The position numbers were made by a program, and so were the translations under genes. From NCBI GenBank assembly GCA_947500445.1, contig CANMSB010000028.1:1-64000 (forward strand): a DNA stretch of 64,000 nt, written 5' to 3'. Positions 1-64,000 of this stretch are shown here, piece by piece. The first letter of the stretch is position 1. Each line of letters begins with the position of its first letter. The DNA is from an uncultured Flavobacteriaceae bacterium (GTDB taxonomy: Bacteria; Bacteroidota; Bacteroidia; Flavobacteriales; Flavobacteriaceae). Below the pieces are notes generated by a model that was not told the origin of the DNA, did no database searches, and worked only from the letters and a program-made list of their open reading frames with translations.

Positions 1-144
1 CCATCAAAGGAAAACTATAACTATTTTTAACAATGAAGTATTAACCTAAAACGGTCAACCCTAATCAGGGAAGTACAATGAGTTGCAGTGGCAGTTTGCA
101 GTTGGCGTGGTTGGTAATGAGTAAAAAGTATGTAGTAACTAAGT

Positions 145-204
145 TTGAACTTGAACTTGAACTTGAACTTGAATTTGAGTTTGAACTTGAACTTGAACTT
201 GAAA
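145..204. repeat. Hexanucleotide tandem repeat (TTGAAC)n
   Basis: There are ten consecutive 6-bp units. Seven are exact TTGAAC and three are variants (TTGAAT, TTGAGT and TTGAAA). The tract is A+T rich and lies in the 279-bp gene-free left end of the window. The antisense open frame across it gives only an alternating Phe-Lys peptide, so I do not call a gene. Nothing else in 1-279 is recognisable. Copy number at such tracts often varies between strains through slippage. Confidence 0.95.
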
Positions 205-279
205 CTTGACACCTGCACTTTCCCAGTCTTTGGGCAATGTGGTTTACAAAGCGTCTTAAGCGAAAATCGAAATCCTAGG

Positions 280-879
280 TTACTTGATTACCCGATACGT
301 TAAATTGATCCGTTCCCTAATGGGTTTTGCCGTTTTAGGTATTTGATGGAGCCAATGGTGCTGTGTTGGTCCTTGCATCAGCAAAAGGCTGCCGTGCTCT
401 AGGAGTATTTTGTGTTTTAGGAGTTTGTCCTTTCGATGTTTTAAATGGAAATAACGTTCTTGTCCCAACGTTATGGAAGCAATTACGGGATTGTTTCCCA
501 ATTCCTTTTCATTGTCCGCATGCCATCCGTTGCTATCCTTTCCGTCACGGTATAGATTGGCAAGGCAACTGGTAAAACATACGGTAGTTTTTTCCTCGAT
601 TCGTTTTTTTATTTCCAATAATTCCTTTGAAAACGGATGGGGCCGCATTACAATGTTCGAATACCGATACGGTTTGTCGTTGTTTCCAAAAAGAGCGGTC
701 AAACGCGGTTGCGGATATACCTTTCCAAAAACCTTGATGTCATCCTGTTGCCAGGGTACATTTTCTTTTAAGGTCGTAAAGTATGTAGAGGCCTTTTCCG
801 AACTTAAAAAGTTGGGGTAATACATAATATCGCTATCGGGCAGCTCTAGCGCAAAACCGTCTGAAAAAAGGGAGGCCAT
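280..879 (-). CDS. AlkB-like 2-oxoglutarate/Fe(II) dioxygenase
   Basis: This is a 199-aa protein of the AlkB family, which repairs alkylated (1-methyladenine/3-methylcytosine type) nucleic-acid bases by oxidative demethylation. The jelly-roll core shows the iron-binding H120-A-D122, the distal H178 in WLHQIPK, and the 2-oxoglutarate signature R190-x-N192-x-T194-x-R196. The length is usual for the short bacterial/ALKBH2-3-like type. The ATG shares one base with the stop of the upstream araC-type gene (TAATG), so the two are translationally coupled. That could mean an Ada-like adaptive response, but the regulator carries no Ada methyl-acceptor domain. The substrate is inferred from the family. 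Confidence 0.92.
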   Translation of the reverse strand: MASLFSDGFALELPDSDIMYYPNFLSSEKASTYFTTLKENVPWQQDDIKVFGKVYPQPRLTALFGNNDKPYRYSNIVMRPHPFSKELLEIKKRIEEKTTVCFTSCLANLYRDGKDSNGWHADNEKELGNNPVIASITLGQERYFHLKHRKDKLLKHKILLEHGSLLLMQGPTQHHWLHQIPKTAKPIRERINLTYRVIK

Positions 880-1760
880 TAGCTTAAAACGGTTTTTAAC
901 TGATTTCGGTATTCCGATGCGGTATGCCCGGTAAACGCCTTGAACGATTTGTTGAAATGTGAAAAGTTATTGAATCCGCTCTCAAAACAGACATCGGTAA
1001 TGCTCATGGGTTGTTCTGCCAGAAGTTTGGAAGCATGTACCAATCGATATTCGTTTACAAATTGTACAAAGGTTTTGTTGGTGATCTTTTTAAAATAACG
1101 GCAGAAAGATGGAATGGTCATGCTGACCATGTCCGCAATTACCTCCAATGGAAGCTCCTCCCTAAAGTTGTTCTTTACATAATTGAACACGGTATTGATG
1201 CGTTCGTTGTCCTTTACTTCCGCGGTAATGGAATATCCTTTGGCATTCAATACCTTATAATCCTTAGCGTTTCCGAGTTCGTTCAAAATGTTCAGGATGG
1301 CGAGCAAACGTTGAAAATCGGTTTGGTGCTGTAACAGTTCCATTTTTTCCCCGATCTGTCGCTTGATATCCCCATGAAAGGCGATACCGGATTTGCTCAA
1401 ATCAAAAAGGGCCTTTATTTTTTTCATTTCGGGAATCGTAAAAAAATCCGTACCCAAAAAATCGGCTTTCATTTGTACTACGGTCTCACTTTTGTTTCCG
1501 GTCAATTTATCCGTAAGTCCACAATGCGGCAGATTACTACCGATCAAGATGAGGTCGCCGTCCGTATAGTATGAAACGTGGCTCCCTATTTGTCTTTTTC
1601 CAGAACCACCATTAACATATACCAGTTCTATCTCTGGATGGTAATGCCAACGGACATTTGTATTGGACCGGTCCTCGTCAAACTTTTGGTACGTAAAGGA
1701 GTGTCCAAAATCTGGAGCGATCGCCTCAAAAGCAGGTTTGTGTTGAATCATATCATCCAT
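879..1760 (-). CDS. AraC family transcriptional regulator
   Basis: This 293-aa regulator has an N-terminal cupin sensing domain (HYHPEIEL at residues 39-46 is the typical AraC cupin start) and a C-terminal double helix-turn-helix of about residues 188-287, ending with the conserved SGFNNFSHFNKSFKAFTG signature. It probably binds a small carbohydrate-like or other organic ligand, which cannot be predicted here. It overlaps the downstream AlkB-like gene by one base. The start is the first ATG; MDDMIQ has a second Met at position 4 that could also be used. A near-consensus -7 box (TAACTTTA) lies a few bases upstream on the minus strand. Confidence 0.93.
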   Translation of the reverse strand: MDDMIQHKPAFEAIAPDFGHSFTYQKFDEDRSNTNVRWHYHPEIELVYVNGGSGKRQIGSHVSYYTDGDLILIGSNLPHCGLTDKLTGNKSETVVQMKADFLGTDFFTIPEMKKIKALFDLSKSGIAFHGDIKRQIGEKMELLQHQTDFQRLLAILNILNELGNAKDYKVLNAKGYSITAEVKDNERINTVFNYVKNNFREELPLEVIADMVSMTIPSFCRYFKKITNKTFVQFVNEYRLVHASKLLAEQPMSITDVCFESGFNNFSHFNKSFKAFTGHTASEYRNQLKTVLS

Positions 1761-1920
1761 TGTTATAGGATAAAGTTAGCAACGTCCAAAATCAATTAAG
1801 ATTACAAAATTACCTCAAATATATGCAATATTATCCCTTAACATTTTGGTAACGTATTACCGAGGTAAAATAGCACATAAACTGGAAAAATCTGAAGTGG
1901 TATACTGCATCGGTTCGGCA

Positions 1921-1928
1921 TAAGTTTG
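1921..1928 (+). promoter_or_regulatory. Putative -7 promoter box for the 1982 gene
   Basis: TAAGTTTG matches the Bacteroidota SigA -7 consensus TAnnTTTG and lies 53 bases before the start codon at 1982. No convincing TTG -33 element is seen at the usual 19-21 bp spacing. Confidence 0.5.
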
Positions 1929-1981
1929 TATTGTAATTTATTGTTAACCGGTGTTTTAGACAACGCCAAAAAAACAACGTT

Positions 1982-2563
1982 ATGAGAAATACATTTAAAA
2001 CCATTGCACTGCTCGCCGTATTGTTTACTACCGTTATGGTATCGGCGAAAGATTTGAACATTACGGCCGACAGTACCGAACAAAGTTTGGTATTTGAGAT
2101 GGAGGCGGCAAAGCAATCGACCACGATCCGCATTATGGATAGCCGTCTACAGGAAATATATGGTGATGTTATCGCTGCCGGGACACCTTACTTTAAAAAG
2201 TTTGATGTCTCCAATTTGATTTCCGGTAACTATACAGTGTCTATAGAAGATAACTTGAAGCGCATTAATTATTCGGTGACCATAAATGGTGATACCTTGG
2301 AAATTTCTAAACCCAAACGCACCAATAAGCCGGTATTCCGTAAAAAAGGAGATCGTATTTATGTAAATCTATTGAATCTTGATTTGGAAGATATCGCCAT
2401 TGCGGTGTATGATAGTGAGGGGAGAAGACTATTTTCGGAGACGAACAATGCGGATCAAATTGTTCAGAAGGCCTTTAATTTTGAGGATGCCAAGAACGAT
2501 AGTTACACCGTCATGGTCAGGGATGCATCTCACACCTATTATGAGGAGATCGTGGTAAAGTAG
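1982..2563 (+). CDS. Secreted protein of unknown function
   Basis: This is a 193-aa protein with a clear Sec signal peptide (MRNTFK, then a hydrophobic run to about residue 22, with cleavage likely after VSA). The mature part is strand-rich with two similar halves: each has a phrase like rimDsrlqeiYgdvi or aVYDSeGrrLFse followed by a YTVsieD or YTVmvrD ending. This suggests two tandem beta-sandwich modules, like the small secreted DUF3244-type proteins common in Flavobacteriaceae. I do not recognise a function. It has its own promoter-like box and a strong terminator, so it is probably monocistronic. Confidence 0.8.
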   Translation: MRNTFKTIALLAVLFTTVMVSAKDLNITADSTEQSLVFEMEAAKQSTTIRIMDSRLQEIYGDVIAAGTPYFKKFDVSNLISGNYTVSIEDNLKRINYSVTINGDTLEISKPKRTNKPVFRKKGDRIYVNLLNLDLEDIAIAVYDSEGRRLFSETNNADQIVQKAFNFEDAKNDSYTVMVRDASHTYYEEIVVK

Positions 2564-2588
2564 TTAGTTAGTTTAAGTTGATTTGAAC

Positions 2589-2623
2589 AACCCCTTGTAT
2601 ATAATGCTGCAAGGGGTTTTTTT
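2589..2623 (+). terminator. Rho-independent terminator
   Basis: A perfect 9-bp stem AACCCCTTG (2589-2597) / CAAGGGGTT (2610-2618) is followed by T residues, 25 bases after the stop of the secreted-protein gene. Confidence 0.88.
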
Positions 2624-2710
2624 ATAGTTCATCGAATAGGGAGCCGATTTCGGCGCATTCTCCCGCACTTGGCGCGCTATCAGCGGACCACGAGATGGTA
2701 TTGATTGACC

Positions 2711-3076
2711 TTAGGATACGTACGAATAGGCCCAGTACATTAATGCGAATTGTAGCGGTATCCGAAGTAATAACGCCCATTTTGGCAGTTCCATGGAAGC
2801 TCTTTTATCGTAAAGCATATGAAAGTGGACCGGAAGAAAAAAGGTAAGCATGGCCATGATTCCAAAAAGTGCCCAGTTTTGGCTTTCTTCAAAAAAGAGA
2901 CCGATTCCCAACGCAATTTCCACCACCCCGCTAAAATTTACCAAAAACTGATGGCCCGGTAAATAAGCGGGTAAAATACGCATGTACATTTTTGGCATTA
3001 AAAAATGGAGCATTCCGGCCGTGATATAAACAAGGGCCATGAGATACAGATGCCAGGGGTACGTAAAGAAATCCAT
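2711..3076 (-). CDS. DoxX-like integral membrane protein
   Basis: A 121-aa protein with four hydrophobic helices (about residues 9-27, 46-62, 70-87 and 100-118) in the DoxX/DoxD layout. It has the usual Gly in helix 1 (TAGMLHF) and Glu in helix 2 (VEIALGIGLF). DoxX proteins are small inner-membrane proteins, some linked to quinone or oxidant metabolism; the role here is unknown. The ATG follows directly after the TAG stop of the upstream DUF885 gene with no spacer, so the two are probably co-transcribed and coupled. Confidence 0.85.
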   Translation of the reverse strand: MDFFTYPWHLYLMALVYITAGMLHFLMPKMYMRILPAYLPGHQFLVNFSGVVEIALGIGLFFEESQNWALFGIMAMLTFFLPVHFHMLYDKRASMELPKWALLLRIPLQFALMYWAYSYVS

Positions 3077-4846
3077 CTATTTGGTCTGGGCTATCCAATC
3101 GTTGATCTGACTTTCGAGCAATGCCAGTGGCATGGATCCATTTTGGAGCACTTGGTTGTGAAACTCCGTAATTTTAAAGGCATCGCCCATTTCTTTTTCG
3201 GCTTTGGCCCGAAGTTCCCTTATTTTCAACTGTCCTATTTTGTAGGACAAGGCCTGTCCCGGATTGGCCATATAACGTTCGATTTCCGATGTGATGCCCG
3301 CTTCGGATTCCGCTTCGTTATCCAAGGAGTATTGAATGGCCCGTTCTCTGGTCCATCCTTTGGCGTGCATTCCGGTATCGACCACTAGCCGAATGGCCCG
3401 ATGCATTTCGGCGCCCAGCATCCCAAAATATTGATAAGGATTTTCATATAGCCCCAATTCTTTGCCGAGCGATTCGGTATACAATGCCCATCCTTCGCCA
3501 TATGCGCTGTACCAAAGCGTTTTTCGGAACTTGGGCAAACTTTCATTTTCTTGTGCCAGTGAAATTTGAAAATGATGACCGGGGATCGCCTCGTGCAAAA
3601 AGAGGTCTTCATCGGAATACATATTGTACTTTGTAACATCGGGAATGGGCACATAAAAAATGCCCGGCCGGGTACCGTCAACACTTCCTGGATTGTATTC
3701 GGCGCTGGCGGAAGCTTCTCGAAACGCTTCCGTTCGTCGCACTTCAAAGGCCGTTTTTGGTTGCAGATCAAAAAGTTTGTCCACCTGCGGCTTCATTTTT
3801 TCATGGATGGCATTAAAATTATCGATAACCTGCTGAGGGTCGGTAAAGGGCATCAACTCCTTTTTAACGCGCACATGATCAAAAAAGGCCTTTAAGTTCC
3901 CCTGAAAACCGACCTGTTCTTTCACCTTTTCCATTTCGGCCGAGATACGGGCTACTTCGCTCAAACCCAATTCATGTATTTGCGAGGCGGTCATATCGGT
4001 AGTAGTGTACAATTTTATCTGATGTGCATAATAGGCATCCCCATTGGGAATACCTTGAATGCCGCTACTCTCGCGACCGGCCTCCATATAATCCGTTTTC
4101 ATGAAGTCTACCAGGTCTTTGTACGCGGGAATCAGGGTTTCCATAATCATTTTTCCATAGGCTTCGGTCAAACGGGTTTTATCGGCTTCCGAAAACGTTT
4201 CGGGAAGGGTATTGATCGGGGTATAGAACAAATGGGTTTCCAAGGGGGTATCGGCTACACTTGCCAATTGCGGAATTACTTTTTTGATCAACGACTTGGG
4301 CAGTACGTCTTCGACGGCCATACCTTGCTGCATTCGTTTTTTTGCCGCGTATAGCCATTCGGTATAATCTTCCAAGCGTTTCAGCCAGTTTTCATAATCC
4401 GCTACGGTTTCGAAGGGTTGCGCGCTAGATCCACCCGCCAATTGCCCGACCATGAGGTTCATGGACCACATTTGATCGATAGGGGTATATTCCTTAAAAG
4501 CGAGGCCTTCCAAGTTAATGTCGCATTCCCAGCGCATGATGGCCTTGCTCAGTCGTTCGTTTTCTGTTAGGGTACTATCGGGATACTGGGCAATTTTCGA
4601 TTTGTAGTCGGAATAAAAGGCGCTTAGCCGTTCCTCGAACTGGTCCGTAAGAAAATTGGGTAAGGTATCATTATAACGGGTATCGCCTTGAAAGGTGGCG
4701 TTCAAAGGGTTCAATCGCAAGCTTTTTTCATGGTACGATACAAAAACACTGGCAATGGGCAAAACCTCCGCTTTTGGGGTTTTCTGCTCATTTTTACAGG
4801 CAACAAATGCCAAAAGAACAAAACCAAAGACGATTATTTTTTTCAT
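3077..4846 (-). CDS. DUF885 family metallopeptidase-like lipoprotein
   Basis: I place the start at the internal ATG (4844-4846), because it opens a classical lipoprotein signal, MKKIIVFGFVLLAFVAC, with the lipid-anchored Cys followed by KNEQ. The longer upstream frame adds 21 residues with no signal character. The 589-aa product is full length for DUF885. It contains H418-E-A-I-P-G-H-H425, the HExxxGHH-type zinc-site motif of this family, and further down the expected EGWALYTE stretch. DUF885 proteins are predicted zinc peptidases/carboxypeptidases of the cell envelope; the substrate is unknown. The gene is followed immediately by the DoxX-like gene. Confidence 0.9.
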   Translation of the reverse strand: MKKIIVFGFVLLAFVACKNEQKTPKAEVLPIASVFVSYHEKSLRLNPLNATFQGDTRYNDTLPNFLTDQFEERLSAFYSDYKSKIAQYPDSTLTENERLSKAIMRWECDINLEGLAFKEYTPIDQMWSMNLMVGQLAGGSSAQPFETVADYENWLKRLEDYTEWLYAAKKRMQQGMAVEDVLPKSLIKKVIPQLASVADTPLETHLFYTPINTLPETFSEADKTRLTEAYGKMIMETLIPAYKDLVDFMKTDYMEAGRESSGIQGIPNGDAYYAHQIKLYTTTDMTASQIHELGLSEVARISAEMEKVKEQVGFQGNLKAFFDHVRVKKELMPFTDPQQVIDNFNAIHEKMKPQVDKLFDLQPKTAFEVRRTEAFREASASAEYNPGSVDGTRPGIFYVPIPDVTKYNMYSDEDLFLHEAIPGHHFQISLAQENESLPKFRKTLWYSAYGEGWALYTESLGKELGLYENPYQYFGMLGAEMHRAIRLVVDTGMHAKGWTRERAIQYSLDNEAESEAGITSEIERYMANPGQALSYKIGQLKIRELRAKAEKEMGDAFKITEFHNQVLQNGSMPLALLESQINDWIAQTK

Positions 4847-4918
4847 GATGTACGGTTTAAACGGTTGTGGTATGCGGACGCGAATATACTTTTGAGTGCT
4901 AAGGCCCAAGGTATTTGT

Positions 4919-5551
4919 TCACAAAAATTTTTTAAATCGTTCTTTTTTGTATTCGGGAACAGCGGGGTTGTCCAAGGCCAATTGGATCATCTCGGATCGT
5001 TTCTGTTTTGCATAGAGCAATTCAAAAAAGTTTTTAATGGTAAAGGTGTTTTCGGATCGTTGCACCAAAACCACCGCATCCCCTTTTTTTACGGCACCTT
5101 CTTCCAATACCCGCACATAGGTGCCCGGATGGGCATGCTGGATAAAGCTTTTGAGGATGTGCTGATCGTTAAACCGAACGCCTAACTTGTAACAGGGCTC
5201 CCTCGGCTGAGAAACCTGTACCAGGGCCTCCCCGATGCGGTATACGTCACCTACCCGTATTTTGGCCTCATCAAGGTCGGTTACGGTCAAATTTTCACCG
5301 AACATTCCCCAATCCCATGCTAATGTTGGGTACTGTTCCTTCCAATAGGGATAATAATCCGCGGAGAACAGGTAACAGGCCTTGTTGTCCCCACCGTGGT
5401 GCACGCGATCGATTATGGTGTCTTTTTTTACATCGGTCCGCGTCAGTTGGAGGGGTTCTTCAACGGGATATTTGAAAATACCCGTTTGTTCCTCGGCCCC
5501 GTTCCACGTAAAGGTGGTCGGTTGCCCTATATTGGTAGAAGTGATTTTCAT
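4919..5551 (-). CDS. MOSC domain-containing protein (YiiM-like)
   Basis: This is a 210-aa stand-alone MOSC domain protein. Visible features are HHGGDNKA (51-58), the WGMFGENLTV stretch (81-90) and the conserved Cys120 in QPREPCYKLG, which in MOSC/YiiM proteins lies at the molybdenum-cofactor or sulfur-transfer site. The length and C-terminal helices fit YiiM, which acts in detoxification of N-hydroxylated compounds. This function is inferred from the family. The leader before this gene is nearly identical to that of an unrelated lipoprotein gene at 60239 (see the separate entries). Confidence 0.9.
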   Translation of the reverse strand: MKITSTNIGQPTTFTWNGAEEQTGIFKYPVEEPLQLTRTDVKKDTIIDRVHHGGDNKACYLFSADYYPYWKEQYPTLAWDWGMFGENLTVTDLDEAKIRVGDVYRIGEALVQVSQPREPCYKLGVRFNDQHILKSFIQHAHPGTYVRVLEEGAVKKGDAVVLVQRSENTFTIKNFFELLYAKQKRSEMIQLALDNPAVPEYKKERFKKFL

Positions 5552-5643
5552 CTGTTTATATCTATTGTTTTTTTTTAATCGTCAGATGTAATTCGCCAAT
5601 AATCATTTCGGTTGGTATCAAGAATTGTTATGGCTCATTTCAT
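5552..5643 (-). promoter_or_regulatory. Shared leader element, copy 1 (upstream of MOSC gene)
   Basis: The core 5581-5639 is identical over 59 bp, on the opposite strand, to 60154-60212. The similarity goes on with few changes to the ATG of each gene (both end AACAGATGAAA). Read as RNA from the minus strand, the core holds two nested complementary pairs, AATTC/GAATT and CCAA/TTGG. A near-consensus -7 box (TATCTTTA on the minus strand, about 5650-5657) would start transcription just before the conserved block. This suggests a 5' UTR element, though a mobile promoter-bearing repeat is the alternative. Confidence 0.6.
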
Positions 5644-5676
5644 AGGTTAAAGATAGCGAACATCGTGTTTTCTTAT

Positions 5677-5861
5677 TGAACTCGTCTTGAGTTTTTGTTT
5701 GGAACCGAGAATGACGGCTTTTGTGTCATAAGGAAGCCATTTTTCGATTGCATAGCTCCCGAGGGTTCGGGACTACGAAAGCTAAAAATATCGAAATTAT
5801 GGCGCAAAATGCGACCCATAAGCGTCGGGGGTAGGTAAAAGAAAAACTCAAGACGAGTTCA
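5677..5861. repeat. Small inverted-repeat element (MITE-like) between MOSC and Crp genes
   Basis: A perfect 20-bp inverted repeat (5677-5696 and 5842-5861, each containing GAACTCGTCTTGAG) bounds 145 bp of non-coding sequence. Inside it is a strong hairpin TCCCGA-GGGT-TCGGGA and a weaker GGCTT/AAGCC pairing. There is no open frame of coding quality. The layout suits a miniature inverted-repeat element or a large processed hairpin; only one copy is present in the window. Confidence 0.6.
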
Positions 5862-5941
5862 TTCCGTTTTCCCGTATTCTTTTCCCATTTTTATAATGCC
5901 CATATATCCTTTTGGCAACGGTAAAGAAGCAGTTGTTTTTC

Positions 5942-5949
5942 TATCTTTG
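5942..5949 (+). promoter_or_regulatory. Putative -7 promoter box for the crp/fnr-like gene
   Basis: TATCTTTG fits TAnnTTTG. It lies inside the longest possible reading frame of the next gene, so transcription starting about 6-8 bases downstream would exclude the ATG at 5912 and favours the TTG start at 5972. Confidence 0.6.
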
Positions 5950-5971
5950 TACGACACATTACATCTGGTTT

Positions 5972-6544
5972 TTGGAAAACATCAAAAAGAAAATATGCTC
6001 CTATGTTCCGGTCGCTGAGGACGACCTGAATTTTTTGTTACAGTTTTATAAAAAAATGGAAATCAGAAAAGGGCATTTTTTGGTAAAGCCAGAAGAGCGG
6101 ATCGCACACTTTTACTATATGGAAAAAGGCTGCGTGTGTTACTATAAAAAAGACGAAACGCGGACCAAAGTGATGGAATTTTTTACCGAAGGCTCTTTTT
6201 TTACCGACTTGTACGCCTATATAGAAGAAATACCTTCGGGCGCTTACTTGGAGGCCACCGAAGACAGTTTGGTGTATGCCATATCAAAAACGGATGTCCT
6301 AAAGGCGTTTGATCGTTCCCACGGACTAGAACGTTTTGGTCGCCTGTCCATGCAGGACGGTTTTATGCGTCTTTTTAGGAGAAATAATCAACTGAAGAAC
6401 CTTTCCCATCAAGAACGCTACCTAAGGCTGCTCCAGAAACGTCCCCATCTGTTCCAGCGCGTTCCCCAATACCTGATCGCTTCCTACCTCGGACTGACCC
6501 CGGTGGGGCTTTCGAAAATTCGCAAGCGGGTGGTGGAACAATAA
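5972..6544 (+). CDS. Crp/Fnr family transcriptional regulator
   Basis: This is a 190-aa regulator with an N-terminal cyclic-nucleotide-binding-like beta-roll (IRKGHFLVKPEERIAHFYYME onwards) and a C-terminal winged helix containing the recognition region YLIASYLGLTPVGLSKIRKR. I choose the TTG at 5972 because the product then begins LENIKKKI, like other Bacteroidota members of about 190 aa, and because a -7 box lies at 5942-5949, downstream of the alternative ATG at 5912. The GxxS/T phosphate-binding pattern of true cAMP receptors is not evident, and there is no Fnr cysteine cluster. It lies upstream of the 12-gene operon on the same strand and is a plausible regulator of it. Confidence 0.85.
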   Translation: MENIKKKICSYVPVAEDDLNFLLQFYKKMEIRKGHFLVKPEERIAHFYYMEKGCVCYYKKDETRTKVMEFFTEGSFFTDLYAYIEEIPSGAYLEATEDSLVYAISKTDVLKAFDRSHGLERFGRLSMQDGFMRLFRRNNQLKNLSHQERYLRLLQKRPHLFQRVPQYLIASYLGLTPVGLSKIRKRVVEQ

Positions 6545-6892
6545 GATTGGTATACATCATCGGTTTTTTTTAACGATTTACTTCTCCCGATACCTTCCCC
6601 TTCGATAGGTCCTGTTTTGATGATGGTATTAGCCTTCCCAATTTGGTGTAAGCGTCCTTTCCTATAATATGACCGATGACCATAGGGGTCTGGTCCATGA
6701 TATAACAATAGCTACGGTTGTTTTTTATTTTGAAGTGTAAGCGCAGAAGGGCAATTTTCAGTGGGTAATTTTAAGGTAGAAATGGTATTGTTTAGGGGCC
6801 ACCACAAACAATTCTGCATTTATTAAACCAGTTTAACAGGAATTTCTCAAAATATCAACTAATTTTCATTAGAATTTGTAAATACCTCAAAA
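6545..6892. other. Intergenic region upstream of the catabolic operon
   Basis: There are 348 bases without a supported gene. It holds an imperfect dyad GACCA-N8-TGGTC near 6675-6695 that could be an operator. At about 6768-6790 a sequence resembles the outer end of the MITE-like family (ending GAAATGGTAT). Just before the start at 6893 is an A+T-rich stretch with an off-spaced -7-like TAGAATTTG. No clear promoter can be assigned. Confidence 0.4.
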
Positions 6893-8707
6893 ATGGCAAA
6901 GGAATATTTAGATATGGATACGCTAAAGTATCTGTTATACGATGTACATGGTTTAAAGGATATGTTGGCCTATGAACGGTTTCAAGATCATGACGAGGAA
7001 TCGCTGGGGATGTTCATCGACTCGGTAAAGGAATTTTCCGATCGGGAGCTGTTTCCCTATTTCAAGGAAATGGACGAACAACCTGCCCATCATAAGGACG
7101 GTACCGTAATCGTGCACAAGCAGGTAGATGTAATGATGAAAAAAGGCGGGGAAATGGGGTTGATCGCAGCACCTTTTGATTACGCCCATGGTGGCCTGCA
7201 ACTACCGGGAATGGCATATACCACCGCCGCCTATATTTTGGATGCCGCCAACAACCACCTACCGGGCTACGCCGGCCTTACCCTAGGGGCGGCGGAACTC
7301 ATCGTCCATTTTGGGGATGAACACCTAAACGATACCTATGTGCCAAAAATGCTATCAGGGGAATGGGGTGGTACCATGTGCCTTACAGAACCTCAGGCCG
7401 GTAGCTCGTTATCCGATATCACGACCAAGGCCATACCTAATGGCGATGGTGGCTATCGCATAGAAGGCCAAAAAATATTTATTTCCGGAGGGGATACCCA
7501 ATACGCGGAAAATATCGTCCATTTGGTTTTGGCGCGAATCGAAGGGGCCCCGGCGGGAACCAAGGGAATTTCGCTCTTTGTAGTGCCGAAACATCGGCCC
7601 GATACCGATGGGAATTTAACGTACAACGATGTAACCACTGTGGCCGATTTTCAAAAAATGGGACAACGTGGGTATTGCACCACACATCTTGGATTTGGGG
7701 ACAAAGGCGATTGCCATGGTTGGTTGGTCGGTGAACCCCATAAGGGACTTAAATACATGTTCTTGATGATGAACGGCGCGCGTATTGCCGTTGGGCGCGG
7801 TGCTGCCGCCATTGCCATGGCCGCTTACCAAGCATCCTTGGAGTATGCCAACGAACGCCCACAGGGGCGAAAATTGACCAGTACGGGAAAAAAGAATCCG
7901 GATGAAAATCAGACTCTGATCATAGAACACCCCGATGTTCGGCGGATGTTATTGCTACAGAAAGCCATTGCCGAGGCCTCCCTTAGTTTGGTGGTTTTGG
8001 CGTCCCGCTATCAAGACATCAAACAGGCGACCTCCGATGAGGAAGAACGAAAAAAATACCATTTACTGTTGGAAATCATTATTCCTATCGTAAAAACGTA
8101 TCCTTCCGAAGCCGGCGCGGTGGCCGTCAATAATGGACTTCAAGTACTGGGCGGCTACGGCTTCTGTTCCGACTTTATCTTACAGCAGTACTATCGCGAT
8201 ATCAGAATTTCGGCAATATACGAGGGCACTACGGGAATTCAATCGCAAGATCTTTTAGGAAGAAAAATACCGATGGAGAATGGAAAGGCATTGGAACTGT
8301 TGGCCGCGGAAATGATGGAGACCATCGGCAACGCTGCCGCATATGACGATTTAAAGAAACAGGCAGGAGTATTGGGGTCAAAATTAAAACAGGCCAAGGA
8401 AATACTGGCATTTTTGATGCCCTATGCCCAAAAGGGCGATTACGAACGTTATTTGGCGGATGCCAATCTATTCATGGAATATTTGAGTATCGTTACCATT
8501 GGTTGGCTATGGCTGGACATGGCCACCAAAGCAAAGCAAAGTCTGCTAAAGGGAGAGACCAAATTTTCAGAGGCATTTTATGAAAGTAAGATTCACACGA
8601 TGAAATTTTATTTCAAATACGAAGTCCCCAAAACCAATGGCCTTGCAGAATCGTTGATGGATGACGAAGTACTCACGGTAAAAACCGGTAAAAAAGTATT
8701 TGTCTGA
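6893..8707 (+). CDS. Acyl-CoA dehydrogenase, long (~600-aa) DmdC-like type
   Basis: A 604-aa FAD-dependent acyl-CoA dehydrogenase that would introduce a 2,3 double bond into an acyl-CoA. The domain order is an N-terminal helical domain, the central beta domain with MCLTEPQAGSSLSD (FAD/substrate loop), a C-terminal helical domain with IYEGTTGIQ (E444 is the expected catalytic base), and an extra ~130-aa C-terminal extension. This extension marks the long family that includes 3-methylmercaptopropionyl-CoA dehydrogenase (DmdC); the actual substrate is unknown. It is the first gene of a 12-gene same-strand run with short gaps ending at 18113. Confidence 0.92.
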   Translation: MAKEYLDMDTLKYLLYDVHGLKDMLAYERFQDHDEESLGMFIDSVKEFSDRELFPYFKEMDEQPAHHKDGTVIVHKQVDVMMKKGGEMGLIAAPFDYAHGGLQLPGMAYTTAAYILDAANNHLPGYAGLTLGAAELIVHFGDEHLNDTYVPKMLSGEWGGTMCLTEPQAGSSLSDITTKAIPNGDGGYRIEGQKIFISGGDTQYAENIVHLVLARIEGAPAGTKGISLFVVPKHRPDTDGNLTYNDVTTVADFQKMGQRGYCTTHLGFGDKGDCHGWLVGEPHKGLKYMFLMMNGARIAVGRGAAAIAMAAYQASLEYANERPQGRKLTSTGKKNPDENQTLIIEHPDVRRMLLLQKAIAEASLSLVVLASRYQDIKQATSDEEERKKYHLLLEIIIPIVKTYPSEAGAVAVNNGLQVLGGYGFCSDFILQQYYRDIRISAIYEGTTGIQSQDLLGRKIPMENGKALELLAAEMMETIGNAAAYDDLKKQAGVLGSKLKQAKEILAFLMPYAQKGDYERYLADANLFMEYLSIVTIGWLWLDMATKAKQSLLKGETKFSEAFYESKIHTMKFYFKYEVPKTNGLAESLMDDEVLTVKTGKKVFV

Positions 8708-8747
8708 TACCTTCTTTGCAAGGGGTTTTAACAAACAACACGAACAA

Positions 8748-9524
8748 ATGACAAACATCCAAAAGCAGTTCGACCTTACCGATAAGGTCGCAATCATTAC
8801 GGGCTCCAGTAAAGGAATAGGAAAGGCGATCGCTAGGGGCTTGGCCGAGAATGGCGCCACAGTGGTCATCAGTAGCCGGGATCAAAACGCCTGTGATACA
8901 GTGGTGTCGGAATTTAAAGAGGCAGGTTTAAAGGCTATCGGAATTGCCTGTCATATCGGAAAAGAGGAGGCCCGCCAGCATTTGGTGGCAGAAACGGTCT
9001 CAAAACTGGGCGGTATCGATATTTTGGTAAACAACGCTGCCATTAATCCGGTTTTCGGTCCTTTGGAAGATGCGGCGGAGGATATTTTCGATAAAATAAT
9101 GCATGTAAACGTGAAGGCACCATGGATGCTTTCCAATCAAGTGCTTCCCAGCATGCAATCCCGTGGTGGGGGCAGTATCATCAATATCGCTTCTGTGGAA
9201 GCGTTGAGTCCCGGAATGGGATTGGGGCTCTACAGTACCAGTAAGGCGGCGCTGCTGATGTTGACCAAAAATCAGGCAAAAGAATGGGGCAAGCATGGCA
9301 TTCGAGCCAATGCACTCTGCCCCGGACTGATAAAGACCAAGTTTAGCGCCGCATTGTGGCAAAACGAAAAAATATTGGGTAAAATACAGAAAACGCTTCC
9401 ATCCGGCCGTATGGGAATGCCCGAGGAAATGGAAGGTATTGTTTGCCTGTTGGCCTCCGAAGCGGGAGCCTATATGACCGGAGGGGTGTATACGGCGGAT
9501 GGTGGATATATGATAGCAGGATAA
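8748..9524 (+). CDS. SDR family oxidoreductase
   Basis: A 258-aa classical short-chain dehydrogenase/reductase with the Rossmann motif [10 protein letters not shown] (about 17-26), NNAA, and the catalytic Ser...YSTSK. The start is set at ATG 8748, giving the normal [19 protein letters not shown] opening; the longer frame overlaps the preceding gene by 8 bases and adds 16 non-family residues. It ends with the usual ADGGYMIAG. In this operon a role as a hydroxyacyl-CoA or alcohol dehydrogenase is plausible; cofactor and substrate are not determined. Confidence 0.9.
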
Positions 9525-9535
9525 TACGATACGCT

Positions 9536-10768
9536 ATGGACTTTGAATATTCAAAACGATCAAAAGAATTACAACAGCGCTTAAGTCTGTTCATGGACCA
9601 ACATATTTTTCCGGTGGAACAAGAGGTGTACGCCTTCCACGCAAATCCCGACAATCGATGGAAAAAATGGCCCGGTCTGGAAAACTTAAAGGAAAAAGCG
9701 CGGGAGGCAGGCTTATGGAACCTCTTTCTCCCAAAAGACTACGGAAGCTTGAGCGCGGGATTGACAAATTTGGAATACGCGCCTTTGGCAGCCCTAATGG
9801 GACGGGTCATTTGGGCGTCAGAGGTATTTAACTGCAGTGCCCCGGATACCGGTAATATGGAAGTGTTGGCCAAATATGGAGACGACGCCCAAAAACAAAA
9901 ATGGCTTTTGCCATTAATGAACGGAGAAATTCGCTCCGCTTTTTTAATGACGGAACCGGAAGTGGCCTCCTCCGATGCCACCAATATCGAAACCTCCATT
10001 CGTTTGGAAGGCGACAGCTATGTCATCAACGGAAGAAAATGGTGGTCATCGGGCGGAATGGATCCCAATTGTAAGATTGCGATCGTCATGGGAAAGACCG
10101 ATTTTGATGCGCCCCGCCATCAACAACAAAGCATGATCTTGGTACCCATGGATACCCCGGGGGTAAACATCATACGACCACTATCGGTTTTCGGTTTTTA
10201 CGACTCTCCCGAAGGACATGCCGAAATTGTATTGGATAACGTTCGTGTGCCCAAAGGGAACTTGTTGTTGGGCGAGGGTAGGGGGTTCGAAATAGCGCAG
10301 GGGCGTTTGGGCCCTGGGCGCATACACCATTGCATGCGGCTTACCGGAATGGCCCAACGTGCTTTGGAAATGATGGCCCTTCGCGTTTCCGAACGGGTGG
10401 CGTTTGGAAGGAAGTTTAAGGATTTTAGCAGCATCAGGCAAGAAATTGCGTTATCGCAATGTGAGGTGGAGCAAGCCAGGTTGTTGACCCTTTCCGCGGC
10501 CGACAAAATGGACAAAAAAGGAAATAAGGAAGCCAAGGAATTGATCGCTATGATCAAGATCATCGCTCCAAAAATGGCACTTCAGGTTATTGATCGCGCC
10601 ATACAAATTCATGGAGGAAAGGGAGTAGGCCCCGATACGCCACTTGCCCATTACTTTGCAGCGGCCCGAATGTTGCGGCTTGCCGATGGTCCGGATGAGG
10701 TACACCTATACCAGTTGGGAAAAATGATTATCGCGAAACACAGTTCGAAAACGGACGAAAACCAGTAA
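9536..10768 (+). CDS. Acyl-CoA dehydrogenase, ACAD10/ACAD11-like
   Basis: A 410-aa acyl-CoA dehydrogenase-fold protein. The start is ATG 9536 ([16 protein letters not shown]), 12 bases after the previous stop. The C-terminal phrase [11 protein letters not shown] replaces the usual YEGT catalytic segment. I know this phrase as typical of the dehydrogenase domain of ACAD10/ACAD11 and of LvaC-type proteins, which act on phosphorylated 4-hydroxyacyl-CoAs. The next gene, 1 base away, is the matching phosphotransferase, so the two look like a split version of the fused eukaryotic enzyme. The reaction is inferred from these families: removal of a 4-phosphate and rearrangement to a 3-hydroxyacyl-CoA. 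Confidence 0.88.
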
Positions 10769-10769
10769 A

Positions 10770-11837
10770 ATGCAAAAGCAAGGGGCACAAAACGTTAGAA
10801 AGGGGGAGGAACTCGATGCATCCGCCTTAAAGACATTCTTAAAGGAAGAAGGGTTGATCAAAGAAATCGATAGCCCGATACACATTACACAATTTACGCA
10901 TGGGTATTCCAATCTTACCTATCTGTTGGCCATAGAAGAAAAGGAATACGTATTACGGCGCCCGCCCTTCGGCGCCATAAAACGGGGGCATGACATGGGG
11001 CGCGAATTTAAAGTACAAAATGCCGTTCGTCCCGTTTTTTCAAAAGTGCCGGAAATATATGCGTTTACCGATAATGAAGCGGTTATCGGGTCGCCGTTCT
11101 ACCTTATGGAAAAAGTCGACGGAATCATTTTAAACTTCCAAGAGGCAAAAAAAAGGAACATCCCCGAACAGGAATATGATACCATTGCCAATGCCTGGTT
11201 GGATACCATGGTGGAACTCCACCAAGTCGATTATAAAGCTGTAGGGCTCGGAGACCTTGGCAAACCGGATGGATATGTTTCCCGGCAGGTGACCAACTGG
11301 GGAAAACAATATGTCAAAGCTGCCACGGATGATGTACCTGCCGCAACCCAAGTGATGCGCTGGATGGAAGAGCGGCAACCGAAAACATATGAGCACCGGT
11401 TGATACATAACGATTACAAGTATGACAACATCGTATTCAAGAACAGCACCTGGCAAGAAGTAAATGCCGTACTGGATTGGGAAATGGCCACCCTTGGCGA
11501 CCCTTTAATGGACCTTGGTACTTCTTTGGGATATTGGACCATGCACAACGATCATGATTTTGTAAAGCAGGGCATTCCTTCGCCAACGGTGTTCAAGGGA
11601 AACCCCGGTAGAACGGAAATTGTAGAACGCTATGCCCAAAAAAGTGGGAGAACGGTAGACCATATCGTTTTTTATTATGTATATGGCCTTTTTAAGATAG
11701 CGGTCATCGCACAACAAATTTATTACCGATACAAACATGGGTATACGACCGACCCTCGTTTTGCAGGGCTCAACAAGGCCGCGGCGCTTTGCTGCAATAT
11801 TGCCTTAAAGGCGATCCAAACCAATAAAATCGAATAA
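10770..11837 (+). CDS. APH-fold phosphotransferase, ACAD10/11 N-terminal-like
   Basis: A 355-aa aminoglycoside-phosphotransferase-fold kinase. It has an N-lobe with HGYSNLTYLL and YVLRRPPFG (ATP-binding Lys/Arg region), the catalytic loop HNDYKYDN (213-220, with D215 the likely base) and the metal-binding LDWEMATLGDP (D236). This pattern belongs to the subgroup found fused in ACAD10/ACAD11 and encoded as LvaA in the levulinate pathway, not to antibiotic-resistance kinases. It starts 1 base after the stop of the ACAD10/11-like gene. Proposed role: phosphorylation of the hydroxyl of a hydroxyacyl-CoA (inferred). Confidence 0.9.
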   Translation: MQKQGAQNVRKGEELDASALKTFLKEEGLIKEIDSPIHITQFTHGYSNLTYLLAIEEKEYVLRRPPFGAIKRGHDMGREFKVQNAVRPVFSKVPEIYAFTDNEAVIGSPFYLMEKVDGIILNFQEAKKRNIPEQEYDTIANAWLDTMVELHQVDYKAVGLGDLGKPDGYVSRQVTNWGKQYVKAATDDVPAATQVMRWMEERQPKTYEHRLIHNDYKYDNIVFKNSTWQEVNAVLDWEMATLGDPLMDLGTSLGYWTMHNDHDFVKQGIPSPTVFKGNPGRTEIVERYAQKSGRTVDHIVFYYVYGLFKIAVIAQQIYYRYKHGYTTDPRFAGLNKAAALCCNIALKAIQTNKIE

Positions 11838-11838
11838 T

Positions 11839-12222
11839 ATGTCCAGTACGTTACATACCGATATCGATCCGGAAGCCTTGGCGGCGCTAGCCGAGTTTCC
11901 CGAAGATAAACCCTTGCATATGCTCAACTATATGCGATATGCCGAAATGGATCCCGAAACCGGGAAGACCGGAAGGGAAACCTATAAAGAATACATGGAA
12001 AAAGCGACGCCCTTTTTTGCGAAAATCGATGCTCGGATCAGTTTTAAGGCAAGGCCCGCTTTGACGATCATTGGACCCCGTGAAGAGCAGTTATGGGACG
12101 AGATGTTGATCGTTACCTACGCCACCAAGGCAGACTTTTTTAAACTGATACGGATGGAAGGGTATCCGGGCGATATCAGAAAGAAGGCTTTGGTCGATTC
12201 AAGGATCATCTGTTGTGAATAA
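11839..12222 (+). CDS. DUF1330 family protein
   Basis: A 127-aa protein with the DUF1330 pattern: a conserved MLNYMRYAE strand early, YKEYMEKA helix, IIGPREEQLWDEMLIVTY, and F...LIRMEGY...RKKALVDSRIICCE at the end. These proteins have a small ferredoxin-like (dimeric alpha/beta barrel) fold of unknown function. It starts 1 base after the phosphotransferase stop. Its position between the phosphotransferase and an SDR suggests an accessory role in the same pathway, perhaps like the small LvaB partner of LvaA. That is only an analogy, since no sequence match to LvaB was checked. Confidence 0.8.
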   Translation: MSSTLHTDIDPEALAALAEFPEDKPLHMLNYMRYAEMDPETGKTGRETYKEYMEKATPFFAKIDARISFKARPALTIIGPREEQLWDEMLIVTYATKADFFKLIRMEGYPGDIRKKALVDSRIICCE

Positions 12223-12252
12223 GTTCGGTCGATGGACCTAAATTGAAGTATT

Positions 12253-13008
12253 ATGAAGGTGAAAAATAAAGTAGTACTCGTAACCGGTGGCGGTTCGGGT
12301 ATCGGAGCTGCCACGGCAAAGCACTTTGCCGATCACGGCGCCAAAGTGGTAGTATCGGACGTTCGGCTCGAAAAAGCCCAAAAAACGGTAGACGGGATTT
12401 TGAGCGGCAATGGCGATGCCAGTGCGATGGAAACCAATGTGGCCGATTTCAATGCCGTGGAAACCATGGTGAAGGATACGGTGTCCAAATATGGCCGTTT
12501 GGATGTCATCGTAAACAATGCGGGTATCGGTCCAATAAAAATGGCAAAGACCGCCGATGCGACCTTAGCGGATTGGGACAATGTAATTGCCGTAAACCAG
12601 ACCGGTGTTTTTTACTGTATGAAAGTAGCGCTGGGCCAAATGTTGGAACAAGGGTATGGGAATATCGTAAACGTGGCTTCCTTGGCAGGGTTAAAGGCAT
12701 CGCCGAACAATCTGTCCTATAGCGCCAGTAAGTTTGCCGTGGTGGGGATGACCAAGTCCGCGGCCATGGAGTATGCAACCAAAAATATTCGGGTGAACGC
12801 CGTTTGTCCAGGGTATACCGAATCCGCACTGTTGGACAAACTTCGTGCGGCAAGGCCCGATATGGACGATATTTTAAAAAGTGTCATTCCCATGAAGCGT
12901 TACGGAAATGCCATAGAAATTGCCGAGGCGATTGTTTGGCTGGCCTCCGATAGCACCCAATTTATCACAGGACAGACCATTACCCTCGACGGGGGCACTT
13001 CTTTATAA
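12253..13008 (+). CDS. SDR family oxidoreductase (glucose-1-dehydrogenase/3-hydroxyacyl type)
   Basis: A 251-aa classical SDR with TGGGSGIGAA near residues 13-22, NNAG, the catalytic YSASK and the C-terminal ITGQTITLDGG. An acidic residue at the end of beta-2 (VVSDVR) favours NAD over NADP. It follows DUF1330 with a 30-base gap. In context it could oxidise a 3-hydroxyacyl-CoA formed by the upstream enzymes, but the substrate is unknown. Confidence 0.9.
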   Translation: MKVKNKVVLVTGGGSGIGAATAKHFADHGAKVVVSDVRLEKAQKTVDGILSGNGDASAMETNVADFNAVETMVKDTVSKYGRLDVIVNNAGIGPIKMAKTADATLADWDNVIAVNQTGVFYCMKVALGQMLEQGYGNIVNVASLAGLKASPNNLSYSASKFAVVGMTKSAAMEYATKNIRVNAVCPGYTESALLDKLRAARPDMDDILKSVIPMKRYGNAIEIAEAIVWLASDSTQFITGQTITLDGGTSL

Positions 13009-13070
13009 TAGAAAACCGCGTTTACGGAATGCCGATACGTTAGTTCGGACCGAAACCTTAAAAGAAACAC

Positions 13071-13835
13071 TTGAAAACAATACAGTTAACACACAAGGAA
13101 CGTTATACCATCGTGCAGCTCAACAGGGGCAAGGTCAATGCCATCAACCATGAAATGGTGCGGGAGTTGACTACCGTTTTCACCGATTTGGAAACGAATT
13201 CCAAGGTGGAAGGGGTCATACTCACGGGCATTCCACACTTTTTTTCCGCAGGTTTGGATGTCATTGAACTATATGGGTACAATGAAGCGCAGATCGCTTC
13301 TTTCTTTGAGGATTTTGGCGCCTTACATATTCGTATGGCCCGTTTCCCCAAACCTCTGGTCTGTGCCATACCTGGCTACGCACCGGCAGGAGGCTGTGTG
13401 TTTGCAATAACGGCCGACTATAGGATTATGGCCGAGGGCGATGCCTATACCATTGGATTGAACGAGGTGGCGGTAAACATTCAGATTTCCAACAATTTGA
13501 TCGAAGCATATGCTTTTTGGGTCGGCAATGGAAAGGCCCATGAGTATATTTTGGATGGAAAATTGCTCCATGGCAAGGAAGCTTTGGCCAGTGGTTTGGT
13601 CAATGCCATAGTCCCCTTAGAGGAGGTAATGTCCGTTGCCGAGAAAAAAATGGATCAGTTTTTAAAGGCCGATACCGGGATACTCCGGAATACCAAACGG
13701 AAATTGAGAAGTACCTGGTGGAACAACCTGGAAAACGATGCTAAAAAAGATCTTGGGGAAGCCATCGAATTGTGGTGGTCGCCGCGAATTCGTTCCAAGA
13801 TGAAAGCATTTGTCGATAGTCTTCAAAAGAAATAA
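13071..13835 (+). CDS. Enoyl-CoA delta-isomerase-like crotonase
   Basis: A 254-aa crotonase-fold enzyme. The oxyanion-hole segments are HFFSAGLDVIEL (about 56-67) and APAGGCVFA (104-112). The later phrase TADYRIMAEGD...YTIGLNE, with the single catalytic Glu at about 132, is the pattern of mitochondrial ECI1-type delta3,delta2-enoyl-CoA isomerases rather than hydratases, which use two Glu. The start must be the TTG at 13071: an in-frame TAA lies at 13059-13061 and the first in-frame ATG would remove the first 28 residues. The enzyme would shift double bonds in unsaturated acyl-CoAs. Confidence 0.88.
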   Translation: MKTIQLTHKERYTIVQLNRGKVNAINHEMVRELTTVFTDLETNSKVEGVILTGIPHFFSAGLDVIELYGYNEAQIASFFEDFGALHIRMARFPKPLVCAIPGYAPAGGCVFAITADYRIMAEGDAYTIGLNEVAVNIQISNNLIEAYAFWVGNGKAHEYILDGKLLHGKEALASGLVNAIVPLEEVMSVAEKKMDQFLKADTGILRNTKRKLRSTWWNNLENDAKKDLGEAIELWWSPRIRSKMKAFVDSLQKK

Positions 13836-13858
13836 ATTAATTTAATACGAGAGCATAA

Positions 13859-14863
13859 ATGAACAAACAATGGATGTTACGAAAACGACCTGAGGGAATG
13901 CCCGATGCAACGACCTGGTCGTTGGAAACGAACCCGATACCGACACTGGGCGATGGTGAAGTATTGGTGAAACAGCACTATATTTCCTTAGATCCCGCAA
14001 TGCGCGGTTGGATGAACGATGCCAAATCGTATATCCCCCCGGTAGCCTTGAACGATGTGATGCGTGCCGGTTCGGTGGGCCAAGTGATAAAGGCCAACAA
14101 CCACCCGGTATTCAAGGAAGGCGATTTTGTGAGCGGTTGGGGAGGCGTACAGCAATACACGGTGACCGATGGTGAAAATTGGTACCCCGTAGATGCCTCG
14201 CTCGCACCGTTGCCAATGTATATCGGTACCTTGGGTATGCCCGGTATGACGGCCTATTTCGGAATTTTACAGGAAGGAAAAATAAAAGAGGGCGATGTAG
14301 TGCTAGTTTCCGGAGCGGCCGGAGCGGTAGGAAGTATCGTTGGGCAGATCGCTAAAATTAAAGGTTGCACCGTAGTGGGGATTGCTGGCGGACCTGCCAA
14401 ATGTGATTACCTGGTAAACCAGCTCGGTTTTGATGCGGCCATCGATTATAAGAGCGAAGAAATCTATGAGGCCCTAAAACGGGAATGCCCAAAAGGAATC
14501 GATGTATATTTTGATAACGTAGGTGGGGAAATCCTGGATGCGGCACTTTCCCGATTACGAATGAATGCCAGGGTTGTCATCTGTGGTGCCATTTCGCAAT
14601 ACAACAATCGAGAGGATGTTCGGGGGCCCAAAAATTACCTTTCACTTTTAGTGAACCGGGCCAGCATGAAGGGAATGATCGTATTCGACTATGCTGCCGA
14701 TTACAAAAAAGCCGCAAAAGAAATGGGACAATGGCTCATGGAGGGCAAATTAAAAAGTAAAGAGGATGTTTATGACGGGATCGAGCAGTTTCCAGAAACA
14801 TTTGCCCGATTGTTTACCGGGGAAAAAATGGGGAAATTGGTATTAAAAGTGTTGGAAGAATAA
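13859..14863 (+). CDS. NADP-dependent MDR oxidoreductase (CurA/PTGR-like)
   Basis: A 334-aa zinc-free medium-chain reductase. The N-terminal DPAMRGWMND and the nucleotide-binding SGAAGAVGSIVGQIAK (about 150-165) are typical of the CurA / leukotriene B4 12-hydroxydehydrogenase group, which reduces alpha,beta-unsaturated ketones or aldehydes with NADPH. No zinc ligands are seen. It lies 23 bases after the isomerase gene. Role in the pathway: likely reduction of an enone-type intermediate (inferred). Confidence 0.9.
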   Translation: MNKQWMLRKRPEGMPDATTWSLETNPIPTLGDGEVLVKQHYISLDPAMRGWMNDAKSYIPPVALNDVMRAGSVGQVIKANNHPVFKEGDFVSGWGGVQQYTVTDGENWYPVDASLAPLPMYIGTLGMPGMTAYFGILQEGKIKEGDVVLVSGAAGAVGSIVGQIAKIKGCTVVGIAGGPAKCDYLVNQLGFDAAIDYKSEEIYEALKRECPKGIDVYFDNVGGEILDAALSRLRMNARVVICGAISQYNNREDVRGPKNYLSLLVNRASMKGMIVFDYAADYKKAAKEMGQWLMEGKLKSKEDVYDGIEQFPETFARLFTGEKMGKLVLKVLEE

Positions 14864-14898
14864 CGGACCCATCTCGAAAGGATACAAAAAATAGATCA

Positions 14899-15882
14899 AT
14901 GAGAGCAATCGTATGCAATACCTTCGGGCCGCCCTCCAGCTTAACGTTGGAGGAAGTAACACTTCCCGAGCCCGGCCCTAAGGAAGTAGTGGTGACCGTT
15001 AAGGCAAGTGGGGTAAACTTTCCCGATACGCTGATCATACAGGGGCTTTATCAGTTTAAGCCCGAACTACCGTTTACCCCTGGCAGTGATGTATCGGGAA
15101 TCGTAAAATCGGTCGGCGAAGCGGTCGATCATATGCGCCCGGGCGATGAGGTGTTCGGATTTGTATTGAACGGCGCCTTTGCCGAGGAAGTAATTGTTCC
15201 GGCCAACGCCTGTTTTTTAAAACCCCCACAGATGGAGCATGCTATTGCCGCTTCTTTTATGATGGCCTATGGCACTTCTTACCATGCCCTAAAAGATAGG
15301 GGGCAGCTTAAAAAAGGGGAAACCTTGGTGGTGCTCGGTGCTTCTGGCGGGGTAGGGCTCGCGGCCGTAGCGTTGGGCAAGTTGATGGGAGCAACGGTCA
15401 TTGCCGCAGCCTCTACAGATGATAAATTGGCATTATGCGCCGAATATGGTGCGGATGTACTGATCAATTATACCAAGGAAGATCTGAAATCCGCGATAAA
15501 GAAAAATACCGATGGTAAGGGCGTAGATGTCGTTTATGATCCGGTCGGAGGCGATTACTCCGAGGCGGCCATTCGCGGAATGGCATGGGAAGGCCGTTAT
15601 TTGATCGTTGGTTTTGCGGCCGGTAATATTCCAAAAATAGCGCTCAACTTGCCGTTGCTAAAAGGATGCGCTCTCGTAGGTGTATTTTGGGGAAGTTTTG
15701 CCATGAAATCACCGGGACAAAACCAAAAAAATACCATGGACCTGATGAAATGGTATGCCGACGGTCGTATACGGCCGCACATACACCAAAGGTATTCCCT
15801 AAAGGAAGTACCCGTTGCCTTGGACGATATGATGCACAGACGGGTAAAGGGCAAGGCGGTCATCGAAATGGAAGAGCAATAG
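14899..15882 (+). CDS. NADPH:quinone oxidoreductase family protein (QOR-like MDR)
   Basis: A 327-aa zinc-free MDR reductase with the QOR opening MRAIVCNTFGPPSSLTLEE, the signature VNFPDTLIIQGLYQFKPELPF region, and the cofactor motif LGASGGVGLAAVALGK (about 148-163). Family members reduce quinones, enones or, in some cases, enoyl thioesters. It is separated by 35 bases from the CurA-like gene; the two probably act on different unsaturated intermediates. Confidence 0.9.
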   Translation: MRAIVCNTFGPPSSLTLEEVTLPEPGPKEVVVTVKASGVNFPDTLIIQGLYQFKPELPFTPGSDVSGIVKSVGEAVDHMRPGDEVFGFVLNGAFAEEVIVPANACFLKPPQMEHAIAASFMMAYGTSYHALKDRGQLKKGETLVVLGASGGVGLAAVALGKLMGATVIAAASTDDKLALCAEYGADVLINYTKEDLKSAIKKNTDGKGVDVVYDPVGGDYSEAAIRGMAWEGRYLIVGFAAGNIPKIALNLPLLKGCALVGVFWGSFAMKSPGQNQKNTMDLMKWYADGRIRPHIHQRYSLKEVPVALDDMMHRRVKGKAVIEMEEQ

Positions 15883-15994
15883 TTTGTTTTGGGAGCAGTC
15901 TTTTCTTTTCAGAATAAACTGAGAATCGGCGTTGATTTCATATTAGAGATGATATGGACAAGAATGGAAACAAGAATAGTACAATATAGAAAGT

Positions 15995-16732
15995 ATGCGA
16001 TTAAAAGATAAAGTAGCTATAGTAACGGGCGGTGCGCGTGGCATCGGAAAAGCCGTTTCGGAATTATTCGCTAAGGAGGGTGCCACCGTGTATATTTGGG
16101 ACCTTTTGGAGGAAGGTGGGCAAACCGCCGAGCAAATTACGGCCCACGGGGGAAAAGCCAGTTTTTTAATGATTTCCGTTACGGACAAGGATGCGGTACA
16201 AAAGGCGGTAGCGGATATCCATGCCCAACATGGTAAAATCGATATATTGATCAACAATGCGGGGATTACAAAAGATAAGACCCTGCAAAAAATGAGCGAG
16301 GCCGAATGGGACGCGGTCATTGATGTAAACCTAAAAGGCGTTTTTATCTGTACCCAGGCCGTTGCCGGGTATATGAAAGAAGCAGGATACGGAAGAATTG
16401 TCTCCGCCGCCTCAAACGTTGGGCTTCGTGGGAATTTTGGGCAGACCAACTATGCGGCCACCAAAGCGGGCGTGATCGCGATGTCAAAAACATGGACGAT
16501 GGAGCTAGGTAAATACGGCATTACCGCAAACGCCTTGGCACCCGGTTTCACGCTGACCGAAATGGTAAAAGCGATTCCCGAAGAACATTTGGAGACCATT
16601 AAAAAACAGATTCCGTTACAAACCGCAGCGGACCCTATCGATATTGCCTATGGATACCTGTACTTGGCTTCGGACGAGGCCCGATACGTATCCGGTATCT
16701 GTTTGACGATCGATGGAGGAATTTCAAGATAA
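15995..16732 (+). CDS. SDR, FabG-like 3-oxoacyl reductase
   Basis: A 245-aa SDR with TGGARGIGKA, NNAGITKDKTLQKM, the catalytic YAATK and a closing YVSGICLTIDGG. This is very close to FabG / acetoacetyl-CoA reductase (PhaB) in pattern, including the NAG(I/V)T phrase. In a degradative operon it would more likely work as a 3-hydroxyacyl-CoA dehydrogenase or reductase. A 112-base gap precedes it, the largest within the operon; an internal promoter there is possible but no consensus box was found. Confidence 0.9.
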   Translation: MRLKDKVAIVTGGARGIGKAVSELFAKEGATVYIWDLLEEGGQTAEQITAHGGKASFLMISVTDKDAVQKAVADIHAQHGKIDILINNAGITKDKTLQKMSEAEWDAVIDVNLKGVFICTQAVAGYMKEAGYGRIVSAASNVGLRGNFGQTNYAATKAGVIAMSKTWTMELGKYGITANALAPGFTLTEMVKAIPEEHLETIKKQIPLQTAADPIDIAYGYLYLASDEARYVSGICLTIDGGISR

Positions 16733-16738
16733 GGGCAT

Positions 16739-17206
16739 ATGGAAACCCTCATTTGTAAAGATTTAGCTGCGTTACGGACCCATATCGGAAAACAGTTGCC
16801 CGTTGGTGAATGGGTAACCGTTACCCAACAAATGATCAATGCGTTTGCATCCGCTACCCACGATTTTCAATGGATCCATGTAGATGTGGAAAAGGCAAAA
16901 AAGTATTCGCCTTTCAAGGCTCCGGTGGCCCATGGATTTCTTTCCGTCTCCCTATTGTCAAAAATGTTGGGAGATGTGGTTACGGTAAACAGCGCGACCA
17001 TGGGCGTTAATTATGGACTGAACAAAGTACGTTTTCCGAACCCCGTGATCGTTTCGAGCAAGGTACGGCTATTGAGTAAAATTGTAGGGATGGACGACTA
17101 CGGCGAAAATGGCGCAAAAATTACATGGGACTGCACCATTGCAATTGAAGGGGCCGAGAAACCGGCCTGTGTCGCTGAATTTGTTTCGTTAATGTTCGAA
17201 TCTTAA
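16739..17206 (+). CDS. MaoC-like hotdog dehydratase
   Basis: A 155-aa single hotdog-fold protein with the hydratase-2 motif FASATHDFQWIHVD (catalytic Asp and His) and the following PVAHGFLSVSLL. It would hydrate a trans-2-enoyl-CoA to an (R)-3-hydroxyacyl-CoA or do the reverse. The length matches the MaoC/PhaJ-like group. It starts 6 bases after the FabG-like stop, and the pair (FabG-like plus MaoC) forms a plausible (R)-specific hydration/oxidation module. Confidence 0.92.
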   Translation: METLICKDLAALRTHIGKQLPVGEWVTVTQQMINAFASATHDFQWIHVDVEKAKKYSPFKAPVAHGFLSVSLLSKMLGDVVTVNSATMGVNYGLNKVRFPNPVIVSSKVRLLSKIVGMDDYGENGAKITWDCTIAIEGAEKPACVAEFVSLMFES

Positions 17207-17216
17207 AAACAAGTAA

Positions 17217-18113
17217 ATGAAGATACTGACAACCTCGGAGAATCGTTTCTCCGATTTAGAAGATTACCCCTTTAAAGCCCATTTTTGCGAAGTGGGACAA
17301 GGACTAAAAACGCATTATGTAAAGGAAGGTAATGGTCCTACCGTACTACTGTTGCATGGCGAACCGAGCTGGTCGTATCTCTACCGGAAAATGATTCCGA
17401 TTCTAGTGGAGAAGGGCTATCAGGTAATCGCTCCGGATCTGATCGGTTTTGGCAAATCGGATAAACTTGGTGCTCCGCAAGAGTATAGTTATGCAAAACA
17501 TGTGGCTTGGTTAATGCAACTTGTAACCACTTTGAAATTGACCGATATACATCTTTTTTGCCAAGATTGGGGCGGGCTGTGCGGTTTGCGTTTGGCAGCG
17601 GAAAACCAGGAACTTTTTGCAACGATTACCGCTTCCAACACTTTTGTCCCAAGAACGGGCATCAAAGCGAACGAAGCCTTTTTAAAATGGCGTCATTTTT
17701 CGCAAACGACCCCGAACTTCCATGCGGGAGGGGTACTTCAAATGGGAACGGTATCGGAACTGTCGGAAAAAGTGATTGCCGCTTATGATGCCCCTTTTCC
17801 CGACGACACCTACAAAGCGGGAGCGCGGGTATTTCCAAAACTGGTTCCCTTCGATGGGGAGGATTTTGATAACGCCTTACCTGCATGCGACGCTACCTGG
17901 GCGGTTTTGGAAAAATGGGAGAAACCGTTTCTTACCCTTTTTGGTGATTCGGACCCCTTGATGAAGGGAGGGGATCTGTATTTTCAGGCGAAGGTTCCCG
18001 GGGCCCTGGGAATGCCGCACCGGACAATTGAAAAGGCCGGGCATTTTATACAGGAGGACAAAGGAGAAGAATTGGCCGAGCATTTGGCAGCTTTTTTAAA
18101 AGCGCATGCATAA
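17217..18113 (+). CDS. Alpha/beta hydrolase, haloalkane dehalogenase-like (DhlA subfamily)
   Basis: A 298-aa alpha/beta hydrolase. Key positions fit haloalkane dehalogenases of the DhlA subfamily: oxyanion loop HGEPSW (47-52), nucleophile D117 followed by the halide-binding W118 in CQDWGG, a second candidate halide Trp at W158, the acid D246 in FGDSDP, and H276 in KAGHFIQED. The overall sequence resembles proteins commonly annotated as haloalkane dehalogenase, but related epoxide hydrolases and esterases exist. It is the last gene of the operon, 10 bases after the MaoC gene and 73 bases before a terminator. Confidence 0.85.
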   Translation: MKILTTSENRFSDLEDYPFKAHFCEVGQGLKTHYVKEGNGPTVLLLHGEPSWSYLYRKMIPILVEKGYQVIAPDLIGFGKSDKLGAPQEYSYAKHVAWLMQLVTTLKLTDIHLFCQDWGGLCGLRLAAENQELFATITASNTFVPRTGIKANEAFLKWRHFSQTTPNFHAGGVLQMGTVSELSEKVIAAYDAPFPDDTYKAGARVFPKLVPFDGEDFDNALPACDATWAVLEKWEKPFLTLFGDSDPLMKGGDLYFQAKVPGALGMPHRTIEKAGHFIQEDKGEELAEHLAAFLKAHA

Positions 18114-18152
18114 TGTTAAAGTCCGCCGTAACCGGTCAGATACTGAAAACAA

Positions 18153-18176
18153 TACCATTTCAAAAGTAAAATAGTA
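18153..18176. repeat. Solo end of the MITE-like repeat family (remnant)
   Basis: TACCATTTC...AAAATAGTA resembles the terminal inverted repeat of the full elements at 47294 and 49262, with no internal part. It is probably a decayed or deleted copy. It lies between the operon and the htpG terminator. Confidence 0.4.
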
Positions 18177-18186
18177 TAACAAAAAG

Positions 18187-18216
18187 AAAACGCCCCGATG
18201 TGATTCAGGGCGTTTT
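18187..18216 (-). terminator. Terminator between the catabolic operon and htpG (probably bidirectional)
   Basis: A 9-bp stem AAAACGCCC / GGGCGTTTT encloses a 12-base loop. The minus strand continues into a T-rich tract, so it mainly serves htpG, whose stop is 29 bases away. It can also end the plus-strand operon. Confidence 0.85.
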
Positions 18217-18244
18217 GGTATGAAATATCCGATAGTTCAGGTCA

Positions 18245-20134
18245 TCACTTTACCATTTCGTAACTTCTTTTGATAAAGTTGGTCAGTTCCTCACCTTTTA
18301 ACAAGCCTTTTGACAAACGTGCCAGGTCGATGGACTGGTTGATAAGGCGTTCCCGTTTTTTGGCCGTCTTGGTATTCAAGATCTCGCCTACCAGTTCATG
18401 ATTGGTATTTACGATGAGGTTGTACATTTCGGGCATGCCACCCATTCCGAACATGCCACCGCCTCCACCACTGCGTTGCATGTCTTTCATACGGCGCATA
18501 AATTCCGGCTCGGTAATGATAAACGGCGACGCGCTGCTATCCATCGCTTCCAACTGTACGGTAAAGCTTTTACCGGAGATAACTTCCTCCAAATTGGTTT
18601 TCAGCTTTTCCTTTTCCTCATCCGATAGTTTGGATATTTGGGTATCCTCTTTTTTGATCAGGTTATCCAAATGATCGGCATCTACCCGGGCGAAGGATAT
18701 TTTTTCCTTTGAAGTTTCGAGCTTTTGCATCAAATGCGAGATAATGGGAGAGTCCATCAGCAATACTTCGTATCCTTTTGTCTTGGCAGCCTCGATATAG
18801 CTGTGTTGCGCATCTTTATCCGATGCATAAAGAATCACCAACTTGTCGTCTTTATCGGTTTGGGTGTCCTTTAGTTTTTCTTGCAACTCTTCAAAAGTGA
18901 AGTAGTTTCCGTCCACCGTTGGATAGAGGGCAAACTTATCCGCCTTTTCAAAGAATTTGTCTTCGGAAAGCATTCCATATTCGATGACGATTTTAATATC
19001 GTTCCATTTTTGTTCAAAATCTTCTCGGCTATTCTTAAACAGGGAGTTCAGCTTATCCGCTACCTTTCGGGTGATATAGGAGGAAATTTTCTTTACGGCA
19101 CCGTCCGCCTGCAGATAGGATCGCGATACGTTCAAAGGAATATCCGGAGAGTCGATCACACCCCGGAGCATGGTCAGAAATTCCGGAACGATACCTTCCA
19201 CATTGTCGGTGACAAAAACCTGATTCTGATACAATTGTATCTTATCTTTCTGGACATTCAGGTCATTGGTCAATTTGGGAAAATATAGGATGCCTGTTAA
19301 GTTGAACGGGTAATCTACATTCAAATGAATATGGAACAATGGTTCTTCGAACTGCATTGGATAGAGTTCGCGGTAAAACCCACTGTAATCGGCATCCTCC
19401 AAATCCGCAGGTTGCTTTGTCCACGCCGGATTTGGGTTGTTGATAATGTTATCTACCTCTTTGGTAGGAGCGGGATCTTCCTCTTTAGCGTCTTCCGGTT
19501 TTGGTAAGGTTTCCGTTTTGGTGCCGAAACGAATGGGTATCGGCATAAACTTGTTGTACTTGGTCAACAGTTCGGTGATTCGGGAATCTTCCAAAAACTC
19601 TATGGAATCTTCGGCAATATGCAGAATGATCTCTGTTCCGCGGTCTTCTTTTTTTCCTTTCTTTATGGTAAACTCGGGAGATCCATCGCATGACCAATGT
19701 ACCGCAGGTTCGTCCTTAAAGCTCTTGGTAATAATTTCCACGGTATGGGCCACCATAAAGGAGGAGTAAAAACCGAGTCCGAAATGGCCGATAATTCCTG
19801 CGTCTTTGGCACCGTCTTCATATTTGTTCAAAAATTCTTCGGCACCTGAAAAAGCGACTTCATTGATGTACTTTTTTACCTCGTCCTCCGTCATTCCGAT
19901 ACCTTGATCGATCAAATGTATCTTTTTGCCTTCCTTGTCGATTTTGATGTCGATAATAGGATTGCCGTATTCCACCTTTGCCTCACCGATAGCGGTAAGG
20001 TGCTTTAACTTTAAGGTAGCATCGGTGGCATTGGAAATGAGCTCTCTTAGAAATATTTCGTGGTCACTGTAAAGAAACTTTTTAATCAGTGGAAAAATAT
20101 TGTCCACCGACACATTAATTTTACCTGTTGCCAT
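18245..20134 (-). CDS. htpG: Molecular chaperone HtpG (Hsp90)
   Basis: A 629-aa Hsp90. The start is the ATG giving MATGKINVSVDNIFPLIKKF; a longer frame adds 27 non-conserved residues. The N-terminal GHKL ATPase domain (about 1-220) shows FLRELISNATDA, DQGIGMT and GHFGLGFYS (glycine lid). The middle domain and a C-terminal dimerisation domain follow, with a Gly/Met-rich stretch GGGGGMFGMGGM in the last ~70 residues that is unusual compared with E. coli HtpG. On the gene's own strand, two direct TGTCA repeats (20247-20259) lie about 113 bases upstream and may be a stress-control site. Confidence 0.97.
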   Translation of the reverse strand: MATGKINVSVDNIFPLIKKFLYSDHEIFLRELISNATDATLKLKHLTAIGEAKVEYGNPIIDIKIDKEGKKIHLIDQGIGMTEDEVKKYINEVAFSGAEEFLNKYEDGAKDAGIIGHFGLGFYSSFMVAHTVEIITKSFKDEPAVHWSCDGSPEFTIKKGKKEDRGTEIILHIAEDSIEFLEDSRITELLTKYNKFMPIPIRFGTKTETLPKPEDAKEEDPAPTKEVDNIINNPNPAWTKQPADLEDADYSGFYRELYPMQFEEPLFHIHLNVDYPFNLTGILYFPKLTNDLNVQKDKIQLYQNQVFVTDNVEGIVPEFLTMLRGVIDSPDIPLNVSRSYLQADGAVKKISSYITRKVADKLNSLFKNSREDFEQKWNDIKIVIEYGMLSEDKFFEKADKFALYPTVDGNYFTFEELQEKLKDTQTDKDDKLVILYASDKDAQHSYIEAAKTKGYEVLLMDSPIISHLMQKLETSKEKISFARVDADHLDNLIKKEDTQISKLSDEEKEKLKTNLEEVISGKSFTVQLEAMDSSASPFIITEPEFMRRMKDMQRSGGGGGMFGMGGMPEMYNLIVNTNHELVGEILNTKTAKKRERLINQSIDLARLSKGLLKGEELTNFIKRSYEMVK

Positions 20135-20338
20135 AATTGTTACTGCTTTATATGTTTTTAACGAATTGCGTTTTATTAAAGCCATGGAAATAACACCCAT
20201 GCTTCGCGTATCCATATGTCAAAAAAAATACCATACTTCCTACACATGACAAACTGACATTTAAGGTTTGGTAATGAAGTGTCGTAAAGTTTAACAATAT
20301 TTTTTGTTTAATTTTTTAGTTAATAAGTTAAACAGTAT

Positions 20339-20346
20339 TATCTTTG
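20339..20346 (+). promoter_or_regulatory. Putative -7 promoter box
   Basis: TATCTTTG fits TAnnTTTG. It lies about 90 bases before a strong terminator and about 180 bases before the TetR-like start codon, so it may drive a short RNA or a long attenuated leader. Confidence 0.5.
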
Positions 20347-20352
20347 AGTATG

Positions 20353-20458
20353 ATTAGATTAAAATCTTGCTATGAAGAAGATTTTTAACATATAATCATG
20401 TTTGATTATTTATTGGTTAGGTTGTTTAAAACGTGCTTCGCCCCCGAGGCACGTTTTT
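20353..20458 (+). ncRNA. Candidate small RNA or attenuated leader between htpG and the TetR-like gene
   Basis: A transcript starting just after the -7 box at 20339 would end at the hairpin 20428-20458 after about 105 nt. The hairpin has stem AAAACGTGC (20428-20436) and GCACGTTTT (20449-20457) and a short T run. The interval holds only very short frames (a 12-codon frame from 20349 and an 8-codon frame from 20371). It could be a free-standing small RNA or a leader that attenuates the gene at 20528. No Rfam family is recognised. Confidence 0.4.
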
Positions 20459-20527
20459 ATTATCTTTAAATCGACCTCGCAAGTGCAAGCGGGCCAAGAA
20501 TAAAAACGATATACAAAACACACTCCG

Positions 20528-21184
20528 ATGGCAACAAAAACAAAAAAGAAGGTAACCGAAGACCAGATTATAGCAGGGTATATGGACCATGTATTGATGA
20601 CAGAACAAATTCCCACGTCCATCTACAAATTTGCCAAAGAACTAAAAATAGAGGAATCGGAATTTTACTCCTTTTTCGGGTCCATCGAAGGACTGCAAAA
20701 AGCGATATGGATAAAGTTCTACGAGAATACGGAGAGCGTTATGCTCAAAAATAAAGAATACGAGACCTTTTCGAACAAAGAAAAAATGTTGACCTTTTTC
20801 TATTCTTTTTTCGAATTGATGACCTTAAATCGAAGTTATGTGCTTTTTGCGTTGGCCCACGATAAAAATATGATGGGTGCGCCGAGCCAGTTGAAAGATT
20901 TAAAAAAACACATTGTTTCGTTTGCCAAGGAATTGATCGAGGACGGTAATGCCGAAAAGGCCTCTCGATTAACGCAACACAATCCGAAAATATTTTCCGA
21001 AGGTGCATGGCTACAGTTCGTATTTGTTTTAAAATTCTGGATGAACGATAACAGTCCAGGCTTTGAAAAAACGGATATGGCGATAGAAAAATCGATCAAT
21101 ACCATTTTTGACGTATTCGATAATACCCCATTGGAAAATATCATTGACTTCGGAAAATTCCTCTTCAAGGAAAGAATGGCCTAA
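20528..21184 (+). CDS. TetR-like transcriptional regulator
   Basis: This 218-aa, all-helical protein has an N-terminal helix-turn-helix-like part (ITEDQIIAGYMDHV-type helix 1, then SIYKFAKELKIEESEFYSFFGSIEGLQ, matching the TetR layout where a GS-like recognition turn is followed by YxyF) and a long ligand/dimer domain. The DNA-binding half is divergent from typical TetR. It lies 98 bases upstream of an AarF-like kinase on the same strand, a pairing I associate with Flavobacteriaceae. The ligand is unknown. Confidence 0.7.
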   Translation: MATKTKKKVTEDQIIAGYMDHVLMTEQIPTSIYKFAKELKIEESEFYSFFGSIEGLQKAIWIKFYENTESVMLKNKEYETFSNKEKMLTFFYSFFELMTLNRSYVLFALAHDKNMMGAPSQLKDLKKHIVSFAKELIEDGNAEKASRLTQHNPKIFSEGAWLQFVFVLKFWMNDNSPGFEKTDMAIEKSINTIFDVFDNTPLENIIDFGKFLFKERMA

Positions 21185-21282
21185 GCGTAAGATGCCGTGA
21201 CCGCTCCGTAAACCATATGTGTCAGATAATGACATCGTCGCATGTTGATGTAAACGATGTTTGAATAAACCAAAGAAAGCCT

Positions 21283-22602
21283 ATGAAAACCCTCGACAAA
21301 ATTCCGACCGGTAAAATTGAACGCGCCGGAAAACTTGTGAAAACGGGAGTCAAAATTGGGGGCAACTACGTAAAATACTACAGTAAAAAACTGGTAAATC
21401 CTGAAATGGACCGTGCCGAACTGGACGAGGATAATGCCGGTGATATCTATGACGGACTTAAAAGTTTGAAAGGTAGCGCACTCAAAGTGGCGCAGATGTT
21501 GAGTATGGAAAAAAACCTGCTGCCCAATGCTTATGTAGAAAAGTTTTCCTTATCCCAATTTTCAGTTCCCCCATTGTCGGCCCCTTTAGTGCGCAAAACC
21601 TTTAAAAAATATTTGGGAAAATATCCAGAGGATATTTTTGACACGTTCGAAAAAGATTCGGTAAATGCCGCAAGTATCGGTCAGGTGCATAAGGCCACCA
21701 AGGACGGCAAACAGCTAGCGGTTAAAATTCAATATCCTGGTGTCGCCAAAAGCATCAGTAGCGACCTTGCCTTGGTAAAGCCGATAGCGATACGGATGTT
21801 CAATATTAAGGGAAAGGATTCCGATAAATATTTTAAGGAGGTAGAGTATAAGCTTATTGAGGAGACCAATTATATCCTTGAGGTGCAGCAGAGCAAAGAA
21901 ATTACCCAGGCCTGCGCCCACATCGAAAATTTGGAATTTCCGGAATACTATGAGGAAATGTCCAGTGAAAAAATCATTACCATGCAATGGATGCAGGGGA
22001 TGCATTTGAGCGAGTTCGCCAAAACCGATTTCACCCCCGAAATGGGCAATCGCTTGGGACAGACCCTATGGGATTTTTATATGTTTCAGATCCATGGTTT
22101 GCGCAAGGTGCATGCCGATCCCCATCCCGGTAACTTTTTGATCAGCGATGCCGGAAGGTTGATAGCCATTGATTTTGGATGCATCAAGGAAGTGCCCGAT
22201 TCTTTTTACTATCCCTATTTTGAGTTGGCAAAAAAGGAAAACATAGATAACGATGACCTCTTTCGCGAGAAATTGGTTCAGCTAGAGATTCTGACCCCTA
22301 CGGATACACCAAAAGAAACTACCTTCTTCACCGACCTTTTTAGAGAGCTGCTCACGCTTTTTACGGCACCTTTTAATGCGGAGGAGTTCGATTTTGGCGC
22401 AGATGAATTTTGGATGCGGATCGCCTCCCTTAGTGAGCGTTTTTCAAAAGACGAACAGCTACGGAGGATGAACGGCAATCGAGGATCCAAGCATTTCCTG
22501 TATATGAACAGAACCTTCTTTGGGCTATACAATCTATTGCACGATCTTAGGGCAAAAGTAGATGTTAACCACTTTCGCAAGTATTTGGCAGACCAAAGTT
22601 AA
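21283..22602 (+). CDS. ABC1/AarF/UbiB family atypical kinase
   Basis: A 439-aa ABC1-family protein. It shows the family's N-terminal KGSALKVAQML motif (63-73, the KxGQ region), the Ala-rich loop NAASIGQVHKA (128-138), the ATP Lys148 in AVKIQYPG, the catalytic loop H277-A-D279-P-H-P-G-N284 and D297-F-G. Relatives (UbiB/COQ8) support quinone biosynthesis or lipid handling at membranes. An inverted repeat TGTCA-N5-TGACA (21220-21234) lies 49 bases before the start and may be the operator of the preceding TetR-like protein. Confidence 0.92.
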   Translation: MKTLDKIPTGKIERAGKLVKTGVKIGGNYVKYYSKKLVNPEMDRAELDEDNAGDIYDGLKSLKGSALKVAQMLSMEKNLLPNAYVEKFSLSQFSVPPLSAPLVRKTFKKYLGKYPEDIFDTFEKDSVNAASIGQVHKATKDGKQLAVKIQYPGVAKSISSDLALVKPIAIRMFNIKGKDSDKYFKEVEYKLIEETNYILEVQQSKEITQACAHIENLEFPEYYEEMSSEKIITMQWMQGMHLSEFAKTDFTPEMGNRLGQTLWDFYMFQIHGLRKVHADPHPGNFLISDAGRLIAIDFGCIKEVPDSFYYPYFELAKKENIDNDDLFREKLVQLEILTPTDTPKETTFFTDLFRELLTLFTAPFNAEEFDFGADEFWMRIASLSERFSKDEQLRRMNGNRGSKHFLYMNRTFFGLYNLLHDLRAKVDVNHFRKYLADQS

Positions 22603-22686
22603 TACCAGCTAAAGGAGCGATATAATTTTCAGTATATTAGTCTGAAGTTTAATCGTTCCGTATACCGCAACACAATCAACCAAAGT

Positions 22687-23697
22687 ATGTACAATTCAAA
22701 AATTATAGGGTTAGGACATTACGTGCCCGAAAATGTAGTGACCAACAACGACCTCTCCAAGGTAATGGACACCAATGATGCTTGGATTCAGGAGCGCACG
22801 GGAATCAAGGAAAGGCGTCATGTGGTCAAAGGGGATGGCGATACCACCACTACCATGGGCGTTAAAGCCGCCAAGGTGGCCATCGATCGTGCGGGTATCG
22901 ACAAAGACGATATCGACTTTATCATTTTTGCAACCTTGAGTCCGGATTATTACTTTCCAGGTCCAGGGGTATTGGTACAGCGCGATCTCGGTATTAAAAC
23001 CGTAGGGGCGCTCGATGTTAGAAACCAATGTTCCGGTTTTATCTATGCCCTTTCCGTTGCCGATCAATATATTAAAAGTGGGATGTACAAAAATGTATTG
23101 GTCATCGGTTCCGAACTGCATTCCCACGGATTGGATATGACCACACGCGGTAGAGGGGTTTCCGTTATTTTTGGAGATGGTGCCGGAGCAGCGGTATTGT
23201 CCCGTGAGGAAAACCGCGACTCGGGAATTTTATCCACACACTTACATTCCGAGGGGCAACACGCCGAAGAACTCAGTTTGATCGCCCCGGGAATGGGCAA
23301 ACGATGGGTGACCGATATCATTGCCGACAATGATGCGGACGACGAATCGTATTTTCCCTATATGAACGGACAGTTCGTGTTTAAGAATGCCGTAGTCCGC
23401 TTTAGCGAGGTCATCAACGAAGGCTTGGCCGCAAACAATATGAATGCAGGGGATATTGACCTATTGGTGCCCCACCAGGCCAACCTAAGAATATCGCAAT
23501 TTGTGCAAAAACAGTTTCGGTTGCGAGACGATCAGGTCTATAACAATATTATGAACTACGGAAACACAACGGCCGCATCCATACCCATTGCACTTACCGA
23601 GGCCTGGGAACAGGAAAAAGTAAAAAAAGGCGATGTAGTGGTATTGGCCGCCTTTGGAAGTGGATTTACGTGGGGCAGTGCCATTATCAAATGGTAA
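22687..23697 (+). CDS. 3-oxoacyl-ACP synthase III (FabH-like KAS III)
   Basis: A 336-aa thiolase-fold condensing enzyme with the complete KAS III triad: C115 (DVRNQCSGF), H263 (VPHQANLRI) and N293 (NYGNTT). It catalyses a decarboxylative Claisen condensation of acyl-CoA with malonyl-ACP, or a related head-to-head reaction. It stands 84 bases after the AarF-like kinase and may be in the same unit. Such extra KAS III genes in Flavobacteriaceae are often not the essential fabH next to plsX, so a specialised lipid or branched-chain role is possible. Confidence 0.93.
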   Translation: MYNSKIIGLGHYVPENVVTNNDLSKVMDTNDAWIQERTGIKERRHVVKGDGDTTTTMGVKAAKVAIDRAGIDKDDIDFIIFATLSPDYYFPGPGVLVQRDLGIKTVGALDVRNQCSGFIYALSVADQYIKSGMYKNVLVIGSELHSHGLDMTTRGRGVSVIFGDGAGAAVLSREENRDSGILSTHLHSEGQHAEELSLIAPGMGKRWVTDIIADNDADDESYFPYMNGQFVFKNAVVRFSEVINEGLAANNMNAGDIDLLVPHQANLRISQFVQKQFRLRDDQVYNNIMNYGNTTAASIPIALTEAWEQEKVKKGDVVVLAAFGSGFTWGSAIIKW

Positions 23698-23833
23698 GTA
23701 TCCCAGTGTACTATTTTGAATGGTAAGGAAATTACGGCAACGGATGCAAAAGTTCGGTGAATTGAATATTGTTATGGTTTACTCTTTTGTTTTCATCAGA
23801 ATTAGACGGATGGGGAAGGGCATAAACGATAAA

Positions 23834-23860
23834 ACCCTGACATTGCTGCCAGGGTCTCTT
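23834..23860 (+). terminator. Terminator-like hairpin after the KAS III gene
   Basis: A 9-bp stem ACCCTGACA (23834-23842) / TGCCAGGGT (23847-23855), with one mismatch or wobble and a 4-base loop, is followed by a modest T/C-rich run. It lies 137 bases after the stop. The rest of 23698-23964 is A+T rich and shows nothing else. Confidence 0.65.
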
Positions 23861-23937
23861 TCGTCGATTTTGCTATACTAAACACTAACCATTAACTATA
23901 AACATATAGCTATATCAACGACTTATCGTTATCTTCT

Positions 23938-23972
23938 TTTGATGTACCTTATTTAAATAGACGTTAAGTTTG
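23938..23972 (+). promoter_or_regulatory. Promoter for the CoA-binding protein gene
   Basis: The -7 box TAAGTTTG (23965-23972) matches TAnnTTTG, with TTTG (23938-23941) 23 bases upstream as a possible -33 element. The -7 box overlaps the start of the longest open frame (TTG at 23970), which supports translation from the ATG at 24021 instead. Confidence 0.6.
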
Positions 23973-24020
23973 GAATATCGTTACAGTAATTGTACAAACT
24001 TTAACATCTTAGTCCTTAAT

Positions 24021-24386
24021 ATGGAAAAAACACTCGTTTTTGGCGCTTCTTTAAAACCCCAAAGATACAGTAATATGGCGGTGAATCGTTTAAGAAGCCA
24101 TAACCTTAAAACTGAAGCATTTGGTATTAAAGGGGGTAACATAAGGGATGTACAAATTAAGACCAATTTGGATGATTTTCAAAATATTCATACCGTTACT
24201 TTGTACATGAACCCAAAGCGCCAAGCGGGGTATTATCGACAAATACTGGAGCTACATCCCAAAAGGGTCATTTTTAATCCGGGCACGGAAAACCCTGAAT
24301 TTTATAAAATACTGGAAAATAGGGGGATAGCAGCGGTGATTGCCTGTACTCTAGTGTTGTTGTCTACCGGACAGTATTGGGAGTGA
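24021..24386 (+). CDS. CoA-binding domain protein (YccU-like)
   Basis: A 121-aa Rossmann-type CoA-binding protein. The start is ATG 24021 (MEKTLVFGASLKPQRYSNMA); the 17 extra upstream residues would overlap the promoter. It has the FGAS...P.RYSN nucleotide-binding loop, a middle VTLYMNPKRQAGYY stretch, and PGTENPE near the end, as in stand-alone succinyl-CoA-ligase-like domains. The biochemical function is unknown. Confidence 0.88.
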   Translation: MEKTLVFGASLKPQRYSNMAVNRLRSHNLKTEAFGIKGGNIRDVQIKTNLDDFQNIHTVTLYMNPKRQAGYYRQILELHPKRVIFNPGTENPEFYKILENRGIAAVIACTLVLLSTGQYWE

Positions 24387-24460
24387 AAGTAAGATTCAGG
24401 ATATGCGGACGAGAAAAATTTAACATTTCAAAAATGTTCAACTCAAAGATTTATAAGTGT

Positions 24461-25945
24461 TTACGTTACATTTTTGTAAGAATTGTTGGTCGTTTTACGA
24501 ATTGCTAGCAGTCCTATAAACGTGAACAGTCCGTTTAGCGGCAATAATTCGTATCCTATTTGATATCCGCCCAAAAACTTCGCCGGTATTTGGGAAATAC
24601 AAAAAATCATTACTACGGAGGTCAAGGCAACTATCCAAACATAACGATCTTTCACTTGGAACTTGGTGAATATCCCAAAGGAGAACAACCCCAACAGGGG
24701 GCCGTAGGTAAAGCCGGCAACTTGCAGCAGACCATCGATAACGTTAGTGTCCAGAACATGCTTAAAAACAATGACGACCACGATCAGTAATAAGCTCATG
24801 CCAATATGTACGGTCTTTCTGAGACGAAGTCGCTGGCGCTCTGGCCTTTTTTCTATTCCCAAAAAGTCCACACAAAACGAGGTGGTAAGTGAAGTAAGGG
24901 CACTATCCGCGCTGCTATAGGCCGCCGCGATCAAGCCCAACATGAACGTAACCGCTACCAAGGACCCCAGGCCGGTGTTCAGGGCAATTTCCGGAAACAA
25001 TAGATCGGACTTTGGTGTACCGTTCATTAGCGGTACGGCTATTTGGTTCGCTTTTGCATACAAAAACAACAACCCTCCCAAAACCATGAACAGGAAGGTG
25101 ACCACCACCAAAACAACGCTAAAACTCAACATGTTTTTTTGCGCATCTTTTAAGGTATTACAGGTCAAATTTTTCTGCATCATATCCTGGTCCAGTCCGG
25201 TCATGCAAATGGTGATGAAAATTCCGCCTAAAAACGATTTTAAAAAATGATTTTTAGCGTTGATATCGTCGGTGAAAAAGATTTTATCGTATCCTTCCAA
25301 CGCATCGCTGCTTAGCACCTGTATAAAATCCAGACCGAGTTCATCAAGAATAAAGTAAATGGACAGCCCTACCGAAACGAGCATGAACAGCGTCTGAAGG
25401 GTGTCCGTCCATACAATGGTTTTAATACCTCCTTTTTTGGTGTAGATCCAAATCAGTGCAATGGAAAGGGCAACGGTAACTTCAAAGGGCACGTTCCATG
25501 CGTCGAACACGAACTGCTGCAATACAATGGCGACCAAAAACAACCTAAAGGCCGCACCGAGCACCCGTGAAATAAAAAAGGACAGGGCGCCTACCTTATG
25601 GCTTACGAATCCAAAACGCTGTGCCAGATATTCGTAAATAGAGGTCACGTTTTGTTTGTAATACACAGGTAACAATACGTAAGCTGTTATAAGGTAACCG
25701 ACAAAATACCCCAAAACGACCTGCATATAACTGAACTGGGAAGCTTCTACCCAACCCGGAACGGAGATAAACGTAACACCCGAGAGCGATGCGCCTACCA
25801 TTCCAAAGGCGACTACAAACCAAGGCGAGCGTTTTCCCGCCTGAAAAAAATCGGTATTGGAATCCTGTTTCCCCGTTAAATAGGCAATTGCCAAAAGCAA
25901 AATGAAATAACCCCCGATCAATAGAATGATGTGAATTGGCTGCAT
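24461..25945 (-). CDS. Sodium:solute symporter (SSS family)
   Basis: A 494-aa inner-membrane transporter with about 13 hydrophobic helices in the SSS/LeuT-fold layout. The early [20 protein letters not shown] and the YLAQRFG phrase after helix 3 are typical of the family. The later [20 protein letters not shown] corresponds to the sodium-site helix 8. The substrate (sugar, sialic acid, proline or other) cannot be assigned. A -7-like TACTTTTC lies about 20-27 bases upstream on the minus strand. Confidence 0.92.
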
Positions 25946-26429
25946 AAGCTATTTTTGATTTCCGAAAAGTACGAAATACGACCGGTAACTCTTTTGGGAT
26001 GAAATGAAAATCGAATTTCCATGGTTGACCGTGGGTGGATTGAAGTAGCTAATCCGGTGGTTACTTTTCAGCTGTTCTTCTTTGAAAATATAACCGACGC
26101 TAAGGCAGTGCTGAGATCCCCGGACAAGCCGAGGACAGGCTTTTGCCTTGGACAATTAAAAAACAATTCAATTGCTATACGTACCATTTTAAAGTTAAAC
26201 CCGGATTATGCATTAGAACTTCGTAATGAAGCTGTTAGCTTCGATAAAATATGACATTTTATGAATGTAAGCATGGCACCGCTACGGTTACATTTAAAAA
26301 TGTAGCGCAGCACCATATTTTGAAGTAGCTGGAAGCTGTAATAGATTTTCTAATGCATAAAGCGGGTTAAAATGGTAAAAAGCGAAAATTGATTGTAATT
26401 TTACCAAGAATTGCGACTAAAACGGAAAA
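25946..26429. other. Repeat-rich intergenic region upstream of recR
   Basis: This is a 484-base region without a supported gene. It contains a degraded MITE-like copy (26061-26199) and, around 26255-26305, further imperfect inverted sequences with CGCTAC and GTAGCG arms about 16 bases apart. The only frame of any length (26021-26254) runs through the repeat and is not coding in character. Confidence 0.6.
26061..26199 (+). repeat. MITE-like repeat, degraded copy A
   Basis: It shares with the elements at 47294 and 49262 the block beginning CAGCTGTTCTTC, the segment around TAACCG..GCTAAGGC, the internal GATCCCCGG-N5-CCG(A/G)GGACAGGC hairpin, and a decayed right end (TTTAAAGTTAAAC). The left terminal repeat is not recognisable. 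Confidence 0.7.
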
Positions 26430-27047
26430 ATGGATTTTTCTTCCAAATTATTGGAGAACGCTGTAAATGAAATGGCCCAACTACCGGGAATCGGTAAACG
26501 TACAGCACTTCGCTTGGTATTGCACCTATTAAAGCAACCGGCGGAACGCACTACCTTGCTTGCCGGTTCATTGGTACAGCTAAAGGAGAATATCAAGTTT
26601 TGCGGCAATTGCCACAACATTTCGGACGTAGCCTTGTGCGAACTTTGTTCCAATCCCAAACGGGACCGTAGCGTGGTATGTGTGGTGGAGGATGTTCGGG
26701 ATGTTATGGCCATTGAAAATACCGGACAGTTTAAAGGCCTGTACCATGTGTTGGGCGGTAAAATATCACCGATGGAGGGTGTGGGGCCACAAGAATTGCA
26801 AATAGACACCTTGGTGGCAAAGGCCAAGTTGGGGGAGATCAAAGAATTGGTTTTTGCATTGAGCCCCACTATGGAAGGCGATACGACCAACTTTTATATC
26901 TTCAGACAATTGAACGGACTTGATATTCGAACCTCTACGATCGCACGGGGCATATCGGTCGGGGACGAATTGGAATATGCCGATGAAGTTACTTTGGGAA
27001 GAAGTATCGTAAATCGAATTCCATTTGAAGGTTCTCTTAGAACCTGA
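26430..27047 (+). CDS. recR: Recombination protein RecR
   Basis: A 205-aa full-length RecR, which works with RecO/RecF to load RecA at single-strand gaps. It has the N-terminal helix-hairpin-helix ([14 protein letters not shown]), the four-Cys zinc finger [16 protein letters not shown] (65-80) and the Toprim domain starting [15 protein letters not shown]. The start is the ATG giving [15 protein letters not shown]. Confidence 0.97.
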
Positions 27048-27077
27048 AAAGTGGTTTTTGATAGAGAAAAACCAGAA

Positions 27078-27103
27078 TTGAGTGCAATTATTTGCTATTT
27101 TTG
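27078..27103 (+). promoter_or_regulatory. Putative promoter for the E2 gene
   Basis: The -7 box TATTTTTG (27096-27103) matches TAnnTTTG. A TTG (27078-27080) lies 15 bases upstream, closer than the usual spacing. The box is 38 bases before the start codon at 27141. Confidence 0.55.
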
Positions 27104-27140
27104 CAATCGAAATAGATAAAAGAGCATATAAATTAGGAAT

Positions 27141-28505
27141 ATGTCAAAATTTGAATTGAAACTACCGCGAATGGGGGAGAGTGTTGCCGAAGCAACTTTG
27201 ACCGCTTGGTTGAAGGAAGTGGGCGATACCATAGCGATGGACGAGGCGGTTTTGGAAATTGCCACGGATAAGGTAGATTCGGAAGTGCCCAGCGAAGTGG
27301 AGGGGGTGTTGTTGGAAAAACGTTTTGGTGTTGACGATATCATTAAAGTAGGCGAAACCATAGCTATTATAGAGACCGATGCCATCGTCGAAACGGTCGC
27401 TGTTTCGGATAACGGTAACGAAACCGATTCGGAGCCCCATTCCGATGTAGCCATCGAGGCTGCCACAGCAATTGAGGAAGGCATTGAAATCGTTCAAAAG
27501 GAGGCATCCACAGCTTCGGACAGCGTATCGGATAGTACCCGTTTTTATTCCCCTTTGGTAAAGAATATTGCAAAGGAAGAAGGGGTGTCTACAGCGGAGT
27601 TGGACGCAATTGCGGGTTCTGGAAAAGGAGGGAGGGTCTCCAAGAACGATATTTTGGCCTATATCGAAAATCGAAAGAGTGGTGCCGCTCCGGTAGCGGC
27701 TACCCCCGTAATATCACAAAATGGCGGTGGGCCCATTACGGAAGTCAAAGTGGCGCCGGAACGCCCCAAACCAACGCCGCAGGTATCCGTTTCAGGCGGT
27801 GACGAGGTAATCGAAATGTCGCGCATGGGCAAATTGATCGCCAAACACATGGTAGAAAGCGTCGCTACCTCTGCCCACGTTCAGAGTTTTATTGAAGTAG
27901 ATGTCACTAATTTGGTGAACTGGCGAAAGAAAAACAAGGATAGCTTTGAAAAAAGGGAGGGAGAAAAGTTGACCTTTACCCCAATTTTTATGGAAGCCGT
28001 TGCCAAAGCATTGAAAACGTATCCTTTAATGAACATCTCCGTAAAGGGCGACCAGGTAATCAAAAAGAAAAATATTAATATAGGAATGGCGGCCGCATTG
28101 CCGGATGGTAACTTGATCGTTCCCGTAATCAAAAATGCGGACCAATTGAATCTGGTCGGTATGGCAAAAGTAGTTAACGACCTGGCCGATCGTGCGCGTT
28201 CCAATTCCTTAAAACCCGACGAAATCCAGGATGGTACCTATACGGTAACCAATGTAGGAACCTTTGGCAGTGTTTTCGGTACGCCCATCATCAACCAGCC
28301 ACAAGTTGGAATTTTGGCACTGGGCGCCATAAGAAAGGTGCCCGCGGTAATTGAAACGGAAGAAGGCGACTTTATCGGTATCCGAAGTAAAATGTACCTA
28401 TCGCATAGTTACGACCATCGTGTGGTAAACGGAGCGCTCGGTAGTATGTTCGCCAAAGCGATAGCCGATTATCTAGAGGCCTGGGATCCTAATAGGGAAA
28501 TATAA
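27141..28505 (+). CDS. 2-oxo acid dehydrogenase complex E2 (dihydrolipoamide acyltransferase)
   Basis: A 454-aa E2 subunit. It has one N-terminal lipoyl domain with the lipoyl-Lys44 in ATDKVDSE, an acidic/Ala-rich linker, a peripheral-subunit-binding domain (about 136-172, SPLVKNIAKEEGVSTAELD), a second linker, and a catalytic acyltransferase domain ending with D425-H426-R-V-V-N-G. The single lipoyl domain and the DHRVVNG form fit branched-chain or 2-oxoglutarate types more than pyruvate E2. No E1 or E3 gene is adjacent, so the complex is encoded elsewhere. Confidence 0.93.
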   Translation: MSKFELKLPRMGESVAEATLTAWLKEVGDTIAMDEAVLEIATDKVDSEVPSEVEGVLLEKRFGVDDIIKVGETIAIIETDAIVETVAVSDNGNETDSEPHSDVAIEAATAIEEGIEIVQKEASTASDSVSDSTRFYSPLVKNIAKEEGVSTAELDAIAGSGKGGRVSKNDILAYIENRKSGAAPVAATPVISQNGGGPITEVKVAPERPKPTPQVSVSGGDEVIEMSRMGKLIAKHMVESVATSAHVQSFIEVDVTNLVNWRKKNKDSFEKREGEKLTFTPIFMEAVAKALKTYPLMNISVKGDQVIKKKNINIGMAAALPDGNLIVPVIKNADQLNLVGMAKVVNDLADRARSNSLKPDEIQDGTYTVTNVGTFGSVFGTPIINQPQVGILALGAIRKVPAVIETEEGDFIGIRSKMYLSHSYDHRVVNGALGSMFAKAIADYLEAWDPNREI

Positions 28506-28841
28506 GCTTTCCAACAGCGCCTTCATTGCGGCATAAAAACCGATTTTTTCGTTGCCAAATAAAAAGCGTGGGCGCGCTCTTATGGGAAAGGTTTCATCCC
28601 ATCTTAACAAAGGCACTTTTTGGGAGCGCCTTACACAACGTACAAAGTAAAATGAGAACAATTGAGTAACTGTTTTAGCATGATGTTGAAACATTCCCAG
28701 TAGCGACTGCTATTATAATATGCTAAATAACCTTTGGCTTTCCCTGCCTTTTAGTGGGACTTGCAAGATTTGACGGTGCAATTACCATAAAAGTACGTTG
28801 CTAAGCTGGAGCTTTCCCATTTTAATACGCATCTAAACCAC
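28506..28841. other. Intergenic region between the E2 and exonuclease genes
   Basis: No supported gene. A 73-codon minus-strand frame (28473-28694) overlaps the end of the E2 gene, has no family resemblance I can support, and is probably spurious. No clear terminator for the E2 gene is visible. Confidence 0.5.
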
Positions 28842-28849
28842 TATATTTG
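28842..28849 (+). promoter_or_regulatory. Putative -7 promoter box for the exonuclease gene
   Basis: TATATTTG matches TAnnTTTG, 16 bases before the ATG at 28866, so the 5' UTR would be very short. No -33 TTG is found at the standard distance. Confidence 0.6.
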
Positions 28850-28865
28850 CCGAAATAATTCCCAA

Positions 28866-29639
28866 ATGCAACTACAACTGACCCGCCCCATTTGTTTCTT
28901 CGATTTGGAAACAACGGGAACCAATATTGCCAAGGACCGTATAGTCGAAATCGCTATACTAAAGGTATACCCGAACGGCAACAAGGAAAGTAAAACATGG
29001 TTGGTAAATCCTGAAATGCCCATACCCGAAGAGGTTTCGGCCATTCATGGGATTACTGACGAACAGGTGGCCCAAGAGCCTACTTTCAAGGACCTTTCCA
29101 AGGATGTCTATAAAATGATCAAGGATTGTGATTTGGGCGGTTTTAATTCCGATCGCTTCGATATTCCTTTGCTGGCGGAAGAGATGTTACGCGCGGATGT
29201 CGATTTTGACATGAAAAGTATGGCCGCGATCGATGTGCAGACCATCTTTCATAAAATGGAAAAACGCACCTTAGGGGCCGCGTATAAGTTTTACTGTGGA
29301 AAGGAGTTGGTCGATGCCCATAGCGCCGAGGCCGATACCCTTGCCACATACGAGGTGTTGTTATCGCAACTGGACCGTTATCCGGAACTGGAAAACAACG
29401 TAAAAAAGCTGGCCGCTTTTTCCACGCATCGCAGATTTGTGGACTTTGCCGGTTTTATCGCTTTGGATGAAGAGGATAATGAGGTTTTCGCCTTTGGGAA
29501 ACACAAGGGCAAAAAAGTGCATGAGGTGCTCGAGAAGGAGCCGGGATACTTTGGTTGGATATTGAACGCCGATTTTCCCTTGTATACCAAAAAAGTACTG
29601 ACACAAATTAAGCTAAGCGGTTTAAACAATAAGTTTTAG
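28866..29639 (+). CDS. DnaQ-type 3'-5' exonuclease with C-terminal DUF3820-like domain
   Basis: A 257-aa protein. The N-terminal DEDDh exonuclease domain (1-175) has D13-L-E15 (FFDLETTG), D99 (SDRFDIP), H152 and D157 (HSAEAD). The C-terminal part (about 206-240) contains FAFGKHKGKKVHEVLEKEPGY, the [MF]xFGKxKG..l signature of the small DUF3820 family, so this is a fusion. It could act as a proofreading-type or RNA/DNA trimming nuclease; it is separate from the Pol III catalytic chain. It is followed 3 bases later by a secreted protein gene. Confidence 0.92.
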   Translation: MQLQLTRPICFFDLETTGTNIAKDRIVEIAILKVYPNGNKESKTWLVNPEMPIPEEVSAIHGITDEQVAQEPTFKDLSKDVYKMIKDCDLGGFNSDRFDIPLLAEEMLRADVDFDMKSMAAIDVQTIFHKMEKRTLGAAYKFYCGKELVDAHSAEADTLATYEVLLSQLDRYPELENNVKKLAAFSTHRRFVDFAGFIALDEEDNEVFAFGKHKGKKVHEVLEKEPGYFGWILNADFPLYTKKVLTQIKLSGLNNKF

Positions 29640-29642
29640 GCA

Positions 29643-30554
29643 ATGCGACTCTTTTTCTGGTTTTCCATTCTTTTCCTAGGGCAGCTCGGCGCCCAAGAAA
29701 CCTTGTTTGAAGGCCATATTTACGATGCCAAGACCAATGCGCCCATACCCTATGTAAACTTGAGTTTTTTAAATACCTTAAAAGGGACTTCCACTGATGA
29801 GAACGGGCATTTTTATCTCGATGTTCCCACTTCATATCTAAAAAAACAGGTACACCTGTCTTCTTTGGGATACAATGACACTATTGTAACCGCTGCAAAA
29901 TTGCATCGCGCGAAGCGTTTTAAAATGGCGCCCGAATCCTTTGCCTTGGAAGAAGTGGTCGTTTCCAAAAAACTGAGCAAGGCCATTTTTTTGAACCCTA
30001 TTTCCAGTTATAGTCTGTCCAGTGGTTTTGCCTCGTCCGATACCCCTTGGGTACTTGCACTTTATTTTCCGAATATTGGGCAACAAGAAAAGGTGTTGGA
30101 CGTGGTAACTATATTCCAAAGGCCGAACGTTGCCTTTAAAAGGGATTCGGCCAGTTTCCGACTTCGCGTTTACGATGTGGAACCCGGCACCAAAAAACCG
30201 GGAAGGGATATTTTGAGGGAAAGTATGGTACTACGAACCGATAAAAACCAAGAATACATTTCCGTGGACTTGTCCGACCTGCAATTGAAAATGCCCAAGG
30301 GAGGAGTCTTTATCGGGCTGGAATGGCTTTTTGTGCCCAGCAATTGGTATACCAATACATACGAACATCCAATATCCAAACAAAAGGTGGTAGAAGATCG
30401 GTTCGCCCCGACCTTTGGGGCCGTCTTTACTAAAAACCAAAATTTTAGGGCCATGGTCTATGGAATGGGCGAATGGACCGATTTTGTTACAAAATCAAAG
30501 GATTACGCGGAAAATTTGATACCGGCGATCAGTTTAAAGGTACTGCGAAACTAA
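29643..30554 (+). CDS. Secreted carboxypeptidase-regulatory-like domain protein
   Basis: A 303-aa protein with a signal peptide (MRLFFWFSILFLGQLGAQ, cleavage after GAQ). A CarboxypepD-regulatory-like beta-sandwich follows (about 20-100; GHIYDAKTNAPIPYVNLSF...GTSTDENGHF), the same module that precedes the plug in SusC/TonB receptors, but there is no barrel here. The remaining ~200 residues (ALEEVVVSKKLSK then a strand-rich domain) are conserved-looking but of unknown function. It is probably exported to the periplasm or cell surface. Confidence 0.85.
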   Translation: MRLFFWFSILFLGQLGAQETLFEGHIYDAKTNAPIPYVNLSFLNTLKGTSTDENGHFYLDVPTSYLKKQVHLSSLGYNDTIVTAAKLHRAKRFKMAPESFALEEVVVSKKLSKAIFLNPISSYSLSSGFASSDTPWVLALYFPNIGQQEKVLDVVTIFQRPNVAFKRDSASFRLRVYDVEPGTKKPGRDILRESMVLRTDKNQEYISVDLSDLQLKMPKGGVFIGLEWLFVPSNWYTNTYEHPISKQKVVEDRFAPTFGAVFTKNQNFRAMVYGMGEWTDFVTKSKDYAENLIPAISLKVLRN

Positions 30555-30596
30555 GCGCGGGAATACGGCGCGTAGATAACATAACCCCAAAGAAGT

Positions 30597-31208
30597 ATGA
30601 AACTCATTTGTATCGGTCGTAACTATACCGACCATATTAACGAATTGGCAAACGAAAAACCGGAAGCCCCGGTAGTATTTATAAAGCCCGATTCCGCTAT
30701 TTTACCCAAAGAACAGGATTTTTACATTCCCGAGTTTACCCAAGAGGTGCATTATGAGGTAGAGGTGTTGGTCAAGATCAAAAAAGTTGGGAAGCACATT
30801 CACGAAAAATTTGCACATACCTACTACGACGAAATTGGACTTGGAATTGACTTTACGGCCAGGGACCTGCAGGCACAACTCAAGGAAAAAGGGTTACCTT
30901 GGGAAAAAGCGAAGGGTTTTGATGGCGCGGCCGTAATAGGAAATTGGCAGGCAAAGTCAGATTATACCGATGTGGACGACCTTAACTTTTCACTTCTGAA
31001 AAATGGGCAGGTCGTTCAAAACGGAACTACTTCCATGATGCTGTGGAAGATAGATGAACTGGTATCCTATGTTTCTCAATTTTTCACCTTAAAAAAGGGA
31101 GATGTGATTTTTACCGGAACACCTGCGGGGGTTGGTAAAATACAGGCAAATGACTATCTTTCGGGTATATTGGAAGGGAATGAATTGTTCAACTTAAAAA
31201 TTAAGTGA
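30597..31208 (+). CDS. Fumarylacetoacetate hydrolase family protein
   Basis: A 203-aa single-domain FAH-fold enzyme. It shows MKLICIGRNYTDHINEL, the metal-binding HYEVEVLVKI (two Glu), the GIDFTARDLQ motif and VIFTGTPAGVG. These enzymes act on 2-oxo acids and related compounds as acylpyruvate hydrolase, oxaloacetate tautomerase/decarboxylase or isomerase, using Mg2+. Its TGA overlaps the ATG of the following Hpt frame (TGATG), so the genes are coupled. Confidence 0.92.
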   Translation: MKLICIGRNYTDHINELANEKPEAPVVFIKPDSAILPKEQDFYIPEFTQEVHYEVEVLVKIKKVGKHIHEKFAHTYYDEIGLGIDFTARDLQAQLKEKGLPWEKAKGFDGAAVIGNWQAKSDYTDVDDLNFSLLKNGQVVQNGTTSMMLWKIDELVSYVSQFFTLKKGDVIFTGTPAGVGKIQANDYLSGILEGNELFNLKIK

Positions 31209-31546
31209 TGATTTACAGTTTGGATAAGATTAATGAAATGGCCTAGGGGGACGAGGAATTTGTTCAGTCTGTTATCGCAGTTTTTTTGGAGGAAGTACCT
31301 ACCGATCTAGAACTTTTGGAAGGCGCCCTAAAACGAAAAAACTACGAACAGGTGTACAAGTTGGCCCACAAGATCAAACCAAATGTAGATCTTTTAGGTA
31401 TGGAGCAGACCCGTGCCGCCGCCCTGGAAATAGAAACCTTGGGCAAAAGTGAGTCCAATATGTCCGAAATCGAAAGAATCTTTCCGGTACTACAAAAGGA
31501 TATTGCTCAGGTAGTATCCGAGCTGAAGAAAGATTTTAACCTCTAA
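31208..31546 (+). pseudogene. Hpt phosphotransfer domain protein, interrupted by in-frame TAG
   Basis: The frame from ATG 31208 reads MIYSLDKINEMA, then TAG (31244-31246), then GDEEFVQSVIAVFLEEVPTDLELLEG and onwards to a normal end. The part after the stop contains the Hpt phospho-acceptor His in LAHKIKPNVDLLG. The frame overlaps the FAH gene (TGATG) and the cinA start (TAATG), which shows where the intact gene began and ended. Possible explanations are a recent nonsense mutation, sequencing error, readthrough, or restart at the TTG codon at 31286, which would lose the first helix. Hpt domains relay phosphate between histidine kinases and response regulators. Confidence 0.8.
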
Positions 31547-32796
31547 TGCAGGCTGAAATCATTACCATTGGGGACGAAATCCTCATTGGGCAGATTGTGG
31601 ATACCAATTCCGCTTTTATAGCAAAGGAGTTGAACAAAATAGGCATTTCCGTATACCAAATAACTTCTGTACAGGACGAGCGACAACATATTTTAAAGGC
31701 GTTGAAAGCGGCCGGTGACCATGCGGATATCGTGATATGTACCGGTGGATTGGGTCCGACCAAGGACGATATTACCAAACATACTTTTTGCGAGTTCTTT
31801 AACGATACCTTGGTGCGGAACGAGGCGGTTTTGGCGCATGTTGAATACCTTTTTGAAAAATACATTAAAAGCACGACCATTTCCGATGTCAATCGGCAGC
31901 AGGCCATGGTGCCCTCCCGTGCAGAGGTGCTTAAAAATGAATACGGTACTGCACCGGGAATGTGGATCAAAGGAGAACATGCGGTATATGTATCCCTGCC
32001 CGGAGTTCCTTTTGAAATGAAGAACCTGATAAAAAATCAGGTCGTCCCCAAGATAATGGACACCTTTGAAAGGCCGCACATTCTGCACAGAACCTTGGTT
32101 ACCTATGGAAGGGGCGAAAGTGCCATCGCCGAGGATATTGCCGATTGGGAAGCAAATTTGCCCGATACCATAAAATTGGCCTATCTGCCAAATCTGGGAA
32201 AAGTACGCCTGCGATTGAGTGCGAAAGGGACGGACAAGGCGCTCATGGAAAAAACGATGGAGGCGCAATTGCAACAACTTTATCCACTTATTAAGGACAT
32301 TTTATACGGAGAGGAAGACGAAGAGACCCTTGAGGCCGTTGTAGGCAAATTGTTCGTGAAAAAGAAACGCACCTTGGCCACCGCAGAGAGCTGCACGGGT
32401 GGAAAAATTGCCCAGCAACTGACGGCGATTCCGGGAGCATCGGCATATTTTAAGGGGAGTGTGGTGAGTTATGCCACCGAAACCAAAGTAACCGTCCTAA
32501 ATGTTCCGGAAAGGATAATAGCCGATCATTCGGTAGTAAGCAAAGAAGTGGCCATGGCCATGGCCGGGAACGTTCGAGAATTGTTGGGTTCCGATTACGC
32601 TATCGCCACCACGGGAAATGCCGGACCATCCAAGGGCGATTCCGAGGCACCGGTAGGAACGGTATATATCGCCATAGCAACGCCGGATGGGATATATGCC
32701 GAACATTTTATGATGGGAAACCACCGGGACCGCGTGGTCCAAAAGACCGTTCATAAGGCTTTGGAAATGATGCAAAAAGAAATTTCAAAAATCTGA
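31546..32796 (+). CDS. cinA: CinA family protein (competence/damage-inducible)
   Basis: A 416-aa two-domain protein. The N-terminal MoCF/COG1058 molybdopterin-binding-like domain (MQAEIITIGDEILIGQIVDTN, CTGGLGPTKDD), active on ADP-ribose or NMN-related pyrophosphates in relatives, is joined to the C-terminal CinA/PncC domain (TLATAESCTGGKIAQQLTAIPGAS), an NMN deamidase. It likely recycles pyridine nucleotides. The start overlaps the stop of the broken Hpt frame by one base. Confidence 0.95.
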   Translation: MQAEIITIGDEILIGQIVDTNSAFIAKELNKIGISVYQITSVQDERQHILKALKAAGDHADIVICTGGLGPTKDDITKHTFCEFFNDTLVRNEAVLAHVEYLFEKYIKSTTISDVNRQQAMVPSRAEVLKNEYGTAPGMWIKGEHAVYVSLPGVPFEMKNLIKNQVVPKIMDTFERPHILHRTLVTYGRGESAIAEDIADWEANLPDTIKLAYLPNLGKVRLRLSAKGTDKALMEKTMEAQLQQLYPLIKDILYGEEDEETLEAVVGKLFVKKKRTLATAESCTGGKIAQQLTAIPGASAYFKGSVVSYATETKVTVLNVPERIIADHSVVSKEVAMAMAGNVRELLGSDYAIATTGNAGPSKGDSEAPVGTVYIAIATPDGIYAEHFMMGNHRDRVVQKTVHKALEMMQKEISKI

Positions 32797-32805
32797 AGTA
32801 GAATG

Positions 32806-32836
32806 TTGTCCGTCCGGTAAAAATGATATAAATTTG
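32806..32836 (+). promoter_or_regulatory. Promoter of the rpmB-rpmG-DUF4295 unit
   Basis: TTG (32806-32808), then 20 bases, then TAAATTTG (32829-32836). This matches both parts of the Bacteroidota consensus TTG-N19-21-TAnnTTTG, 25 bases upstream of rpmB. It is the best promoter match in the window. Confidence 0.8.
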
Positions 32837-32861
32837 CATCCTGTTTAAAAAAATCAGCGTA

Positions 32862-33098
32862 ATGTCAAAAGTTTGCGAAATTACCGGAAAGAAAGCGATG
32901 ACCGGAAACAACGTATCGTTTTCTATCAACAAGACCAAGAGAAGATTTGATGTGAATCTTTCCAAAAAGCGTTTTTATATTCCTGAAGAAGACCGATGGG
33001 TAACGTTGAAGGTATCTGCAAAAGGATTGAAAATAATCAACAAAAGAGGAATTTCCGCTGTTTTGAAAGAAGCAAAGCAGAAAGGATTGGTAAAATAA
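32862..33098 (+). CDS. rpmB: 50S ribosomal protein L28
   Basis: A 78-aa L28 with the typical MSKVCEITGKKAMTGNNVSFS start and the basic VNLSKKRFYIPEEDRWVTLKVS core. First gene of the short ribosomal unit that is standard in Bacteroidota. Confidence 0.97.
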   Translation: MSKVCEITGKKAMTGNNVSFSINKTKRRFDVNLSKKRFYIPEEDRWVTLKVSAKGLKIINKRGISAVLKEAKQKGLVK

Positions 33099-33117
33099 GC
33101 CTTAAAATAGTTTAGGT

Positions 33118-33300
33118 ATGGCAAAGAAAGGAAATAGGGTTCAGGTAATCTTGGAGTGCACGGAGCATAAAGAATCCGGACAGGCGGGAACATCTCGTTA
33201 CATTACCACGAAAAACAAAAAGAATACTCCCGAACGTATGGAGTTGAAAAAATACAACCCCATTCTGAGGAGAATGACGGTACACAAAGAAATTAAGTAA
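33118..33300 (+). CDS. rpmG: 50S ribosomal protein L33
   Basis: A 60-aa L33 beginning [18 protein letters not shown], with [22 protein letters not shown]. Only one Cys remains, so this is the zinc-independent type. It lies 19 bases after rpmB. Confidence 0.97.
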
Positions 33301-33343
33301 TTGGAATTTTAAAAGGGAAATTCGATAGCATAACAATTTAGTC

Positions 33344-33496
33344 ATGGCAAAGAAAACGGTAGCAAGTTTACAGACAAGTTCAAAAAGGCTTACAAAAGCG
33401 ATCAAAATGGTAAAATCGCCAAAGACCGGAGCGTATACATTTTCGGAATCGATAATGACGCCAGAGGCCGTTAACGAGTGGTTGGCCAAAAAGTAG
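33344..33496 (+). CDS. DUF4295 family small protein
   Basis: A 50-aa basic protein (MAKKTVASLQTSSKRLTKAI, then ...VKSPKTGAYTFSESIMTPEAVNEWLAKK). DUF4295 is specific to Bacteroidota and regularly follows rpmG before ftsY. Its role is unknown, possibly ribosome-associated given the location and charge. It lies 43 bases after rpmG and before a terminator. Confidence 0.95.
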   Translation: MAKKTVASLQTSSKRLTKAIKMVKSPKTGAYTFSESIMTPEAVNEWLAKK

Positions 33497-33522
33497 CCAT
33501 TCCCGTTTTTACGATATATAGG

Positions 33523-33551
33523 GCTGCCTTCGAAAGAGGGCAGCTTTTTTT
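33523..33551 (+). terminator. Rho-independent terminator after DUF4295
   Basis: Stem GCTGCCTTC (33523-33531) / GAGGGCAGC (33536-33544), with one wobble and a GAAA loop, followed by seven T residues. Confidence 0.88.
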
Positions 33552-33648
33552 ATGCCTGCACCGGAACCGAACGATGTGCAAGGCGATGCATCAAAATAGA
33601 CGTAGGGGCATTCCTAGTTTTGGGTTCCCGATTTGCCGTTTACTTTCT

Positions 33649-33656
33649 TATATTTG
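33649..33656 (+). promoter_or_regulatory. Putative -7 promoter box for ftsY
   Basis: TATATTTG matches TAnnTTTG, 23 bases before the ftsY ATG and downstream of the DUF4295 terminator. No TTG is found at standard spacing. Confidence 0.6.
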
Positions 33657-33679
33657 AAGGAATTTAGTTTACACCGTAC

Positions 33680-34642
33680 ATGAGTTTATTTAAGAATATT
33701 TTTTCCTCGAAAAAGAAGGAAAATCTGGATAAGGGACTGGAAAAATCCAAGACCAGTTTTTTCGGCAAGCTTAGTAAGGCCGTAGCGGGAAAATCAAAGG
33801 TAGATGACGATGTACTCGATAACCTGGAAGAGGTACTGGTAAGTTCCGATGTAGGGGTGGCGACTACCTTAAAAGTCATCGAACGTATTGAGGCAAGGGT
33901 CGCCAAGGACAAGTACATGGGCACCGAGGAATTGAACGTCATTTTAAGGGAGGAGATTGCCGGGCTGCTTTCGGAGACCAACAGTGGCGACGCCACGGAA
34001 GTTGAATTGCCTACCGGTGTAAAACCGTATGTAATTATGGTAGTAGGCGTCAACGGTGTGGGCAAAACGACCACTATTGGCAAGTTGGCCCATCAGTATA
34101 AAAACAAGGGATATAAAGTGGTATTGGGCGCGGCGGATACCTTTAGGGCCGCAGCAATAGACCAATTACAAGTTTGGGCCGATCGCGTGGGCATACCGAT
34201 CGTAAAACAAAAAATGGGCAGTGATCCTGCCTCCGTAGCCTTTGATACCTTAAGTTCGGCCGTTACACAAGATGCCGATGTCGTAATTATCGACACCGCG
34301 GGCAGGTTGCACAATAAGGTGAATCTGATGAACGAGCTGACCAAGGTGAAAAGGGTGATGCAAAAAGTGGTGGACGATACACCGCACGAGGTGCTTTTGG
34401 TTTTGGACGGATCTACCGGTCAGAATGCCTTTGAACAGGCGAAACAATTTACCAAGGCTACCGAAGTTACCGCACTTGCAGTAACCAAGCTCGATGGTAC
34501 CGCCAAAGGCGGTGTGGTTATCGGTATTTCCGATCAGTTTCAAATACCGGTAAAGTATATTGGGGTAGGTGAGGGCATAGAAGATCTTCAGGTGTTCAAT
34601 AAATACGAGTTTGTAGATTCCTTTTTTAATACCAAAAGTTGA
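33680..34642 (+). CDS. ftsY: Signal recognition particle receptor FtsY
   Basis: A 320-aa SRP GTPase that docks ribosome-nascent chains at the membrane. It has a short charged N-terminus, the NG domain with G1 GVNGVGKT (123-130), the insertion-box DTFRAAAIDQL, DTAGR (205-209) and TKLDGTAKGG (269-278). The acidic A domain of E. coli is missing, as usual in this phylum. Its TGA overlaps the TTG start of the next gene. Confidence 0.97.
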   Translation: MSLFKNIFSSKKKENLDKGLEKSKTSFFGKLSKAVAGKSKVDDDVLDNLEEVLVSSDVGVATTLKVIERIEARVAKDKYMGTEELNVILREEIAGLLSETNSGDATEVELPTGVKPYVIMVVGVNGVGKTTTIGKLAHQYKNKGYKVVLGAADTFRAAAIDQLQVWADRVGIPIVKQKMGSDPASVAFDTLSSAVTQDADVVIIDTAGRLHNKVNLMNELTKVKRVMQKVVDDTPHEVLLVLDGSTGQNAFEQAKQFTKATEVTALAVTKLDGTAKGGVVIGISDQFQIPVKYIGVGEGIEDLQVFNKYEFVDSFFNTKS

Positions 34643-35502
34643 GGGCAAAATGGCTTGTTGTTTTCGTATTGTTCGGAACATCGCTTTCCGCTCAGATAGC
34701 ACACCCTAAAGCAAGTGCGTTTTCTAAAATTACCCAAGAAGTAGGGCTTACCTCGGTATCCGTGGCCTATTCCCGACCCTCGGCCCAAGGGCGTATCATT
34801 TTTGGAGATTTGGTCCCATACGGTCGTATTTGGCGGGTAGGGGCGAACGAATCCACGAAACTAACGGTAGATTCCGAAATTACGGTATTGGGAAATACCT
34901 TGCCCAAAGGAACTTACGCCTTGTATGCTTTCCCGTATAAAGAAAAATGGGAAATTGTTTTTCATTACAATACGGGGCACTGGGGCGATGGTAGAAAAAA
35001 TTATAATCCCGAAGAAGATGTTTTTCGAATAACGGTGCTTCCCGAAAAAACGGAGGCCTATCACGAGACCTTTCTTATTTCTTTCGAAAATGTTCATCAC
35101 AACGGCATGGAAATGACACTGAATTGGGCACATACCAAGATAGTGGTTCCCATGACAGTGGCAACACACGCAAAAATGCTTGTTCAAATCGAAACGGCGA
35201 TCACTGAAAAACCTACTGCGGAAACCTACTACCAAGCGGCACGCTATCTGCAGGAACAAGATGTGGACCACGAACGTGCCTTGGGGTATGTGAACACGGC
35301 TTTACAATTGGAAGGGGATACGTATTATTTTTATCGGGTAAGATCACTTTTACAAGCTGCCATGCACGATTATGAAGCCGCGATATCTTCGGCTAAAGAA
35401 AGTTTGGCGTTGGCCGAAAAAGAAGGAAAGGACGAATTTGTACGTATGAATCAAAAAAATATTTTTCGATGGCGTCGACAATTACAAAAAGAACCAAAAT
35501 GA
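34639..35502 (+). CDS. DUF2911 domain-containing secreted protein
   Basis: A 287-aa protein starting at a TTG that overlaps the ftsY stop (TTGA). The signal peptide is LRAKWLVVFVLFGTSLSAQ. DUF2911 covers about residues 20-170, with the conserved VSVAYSRPSAQGR, RIWRVGANESTKL and WEIVFHYNTGHWG stretches. The C-terminal ~110 residues look TPR-like (YYQAARYLQEQ..., YEAAISSAKESL). Function unknown. It is coupled upstream to ftsY and downstream to the amidase gene. Confidence 0.88.
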   Translation: MRAKWLVVFVLFGTSLSAQIAHPKASAFSKITQEVGLTSVSVAYSRPSAQGRIIFGDLVPYGRIWRVGANESTKLTVDSEITVLGNTLPKGTYALYAFPYKEKWEIVFHYNTGHWGDGRKNYNPEEDVFRITVLPEKTEAYHETFLISFENVHHNGMEMTLNWAHTKIVVPMTVATHAKMLVQIETAITEKPTAETYYQAARYLQEQDVDHERALGYVNTALQLEGDTYYFYRVRSLLQAAMHDYEAAISSAKESLALAEKEGKDEFVRMNQKNIFRWRRQLQKEPK

Positions 35503-37169
35503 AGGGCCTTCTCGTTACGATCATCATCACCTTCTTTTTTGGTTGTAAAACGGAAAAGAAGGAGATAGCACCCCCAGTACTTTGGACGCCGTATGACGAA
35601 ACCGAAGCGCTCCGTGCCAACGAAGATCATGAAGTTGATCGGATGCGATATCGGCTGATCGAGAGCAAGGTGTTGGATAAGAACGAAGTCTTTAACCCTT
35701 TGTATGAGGAAGTCTCCCAAATGACAGCGGGCGACTATCGGGCCCTGAAGCCTTTGATTTTGGAACAGGACATTCCTACCATTCAGTCGCATATCGTTTC
35801 GGGAATGCTGACGTATGAAAAGTTGGTGTTGTTTTACTTATACCGGATCTACCACTATGAGCTGAACAATAAAACACATCTTAATACCGTGATCGCCTTG
35901 AACCCATCGGTGGTCGACGAAGCCCGAAAACTGGATAAGTTGAACGAGCGTACCACTGCCGGACAACGGCATCCGATACATGGGATTCCCATTCTGCTGA
36001 AAGATAATATCGGAGCGTCCGGTATGCCCACTACTGCCGGTGCCATCGCCTTACGTGATAATAACGCTTCCGACGCTTTTATCGTACGGCAACTCAAATC
36101 AAAAGGAGCGTTGATCTTGGGGAAAGTGAATTTGAGCGAATGGGCCTATTTTCTTTGTGAGGGTTGCCCGGTAGGCTACAGCGCCATTGGCGGGCAAACC
36201 TTGAACCCCTATGGACGAATGGTTTTTGAAACGGGCGGTTCCAGTTCGGGAAGCGGTACTTCCGTAGCGGTCAACTATGCCGCAGCTGCAATCGGTACCG
36301 AAACCTCCGGGTCCATTTTATCCCCGAGCAGTAAAAATTCAGTGGTGGGACTAAAACCTACGGTAGGGCTGTTAAGTAGAAGCGGTATTGTACCGATTTC
36401 AAGTACCTTGGATACACCGGGACCGATGACCAAAAATGTGATCGATAATGCGATTGTGCTTTCCGCCATGTTGGGAAGGGACGAAGCGGACGAAAAATCG
36501 GTGGTGAGCACCGAAACCTTTTTGGATTGGAACACTCAAACCGTTTCCCTTCTTGGTAAGCATTTTGGGGCTTTTCGAAATTTAATGGAGGAAAACGACC
36601 GTTATCGAAAAACAATAGAAAAAATGCGTGAAGCCGGCGCCAAAGTAACGGTGTTCGATGCGCCCGAAGTACCCTTACAAGGTTTTTTGAGCATTTTGAA
36701 CATTGATATGCGAAACGATCTTCCCCTATATTTGATTTCCCAGACCGATAAGAATAAGGTACCAATACGATCGGTAGCGGATGCTGCCCAATTTAACGCG
36801 CAGGATTCCACGGTGCGTATCCCCTACGGCCAGGCAATTTTTACCGGTATGTTGGACGATACCACTACTGTGGAGGGCTTGGCGCGTATAAAGCGCCGAT
36901 TGAAAAACAACGGGCGTCATTTTTTTGATAAGGCCATGGATAAGCACGGGCTTGACGCGATACTGTCCATCAACAATTATCATGCGGGATATGCCGCGGT
37001 GGCGGAATACCCCGCTTTGACCATACCAATGGCCTATACCGATGCCGGGGAACCCGTTGGGCTAACGTTTATTGGAAAGCCGTTTACGGAAAATCAGTTG
37101 TTGCAAATGGCCGCTGCCGTAGAAGCCATGCAAAAAATAAGAAAACTACCCTCGGATTTCATCGATTGA
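35499..37169 (+). CDS. Amidase family lipoprotein
   Basis: The start is ATG 35499, in a 4-base ATGA overlap with the DUF2911 stop. It gives the lipoprotein signal MKGLLVTIIITFFFGC; a longer frame begins 30 bases earlier and spoils the signal. The 556-aa product has the amidase-signature Lys (ILLKDNIGASG), the Gly/Ser-rich motif GGSSSGSGTSVA and the following TETSGSILSPSS carrying the nucleophilic Ser. A relative of Glu-tRNA amidotransferase GatA, here a cell-envelope hydrolase of unknown amide substrate. Its last 11 bases overlap the convergent serine hydrolase gene. Confidence 0.92.
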   Translation: MKGLLVTIIITFFFGCKTEKKEIAPPVLWTPYDETEALRANEDHEVDRMRYRLIESKVLDKNEVFNPLYEEVSQMTAGDYRALKPLILEQDIPTIQSHIVSGMLTYEKLVLFYLYRIYHYELNNKTHLNTVIALNPSVVDEARKLDKLNERTTAGQRHPIHGIPILLKDNIGASGMPTTAGAIALRDNNASDAFIVRQLKSKGALILGKVNLSEWAYFLCEGCPVGYSAIGGQTLNPYGRMVFETGGSSSGSGTSVAVNYAAAAIGTETSGSILSPSSKNSVVGLKPTVGLLSRSGIVPISSTLDTPGPMTKNVIDNAIVLSAMLGRDEADEKSVVSTETFLDWNTQTVSLLGKHFGAFRNLMEENDRYRKTIEKMREAGAKVTVFDAPEVPLQGFLSILNIDMRNDLPLYLISQTDKNKVPIRSVADAAQFNAQDSTVRIPYGQAIFTGMLDDTTTVEGLARIKRRLKNNGRHFFDKAMDKHGLDAILSINNYHAGYAAVAEYPALTIPMAYTDAGEPVGLTFIGKPFTENQLLQMAAAVEAMQKIRKLPSDFID

Positions 37170-38253
37170 TCAAGACGTTGATTTTTTCCCATAGGGCATT
37201 GTCAAATCCGGAAGGCCCCAAGGTGGGTTCATCCGCACTTTCTCCCATTCGAACCACCACGATGCCTTCACTGGGTACAACATATAATTTTTGGTCGTTT
37301 TTTCCCAGGCCCGCGATCAGATCGTCGGGAGCGTTCGGAATCAATTTGCCGTCAAATTGCTGTTCGGAGCCCGGAAGCCTATGGTTCGCAGCCCCGTTTA
37401 TCCACCAAAAGTAGCCATACGCCTTGTTCATGGGTTGCGAAGTGCTTGTCATTTGTTCAAAATACTCCAAATCGCCCAATACCGGGGTATCTTCCCACTG
37501 ACCTTGGTTAAGGTTCAACAGCCCAAAGCGCGCCATGCTTCTGGCATTGCTGTAATAGATGTTGGCAAAACCGAGTGTTGCCCATTCACCTTCCATGCCG
37601 ATTATGTTCTTTAAGTTCCGTTCAAAATAAGGCTCGAACGCTTCGTCCACCGCTTCGCCAATAATTTTTTGTGTAAGGGTGTACGGTGCGTTGTGATAAT
37701 ACCAAAAACCACCGGGAGTGTTCAAAAAGGTCAGGCATTCGGCGTCCGTACAATTCATATTGCTAACGTTAAAATCAAGACCGGAGGTCATTTGCAGGTG
37801 ATCCTTTACGGTAATCGCTATTTCCTGGGTATTTTCCAGGCTGGACCATCCCGTTCCCAAATACGTGGAGGAAGGCTCGTTCAGCAGCAGCCGGTTTTGT
37901 TGTACCGCCAAACCGGCACTAAAGGAAACCAGGGTCTTTCCGACCGAATACCATGGATGAGCTTCGTTTTTTTGCCCACCGTTCGGGTATGCTTCCATAG
38001 CAATTTTTCCATCTTTCAAAAGTAAAAAGGCCTTGGTGCCGTTAGCCGCTAAAAAGTCCAACAATGCCGATTCGGCGTCCGTGTCCCAACCGAGATCGTC
38101 CAAAGAAACGGTTTCCCAATCATCCGGGCCTATCGGTGGAAAGTATATCGCTCCATCGGTATCGGATGCTATCGGCGTTTCCGATGCTGCCGTATCGTCG
38201 GAAGAACAGCCCGTTATCAGCAAGAGTATCGTAATAAGAAAAAAGTATTTCAT
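37159..38253 (-). CDS. Serine hydrolase (beta-lactamase family) lipoprotein
   Basis: A 364-aa class C beta-lactamase-like/DD-peptidase-fold hydrolase with lipoprotein signal MKYFFLITILLLITGC. It has S103-V-G-K106 as the SxxK motif and YSNARSM as the tyrosine motif. Family members include esterases and peptidases, and antibiotic hydrolysis is not implied. The gene ends inside the convergent amidase gene (11-base overlap of 3' ends). Confidence 0.88.
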   Translation of the reverse strand: MKYFFLITILLLITGCSSDDTAASETPIASDTDGAIYFPPIGPDDWETVSLDDLGWDTDAESALLDFLAANGTKAFLLLKDGKIAMEAYPNGGQKNEAHPWYSVGKTLVSFSAGLAVQQNRLLLNEPSSTYLGTGWSSLENTQEIAITVKDHLQMTSGLDFNVSNMNCTDAECLTFLNTPGGFWYYHNAPYTLTQKIIGEAVDEAFEPYFERNLKNIIGMEGEWATLGFANIYYSNARSMARFGLLNLNQGQWEDTPVLGDLEYFEQMTSTSQPMNKAYGYFWWINGAANHRLPGSEQQFDGKLIPNAPDDLIAGLGKNDQKLYVVPSEGIVVVRMGESADEPTLGPSGFDNALWEKINVLINR

Positions 38254-38602
38254 ACTTCAAAAATGGGGGTTCGCAACCACGTTATCCCCTTCTAAAAGAA
38301 CGGTTTCACGTATAAATAACAACGAAAAAAACGGCACTTTCGTATGGTACGCAGCATCCCTTAAATAGTAACGAACCACATGGTATCTAAAATACAAAGG
38401 GCATGGGAGAAGAACGAAATTCCCTCTCAATAACGCATAAAAGCAGCGGCAAACGGTTGTCCGTAAAAGAGTTCATCCAAGAAGATTGCCCAACGCCAAG
38501 TGCGGCCGTATAGATGTTGAAGGAAGGTATCGTACCAATGTGCATTCTTTCAAGATGGTGACCGATGAACGGTTCAAACATTCCTAAGTCTTCCCATCCT
38601 TT
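38254..38602. other. Intergenic region upstream of the 38253 gene
   Basis: No supported gene. A plus-strand stretch (about 38443-38587) stays open for ~48 codons and ends ...RYRTNVHSFKMVTDERFKHS, but it has no start codon at its head and no match I recognise. It may be a gene remnant. No promoter consensus was found. Confidence 0.4.
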
Positions 38603-39469
38603 CTATACGTCACATATGGTAATACCTTCTTTTAAAGCGGCAATTTTATCTTCATAGGTAGGAATGAATTCCTGTGCGACATGTCCTTTATAACCGGTAT
38701 CCAAAATAGCCTTCATGATTGCCGGATAGTTTAGTTCTTGTGTGTCGTTGATTTCATGGCGACCAGGATTTCCTCCGGTATGGTAGTGGCCAAAATAGGG
38801 ATGAAAATCTTGAATGGTCCTAATGACGTCCCCTTCCATGATCTGCATATGATAAATGTCGTACAACAATTTAAAATTTTCGGATCCGAGCGCCTTGCAA
38901 AGTGTAACGCCCCAACGGGAACGGTCGCACATATAATCGTTGTGGTCTACTTTGGAATTCAATAGCTCCATTTGGAGCACGACACCATGTTTTTCGGCGG
39001 TCGGCAATAATTGTTTGAGTCCTTTTACACAATTTTGAAGGCCTTCGTCATCGTCCATTCCATTGCGATTGCCACTAAAACAAATGAGGTTGGTATAACC
39101 CGCGGCTGCAACTTTTGGAATCAATTGCAGATAGTCGGCCACCAATTCCTCGTGGAGTTTGGTATCGTTCCAACCCTTTTCGATACCCATTCCCGCACCC
39201 CAGCACATCGCCGCATGGATGTCGTATTTTTTTAATAATGGCCATTCTTTCGGTCCCGTAAGGTCTATGGCCTTAACGCCCAATCCGTTAAGGTCCTGTA
39301 AAAAGGTTTCCAACGGAATGGAGCCATAACACCAATAGCAAGCACTATGCTGTATGTTTCCTTTTAACTCTAAAGTGGATAGCGGTGTTGTTTTCATGGC
39401 CTGTGCCGTTCCGGTCAATAGGCCGACGGAAGCACCTGCCGAGGCGCCGATAAAAGTTCTTCTTTTCAT
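38603..39469 (-). CDS. Hydroxypyruvate isomerase-like TIM-barrel protein, exported by Tat
   Basis: A 288-aa AP-endonuclease-2-type TIM barrel (sugar phosphate isomerase/epimerase superfamily). The signal MKRRTFIGASAGASVGLLTG has the twin-arginine form RRTFIG, common in Bacteroidota for this group. The barrel shows metal-ligand segments QMELLNSKVDH, LLYDIYHMQIMEGD and HYHTGGNPGRHEI, as in hydroxypyruvate isomerases. The native substrate is unknown. It is transcribed alone between two intergenic regions. Confidence 0.87.
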   Translation of the reverse strand: MKRRTFIGASAGASVGLLTGTAQAMKTTPLSTLELKGNIQHSACYWCYGSIPLETFLQDLNGLGVKAIDLTGPKEWPLLKKYDIHAAMCWGAGMGIEKGWNDTKLHEELVADYLQLIPKVAAAGYTNLICFSGNRNGMDDDEGLQNCVKGLKQLLPTAEKHGVVLQMELLNSKVDHNDYMCDRSRWGVTLCKALGSENFKLLYDIYHMQIMEGDVIRTIQDFHPYFGHYHTGGNPGRHEINDTQELNYPAIMKAILDTGYKGHVAQEFIPTYEDKIAALKEGITICDV

Positions 39470-39660
39470 GATCCTAGTTGTTTCTTAATTTTTGTCTATA
39501 AAGCTATCTCCGCTTTTTTGTGGGTGCACCATCCATTTTAACGTCTTGGCCATTGCTCCTGCACATAGGACGCTTTAGCATGAAAACAGTGGACCGTTCC
39601 ACTTCGGTTTTGAAGCTTTTGATGATTCCTAAAGATAACAATATTACCTTTACCCGTACT

Positions 39661-39891
39661 ATGGCACCGGATATTGAAAATTTGAAAATACTGGCCCATT
39701 ACCGAATGCCGTTCGGAAAGTTCAAGGGTCGCTACCTGGTCGACTTGCCGGAGGCATATCTCATTTGGTTCCGTCAGAAAGGATACCCGGAGGGGAAGTT
39801 GGGCAATTTGCTAAAGGAGATGACCGAAATAAAAATTAACGGTCTGGAACCTTTGATACGAAAAATACAAAAAGATTTTCCCCTTCAATGA
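39661..39891 (+). CDS. DUF3820 family protein
   Basis: A 76-aa protein. I use ATG 39661 (MAPDIENLKILAHYRMPFGKFKGRYL), which gives the normal short family length; the long frame starting at 39520 adds 47 residues without family likeness. Conserved features are MPFGKFKG, DLPEAYLIWF and the KLGNLLKEM helix. Function unknown. The same FGKxKG signature forms the C-terminus of the exonuclease at 28866, which suggests a nucleic-acid-related role. Confidence 0.88.
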   Translation: MAPDIENLKILAHYRMPFGKFKGRYLVDLPEAYLIWFRQKGYPEGKLGNLLKEMTEIKINGLEPLIRKIQKDFPLQ

Positions 39892-41589
<1,698 letters not shown>

Positions 41590-41605
41590 ACTGCCCTTTT
41601 GGGCA

Positions 41606-41613
41606 TATATTTG
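41606..41613 (+). promoter_or_regulatory. Putative -7 promoter box for yidC
   Basis: TATATTTG matches TAnnTTTG, 98 bases upstream of the yidC ATG and just after a short TGCCC-TTTT-GGGCA dyad that follows pyrG. Confidence 0.55.
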
Positions 41614-41711
41614 ACACTGACTTCAGCAAAACCAGCGTTCCGAATGGTGATAATGATTAAAGAAACTGTAACGGAACCACGCTTTGGCCAACCAATAGAA
41701 AATACGATTTC

Positions 41712-43583
41712 ATGGAAGAAAAGAAAATAGACGTCAATTCCATTATCGGGTTTGTCCTGATTTTTGGAATTTTGATTTTTATGTTTTACCAAAACAAGCC
41801 TACTCCGGAAGAGGAAGCCGCACAAAAGGCGAAACAGGAACAAGTATCCAAGGAGAAGGAAACCGAAGCTGAAAAAGTACCGGAAGAGCCCACCAAAGTT
41901 CCGGAACTCGACTTAAGGGACTCTACCGCGCTCGCCTCTTACAAAAATACTATCGGTGCTTTTGGTTATAATGCGCCGGTCGAAGGGACTACTGTTTTGG
42001 AAAATGACCTGGTATACCTTCAAATCGCAAACAAGGGAGGGCAGATCATTGAGGCCCGAATGAAGCAGTTTAAGACCTACGATTCGATACCGGTATATTT
42101 GGTCAAAGATGGTAACGCTTCCTTCGCGCTCGATTTTACCACTGCCGACAATCGGGTGCTGAGCACCAAAGACCTGTTTTTTGAACCATCGTTAGATAAA
42201 GGTGATGGGGGAGTACAGGTGCTTTCGATGAAGGCAAAAACAGGGTCTAATGCATTTTTGGAGTACCGATATGAGATGAAACCGGACGATTATCTGGTCG
42301 ATTTTACCATTCGTTCCCAAGGGCTAAACGGCGTTGTGGACGGTACCCGGCCCGTTGTATTGAAATGGAAGTTGAAAGGGATACGCCACAATAAAAGTAT
42401 AAAATACGAAAACAGGTACAGCCGGCTCACCTATAATCACGACGATGGAAAAATCAGTAAACTTTCCGAAGGTAGCGATGATGAGGAAACGGAAGAAGAT
42501 ATCAAATGGTTGTCGTATCGGCAGCACTTTTTTAGTTCGATTTTGGTCGCCAAGGAGCATTTTAAAAAGGGAGACCTCCGTTCCAAGAATCTAGTGGACG
42601 AAGAGGATAAAAAAGCGCAATACACCAAGGTATACGAATCCGAAGTGCCCCTTAGTTTGACGGCCGGCGAGTTTTCCCAAAAGATGAACTGGTATTACGG
42701 CCCTACGGACGTTGCGGTGCTGGAAGAGTATGAGGATATAGGCCTTGTAGATTCCATACCTTTTGGTTGGGGTATTTTTGGATGGATCAACCGTTATGTG
42801 TTCACCCCATTTTACAGCCTGTTGAGTTCTTTCTTGCCCTTTGGTATCGCTATTGTGGTGATGACAATTTTGGTGCGATTGGCCATGTCGCCGGTAACCT
42901 ATAAGTCGTACATGTCCCAAGCGAAAATGAAAGTATTGAAGCCGGAGATAACCGAGTTGGGCGAAAAGTACAAGGACAACGCAATGAAAAAGCAGCAGGA
43001 AACCATGAAGCTTTACAATAAGGCCGGGGTGAGCCCTATGAGCGGTTGTGTGCCCGCCCTATTGCAAATGCCGATATTTTATGCGCTTTTCATGTTTTTC
43101 CCGACCTCCTTCGCGCTGCGACAAAAGTCGTTTTTATGGGCGGAAGACCTTTCTTCCTATGATTCCATTTTTGAGTGGACGGCGCAAATTCCGATAATTT
43201 CTACCTTTTATGGTAACCATGTAAGCTTGTTTCCCATTTTGGCCTCCGTTGCCATCTTCTTTTATATGATGATGACGACCGGACAGAACATGCCCACCCA
43301 ACCGGGAATGCCGAATATGAAGTTCATTATGTATCTGATGCCCTTTATGATGTTGATTTTCTTCAACAACTATGCATCCGGTTTAAGCCTTTACTATTTT
43401 ATTTCGAACTTGATTACCATTGGGATCATGTTGGTCATTAAAAATGTAATCATCGATAACGATAAAATACATGCGCAAATTCAAGAAAATAAGGCGAAAC
43501 CCAAAAAGGAGAATAAATTCCAGCGAAAAATGCGGGAAATGATGGAACAGGCCGAGGAACAAAAGAAAACGGGAAAGCGTTAA
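41712..43583 (+). CDS. yidC: Membrane protein insertase YidC
   Basis: A 623-aa inner-membrane insertase. It has the N-terminal anchor VNSIIGFVLIFGILIFMFY, a large periplasmic beta-supersandwich domain (about 60-350), then the conserved five-helix insertase core. The core holds the positively charged hydrophilic groove (TILVRLAMSPVTYKSYMSQAKM) and SGCVPALLQMPIFYALF. A basic C-terminal tail (KKENKFQRKMREMMEQ), typical of members that bind ribosomes, ends the protein. Confidence 0.97.
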   Translation: MEEKKIDVNSIIGFVLIFGILIFMFYQNKPTPEEEAAQKAKQEQVSKEKETEAEKVPEEPTKVPELDLRDSTALASYKNTIGAFGYNAPVEGTTVLENDLVYLQIANKGGQIIEARMKQFKTYDSIPVYLVKDGNASFALDFTTADNRVLSTKDLFFEPSLDKGDGGVQVLSMKAKTGSNAFLEYRYEMKPDDYLVDFTIRSQGLNGVVDGTRPVVLKWKLKGIRHNKSIKYENRYSRLTYNHDDGKISKLSEGSDDEETEEDIKWLSYRQHFFSSILVAKEHFKKGDLRSKNLVDEEDKKAQYTKVYESEVPLSLTAGEFSQKMNWYYGPTDVAVLEEYEDIGLVDSIPFGWGIFGWINRYVFTPFYSLLSSFLPFGIAIVVMTILVRLAMSPVTYKSYMSQAKMKVLKPEITELGEKYKDNAMKKQQETMKLYNKAGVSPMSGCVPALLQMPIFYALFMFFPTSFALRQKSFLWAEDLSSYDSIFEWTAQIPIISTFYGNHVSLFPILASVAIFFYMMMTTGQNMPTQPGMPNMKFIMYLMPFMMLIFFNNYASGLSLYYFISNLITIGIMLVIKNVIIDNDKIHAQIQENKAKPKKENKFQRKMREMMEQAEEQKKTGKR

Positions 43584-43610
43584 GTACCATCATATTTTTC
43601 AATAATCTAC

Positions 43611-43636
43611 AAACGGCCCATCAGGGCCGTTTTTTA
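43611..43636 (+). terminator. Rho-independent terminator after yidC
   Basis: Perfect 9-bp stem AAACGGCCC / GGGCCGTTT with the 4-base loop ATCA, followed by T residues, 28 bases after the stop. Confidence 0.9.
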
Positions 43637-43653
43637 TTGGGGTATCTTTTGTT

Positions 43654-43679
43654 ATGCCATTTCAAGGTTAAAATGGTAT
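43654..43679. repeat. Solo end of the MITE-like repeat family
   Basis: ATTTCAAGGTTAAAATGGTA (43659-43678) differs at one base from the right terminal repeat of the element at 47294. No internal sequence is present, so it is a remnant or an excision scar. Confidence 0.5.
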
Positions 43680-43807
43680 CAATGGTTTTTGGACTTGTTT
43701 TCGATATCAGGGAAGACGAAAAGCCATTTTTTTCCGTTTAAGCAATGTTCATTAAACCATTTGCAAAATGAGGTGTCCTACCTCTGTACAATTTTAAAAT
43801 AGAAGCC

Positions 43808-44377
43808 ATGAAAAATTTCAAATACGCCATAGGGCTGCTCTTATTCCTTTTTTTGGTGCCGAGCACGCAGTTGGAAGCCCAGGTAAGACGTCCCAAAGCA
43901 AAAGTGGTACGTGTTAAAAATAGAAAAGCAAGAAAGAAAGTAAAACGCAAAGTTCGCAGAAAAAACAGAAGGGTGGCCAGGAGAACTTTAAGACGACTTC
44001 CTGCCGGTGCAAGGGCCATCGCCTATAGAAACATCACCTATCATACCGTTGGGGGGATGTTTTTCGTAGCACGAAAAGGCATTTACGCTAGGGCATTTCC
44101 ACCAAGGGGGTTCCGCATTAGAGTGTTGCCCATCAATGCCATTCGAATAGCGGTCCGTAACAATGCGTACCGGTATGCCGATGGAGTATATTATCAAGAA
44201 GTAGGTGAAGAATACGAAATAGTACCACCTCCTAAGGGTGCGGTAGTGCCGGAATTGCCGGAAGATGCACAAGAAATCGATTTTGAGGGGGTGTCGGCCT
44301 ATGAATTGAATGATGCGGTATACCGTGCCATTGAAGACGGATACGAGGTAATCGATGTTTTGGAAGAAGAAGAGTGA
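43808..44377 (+). CDS. DUF6515-like secreted protein with basic N-terminal and acidic C-terminal parts
   Basis: A 189-aa protein with signal peptide MKNFKYAIGLLLFLFLVPSTQLEAQ. After cleavage comes a ~40-residue tract of mostly Arg/Lys (RKARKKVKRKVRRKNRR-type), then repeated strand motifs with ITYHTVGGMFFVARKGIY and YRYADGVYYQEVGEEYEIVPPP, as in DUF6515, and an acidic end (VIDVLEEEE). The strong charge split suggests binding to an anionic surface such as peptidoglycan, LPS or nucleic acid. Function unknown. It has its own terminator. Confidence 0.8.
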   Translation: MKNFKYAIGLLLFLFLVPSTQLEAQVRRPKAKVVRVKNRKARKKVKRKVRRKNRRVARRTLRRLPAGARAIAYRNITYHTVGGMFFVARKGIYARAFPPRGFRIRVLPINAIRIAVRNNAYRYADGVYYQEVGEEYEIVPPPKGAVVPELPEDAQEIDFEGVSAYELNDAVYRAIEDGYEVIDVLEEEE

Positions 44378-44404
44378 CGCTCAAAACATTTTGTATAAAA
44401 AAAG

Positions 44405-44433
44405 AAACCCTGACACTAGTGTCAGGGTTTTTT
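44405..44433 (+). terminator. Rho-independent terminator after DUF6515 gene
   Basis: Perfect dyad AAACCCTGACAC-TA-GTGTCAGGGTTT followed by T residues, 27 bases after the stop. At 12 bp per arm it is one of the longest perfect stems in the window. Confidence 0.9.
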
Positions 44434-44572
44434 CGATTAAGTTGGTATGGTAAGATTTGGGATTGCTAATATGTGACTTATTTCCCTTAAAAAATAAACT
44501 TAGTTGTCAAGTGCGGCATTTTGTATGCTAATGATGTGCTTGTTGTGGTTTGCCGATTTGGATCAGAAAAAG

Positions 44573-44617
44573 AAAAACTTCCAAGCGATACTATTGCATC
44601 GCGAGGAAGTTTTTTTG
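44573..44617 (-). terminator. Terminator of the large fasciclin gene
   Basis: AAAAACTTCC and GGAAGTTTTT arms enclose a second pairing GCGAT/ATCGC. On the minus strand the hairpin is followed by a T-rich tract. It lies 55 bases after the stop at 44672. Confidence 0.8.
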
Positions 44618-44671
44618 CAACAACCAATTTGTTACCGACCGTAGGTGTGTAACCTTAGGGTCAATGGTTTT

Positions 44672-46708
44672 TTAATGTCTTACGGGAAGCCCTAGAGCCT
44701 CTAATACTTCTTGCGGCAGAAGCACTTTGTCGACAACATGCACAATACCGTTGCTGGCAATTTGATCGGCCAGGGCAACATTGGCATCGGTCGTACTTCT
44801 ATCACGGATACGTACGCCATTTGAAGTAAGCGCGAACAGGGATTCACCTTGAACGGTCACCAACTCTTGGTGATTGCTCAAATCACCCGAAGCTACTGCC
44901 GCACCGGCAATTACATGATAGGTAAGTACCGTGGCCAAAAGCTCTTTTTCTTCGGCAGTGTCAAAATCGGCCAAGCTATTGTAATCAGGTCCTAACGTGT
45001 CAAGCAAATCGGCAAAAGCGGCATTGGTAGGAGCGAAGACCGTAAAGGGTCCTTCACTACTTAATACGTCCACCAAACCGGCATCTGCCTGGATCAAGGC
45101 GTCTACCAAAAGACTAAGATCTGGTACGGATTGTGCCAAGCCAACGATGTTCGGTGTCGGAGGGTTCAATAGGTCCAATACTTCCTGTGGTAAAAGTACT
45201 TTGTTGATGACGTGTACAACCCCGTTACTTGCCGCTACATCGGGAATCACAACACTTGCATTGGTGTCCGTAGCATCCTCAACATGTACGGTTCCGTTTT
45301 TGATATTGATGCCTACATTTTCGCCTTGAACGGTCTGTATCATTTGACCGTTGCTCAAATCGGCAGCGAACGCGGCAGTATCGGCTACAACATGGTAGGT
45401 CAATACCTTTACCAATAAGGCTTTCTCGTCTTCCGTATCAAAATCGGCAAGACTGTTATAATCATCACCCAAGGCTTCAAGAAGTGCAACAAAGGCATCG
45501 TTGGTAGGGGCGAACACGGTAAATGGTCCTTCACTGGAAAGTGTCTCTACCAAACCGGCATCCACTTGTTGTAGGGCACCTACCAATAAGCTCAGATCGT
45601 CCGTTTCAACGGCAATTTCTACAATGGTCTTCAAGCTAAGAGAAGCTACAAAATCAATGGCGGACTGTGGAAGCAATACTTTGTCGATCGTATGGGCCAC
45701 TCCGTTAGAGGCCATAATATCCGTTGCGGTAATGTTTGCATCTACCTCGGAGGCATCTCCGATTACAAAGGTGTCACCAGAAGCGATCACGTCGATAGCA
45801 TTTCCGGTAAGGGCCGTCTCAACGGAACCTTCGGCTAAATCGGCTGCCTTAACTTCAGCGCCTGCGATGACATGGTACAATAGAATATCGGTAAGCAACA
45901 TCATTTCGGCATCGGTATCAAAATCGTCCAAACCGTTGTAATCATCACCTAAAGCACCCAAAAGCGCTACGAAAGCATCGTCGGTCGGGGCAAATACGGT
46001 AAATGGACCTTCACTGGATAGCGTTTCCACCAAACCGGCTTTAATTACGGCGGCTTCCAAAATGGACAATGCTTCGGTCTCTACTACGATTTCCACCAAG
46101 TTTTTGGCATCCATTCCACCATCACCATTAAGGGCATCGATAATTTCCTGTGGCAATAGTACTTTATCGATAAGGTGCACCACCCCATTACTGGCCTCAA
46201 CATTGGCCAAGGTTACTTCTGCCTTGTCCATTGTAGCATCCTTGATAAAAACGCCATCGTCTACCAAACTAATGGTAACATCCTCTCCCTGTAAGGTACC
46301 TATTACCTGTCCATCGCTCAAGTCGGTCGATTTCGCGGCAATTCCGGTAACAACATGGTATTTGAGTATGGTAGCGAGCAAGGCTTTTTCCTCGGCAGTG
46401 TCGAAGTCTTCCAAGGAATCATATCCGTCCAGTCCTTCCAATAAAGCTTCAAAGGCACTGTTAGTTGGAGCGAATACAGTATAGGTAGCGTCGGTATCGC
46501 TAAGTGCCTCTACCAAACCGGCATCGGCCTGTACCAATGCACCTACCAATGAGGATAAGGAGGCCTCCCCAGTTGCTACGGCAGCTATGGTATTGCTACT
46601 GTCGCCACCCCTGTCGGTAGCTTCGTTGTCATCCTTGTCGCACGAGAGTACGAACAAGCTGATCGTTGCGAGGAGCAACATGTTTTTTAAACGGATAAAT
46701 TTTTTCAT
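44672..46708 (-). CDS. Fasciclin (FAS1) repeat lipoprotein with four FAS1 domains
   Basis: A 678-aa lipoprotein (MKKFIRLKNMLLLATISLFVLSC, lipid Cys23). Four FAS1 domains of about 155-160 residues follow (about 40-190, 195-345, 355-510 and 520-672). Each has the H1 motif TVFAPTN.AF and the H2 motif ASNGVVHxIDKVLLPQE. FAS1 domains mediate cell-surface adhesion to proteins or polysaccharides. Domains 2 to 4 are so alike at the DNA level (period about 480 bp) that recombination between them is likely. A second FAS1 lipoprotein gene is nearby at 47784, and both share an upstream motif. Confidence 0.95.
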   Translation of the reverse strand: MKKFIRLKNMLLLATISLFVLSCDKDDNEATDRGGDSSNTIAAVATGEASLSSLVGALVQADAGLVEALSDTDATYTVFAPTNSAFEALLEGLDGYDSLEDFDTAEEKALLATILKYHVVTGIAAKSTDLSDGQVIGTLQGEDVTISLVDDGVFIKDATMDKAEVTLANVEASNGVVHLIDKVLLPQEIIDALNGDGGMDAKNLVEIVVETEALSILEAAVIKAGLVETLSSEGPFTVFAPTDDAFVALLGALGDDYNGLDDFDTDAEMMLLTDILLYHVIAGAEVKAADLAEGSVETALTGNAIDVIASGDTFVIGDASEVDANITATDIMASNGVAHTIDKVLLPQSAIDFVASLSLKTIVEIAVETDDLSLLVGALQQVDAGLVETLSSEGPFTVFAPTNDAFVALLEALGDDYNSLADFDTEDEKALLVKVLTYHVVADTAAFAADLSNGQMIQTVQGENVGINIKNGTVHVEDATDTNASVVIPDVAASNGVVHVINKVLLPQEVLDLLNPPTPNIVGLAQSVPDLSLLVDALIQADAGLVDVLSSEGPFTVFAPTNAAFADLLDTLGPDYNSLADFDTAEEKELLATVLTYHVIAGAAVASGDLSNHQELVTVQGESLFALTSNGVRIRDRSTTDANVALADQIASNGIVHVVDKVLLPQEVLEALGLPVRH

Positions 46709-46909
46709 AATAGTGAACTTTTAGGTGTGAACTGTTTATTTATGTTAATGATTGCCGTTCTGTATCGGGTAACTTTCTTTGGATTTGAATTCTAAACCGA
46801 AATAGCGCTTTGTTTCAGTTTTTTCTTCTTTTAATATCTAAAGTGATGTTTTGATTCAACAGAACAGATTTTTTGTTTAATATATTAGTTAGAGTATTAA
46901 ACATTGAAA

Positions 46910-46952
46910 GGGTTGCTTTTGTTTAATTTATTTTTACAAAAGTTTAACAATT
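46910..46952 (-). promoter_or_regulatory. Motif shared by both fasciclin gene upstream regions, copy 1
   Basis: On the coding strand it reads AATTGTTAAACTTTTGTAAA, then an A/T tract, then AAACAAAAGCAACCC. The same sequence with few changes lies upstream of the second fasciclin gene (48906-48947). It starts about 200 bases before this gene. Its position and conservation suggest a shared promoter or activator site. Confidence 0.55.
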
Positions 46953-47293
46953 TTAATAAAAGGGTACTAGCGCCCAACGTATGTATTTTATCGATCGGAC
47001 TAATGGTTATGGGCCAGGATAAAAGAAATTTTAAATTGTCCTGGAAACTTATTTTTTAATTCATTAAGGTTTTTTTAAGACCTAAATGTTGACTTTTGGA
47101 TTGCTTTACGGGTGTAAATTGTATAATATCTCACATCATTTTTTAAACAAAACGACTTGAAGGTGCTTTTTAAAAAAGATAATCTCCTTCAGTTTTTAAT
47201 GATGATCCACTACCGTCGTACGACTTCCGTCACTTGTTCATTGCATAAAACGAACGGGTAAAACAGGCATGTAGACTTGTATCCCAGACCTTG

Positions 47294-47476
47294 TACCATT
47301 TTAACTTTGAAATAGCACTAATAAATCGTTTCTTTTTCAGCTGTTCTTCGTTAAAAAATATAACCGTAGCTAAGGCTATGCTTGGATCCCCGGTCAAGCC
47401 GGGGACAGGCTTTTTGCCTCGAACAACTAAAAAATAATTCCATTTCTATAAGCGCGATTTCAAAGTTAAAATGGTA
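47294..47476. repeat. MITE-like element, complete copy B
   Basis: A 183-bp non-coding element with perfect 20-bp terminal inverted repeats, TACCATTTTAACTTTGAAAT (47294-47313) and its exact complement (47457-47476). The outermost bases are TA on both sides, as expected for a TA target duplication of an IS630/Tc1-mariner-type transposase. Inside is the hairpin CCCCGG-TCAAG-CCGGGG. Other copies lie at 49262 and 26061. Confidence 0.85.
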
Positions 47477-47732
47477 TTATTTGCGTTTTTCAGGTTCGTA
47501 GACAGATGAACTTTCGGAATAAATATACTGTTGGTGCGCTCACTTTTTTCCTTCTAAAACGGGTCGAAATCAGCTTAGGAACGCTGCTTTTGGATTGGGT
47601 TTGACTTTTATATGGAAGAATATCGAGGGAAGGTCGTTTTGCGGTATTTTAGAAATTCGCTAGGGAATGGTGAGATTGTTTTCGCCTTTGCACGTAGGGT
47701 ATTAGTCTGTTGGAATGAGGTAGGCTATAAAA

Positions 47733-47758
47733 AAAGGCCGCCCTTAAAGGCGGCCTTT
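47733..47758 (-). terminator. Terminator of the second fasciclin gene
   Basis: Perfect 10-bp stem AAAGGCCGCC / GGCGGCCTTT with a 6-base loop. The minus strand runs on into seven T residues. It lies 25 bases after the stop at 47784. Confidence 0.92.
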
Positions 47759-47783
47759 GCTCAACGAGCATTGACAGAAATAC

Positions 47784-48785
47784 TTAGTTGTCCAAGTTAG
47801 GGATAAGTACCGTATCCAGCACATGGATAACGCCGTTTCCAGCCTGTATATCTACCGCTACTATTCCGATGCCTGTGTTACCTGCACCATCGACCACATT
47901 GGCTATAGTACCTGTAATACCTGGCAAGCTTATGGCAATATCATCGCCTTCCAAAGTCGTAGCATTGGTGGTCCCGTCCGGGGTCAGGTCTCCCGACCGT
48001 ACATTTGCACCGGCCACTACATGATGTTGTAAAATGGGGGTCAAGGTATCTTCGGCCGGAATGGCATCCAATTTTGCGAAGGCCTCATCGGTCGGTGCGA
48101 ACACGGTAAATGGAGCCGGAGCCGTTCCGTTTGCAGTGCTAAGGGTGGCCGCAAAATCCGTATCGGGAGTCAATTCCGTCAATGCGCTCAACAAGGTTTC
48201 AAACCTTGGGTCAGCCTGAACAAAGGTAACTACAGTAGGAATGTCGATTACCGCATCAATTATATGTACAACCCCATTGGTTGCAAAATTATCGGCACTT
48301 GATACGGACGGTCCACCATTGAAGGTAACACCGCTGGAGGTATCAAAATACAGGCTGATGTTGGTTCCGTCGGCAATTCCGGCCGCGGCCGTATTGGCAT
48401 ACCCTGCTCCCAAGGCGGTAAGATCGCCAGCGGTCAATGGTGCGTTGCCGGCTATTACATGCCCTAGTAGTATTTGCTCCAATACTTCGGTAGGGACATC
48501 CTCGAGAGTGGCAAAACCTTTGTCGGCCAAAAAAGCGTCAAAAGCGGCATTGGTCGGTGCCAATACAGTAAAATTGCCATCTCCAGCTAAGGTGCTTACC
48601 AGATCTGCGCGATCCAAAGCTGCCACCAAAGTGGAAAGGTCGTTCGAAGCCTGGGCGAGTTCAACAATAGTGTTTGTGGCGTCCATATTTGGGTCAGGGT
48701 CGTTATCGTCGTCACTACAGGAAACGAAAACACTGCATAATACGGTTAAGAGTAAAAATGATTTCAGTTTCAAAAACTTTTTCAT
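47784..48785 (-). CDS. Fasciclin lipoprotein with two FAS1 domains
   Basis: A 333-aa lipoprotein (MKKFLKLKSFLLLTVLCSVFVSC then SDDDNDPDPN). Two FAS1 domains follow, about 36-180 and 185-330, each with TVLAPTNAAF or TVFAPTDEAF and NGVIHVLDTVLIP-like motifs. Together with the four-domain protein next door it probably acts in surface adhesion. The two are about as divergent as separate paralogues, not a recent duplication, yet share the leader motif upstream. Confidence 0.95.
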   Translation of the reverse strand: MKKFLKLKSFLLLTVLCSVFVSCSDDDNDPDPNMDATNTIVELAQASNDLSTLVAALDRADLVSTLAGDGNFTVLAPTNAAFDAFLADKGFATLEDVPTEVLEQILLGHVIAGNAPLTAGDLTALGAGYANTAAAGIADGTNISLYFDTSSGVTFNGGPSVSSADNFATNGVVHIIDAVIDIPTVVTFVQADPRFETLLSALTELTPDTDFAATLSTANGTAPAPFTVFAPTDEAFAKLDAIPAEDTLTPILQHHVVAGANVRSGDLTPDGTTNATTLEGDDIAISLPGITGTIANVVDGAGNTGIGIVAVDIQAGNGVIHVLDTVLIPNLDN

Positions 48786-48905
48786 GGTACTTGTTTTAAG
48801 GGTTAATACAATTCATTTTACATTGATGTTCATTAAATCGGGGCTACTTATGTCTATTGTCCTTGAGGAAGTAATGAACATAAGGTAGATATAGGGTGGA
48901 ACGAA

Positions 48906-48947
48906 GGGTTGCTTTTGTTTATTCTTTTTTACAAAAAGTTTAACAAT
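48906..48947 (-). promoter_or_regulatory. Motif shared by both fasciclin gene upstream regions, copy 2
   Basis: Same as the motif at 46910-46952: coding-strand AATTGTTAAAC, then an A-rich tract, then AAACAAAAGCAACCC. It begins about 120 bases before the start at 48785. Confidence 0.55.
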
Positions 48948-49261
48948 TCTCGAAAAAGCGGATGTTCCGTATCCGGAACGGCCAAACCCTCCATAGACAG
49001 GTGTATCGAGCTTTTTTCGATGACCGGTTTCCAAGGGATAAATCGCCGCTGACATCGGTTTGCATTAGTATTTAATTAACGTTTAACGCTGAACAAACGG
49101 AGGTAAATGTGTAAGGAACAGGAGTGAAACGCTACGATTATACCATTTCTGGTATTGAATTACGCAAGTAAAAATCAGGGATTTTATTTTGAAGCATACA
49201 CGGAAAAGAACAATTTTTAAAGGGCGATTTAACATCAGAAATGGTATTAGTACCTTTACCA

Positions 49262-49421
49262 TACCATTTTAACTTTGAAATAGAACGAATAAATCGCTTC
49301 TTTTTCAGCTGTTCTTCGTTAAAAAATAGAACCGTAGCTAAGGCTATGCTTCCATTTTTTGCCTCGAACAACTAAAAATTAATTCAATTTCTATATGCGC
49401 GATTTCACAGTTAAAATAGTA
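49262..49421. repeat. MITE-like element, copy C (internal deletion)
   Basis: 160 bp with the same left terminal repeat as copy B (20/20) and a right repeat with two changes, ending in TA. It lacks the GATCCCCGG hairpin segment present in copies A and B, so it is a deletion derivative. It ends directly upstream of mnmA. Confidence 0.8.
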
Positions 49422-49440
49422 TAACTCACTTTATGATATT

Positions 49441-50631
49441 ATGAAAAAAGTAGTGGTCGGACTCTCTGGCGGTGTTGATTCCAGTGTAGCAGCATACCTT
49501 TTAAAAATGCAAGGGTATGAAGTAATCGGTCTATTTATGAAAAATTGGCATGACGATTCGGTAACGATTTCTGAGGAATGCCCATGGTTGGAAGATAGCA
49601 ATGATGCGCTCATCGTTGCCGAAAAATTGGGAATTCCCTTTCAAACGGTCGACTTGAGCAAGGAATATAAGGAAAAGATCGTCGATTATATGTTCAACGA
49701 ATACGAACGGGGCCGTACCCCCAATCCCGATGTGCTTTGCAATAGGGAAATAAAATTTGACGTGTTCTTAAAACTGGCATTGCAACTTGGTGCGGACTAT
49801 GTGGCAACGGGACACTATTGTCGCAAAACAACGGTGTCAAATGCCGACGGTACGGAAACCCATCAGTTGCTTTCCGGAGTGGACGGTAATAAGGACCAGT
49901 CCTATTTCCTGTGTCAACTGTCCCAAGGCCAACTGGCCAAAACGCTTTTTCCCATAGGGGAACTTACCAAACCGGAGGTACGTAAAATAGCGGCCGAAAA
50001 TGAATTGGTGACCGCTGATAAAAAGGATTCGCAGGGTCTTTGTTTCATTGGAAAGGTGCGTTTGCCGGATTTTCTGCAACAAAAATTGAAACCAAAAAAA
50101 GGCATAATCGTTGAGGTGCCGTCAGATGCCACACCTTATATGAAAACGGAAACCGTTTTTAGCAATAAGGTGGACGAGTTGGCGTACCGTTCGCGAAAAC
50201 CGGAATATCGGTTGGACCACGGGGTAGTAGTAGGCGAACATCAGGGCGCCCATTATTTTACCAACGGACAACGAAAGGGACTGGATGTCGGAGGTACCAA
50301 GGAACCCTTGTTCGTAATCGCCACCGATGTAACGGAAAACGTCATCTATACCGGACAGGGAAAAGCACATCCTGGACTTTATCGCCATACCCTTTTTGTG
50401 ACCGATGAAGAGCTGCACTGGGTACGACCGGACCTCTCCTTGGCCATAGATGCCAAAATGGAGGTACAGGCCCGTATCCGATATCGACAACCTTTGGAGA
50501 ACGCAACCCTTTATAAGGTAGATGGCGGTGTGTATGTCGATTTTGTCAACCCGCAATCGGCGATTACCGAAGGACAGTTCGTGGCGTGGTATTTGGGCGA
50601 GGAACTTATAGGTTCCGGTGTAATTTCCTAA
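49441..50631 (+). CDS. mnmA: tRNA-specific 2-thiouridylase MnmA
   Basis: A 396-aa enzyme that makes s2U34 in tRNA Lys, Glu and Gln. It has the PP-loop [16 protein letters not shown] (8-23), the two catalytic cysteines C100 ([11 protein letters not shown]) and C201 ([10 protein letters not shown]), and [13 protein letters not shown]. Full length. The start is ATG 49441. No SigA box is visible between the MITE copy and the start. Confidence 0.97.
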
Positions 50632-50707
50632 TGGAAGTCAACGGATGTAAATGGTTTCTTCCTATCGATACGTGCTCACATGCTGACATTTATACTTTTT
50701 AAATACT

Positions 50708-51649
50708 ATGGAAAATAGGATTACCCAACTTTTTGGAGTCGAGCATCCGATCATTCAGGCGGGTATGGTCTGGGCCAGCGGATATCGATTGGCATCCGCG
50801 GTTTCCAATGCTGGGGGTCTCGGACTTCTAGGGGCGGGTTCCATGTATCCCGAGGTGTTGCAAGAGCATATTCTAAAATGTAAAAAGGCCACCTCAAGAC
50901 CCTTTGGGGTGAACGTTCCCTTGTTGTATCCCGATATCGAGCAATTGATGAACATCATAATCGATAATGGGGTAAAGATCGTTTTTACCTCGGCCGGAAA
51001 TCCAAGGACATGGACAGCACACTTGAAAACACATGGGATTACGGTGGTACATGTGGTCAGTAGTCTAAAGTTTGCTTTGAAAGCACAAACAGCCGGTGTT
51101 GATGCCGTTGTTGCCGAGGGCTTTGAAGCTGGGGGGCATAATGGAAAGGACGAAACCACCACGTTTACGCTGTTGCCCGTAGTACGGTCGCAAATAAAGG
51201 TTCCCTTGATTGCGGCAGGTGGTATTGCCACAGGAGCCGCAATGTTGGCCGCCATGGTATTAGGGGCCGATGGCGTACAGGTGGGCAGCCGTTTTGTGGC
51301 CAGTAACGAAGCTTCTTCCCACCAACTGTTCAAGGAACAGGTGGTTGCTGCCAAAGAAGGCGATACCCAACTGACCCTTAAAGAATTGGTTCCCGTACGA
51401 TTGTTGAAAAACAAATTTTATGAGGACCTACAACGTGCTTATGAGAACGGGGCCTCCAAAGAGGACCTCAAAAACCTGTTGGGCAGGGCCCGAGCCAAAC
51501 GTGGTATGTTCGAAGGGGATATGCAGGAAGGGGAATTGGAAATAGGGCAGGTGTCCGCATTAATCTCCGATATCAGGCCAGCGAAACAAATCGTTAAGGA
51601 CATGGTTCGTGAGTTCGAAGCGGCTAAGTTGGGCGTTTCCAGATTGTAG
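50708..51649 (+). CDS. Nitronate monooxygenase / FMN-dependent 2-nitropropane dioxygenase-like
   Basis: A 313-aa TIM-barrel flavoenzyme. It has the N-terminal EHPIIQAGMVWASGYRLASAVSNAGGLGLLG, the catalytic-His stretch EGFEAGGHNGKDE, and FMN-phosphate motifs AAGGIATGAAM and GADGVQVGSRF. It oxidises alkyl nitronates in characterised relatives; FabK-type enoyl-ACP reductases share the fold, so the assignment between these is not certain. Confidence 0.88.
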   Translation: MENRITQLFGVEHPIIQAGMVWASGYRLASAVSNAGGLGLLGAGSMYPEVLQEHILKCKKATSRPFGVNVPLLYPDIEQLMNIIIDNGVKIVFTSAGNPRTWTAHLKTHGITVVHVVSSLKFALKAQTAGVDAVVAEGFEAGGHNGKDETTTFTLLPVVRSQIKVPLIAAGGIATGAAMLAAMVLGADGVQVGSRFVASNEASSHQLFKEQVVAAKEGDTQLTLKELVPVRLLKNKFYEDLQRAYENGASKEDLKNLLGRARAKRGMFEGDMQEGELEIGQVSALISDIRPAKQIVKDMVREFEAAKLGVSRL

Positions 51650-51669
51650 CGAGTCAAAAAATTTGCCCG

Positions 51670-54600
51670 TCAAGAACTGGGTTCTTCTTCTCTTAAGCTC
51701 GACAAATAATGGATCAGATCGCGCAATTCCCTTTTGCTGATCAATCGGCCCATGGCTGGCATAGAGGAGGGGGCGTTTTCCCTTTTTTGGATCCGCGCAT
51801 GCGAAATTTCCATAGGCTCGGCATCGGAGGTCCGAACGATTAGGGCCTCCTTGGTTTCCCGTTCTAGAATTCCGGTAACTTCCTGGCCGTTTTTTAGCGT
51901 AACGGAAATGGTGCCGTACCCCGGCGCCAAGCGCGCACTAGGTTCGATAAGGGCTTCCAGTAATTGTTTCCGCGTCAATAGATTTCCAATATTATCCAAA
52001 GGAGGGCCTACTTGTCCGCCCGCACCACCTACCGCATGGCAACGTACACATTGTGCGGTGGGATTGCTGGTAAAGACCGAGTATCCCGGCCACCAACTGC
52101 CGCCATGTAAGGTTTCTTGATAGGCTTCAACAGAATGTCCGCTTCCTTTTAATTGTTGTAAATCGGCCAGTAAGGCCGTATCTCCGGTGGCTTCCACGGC
52201 CTCAATAAGATCAAGGGTTACCTCGGCCGGTACTTGGTTTCGGTTTGCTTTGCGCAGCAAGTTGTGTAAAACAGGTCCGCTTTTTTCCAAGGGCATCGTT
52301 CCCAACACGGACAGCATGCGTTGTTGTTCCCTGGCCGATCCGTTTTTAAAAAGGGCATCTACCATTTGAGGGAGGCGCTCCTTGGAAATTTCCAAGCTTC
52401 CCAATAGCCCTACGGCCGTTTCCCGTACCGCTTGCGAGCGGTCGGCCATTCCCCTGTTTAGCAAAGGCTCCATATCCGTATACTTTAGCTGTGCCAGTGT
52501 TTCCAACACCGCGGAGCGTACCCCTGGATCTTGATGTCGGTTGAGTAGTACGATGAGATCGGAATGATGGGTCTCAATACCGAGGGCGGCTATAATTTTA
52601 GACGTACCGATCAAAATGTCGGGATTGGAATCGTTCAAAAATTCGGGAATTCCTTTTTCCATTTTCGCCTTTATGGTTGCGGAGTCCCGAACGATTGGTC
52701 CCCGGTAACGGCCATCTACCCGATCCAATAGGGAAGGCCTTGCCCAACTACCCAGAGCGGCCAATGCTTCTCCTCGCAATACACTGGACATACTATCGTT
52801 TTTTGCAAAACGCAGCACCAGGTCCATTTCGGTATCGCCACCCACCCGTAAGGCAGCGTTTATGGCACGGCGTATCAACGGTTCCGATTTCCATTCCGGT
52901 CGTGATAGTATCTTCGCCAATGCGGGGAGGGCTTCAGGTATGGAAAGGTCATCGTTTATGGCCCTTGCCGCCTCGGTAACCAAGTATTCGTCCGTATCGT
53001 TTAAAAATTCGGCCACTGCGGGATGCTTCATACGACGAAGGGCCAATATGGCCCCAAGACGCAAACTTTTGTTGGGATTGGTACGTAGCGCGATCAAGGG
53101 GTCGGCCTCACCGATTCGGGCAAGGGCCAACACTGCGGCATGCCGTATGTAAACATCCTCATCGGCGTTGGTTTCCAAAACTTTTAAAAGCGGAGAAACG
53201 GCTTCGGTACTTTTCATTCGCCCCAGGGCCTGTGCGGCAAAAAACCGTATTCGGGGTTCTTGTTTTGTTAACAAGGGGAGCAGTTCTGAAATCGCCGGCC
53301 GATAGCGAACATCACCAAGTACTTTCGCTGCCTGAGCTATAACTTCGGGGTCTTCATCGCGTAATAATGCCAGCAATGGTTCCGCTTTTTCGACATCGTT
53401 TGCCGCAATTTGTCCAATGGCCCATATGGCATGGATACGGGCCATTTGATCGGTGGCTTCCACAAGAAAATCTTCAAGCGCCCGATAGCCCCAAAAAGTA
53501 CGTTTTGCCAGTTCGAACTGGGCTTTTTTTCGAATCCGCATATCGGTGTAGGACAATAAGGAAAGCAGGCTGTCGGTATCCTGTTCGGTATAGTCGAGGG
53601 TCATCAAACGTTGTGTTTCTTTTCGTTCCCTTTTAAGGTCGTTATGGGATTCCTTGGTATCCATCTTCCATACGCGTCCGTAGTTTTTGGTACCCCAACC
53701 GTTGATCCAATCGGCCACATACAGGGCGCCATCCGGACCAAAACGAATACCGGTAGGGAGCATACCACTGAGCACGTCGGTTTCGTTGTTCAACTCAAAA
53801 GAGGCGCCTTTGGGTTTCAGGTCGAACGACCAAATGTGCGATTTGCCAGGGTCCCCCACAAATTCAACCAGAAAGAATTGGTCCGTCCAATCACTGCCAA
53901 GGGCGGTACCTGGGTTGTAGGCCATTCCGGTAGGCCCGTTATGAAAGTTTGCGATCGGTGGGATGATATGGGCCGCCTGGCCCTCCCATCTTGGGATGTA
54001 CATTTTTTCATCCATCCATACGTTATAGCGATTGTTTTCCGGGTCGGTATATTTTCCGTATTGCCAATTGGCGCGCCAGCCGGAATCGGAACCTTCCACC
54101 AAGTGTACCAGGCGCTCGCTTTCTCCGGCATGATCACCGTCATTGTCGGAGGAAATCAAATTACCATAGGCATCGAATACAAACTCGTGCGTATTTCGCA
54201 ATCCTCTTGCATACACCTCAAAATCGGAACCATCGGGATTACAACGTACGATCACACCTTGGTTCGGGTAGGCATGTGTAGCGCCGTCGACCGTAGTAAT
54301 GTTCGCCCCGATATCCCCGATACCCCAATATATTTTTCCATCGGGACCTTCAACGGCACCGGACATCCCGTGACCGCTAAATCCGATATGTACCGCAAAA
54401 CCTTCGGCAATCGCCGTCTTTTCATCAAGCACGCCATCGGCATTGGTGTCCTGTAACCGCCACATGTGGGGAGCGACCCCTACGAATACTTCGTCTTCCC
54501 GAAGCAAAAGGGCACCGGCCACATCGGTAACTTCTTCATTAAAGTCCTCAAGAATACGTGTAGACCGATCTGCAAGTCCGTCACCATCGGTGTCTTGCAA

Positions 54601-55089
54601 CTTCCAAACTTCCTCTTTTTCCACTGCCAAGTCTTTCCAATCGTGTATGGTATCGTTGTTCAGGTCGGGCAACCATTCGTTTTCCAAACTTTTTTCCGAG
54701 GAAAAGGTTTCCCGTAAAAATGCCCTTCGTTCTTCAACCGATGTTAGGGCAATGGAAGGGGTCATCCACTGCTGGTATCCGCGGATGTCAAATTCCGAAT
54801 TTTTTTGTCGGTTCGTTCGCGTAAGGTACACCGCTCCCGCATCATCGATCTGCATGGCTATCGGATCCGGTGCCAGGGAATCGGAAGCCCATAGGGTAAG
54901 GGATAACCGTTCGTCCAACACCGCCGCAATACCTTCCCTAGCTTTTTTGGCCTTTACATGCCCCAAAAGCGAATCTTCTTGAATGGCCAAGGGGATTTCC
55001 TTGGGTTTGGCATCCCGTAGGTTACAGCCCATAGCAAAGGCAGCAAGGGCAATGGTGGTAAAAAGAAGGGGTCTGGTCGAAATTCGCAT
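51670..55089 (-). CDS. Propeller-HEAT-cytochrome c protein (PVC-type heme-binding CxxCH) lipoprotein
   Basis: A 1139-aa protein. The start is set at ATG 55089 (MRISTRPLLFTTIALAAFAMGC, a lipoprotein signal); the longer frame adds 49 irrelevant residues. The domain order is an N-terminal beta-propeller of the sorbosone/glucose dehydrogenase-like PVC group (about 60-490), roughly 11 HEAT-like repeats (about 510-960), and a C-terminal cytochrome c domain with CVRCHAVGG (heme Cys1014, Cys1017, His1018) and a likely distal Met near residue 1110 (SSMPAMGRL). Such proteins are probably membrane-anchored electron-transfer dehydrogenases acting on carbohydrates, but the substrate is unknown. Confidence 0.9.
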   Translation of the reverse strand: MRISTRPLLFTTIALAAFAMGCNLRDAKPKEIPLAIQEDSLLGHVKAKKAREGIAAVLDERLSLTLWASDSLAPDPIAMQIDDAGAVYLTRTNRQKNSEFDIRGYQQWMTPSIALTSVEERRAFLRETFSSEKSLENEWLPDLNNDTIHDWKDLAVEKEEVWKLQDTDGDGLADRSTRILEDFNEEVTDVAGALLLREDEVFVGVAPHMWRLQDTNADGVLDEKTAIAEGFAVHIGFSGHGMSGAVEGPDGKIYWGIGDIGANITTVDGATHAYPNQGVIVRCNPDGSDFEVYARGLRNTHEFVFDAYGNLISSDNDGDHAGESERLVHLVEGSDSGWRANWQYGKYTDPENNRYNVWMDEKMYIPRWEGQAAHIIPPIANFHNGPTGMAYNPGTALGSDWTDQFFLVEFVGDPGKSHIWSFDLKPKGASFELNNETDVLSGMLPTGIRFGPDGALYVADWINGWGTKNYGRVWKMDTKESHNDLKRERKETQRLMTLDYTEQDTDSLLSLLSYTDMRIRKKAQFELAKRTFWGYRALEDFLVEATDQMARIHAIWAIGQIAANDVEKAEPLLALLRDEDPEVIAQAAKVLGDVRYRPAISELLPLLTKQEPRIRFFAAQALGRMKSTEAVSPLLKVLETNADEDVYIRHAAVLALARIGEADPLIALRTNPNKSLRLGAILALRRMKHPAVAEFLNDTDEYLVTEAARAINDDLSIPEALPALAKILSRPEWKSEPLIRRAINAALRVGGDTEMDLVLRFAKNDSMSSVLRGEALAALGSWARPSLLDRVDGRYRGPIVRDSATIKAKMEKGIPEFLNDSNPDILIGTSKIIAALGIETHHSDLIVLLNRHQDPGVRSAVLETLAQLKYTDMEPLLNRGMADRSQAVRETAVGLLGSLEISKERLPQMVDALFKNGSAREQQRMLSVLGTMPLEKSGPVLHNLLRKANRNQVPAEVTLDLIEAVEATGDTALLADLQQLKGSGHSVEAYQETLHGGSWWPGYSVFTSNPTAQCVRCHAVGGAGGQVGPPLDNIGNLLTRKQLLEALIEPSARLAPGYGTISVTLKNGQEVTGILERETKEALIVRTSDAEPMEISHARIQKRENAPSSMPAMGRLISKRELRDLIHYLSSLREEEPSS

Positions 55090-55105
55090 GGTGCTTTGGG
55101 TTTTG

Positions 55106-55336
55106 TTATTCGGTTTCCCGAGCGATTTTAGAAACGGTTTCCAAGGCTTTTTCTTCTTGGTCGCGGTGCACAAGAAGTGTGATCTGGTCCAACATGGCAC
55201 TACTAAAACCGGCCAGGCGTGCCGATTCGGCCTCATCTTTTACGATGGCGTCGATACCGATTTTTTGAAGTTCTCCCAAGATTCGTTTTCCCAATAGGTT
55301 ATTTCCGCTGAATATTTGTACAAAGGTTTCGTCCAT
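55106..55336 (-). CDS. DUF2007 family small protein
   Basis: A 76-aa protein with the DUF2007 pattern: VQIFSGNNLLGKRILGELQKIGIDAIVKDE, then LLVHRDQEEKALETVSKI. Thought to be a small signal-transducing or metal-related domain; function unknown. It lies 16 bases upstream of the large propeller gene on the same strand, so they may be co-transcribed. Confidence 0.87.
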   Translation of the reverse strand: MDETFVQIFSGNNLLGKRILGELQKIGIDAIVKDEAESARLAGFSSAMLDQITLLVHRDQEEKALETVSKIARETE

Positions 55337-55498
55337 AGTTTTTGTATTGAAAAAGTTTAAACCCCTTTATTGTGTTATTGATACTATTTCAAGCTTAACG
55401 TGCCAAAAGATATTGATTTCTACAGTTTTCAAGTGGTACAAAAAACGTTTTTACCTCCGTTTTTTGTCTTTTTTGGGATACTTTTAGCGAATACCACT

Positions 55499-57691
55499 TC
55501 ATTTAAAGACCCGCGTGCATTTTTCGATATGGGCATTGAATTTTTGAAGTGTTTTTGCCAGAACACTAATTTGTGCCCGCGCTTCGTCCCAATGCTCCTC
55601 TTCAATAGCTTCCCGTACTCCCGGTAGTGTTTTTACCCCGTAACCGGTATAAAATCCTGGGGCATAAATTTGATGTTTGTACCAAGGTCGTCGTGGTAGT
55701 CCTTGGTCGGAGGTCAGTGCCTGTTCCGCAAGTAACAATTGTCCGTTCAGTTTGCGTTTTTGTTTTTTGTCAAGTATGGTGATATCGATAGCGGTCAGGG
55801 TGGCAATACTCTTTTTTAAAGCTTCCAGTTCTTTTTGTATCGGACCAAAATCCAGATCGGGGACCACTTCTTTCTTTTTGGGTCTCACAAAGGTTTTTTT
55901 AGGATCGGCGGCCAACTCAAAGGCATGTTCCGAAACCAGGAAATTGTATTGTTCCACTTCCTTTTTTAAGGTAGTACATGATTTTACGATGTTCTCCAAA
56001 TAACCGTTTACTGTCTCGTACCATGGTGCGAACGCAAAAGGTAAAATATCGGCATTGGCCATACGCATGGTAATTCTGCCTGCGGTGTTCGCCAGTGCTA
56101 CCCCATAAGCAAATTCCGGATCTTTAAATCGTACATAATGCGGATAGGTGTCATAAATGGTATGGTATTCCCCTCCGGCATTTTCACCACCGTACCCTAG
56201 GTTGATGGACGCTATGCCCGCATGTTGTATGAAGGGGGTATAATCCGATCCCGATCCAAGGGCGTATAAACGAAATCCCGGTTTACGCCCTTTTACCAAG
56301 TTTAATGCTTTTTTGCGTTGCCCGACCGAAACGCCCGTCTGCGGATCTTTCACCACATTTGCCACCTCACCGACCATTTGTTGTAAGGAGTGCGACCCTC
56401 CTGCGTTGAGGAACCCGCGACCATTGCTATCGGAATTGATATAGGCGACTACTTTTTGTTGTAACATTTGCTTATGGTCCTCTACCCATTCCGTGGAGCC
56501 GATGAGCCCCGGCTCCTCGGCATCCCAAGCACAATATACTACCGTTCGTTTTGGCGTATTGCCATTTTTGGCCAGTTCGCCCAAAGCGCGTGCCTCTTCC
56601 ATTAGGGCGACCATTCCGCTGACCGGATCATTGGCGCCATGTACCCAAGCATCGTGATGGTTCCCCCGCATGACCCACTGGTCGGGAAATTGACTTCCCT
56701 TTAGCGTGGCGATGACGTTATGGGCCGGTATTATGCTCCAGTTAAATTCCAAGGTCAGGTTCACTTTGGCAGGTCCCGGACCTACATGATAGGTAATGGG
56801 AAGGCCTCCCGACCAACTTTTTGGCACTACCGGACCCTCCAAAGCGGTCAATAAGGGGAGCGCATCTTCGTAAGAAATGGGCAATACCGGAATTTTGGTA
56901 ATGGTCGGCGCTTCTTTGCGATCTAGCCGTTCCGCATTTTTTGTGGCCGCATAGCCCGGTGTCAGAACATCGCCGGGGTAAGTGGGCATGTCCATGACCG
57001 ATCCCCGCTGTACCCCGGTCTTATTTTTAAAGGGGCCTTTTGGGTATACATCGCCACGTACATAGCCATCGTCCTTGGGATCGGAGTAAATGAGACAGCC
57101 GATAGCACCTTTTTCAGCGGCCAGTTTTGGTTTGATTCCCCGCCACGAACCCTGATATTTTGCAATGACAATTTTTCCTTTCACATCGATTCCCAGTTTT
57201 TCCAAGGTTTCATAATCTTCGGGGATACCGTAATTTACAAAGACCAGATCCGCGGTGACATCACCATCCGTGGAGAAGGCATTATAACTGGGCAACAGTG
57301 CATCACCTTGCCCGGTATAGGGGTCTCCCGCTACCGGTACGGCCGTCAATTTGGCGGTGTAAGGTGTTGGTTCCGTCATTCGCACCGAGCGGCGTTTTGG
57401 ATAGGGGAATAAAATATGATAGGTTTCAATTTTGGTGTCATACCCCCAGGCCGTAAATTGCTTTTTTAACCATTCGGCGTTTTTGCGACCGTATTCCGTA
57501 CCGACCCAATGTGGCTCGGCAGCCATTTTTTGCATCCAAAGGTCCAGATTTTCCGGGTTCAATTGTGCCTCAAAAGCAGCTTCGAGCTGTAACTGTTTTT
57601 GGGAGGTTTCGGGCGTAAACCCGGTAAGGGTACCTTGCGCGTTCAAGGAAATGGCAAGTCCTATAAAAAAAAGAAAGCTAATACGGGTCAT
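55499..57691 (-). CDS. M28 family zinc peptidase (glutamate carboxypeptidase II-like)
   Basis: A 730-aa exported peptidase. It has a signal peptide (MTRISFLFFIGLAISLNAQ), a PA-type insert (about 110-290), the M28 catalytic domain with zinc ligands in NHHDAWVHGANDP, the catalytic pair Glu-Glu in WDAEEPGLIGS and the final His in GEYHTIYDTYPHY, and a C-terminal transferrin-receptor-like helical dimerisation domain (about 600-725). This matches the GCPII/PSMA architecture. It probably removes C-terminal glutamate-like residues from peptides in the periplasm. Confidence 0.93.
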   Translation of the reverse strand: MTRISFLFFIGLAISLNAQGTLTGFTPETSQKQLQLEAAFEAQLNPENLDLWMQKMAAEPHWVGTEYGRKNAEWLKKQFTAWGYDTKIETYHILFPYPKRRSVRMTEPTPYTAKLTAVPVAGDPYTGQGDALLPSYNAFSTDGDVTADLVFVNYGIPEDYETLEKLGIDVKGKIVIAKYQGSWRGIKPKLAAEKGAIGCLIYSDPKDDGYVRGDVYPKGPFKNKTGVQRGSVMDMPTYPGDVLTPGYAATKNAERLDRKEAPTITKIPVLPISYEDALPLLTALEGPVVPKSWSGGLPITYHVGPGPAKVNLTLEFNWSIIPAHNVIATLKGSQFPDQWVMRGNHHDAWVHGANDPVSGMVALMEEARALGELAKNGNTPKRTVVYCAWDAEEPGLIGSTEWVEDHKQMLQQKVVAYINSDSNGRGFLNAGGSHSLQQMVGEVANVVKDPQTGVSVGQRKKALNLVKGRKPGFRLYALGSGSDYTPFIQHAGIASINLGYGGENAGGEYHTIYDTYPHYVRFKDPEFAYGVALANTAGRITMRMANADILPFAFAPWYETVNGYLENIVKSCTTLKKEVEQYNFLVSEHAFELAADPKKTFVRPKKKEVVPDLDFGPIQKELEALKKSIATLTAIDITILDKKQKRKLNGQLLLAEQALTSDQGLPRRPWYKHQIYAPGFYTGYGVKTLPGVREAIEEEHWDEARAQISVLAKTLQKFNAHIEKCTRVFK

Positions 57692-58136
57692 AATGGTGGT
57701 TTTAAGCGTGAAGGGGTTTCAACGTTTTCTTTTACTTACTCCCCAAGGCATCGGGGTTCCAATTTGAGCGCTTCGTTTGCCATTTTAGAATACCGTGGCT
57801 AGGGCTATGATGTTAAAAAAGATTTCATCAACGCCTAAAAATCTTCATTTTTGGTTCCAAACTAAAAGCGTAACCTCCTTCGGTTAACAAGGTACTTCTT
57901 TTTTAGATTTTGCCACTGTTTTCTAAAGTAGAATCCCCGAGCAAGCTGCTTTAAACAGTTGTTTCCGAGCTAGTATTTTCGTAAATAATTGCATAGAGAC
58001 AAAGTGATTTTGGGGACATCACCACATGCTCGATCACTGATGTCTAATTTTTATTGAAAAAAAGAGCGATTTTTTGTAACCTATTCCAATCATCACCACT
58101 CTAAAACGAGAACAATACTTTTTTAAAATCAATAGC
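57692..58136. other. Intergenic region between divergent peptidase and serine hydrolase genes
   Basis: 445 bases without a gene. Near 57777-57815 the sequence CCATTTTAGAATACCGTGGC and the following GGCTATGATG recall the left part and the GCTAAGGCTATGC block of the MITE-like family, so this may be an old, decayed copy. No -7 consensus is seen for either flanking gene. Confidence 0.4.
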
Positions 58137-59489
58137 ATGAATACCAATAGGAAACTTTTTTTACTACTTTTTTTAGGGATACAGATCGGTACGGCCCAAA
58201 CCCCGGCCTTGGAACAAACCTTTGATACATTGGTAAACCCCTTGTATGAAGAAAATGGTCCGGGCCTGGTGGTATTGGTGGCCAAAGAAGATGTTATCCA
58301 CTACAGAAAGGCTTTCGGAATGGCCGATTTGGAATTGCAGGTGCCCATGCGCACCGACCATGTTTTTGAAATTGGCTCGATGACCAAGCAGTTTACGGCG
58401 GTATGTCTGCTCATGTTGAAAGAACAGGGGAAGTTGACCCTTGATGATACCATTGGCATGTATCTGCCCGATTATCCCCTAGCAGGAAGAAAGGTAACGC
58501 TTCATCAATTGTTGAACCATACCTCGGGAATCAAAAGTTACACGGAAATGCCGGGTTTGAACGTTTTTGCGCGGCAAGATAAAACGCCCACGGAGTTGAT
58601 CGATCATTTTAAAAATGAACCTATGGATTTTGAGCCCGGAACCCAATGGCATTACAGCAATTCAGGTTATGTGATTTTGGGTTTCATCATTGAAAAGGTT
58701 TCGGGAATGGCGTATGCCGATTTTGTAAGGCAACATATTTTTGAACCGCTGGGAATGCATCGTTCCTATTATGGCAGTAAAACGGAGCTGATACCAAATC
58801 GGGCCAGTGGATACATGCCAACGAAAAATGGGTACCGCAATGCGGATTATTTGAGCATGAGCTTACCCTATGCCGCGGGATCTTTAATGTCTTGTGTTGA
58901 TGATATGTTTTTATGGTTCCAGGCCATTCGCAAGAATACGTTGATTACCACTGAAAGTAAGGCTTTGGCCTTCGCCGATACCGTTTTGCCCAACGGAAAA
59001 TCTACCCATTATGGTTATGGATGGCAACGCAACGAAATACTGGGAACACCGACCGTAGAGCATGGTGGCGGTATTTTTGGGTACGTGGCACAAGGGGTTT
59101 ATGTACCTGAATCGGAAATTTACGTGGTGGTACTGACCAACCGGAACGGCAACTCCCCTCAAAATACAGCTATTCGTTTGGCGGCCCATGCCATGGGAAC
59201 CCCGTTTCCCAAATCGGGGCAAGGGATTTCCCTAAAGAAAAAACAGCTCCAACGTTGGACGGGAACATATGTTTTTGACGAGGGCGTTCCCCATACCATC
59301 ACCATGGTGGACGGTTCATTATACCGCACGGTGGAAGGGGAAAAGCCAAGTCCCTTGTTCCCCATATCGCAACATGAGTTTTACCGGAAAAATACGTTTG
59401 ATCGGTATGTGTTCGAGAAGGGCGATGGGGTGAAAACGGTGCGCTTTTCCCAGCGGATAGTAAAGAAAACGGGGGCTGTGGTCAATTGA
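58137..59489 (+). CDS. Serine hydrolase (class C beta-lactamase fold), secreted
   Basis: A 450-aa secreted hydrolase with a signal peptide (MNTNRKLFLLLFLGIQIGTAQ). The catalytic motifs are complete: S81-M-T-K84 (SxxK), Y173-S-N175 and H309-G-G (H/KTG-like). A C-terminal DUF3471-like region (from about 355, LKKKQLQRWTGTYVFDEG) follows, as in many PBP4*/EstB relatives. Probably an esterase or D-amino peptidase. Confidence 0.9.
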   Translation: MNTNRKLFLLLFLGIQIGTAQTPALEQTFDTLVNPLYEENGPGLVVLVAKEDVIHYRKAFGMADLELQVPMRTDHVFEIGSMTKQFTAVCLLMLKEQGKLTLDDTIGMYLPDYPLAGRKVTLHQLLNHTSGIKSYTEMPGLNVFARQDKTPTELIDHFKNEPMDFEPGTQWHYSNSGYVILGFIIEKVSGMAYADFVRQHIFEPLGMHRSYYGSKTELIPNRASGYMPTKNGYRNADYLSMSLPYAAGSLMSCVDDMFLWFQAIRKNTLITTESKALAFADTVLPNGKSTHYGYGWQRNEILGTPTVEHGGGIFGYVAQGVYVPESEIYVVVLTNRNGNSPQNTAIRLAAHAMGTPFPKSGQGISLKKKQLQRWTGTYVFDEGVPHTITMVDGSLYRTVEGEKPSPLFPISQHEFYRKNTFDRYVFEKGDGVKTVRFSQRIVKKTGAVVN

Positions 59490-59492
59490 GCC

Positions 59493-59930
59493 TTATGTCT
59501 TCCTCTTTTCCAGTTTTATGAGGTTGGAATGCCCTTTTGCAATCATTCTGGTGCGCTCTTTATTCCATATTTCGCAAGAGGTGTTGATGATTTGGTTCCC
59601 ATTTTTTACAATGCTTGCCCTGGCGATAATGGTGTCGCCTATTTTGCCCGCTGCAAAATAATCAACGGCCAAGTTTACCGTTGTGTACCAATGTTCCTTT
59701 CCCAAGGAAAACACTGCGGCCCCGACAGCGTCGTCAATAATGGCTGCAGTGGTGCCTCCATGAAGGATGCCCATTGGATTGGTCATTTCTTCCCGGATTT
59801 CATAAGAGAATTCCAAAACGCCCTCTTCGGCAAGCAATAGGGTAGGGTTCAACCAACGCATCAAGGGCGACATGGATGTTGTGGAATCTTTACCGATCAA
59901 CGATTTGAACAGTTGTAGCGCTTTGTTCAT
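59493..59930 (-). CDS. PaaI family thioesterase (hotdog fold)
   Basis: A 145-aa hotdog thioesterase. It has GILHGGTTAAIIDDAVGAAVFS, the PaaI/ThiE-type catalytic HGG...D stretch, and VNLAVDYFAAGKIGDTIIARASIVKNG. It hydrolyses acyl- or phenylacetyl-CoA-type thioesters in relatives. Its 3' end lies 4 bases from the 3' end of the convergent serine hydrolase. Confidence 0.92.
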   Translation of the reverse strand: MNKALQLFKSLIGKDSTTSMSPLMRWLNPTLLLAEEGVLEFSYEIREEMTNPMGILHGGTTAAIIDDAVGAAVFSLGKEHWYTTVNLAVDYFAAGKIGDTIIARASIVKNGNQIINTSCEIWNKERTRMIAKGHSNLIKLEKRKT

Positions 59931-60153
59931 GTAAACTATTTTTTAGCGGGTAAAAGTAACCAATTATACCCAATTCCATTGGGAAGCTATGAGGAACGGA
60001 CATGAAGAATGTATGGGGGTTTTGATAGTCGTACATCCGTTAAAAAAAGTGCCGTGGCCCTCCATTTTTATGTTAAAACGCTCATAAACCCAAAGGTGCC
60101 CGCGCAACCGATGAAGGAAGCCGTTATCTTATTACCAAACGCTTACATTATGG

Positions 60154-60238
60154 AATGAGCCATAACAATTCTTGATACCAACCGAAATGATTATTGGCGA
60201 ATTACATCTGACAATTAAAAAACAATAAATATTAACAG
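60154..60238 (+). promoter_or_regulatory. Shared leader element, copy 2 (upstream of lipoprotein gene)
   Basis: The core 60154-60212 is identical over 59 bp to 5581-5639 (opposite strand). The following A-rich stretch up to the ATG differs at a few places. Nested complementary pairs AATTC (60167-60171)/GAATT (60199-60203) and CCAA (60178-60181)/TTGG (60194-60197) could form a stem-loop in RNA. The rest of the gene-free region 59931-60153 shows nothing recognisable. Confidence 0.6.
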
Positions 60239-60688
60239 ATGAAACGTCTCCTATCTTTTTGTATGCTTACCGTACTGATCTCCTGTTCAACATCGGAAAA
60301 ATCCGGTAAAACCATTTCGATTCCCGCAAAGGGAAAAGATTTGCCCCAAAAATGGAAACTGACCGCGATGACCGGGATGATTGCCAATGTGCCTCCGATC
60401 AGCGGGAACGATATGGAATACCAAGAAGTTTTGTTGCTGCATTCCGATAGTACCTTTACCAAAACTAGAGAGCGGGACGGAAACATCATGGAAAGCTCCG
60501 GAGGTTTTGAAATTGTGGCCGAAACGGATGGCGATTATTTGGTATTATCGTATCCCGAAAAAAATGAACTGGTCGGTAACTGCTCCAATGAACCGAAAGA
60601 ATGGTTCCGTTTTGATTCGGAAACGCAACTGGTGGGTACTTGGTGGGCCTGTGATGGTCCTGGACTCTTTTTTGAGCGTCAGGACTGA
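60239..60688 (+). CDS. Small lipoprotein of unknown function (lipocalin-like size)
   Basis: A 149-aa lipoprotein with the signal MKRLLSFCMLTVLISC. The mature part is strand-rich and begins with KWKLTAMTGMIANVPP, a pattern seen in the small lipocalin-like or META-type lipoproteins of Bacteroidota, with a central FTKTRERDGNIMESSGGF. I cannot name a family with confidence. Its leader is shared with the MOSC gene at 5551. Confidence 0.75.
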   Translation: MKRLLSFCMLTVLISCSTSEKSGKTISIPAKGKDLPQKWKLTAMTGMIANVPPISGNDMEYQEVLLLHSDSTFTKTRERDGNIMESSGGFEIVAETDGDYLVLSYPEKNELVGNCSNEPKEWFRFDSETQLVGTWWACDGPGLFFERQD

Positions 60689-60898
60689 TTTTCTGGTCGG
60701 TGCGGATTGAAAAACTATGGCCTTGGTAAAACGTTGAAGATAGAGGTTGGAGACCGCTAGGTTTTTTCGGGATCCTTTTCAATATCCTCCTTTTTATTCG
60801 GTTCGATAGACCGATAGATTTTCAGGATAAATTGTTATCGGCCAAAAATTTGCTCCTATAGCACGTTTTAAACTTCGGGAGTATGTTGGCGATTTTTT

Positions 60899-61738
60899 TT
60901 AGTATTTTTTTGTGGAGCCCGCGTATTCCTTAGGTAAATCGTACCGCTTAAATTCCAAACTTTTGGCTTGCAAATATTCCCAAATCAGGATGTTATTCTC
61001 AGCTTGTGAAAGCGCCGAAAATCCCTCTTGCGAAATACAAAACGTAAGAAACGCATCCACATCCGATTCCGCAATTCCCAAGCCGTCCGAGATGGTTTTC
61101 TTTGAAAACTTTGCAATGATTTCTTTTTCCAATCGTAAATCGGCATCCCGGGCGACCCTTGCTTCCAACAATCCGGTCCTTCCGGAAAGACGGTTCAATA
61201 ATTTATGGGTATTGATGGTCAGGGCAATACCGTAGTAACGAACATACTTTCCTCTATCGGCCTCTATGAGCAATCGTTCGCCATAGGTCATCGGAACTAC
61301 GTCGGCCTTTGGCAGGCCCAATGCTTTTGCGTTAAGGGTAGGGGCTAGATCTAGCCGTTTTAAATCCTGTGCTATCTTACCGCTTAAATTATAGGGGGTG
61401 ACAACTACTTCGGATAAGTTGATTACATCTTCGATAAGTGTTACCTGCAGCGAATCCTTGCCCAACATGGATGTGGTTACCACAATTTCCTTGGTGCGGA
61501 ACTGTACGGCCGAAAATCGAATCGAATCCCTCAGTTTGGCCTCGAGGGTGAACCGGCCCAGGGAATCCGTGATGGTCGACCTTTTGGAATTTAGGTTAAC
61601 GACCAATACGTTGGAAATGTCGTTGTTGCGATTTTGAACGCTACCGCTTACTTTATTTTCTTGACCAAAACTGAGATCTGGGTCTAGAAAAACAAGCAAA
61701 ACACAGCACACTCCCAAAAAGGACGTTGATTTTGACAC
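60899..61738 (-). CDS. Carboxypeptidase-regulatory-like domain protein, secreted
   Basis: A 279-aa protein with a signal peptide (MSKSTSFLGVCCVLLVFLDPDLSFGQ). A CarboxypepD-regulatory-like domain follows (about 27-110: VSGSVQNRNNDISNVLVVNLN, STITDSLGRFTLEAKLRDSIRFSAVQF), ending LSEVVVTPYNLSG as in TonB-receptor leaders. About 160 residues of unknown helical character follow (LSQAENNILIWEYLQAKSLEFKRYDLPKEY). Possibly a surface or periplasmic partner of polysaccharide-uptake systems, but no SusCD genes are nearby. Confidence 0.8.
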   Translation of the reverse strand: MSKSTSFLGVCCVLLVFLDPDLSFGQENKVSGSVQNRNNDISNVLVVNLNSKRSTITDSLGRFTLEAKLRDSIRFSAVQFRTKEIVVTTSMLGKDSLQVTLIEDVINLSEVVVTPYNLSGKIAQDLKRLDLAPTLNAKALGLPKADVVPMTYGERLLIEADRGKYVRYYGIALTINTHKLLNRLSGRTGLLEARVARDADLRLEKEIIAKFSKKTISDGLGIAESDVDAFLTFCISQEGFSALSQAENNILIWEYLQAKSLEFKRYDLPKEYAGSTKKY

Positions 61739-62055
61739 GTTTCAAATGGTATGGTGTCAGAAAAATATAAAACCTTTTTTGCTTAGGAACATGGCCGTTT
61801 AATAAACCTTTGTTAATTCGTAGTGGTTTGCCAGGTATAACTTTAATACCTAACCATTGAATCACTAGTGCAATATATAGGGATATGGACCATGCTATTC
61901 CCCTCGGTGTAGTGAGAATCTCCTTTTGCTGTCGAACTCGTATAGATTTTCGCTTTTGATCACGTCAAAATGGGTTTTGATGTAACTTGGAGAGCAAAGT
62001 AATTGTTTGATGTATTGCTATTTTGGTTGCGGGATTTGTTCCCGTCGTTTTTCGG
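61739..62055. other. Intergenic region upstream of the 61738 gene
   Basis: 317 bases without a gene. It shows a small dyad GGTAT-AACTTTA-ATACC near 61834 and, next to the 61738 start, TTTCAAATGGTATGG, which resembles a MITE family end. No terminator is evident for either neighbouring gene. Confidence 0.4.
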
Positions 62056-62730
62056 TTACTCGATGATATAGGCTTTACCTCCAATGAACAACATATCGGT
62101 ATCGATCACATTGTCTCCTTGGGCGCCAATGGCAAAGGACAGTTTGGTCGTACGTCCGTCATTATACCGGAAACTAATGGTGTGTCCCTCAATTTTGTAG
62201 GTACCGCTATCGGAGTCGTTTTTCCAAGCATCCGACCCTGCCGTAAGTATTCCGTTATTTTCGGAATGGGTAAAACGAGTGTCGTCCAAGAAGGTTAGTT
62301 CCGAATCGAATAGGGCCAGAAGACCGTTTCCAAAATCGCCTCCGGAAATTTTTTCATAGGTTCCCCGTAATGATAGGGATTCCTCGAAGGGAAAGGCGGG
62401 AAACCAATTTTTTGCATTTAGATCATAGGCGTTCGTTTTGCCATCGTTAGCGGTTAACATATAACGCTCTCCGGTTTTTTTCCACCTTCCCCAACGCTCC
62501 GCTTCCTTTTCCTTGGAACTGATAAGGTCCAGTTCCGCAATAGGAGTGGTGTTTACTTTATAATAGTCCCCGTTACCGAAGAGTACGAGTGGTTTAAAGC
62601 TTATGGCCCCGGGATAGGCGCCGACCGCCCTAAAGTACCAACCTTCAACCTTAGTTTTATCGGCATCTTTCTGGGAAAATACCGTACCGGCAACTGTCAA
62701 ACAACAAAGCAATAAGCAAATTCGTTTCAT
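62056..62730 (-). CDS. Secreted protein of unknown function
   Basis: A 224-aa protein with a signal peptide (MKRICLLLCCLTVAGTVFSQ). The mature part is beta-strand-rich: VEGWYFRAVGAYPGAISFKP..., RWGRWKKTGERYMLTANDG, GTYKIEGHTISFRYNDGRTTKLSFAIGAQGDNVIDTDMLFIGG. The ending resembles the GTY..dG..I.l.y.dG...... F phrasing of lipocalin-like or META domains. I do not recognise a family. No promoter consensus is seen upstream. Confidence 0.78.
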   Translation of the reverse strand: MKRICLLLCCLTVAGTVFSQKDADKTKVEGWYFRAVGAYPGAISFKPLVLFGNGDYYKVNTTPIAELDLISSKEKEAERWGRWKKTGERYMLTANDGKTNAYDLNAKNWFPAFPFEESLSLRGTYEKISGGDFGNGLLALFDSELTFLDDTRFTHSENNGILTAGSDAWKNDSDSGTYKIEGHTISFRYNDGRTTKLSFAIGAQGDNVIDTDMLFIGGKAYIIE

Positions 62731-63006
62731 AGGTGATGCTTTTTTTTAATAGGGGTTACAACGTGCTATCTGAAATTGGCCCAACCCCATACGCATAAAA
62801 AGATACCAAATTTTGCTGAACGGAACCAGGTCGAAATGAAATTTTGATCTGGCATTTGGACTTTAAAAAATAACTCTTTGGAAGCCATTGGCATCGGATA
62901 CAACCCGCAGTGGGGGGTGTATCGCTTTTCTTACACCATTTTATCGCCAAGAATTAGGTGTGCCGGATTTCGATACACTACAGGGGTTTACGCGTAGTAG
63001 ATTTTC

Positions 63007-64000
63007 TTATTTTTCTTTCTTTCCATTGCCGGTCAATACGCTTAAAATGCCACTTTTGATACTGTTCCAAACATAATTGAAGAACGATTTTGTAGCATCT
63101 CTTTCCGCCGAAATCGTACCGTAACGGTAGCCCTCTCCGTCACCCTTCGATTCTTTATCGATAAAAATGGAGAGTAAGGAGGTAAGCACCTTGTTGACTT
63201 CCCTGCCATTTTCTCTTAAAAGTGCAAATTTGAAATCGGTGTACTTCATTTTCATGGTGCCCCGGGATACGTAGCGGTCTCCACCAAAAGTAAAGTACAT
63301 GTTTTGAATACTTCCGCTGGCCTTTGCGTTCAAGTTTGGTCTTAAAAAAAGATCGATCCTCGCCGCGGCCAACGAAACAATAGAGCCCTTGGCCTTAAAG
63401 GTACCCTTGTCATCGTTCTTATAAAAGGTAGTTGAGAAGGTTGTCGGTGCGCTGCCCATCAACGCTCCTTTCGTGGTCAGCACGATACTGTCTGTCGGTA
63501 CTGTATTGTTGTTCAAACCGGTAATGCCACCTTCTATGGCATTAAAAAATAAACGGCCCGGGGCCTTTTTTCCGGGTAATTGCTCCTCATATTGAACGTA
63601 TCCCTGCTTCCAACGGACCGCACCACATCTAAAGATGATGGGAACGTCGTCGATCAGGGCACTGTACATTTTTTTTATACGGTTGTTGTCGGCAACTTTT
63701 TTGTCACGGTAGAGATATAGGTGAGGTGCCGTAAGTTCCACGTCGCCGGTATGAAGGTAAAAGTCATTGCGAACGAAACCAAAGTCTATTGCGGATACGG
63801 TGAGCTTGTTGATGTTCAACCCAATATGGTCCCGCTCTTGCGTTAAAAGTTTTGATAAGGCCTTTTTGGAATATTTTGTGTTTAACCGAAGTGTATCGAT
63901 CCGTAACGTTCTATTTTTTATCTCCATCCGGCCGAGGGTAAGGTTCTCGGTTTTATTAAGCCTTAAGAATAGGCTCTCAGCGGCCATTTCGTAGGAATGG
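63007..64000 (-). CDS. AsmA/DUF748-like protein, partial (N-terminus beyond the window)
   Basis: The C-terminal 331 codons of a larger protein are present; the reading frame stays open to the right edge (the first Met in the window is at 63987 but is preceded by in-frame codons for HSYE). The strand-rich pattern with repeated LNINKLTVSAIDFGF, VELTAPHLYLYRDKK and QYEEQLPGKKAPGRLFFNAIEGGITGL fits the repeated beta-groove of AsmA-like/DUF748 proteins, which carry lipids between the two membranes. The C-terminus is a charged tail (GNGKKEK). Function inferred only. Confidence 0.75.
   Translation of the reverse strand, partial: HSYEMAAESLFLRLNKTENLTLGRMEIKNRTLRIDTLRLNTKYSKKALSKLLTQERDHIGLNINKLTVSAIDFGFVRNDFYLHTGDVELTAPHLYLYRDKKVADNNRIKKMYSALIDDVPIIFRCGAVRWKQGYVQYEEQLPGKKAPGRLFFNAIEGGITGLNNNTVPTDSIVLTTKGALMGSAPTTFSTTFYKNDDKGTFKAKGSIVSLAAARIDLFLRPNLNAKASGSIQNMYFTFGGDRYVSRGTMKMKYTDFKFALLRENGREVNKVLTSLLSIFIDKESKGDGEGYRYGTISAERDATKSFFNYVWNSIKSGILSVLTGNGKKEK

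Follow-up and report, generated by a model that had tools for sequence, protein, structure and literature searches.

In the stretch of 64,000 nucleotides analysed here (the window), taken from an uncultured Flavobacteriaceae bacterium, a MOSC-domain gene and a lipoprotein-like gene with unrelated coding sequences are preceded by one and the same leader. How did two such genes come to share it? A preliminary description of this DNA had reported a 59-bp identity that continues as similarity up to both start codons, and had proposed a shared leader RNA, a common operator or a mobile promoter repeat that inserts in front of genes. The identity is borne out (Table 1), and the likeness extends through both start codons: on the left it begins at ATGAAATGAGCC (MOSC copy) or ATGGAATGAGCC (second copy), and on the right it takes in the AAA behind the start codon. 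A repeat search of the window gives the pair as an 80-nt inverted match of 95%. With up to three mismatches allowed, a 48-bp core has only these two matches in the whole window, both exact, and none in 100 dinucleotide shuffles of it. The 149-aa lipoprotein-like protein has no Pfam match at E 0.01. Rfam 15 gives no match at the gathering threshold in the window; a permissive Rfam search around one copy gives three weak matches, far below threshold.

Our answer, to which we assign a probability of about 0.85, is that a mobile DNA element, small (about 90 bp) and non-autonomous, has supplied the leader: it takes the ATGA of a start codon as its insertion site, with a strong preference for ATGAAA, and is thereafter flanked by ATGA at either end. 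The DNA itself displays an exact insertion point, flanking ATGA, unrelated targets, tandems sharing one ATGAAA, degraded copies and a conserved fold, from which we infer that the element moves.

Table 1. Positions of the two element copies and of associated features in the window.
Feature	Position	Strand	Remarks
Element copy, MOSC gene leader	5552-5643	minus	92 bp, ATGAAATGAGCC ... AACAG, abuts ATG 5551-5549
Element copy, lipoprotein-like gene leader	60150-60238	plus	89 bp, ATGGAATGAGCC ... AACAG, abuts ATG 60239-60241
59-bp identical block	5581-5639	minus	partner 60154-60212
59-bp identical block	60154-60212	plus	partner 5581-5639
MOSC-domain gene, 210 aa	4919-5551	minus	PF03473, E 3.7e-32; reads from the right-hand start-codon copy
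Lipoprotein-like gene, 149 aa, MKRLLSFCMLTVLISCSTSEKSG...	60239-60688	plus	putative lipoprotein, by look only
Promoter-like box TATCTTTA	5648-5655	minus	4 bases upstream of the left ATG; not part of the element
CAGATG, 3' strand of helix P2 over the start codon	5549-5554	minus	predicted pairing probability 0.97-0.99
CAGATG, 3' strand of helix P2 over the start codon	60236-60241	plus	predicted pairing probability 0.96-0.99

Copies in the genome and across the family

With a 103-bp query, 22 near-full copies (91-100%) and two partial ones are found in the bacterium's own 5.18-Mb genome. The ends of the near-full copies are TATGAAATGAGCC on the left and ..AACAG|ATGAAA on the right, each of them exact or slightly varied; a typical copy measures about 90 bp, starts with ATGAAATGAGC or a near variant and stops just before ATG. 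The exact left end ATGAAATGAGC occurs at 36 sites of this genome, 33 of which are elements, and its reversed form, used as a control pattern, occurs at none. A full-length transposon with matching ends is found at none of the 36 sites. A second subfamily (type 2, 132 bp, with a longer stem) has 12 near-full copies and eight partial matches in the same genome; six of the latter (L136-L141) form a shorter type 3 of about 62 bp with similar ends, and L133 is a chimera of types 1 and 2. In the other nine genomes of the genus, only one 24-base match to type 2 is obtained at E 0.001. Types 2 and 3, together with the L133 chimera (L121-L141), suggest that modules are exchanged between elements. An extra module around TCGAAGATTCAYGAACTCC occupies the hairpin region of a copy from genome G078 and of two Arenibacter records (L475, L342, L384).

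Elements also stand directly next to one another. At L007 and L008, type 2 is followed by type 1, and at L010 the order is the opposite; in all three cases, one ATGAAA is common to both neighbours. Overlapping neighbours are also present in G145 (L264) and G341 (L320). The base preceding the left ATG is T in 91 of 122 copies and G in the tandems, where it comes from the preceding CAG; in the metG genes described below, it is the base found in relatives with an empty site (T or G). Hence, this T is not borne by the element.

Searches beyond this genome used a covariance model, R1, built from 20 copies of the genus that all end in ATGAAA, so that it favours such copies. It finds matches in 67 of 149 genomes of the family, our own included (E 1e-3), in 7 of 10 genomes of the genus (E 0.1) and in 23 of 392 genomes of the phylum (E 1e-4), 18 of these belonging to the same family and five lying outside it; in the family and phylum searches, high per-genome copy counts are "at least" values. 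The exact core TGGCGAATTACATCTGACC occurs in at least 107 stretches among named records and, among the matches listed, in the genera Maribacter, Arenibacter, Tenacibaculum, Seonamhaeicola, Snuella, Leeuwenhoekiella, Gillisia and Christiangramia. One and the same small gene (MKTDELQE.KKIDLEPFYQALEDDPKLLEEALEILLGMV) bears the element in Gillisia and Aequorivita (L325, L358), and the two have perhaps moved together. One Nitrosomonas record with the core pattern was rejected, the element's ends being absent from it. Phage and plasmid records give no match to one copy at E 0.01, and an 18-base core is found in no viral contig; a virus origin was dropped, as the single match of another pattern in viral contigs sits in sequence without the element's ends.

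Placement at the start codon

The insertion point can be read in relatives without the element. The MOSC locus of our genome reads ..CTATCTTTAACCT|ATGAAATGAGCC..AACAG|ATGAAAATC, and its element-free orthologues read ..TATCTTTACTAT|ATGAAAATC in G004 and ..TATCTTTATCGT|ATGAAAATC in G007. Nine MOSC orthologues of the genus, compared over 170 bases each, are all devoid of the element. The box upstream of the leader, which was already noticed in the preliminary description and which we too regard as promoter-like, is indeed present as TATCTTTA, and it recurs in eight of the nine element-free orthologues; seven of the nine have it 4 bases before ATG. In the MOSC case at least, the proposal of a mobile promoter thus fails, since the box lies outside the element and is found in relatives without it. 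Judging from this arrangement, the native MOSC mRNA is probably leaderless or nearly so. The region between the MOSC gene and its neighbour also holds a 24-nt inverted repeat, TGAACTCGTCTTGAGTTTTTGTTT (96%, 5677-5700 / 5838-5861), and G002 has a comparable word, CGTCTTGAGTT, ahead of its MOSC orthologue (L166).

In Flavobacterium metG, the break in ..AATAAAATTGAGTT|ATGATACAG falls precisely at the start codon and is bordered left and right by ATGA. The empty site of G644 reads ..CACTCAATAAAATTGAGTT|ATGATACAAAATCC, and the filled site of G696 reads ..CACTCAATAAAATTGAGTT|ATGAAATGAGC..CAACAT|ATGATACAGAATCC. Six of 29 Flavobacterium genomes are filled and 23 are without the element, the 29 metG genes being the best DNA matches to the filled copy of G322 and therefore a non-random sample. 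The matching flank adjoins ATG in 22 of the 23 unfilled genes; the remaining one (G703) has a different leader and no clean empty site. At this start, a degraded element is also seen in a thirtieth metG, that of G659. On a metG tree made from 1500 coding bases, three changes are needed and supported branches force at least three gain or loss events, so that insertion, or exact loss, has recurred at one and the same codon.

These sites also bound the length of the duplication. Empty metG sites read ATGATA or ATGACA, and one reads ATGTTA. In filled genes, the right copy keeps ATGATA and the left copy reads ATGAAA in five of six cases and ATAAAA in G686. The duplication is therefore ATGA at most, and a six-base duplication of ATGAAA, considered initially, was dropped because the right copy is still ATGATA. 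With ATGA on both sides in metG, a 4-bp duplication and an ATGA borne by the element look alike. A second Flavobacterium locus (G480 versus G713) was discarded because its A-rich leaders fit the flank and the tail of the element equally well.

One exception to the placement is menC (L012), where the element lies ahead of a TAAATTTG box rather than at the start codon; in the relative G009, this place reads AAAATATAGCTAAATTTGAAA. At the same locus, the element is preceded by TACCATTTGAAGGTTAAAATGG, which resembles a second dispersed repeat of the window, with inverted arms around TACCATTTTAACTTTGAAAT (26140-26206, 47294-47477, 49262-49422, 18157-18180 and 43659-43682), and this looks like another small repeat family. 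The window further contains, at 45015-48608, repeated segments spaced by about 480 bp, which resemble fasciclin-type repeats on the minus strand.

To describe the placement in general, 122 distinct copies were counted (22 from our genome and 100 others, duplicate sites dropped), types 2 and 3 and the two partial type 1 copies being excluded. The right-hand ATG opens an ORF of at least 60 aa in 106 of them (102 of at least 100 aa, four of 60-99 aa); among the other 16, 14 open ORFs of less than 60 aa and two run past the end of the available sequence. Two of the copies with short ORFs stand just before a long ORF, which begins 4 bases (L248) or 16 bases (L012) after the hexamer. The right-hand word is ATGA in 122/122 and ATGAAA in 114/122, the search model itself having contained ATGAAA. 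As a comparison, 13 of the 24 gene starts of the window that read ATGA continue as ATGAAA, a count based on crude gene calls and including both element-bearing genes; the excess in the copies is significant (Fisher p 8e-6). Likewise, the window has 24 ATGAAA sites that do not lie within genes, 13 of them being gene starts, and 106/122 is in excess of this proportion (p 6e-4). Part of the association with start codons thus comes from the target word itself, together with the loss of insertions within genes. Among 80 copies located in loci of at least 3 kb, four have their site within a long stretch free of stop codons, and each of these sites itself starts an ORF of at least 128 aa; in the same loci, 87 of 146 other ATGAAA sites lie inside such a stretch. 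The left-hand ATGA copy often reads AUGAAAUGA (Met-Lys-stop).

The genes that follow the element are almost all unrelated. Comparison of 104 downstream proteins gives five similar pairs, two of which are close orthologues. Seven proteins were tested against NCBIfam: MetG (L254), YsxC/EngB (L259), YchF (L249), Cmk (L067), ArgH (L022) and PurE (L076) pass the curated cut-offs, and a phosphofructokinase relative (L070) falls below them. AnmK, YaaA, Tgt, MenC and the thioesterase are what we take other products to be, by recognition. With downstream genes as diverse as metG, engB, cmk and argH, there is no regulon of related genes, and like genes do not recur downstream across species as they would for the riboswitch of a pathway. 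The earlier suggestion of a shared leader RNA therefore holds for a structure, as will be seen, and not for a riboswitch governing a gene set.

Not every copy is a fresh insertion, since some placements are shared or recur: those at the thioesterase gene, those in a four-member metG clade and, across genera, those at yaaA and tgt. The thioesterase start bears a type 3 element in our genome; in relatives, the model detects degraded leaders resembling type 1 in G004 (E 8.8e-6) and G001 (E 0.004), and those of G006 and G009 are similar by eye. Such degradation indicates that old copies at this start are not kept by strong selection. Clade-shared placements, in the four Flavobacterium metG genes and at the thioesterase within the window's genus, are what one would expect if each gene had possessed an ancestral leader that was kept or lost by lineage without any mobility. 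However, copies at unrelated genes of our genome are 95-100% identical to the query, full-length matches in congeners reach 72-86% in nine of ten cases (98% in one, G004), and there are tandem copies and base-exact empty sites; we regard such an immobile ancestry as highly improbable. The earlier idea of a mobile repeat inserting before genes, by contrast, is backed by the many copies, the unrelated genes, the empty sites, the tandems and the decayed copies.

Fold, translation and the search for a partner

The left part of the element forms a hairpin, P1, written ATG.N.AAY.GA.GCCA / TGGC.GA.RTT.N.CAT. In 102 distinct rows, 94.2% of its cells are paired and 50 carry changes on both sides, versus 8.2 +/- 2.6 in shuffles; slid controls are 24-54% paired, with at most 15 such cells. 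Six pairs show both-sided changes versus 4.1 in shuffles, and 36 of 500 shuffles reach six, so that P1 draws its strength from the cell count, in which related sequences enter repeatedly. In variants, the GA/GA step is replaced by Watson-Crick pairs (AATGTCCA/TGGACATT, AATGCCCA/TGGGCATT). These counts lean towards the stem, which was drawn by hand from genus copies and to which the wide alignment, A2, was then fitted. RNAalifold found no structure in the first alignment, and within the genus the hand-made stem showed no covariation, which appeared only with the wider set. A2 comprises 100 sources; it leaves out 21 of 60 loci (L264-L271, L273-L275, L291, L300, L305, L308, L310, L315, L316, L320, L321 and L323), 4 of the 18 loci L246-L263 (L252, L255, L257 and L263) and weaker genus loci. 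The helices proposed earlier, AATTC/GAATT and CCAA/TTGG, can form in both window copies but are poorly conserved, with 70% and 69% of cells paired versus 93% for the seven P1 pairs in 104 rows of A2, a comparison that favours P1 because A2 was fitted to it.

A second helix, P2, pairs CATCTG with CAGATG over the start codon. It is paired in 94.4% of cells and has seven cells with both-sided changes (1.3 +/- 1.1 in shuffles), all of them at one pair, which shows several pair types. One covarying pair is reached by 377 of 500 shuffles, and a register slid by -3 also gives seven such cells, though at 21.7% pairing. P2 thus appears well kept and weakly proven. Covariation, which had been proposed as a check of the leader, is therefore strong in P1 and confined to one pair in P2. 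The same CAT serves as foot of P1 and in P2, so that the left AUG and the start AUG compete. A third hairpin is conceivable in some copies, which have additional, partly GC-rich sequence located between P1 and P2.

In Flavobacterium johnsoniae, A residues at -3, -6, -12 and -13 promote initiation, whereas structure hinders it (PMC6847099). The common tail of the element, ..AAAATTTAAACAG, has A at -6, -12 and -13, and C at -3, where it is part of P2. To judge from these positions, the tail looks suited to initiation and P2 opposed to it. One might then see in the element a genome-wide leader for translational control, copied between genes, in which the CAUCUG/CAGAUG hairpin over the start codon is freed by a protein, by temperature or when the decoy AUG upstream competes for pairing with the same CAU. 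The good conservation of P2, its seven both-sided changes, its almost complete formation in both window copies (predicted probability 0.96-0.99) and an A-rich tail that is alike across genera before ATG all agree with such a role. However, the genes downstream are almost all unrelated, old copies decay, and 16 of the 122 copies open no ORF of 60 aa within the available sequence; moreover, P2 covaries at one of six pairs, the -3 slide equals its cell count, and its pairing could instead serve the recognition of DNA. We consider such a control function rather unlikely.

For the mobile element, the following course of events would account for the observations. Insertion would take place at the ATGA of a start codon, the right-hand copy becoming the start codon of the gene and the left-hand copy a decoy start. 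The gene would keep its protein, which may be why insertion at a start codon is tolerated; in the cases compared it would also keep its upstream DNA, and it would gain a structured leader whose end is rich in A. The direct ATGA copies, the covarying hairpin abutting the left copy, the shared tandem cores and the absence of visible inverted ends suggest that the element is recognized as a folded single strand. At its 3' foot, the hairpin reads TTNCAT and then CTG; this foot may pair with both ATGNAA on the left and CAGATG on the right, and a new ATGAAA target would be bound according to the same rule. The complementarity of TTNCAT to ATGNAA would fit the preference for ATGAAA. Such foot pairing can be likened to the guide sequences used by IS200/IS605-type transposons. 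More speculatively, the family may represent a class of start-seeking mobile elements, whose guide TTNCATCTG pairs with the left end, the right end and the ATGAAA target, which duplicate the start codon and whose decoy AUG can switch the start-codon hairpin.

Which enzyme could move it? Neither an autonomous element nor a transposase with these ends was found. As a special case of our explanation, a Y1 (HUH) transposase of the IS200/IS605 or RAYT type, encoded in the same genomes, might mobilise the element, which would then be a non-autonomous derivative. This reading would agree with the hairpin beside a short fixed target word, with ATGA at both ends and with a foot complementary to both ends. 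Y1 transposase genes (PF01797) are present in 32 of 67 genomes with the element and in 27 of 82 without (p 0.09). The six genomes richest in matches (18-27, as "at least" values) all have at least four PF01797 genes, and the counts of matches and of PF01797 genes are weakly correlated (Spearman 0.23, p 0.005), which may reflect a general load of mobile DNA. G000 and G145, the two genomes with near-identical copies among those searched for PF01797, possess such genes. On the other hand, PF01797 is absent from 7 of the 16 genomes with at least eight matches, a search with R1 of 14 loci of the genus that hold PF01797 detects no element next to the gene (best E 0.13), and the IS200-like elements examined carry different hairpins at their ends. 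In G069, which has no Y1 transposase, no pair among nine copies compared exceeds about 0.91 identity, so that a partner may have been lost there. This identity of the mobilising enzyme is, at present, a tentative proposal. Less probable still, and by a wide margin, is a leftover of a DDE transposon, that is a strict MITE, with a target preference for ATGA. The element is short, non-coding, present in many copies and flanked by a direct repeat of a few bases, as such a leftover would be; yet the consensus ends, TGAGCCATAA.. and the complement of ..TTTAAACAG, reveal no terminal inverted repeats on reading, and what is conserved between genera is one asymmetric hairpin.

Relation to known elements and meaning for the family

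Several known systems share features with the element. Non-autonomous elements of the IS200/IS605 type also have a subterminal hairpin, a short fixed adjacent target word and possible pairing between foot and ends; the element has their single-strand subterminal hairpin and fixed adjacent word, the P1 alignment having been fitted to the stem. Unlike them, it has no TnpA partner found with these ends, its target is the start codon and one guide-like foot would serve both ends. REP/BIME sequences with RAYT transposases are small dispersed hairpins with mismatched stems and many copies as well. We know of no fixed start-codon position for REPs, and the RAYT-like genes of the genus are flanked not by the element but by other palindromes, such as GACGAGCGCTAGCG (L237) and GCGCGAGCGTCACGCTCGTA (L234), perhaps a separate REP-like system.

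Bacterial MITEs, as presented in the part of a review consulted (PMC10969869), are likewise short, non-autonomous, non-coding and multi-copy, with a short flanking direct repeat. The element differs from them in that it lacks visible terminal inverted repeats, is mostly placed at a start codon with the same orientation as the gene, and has a covarying fold; the term "start codon" is absent from that part of the review. The Rickettsia palindromic elements, covered in the same review (PMC10969869), are also small repeats that enter genes without destroying them, but they can enter ORFs and add coding sequence, whereas the present element precedes the ORF and leaves the protein unchanged. The TAACTGA direct repeats (PMC4679880) also lie directly before start codons of unrelated genes, some of them in Bacteroidetes; they are tandem heptamers of another sequence. 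The part of PMC11109978 consulted names no Flavobacteria. In the open-licence literature, searched by title or abstract opening, no description of the element family is found among the matches listed, and the family is apparently undescribed.

Many mobile elements limit the harm that they cause by landing between genes or in tRNA genes. Elements of the present family land on start codons, which the insertion itself re-creates, such that even metG, engB and cmk, which are usually essential, carry copies. The 5' leaders of genes are thereby rewritten across a bacterial family: a gene whose promoter abuts its ATG may become one with a structured leader of 90 nt. Annotation may be misled, as the left ATGAAATGA is a false start. 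Close relatives, in turn, provide natural pairs of genes with and without the leader, by which the effect of leader structure on translation without a Shine-Dalgarno sequence becomes directly testable.
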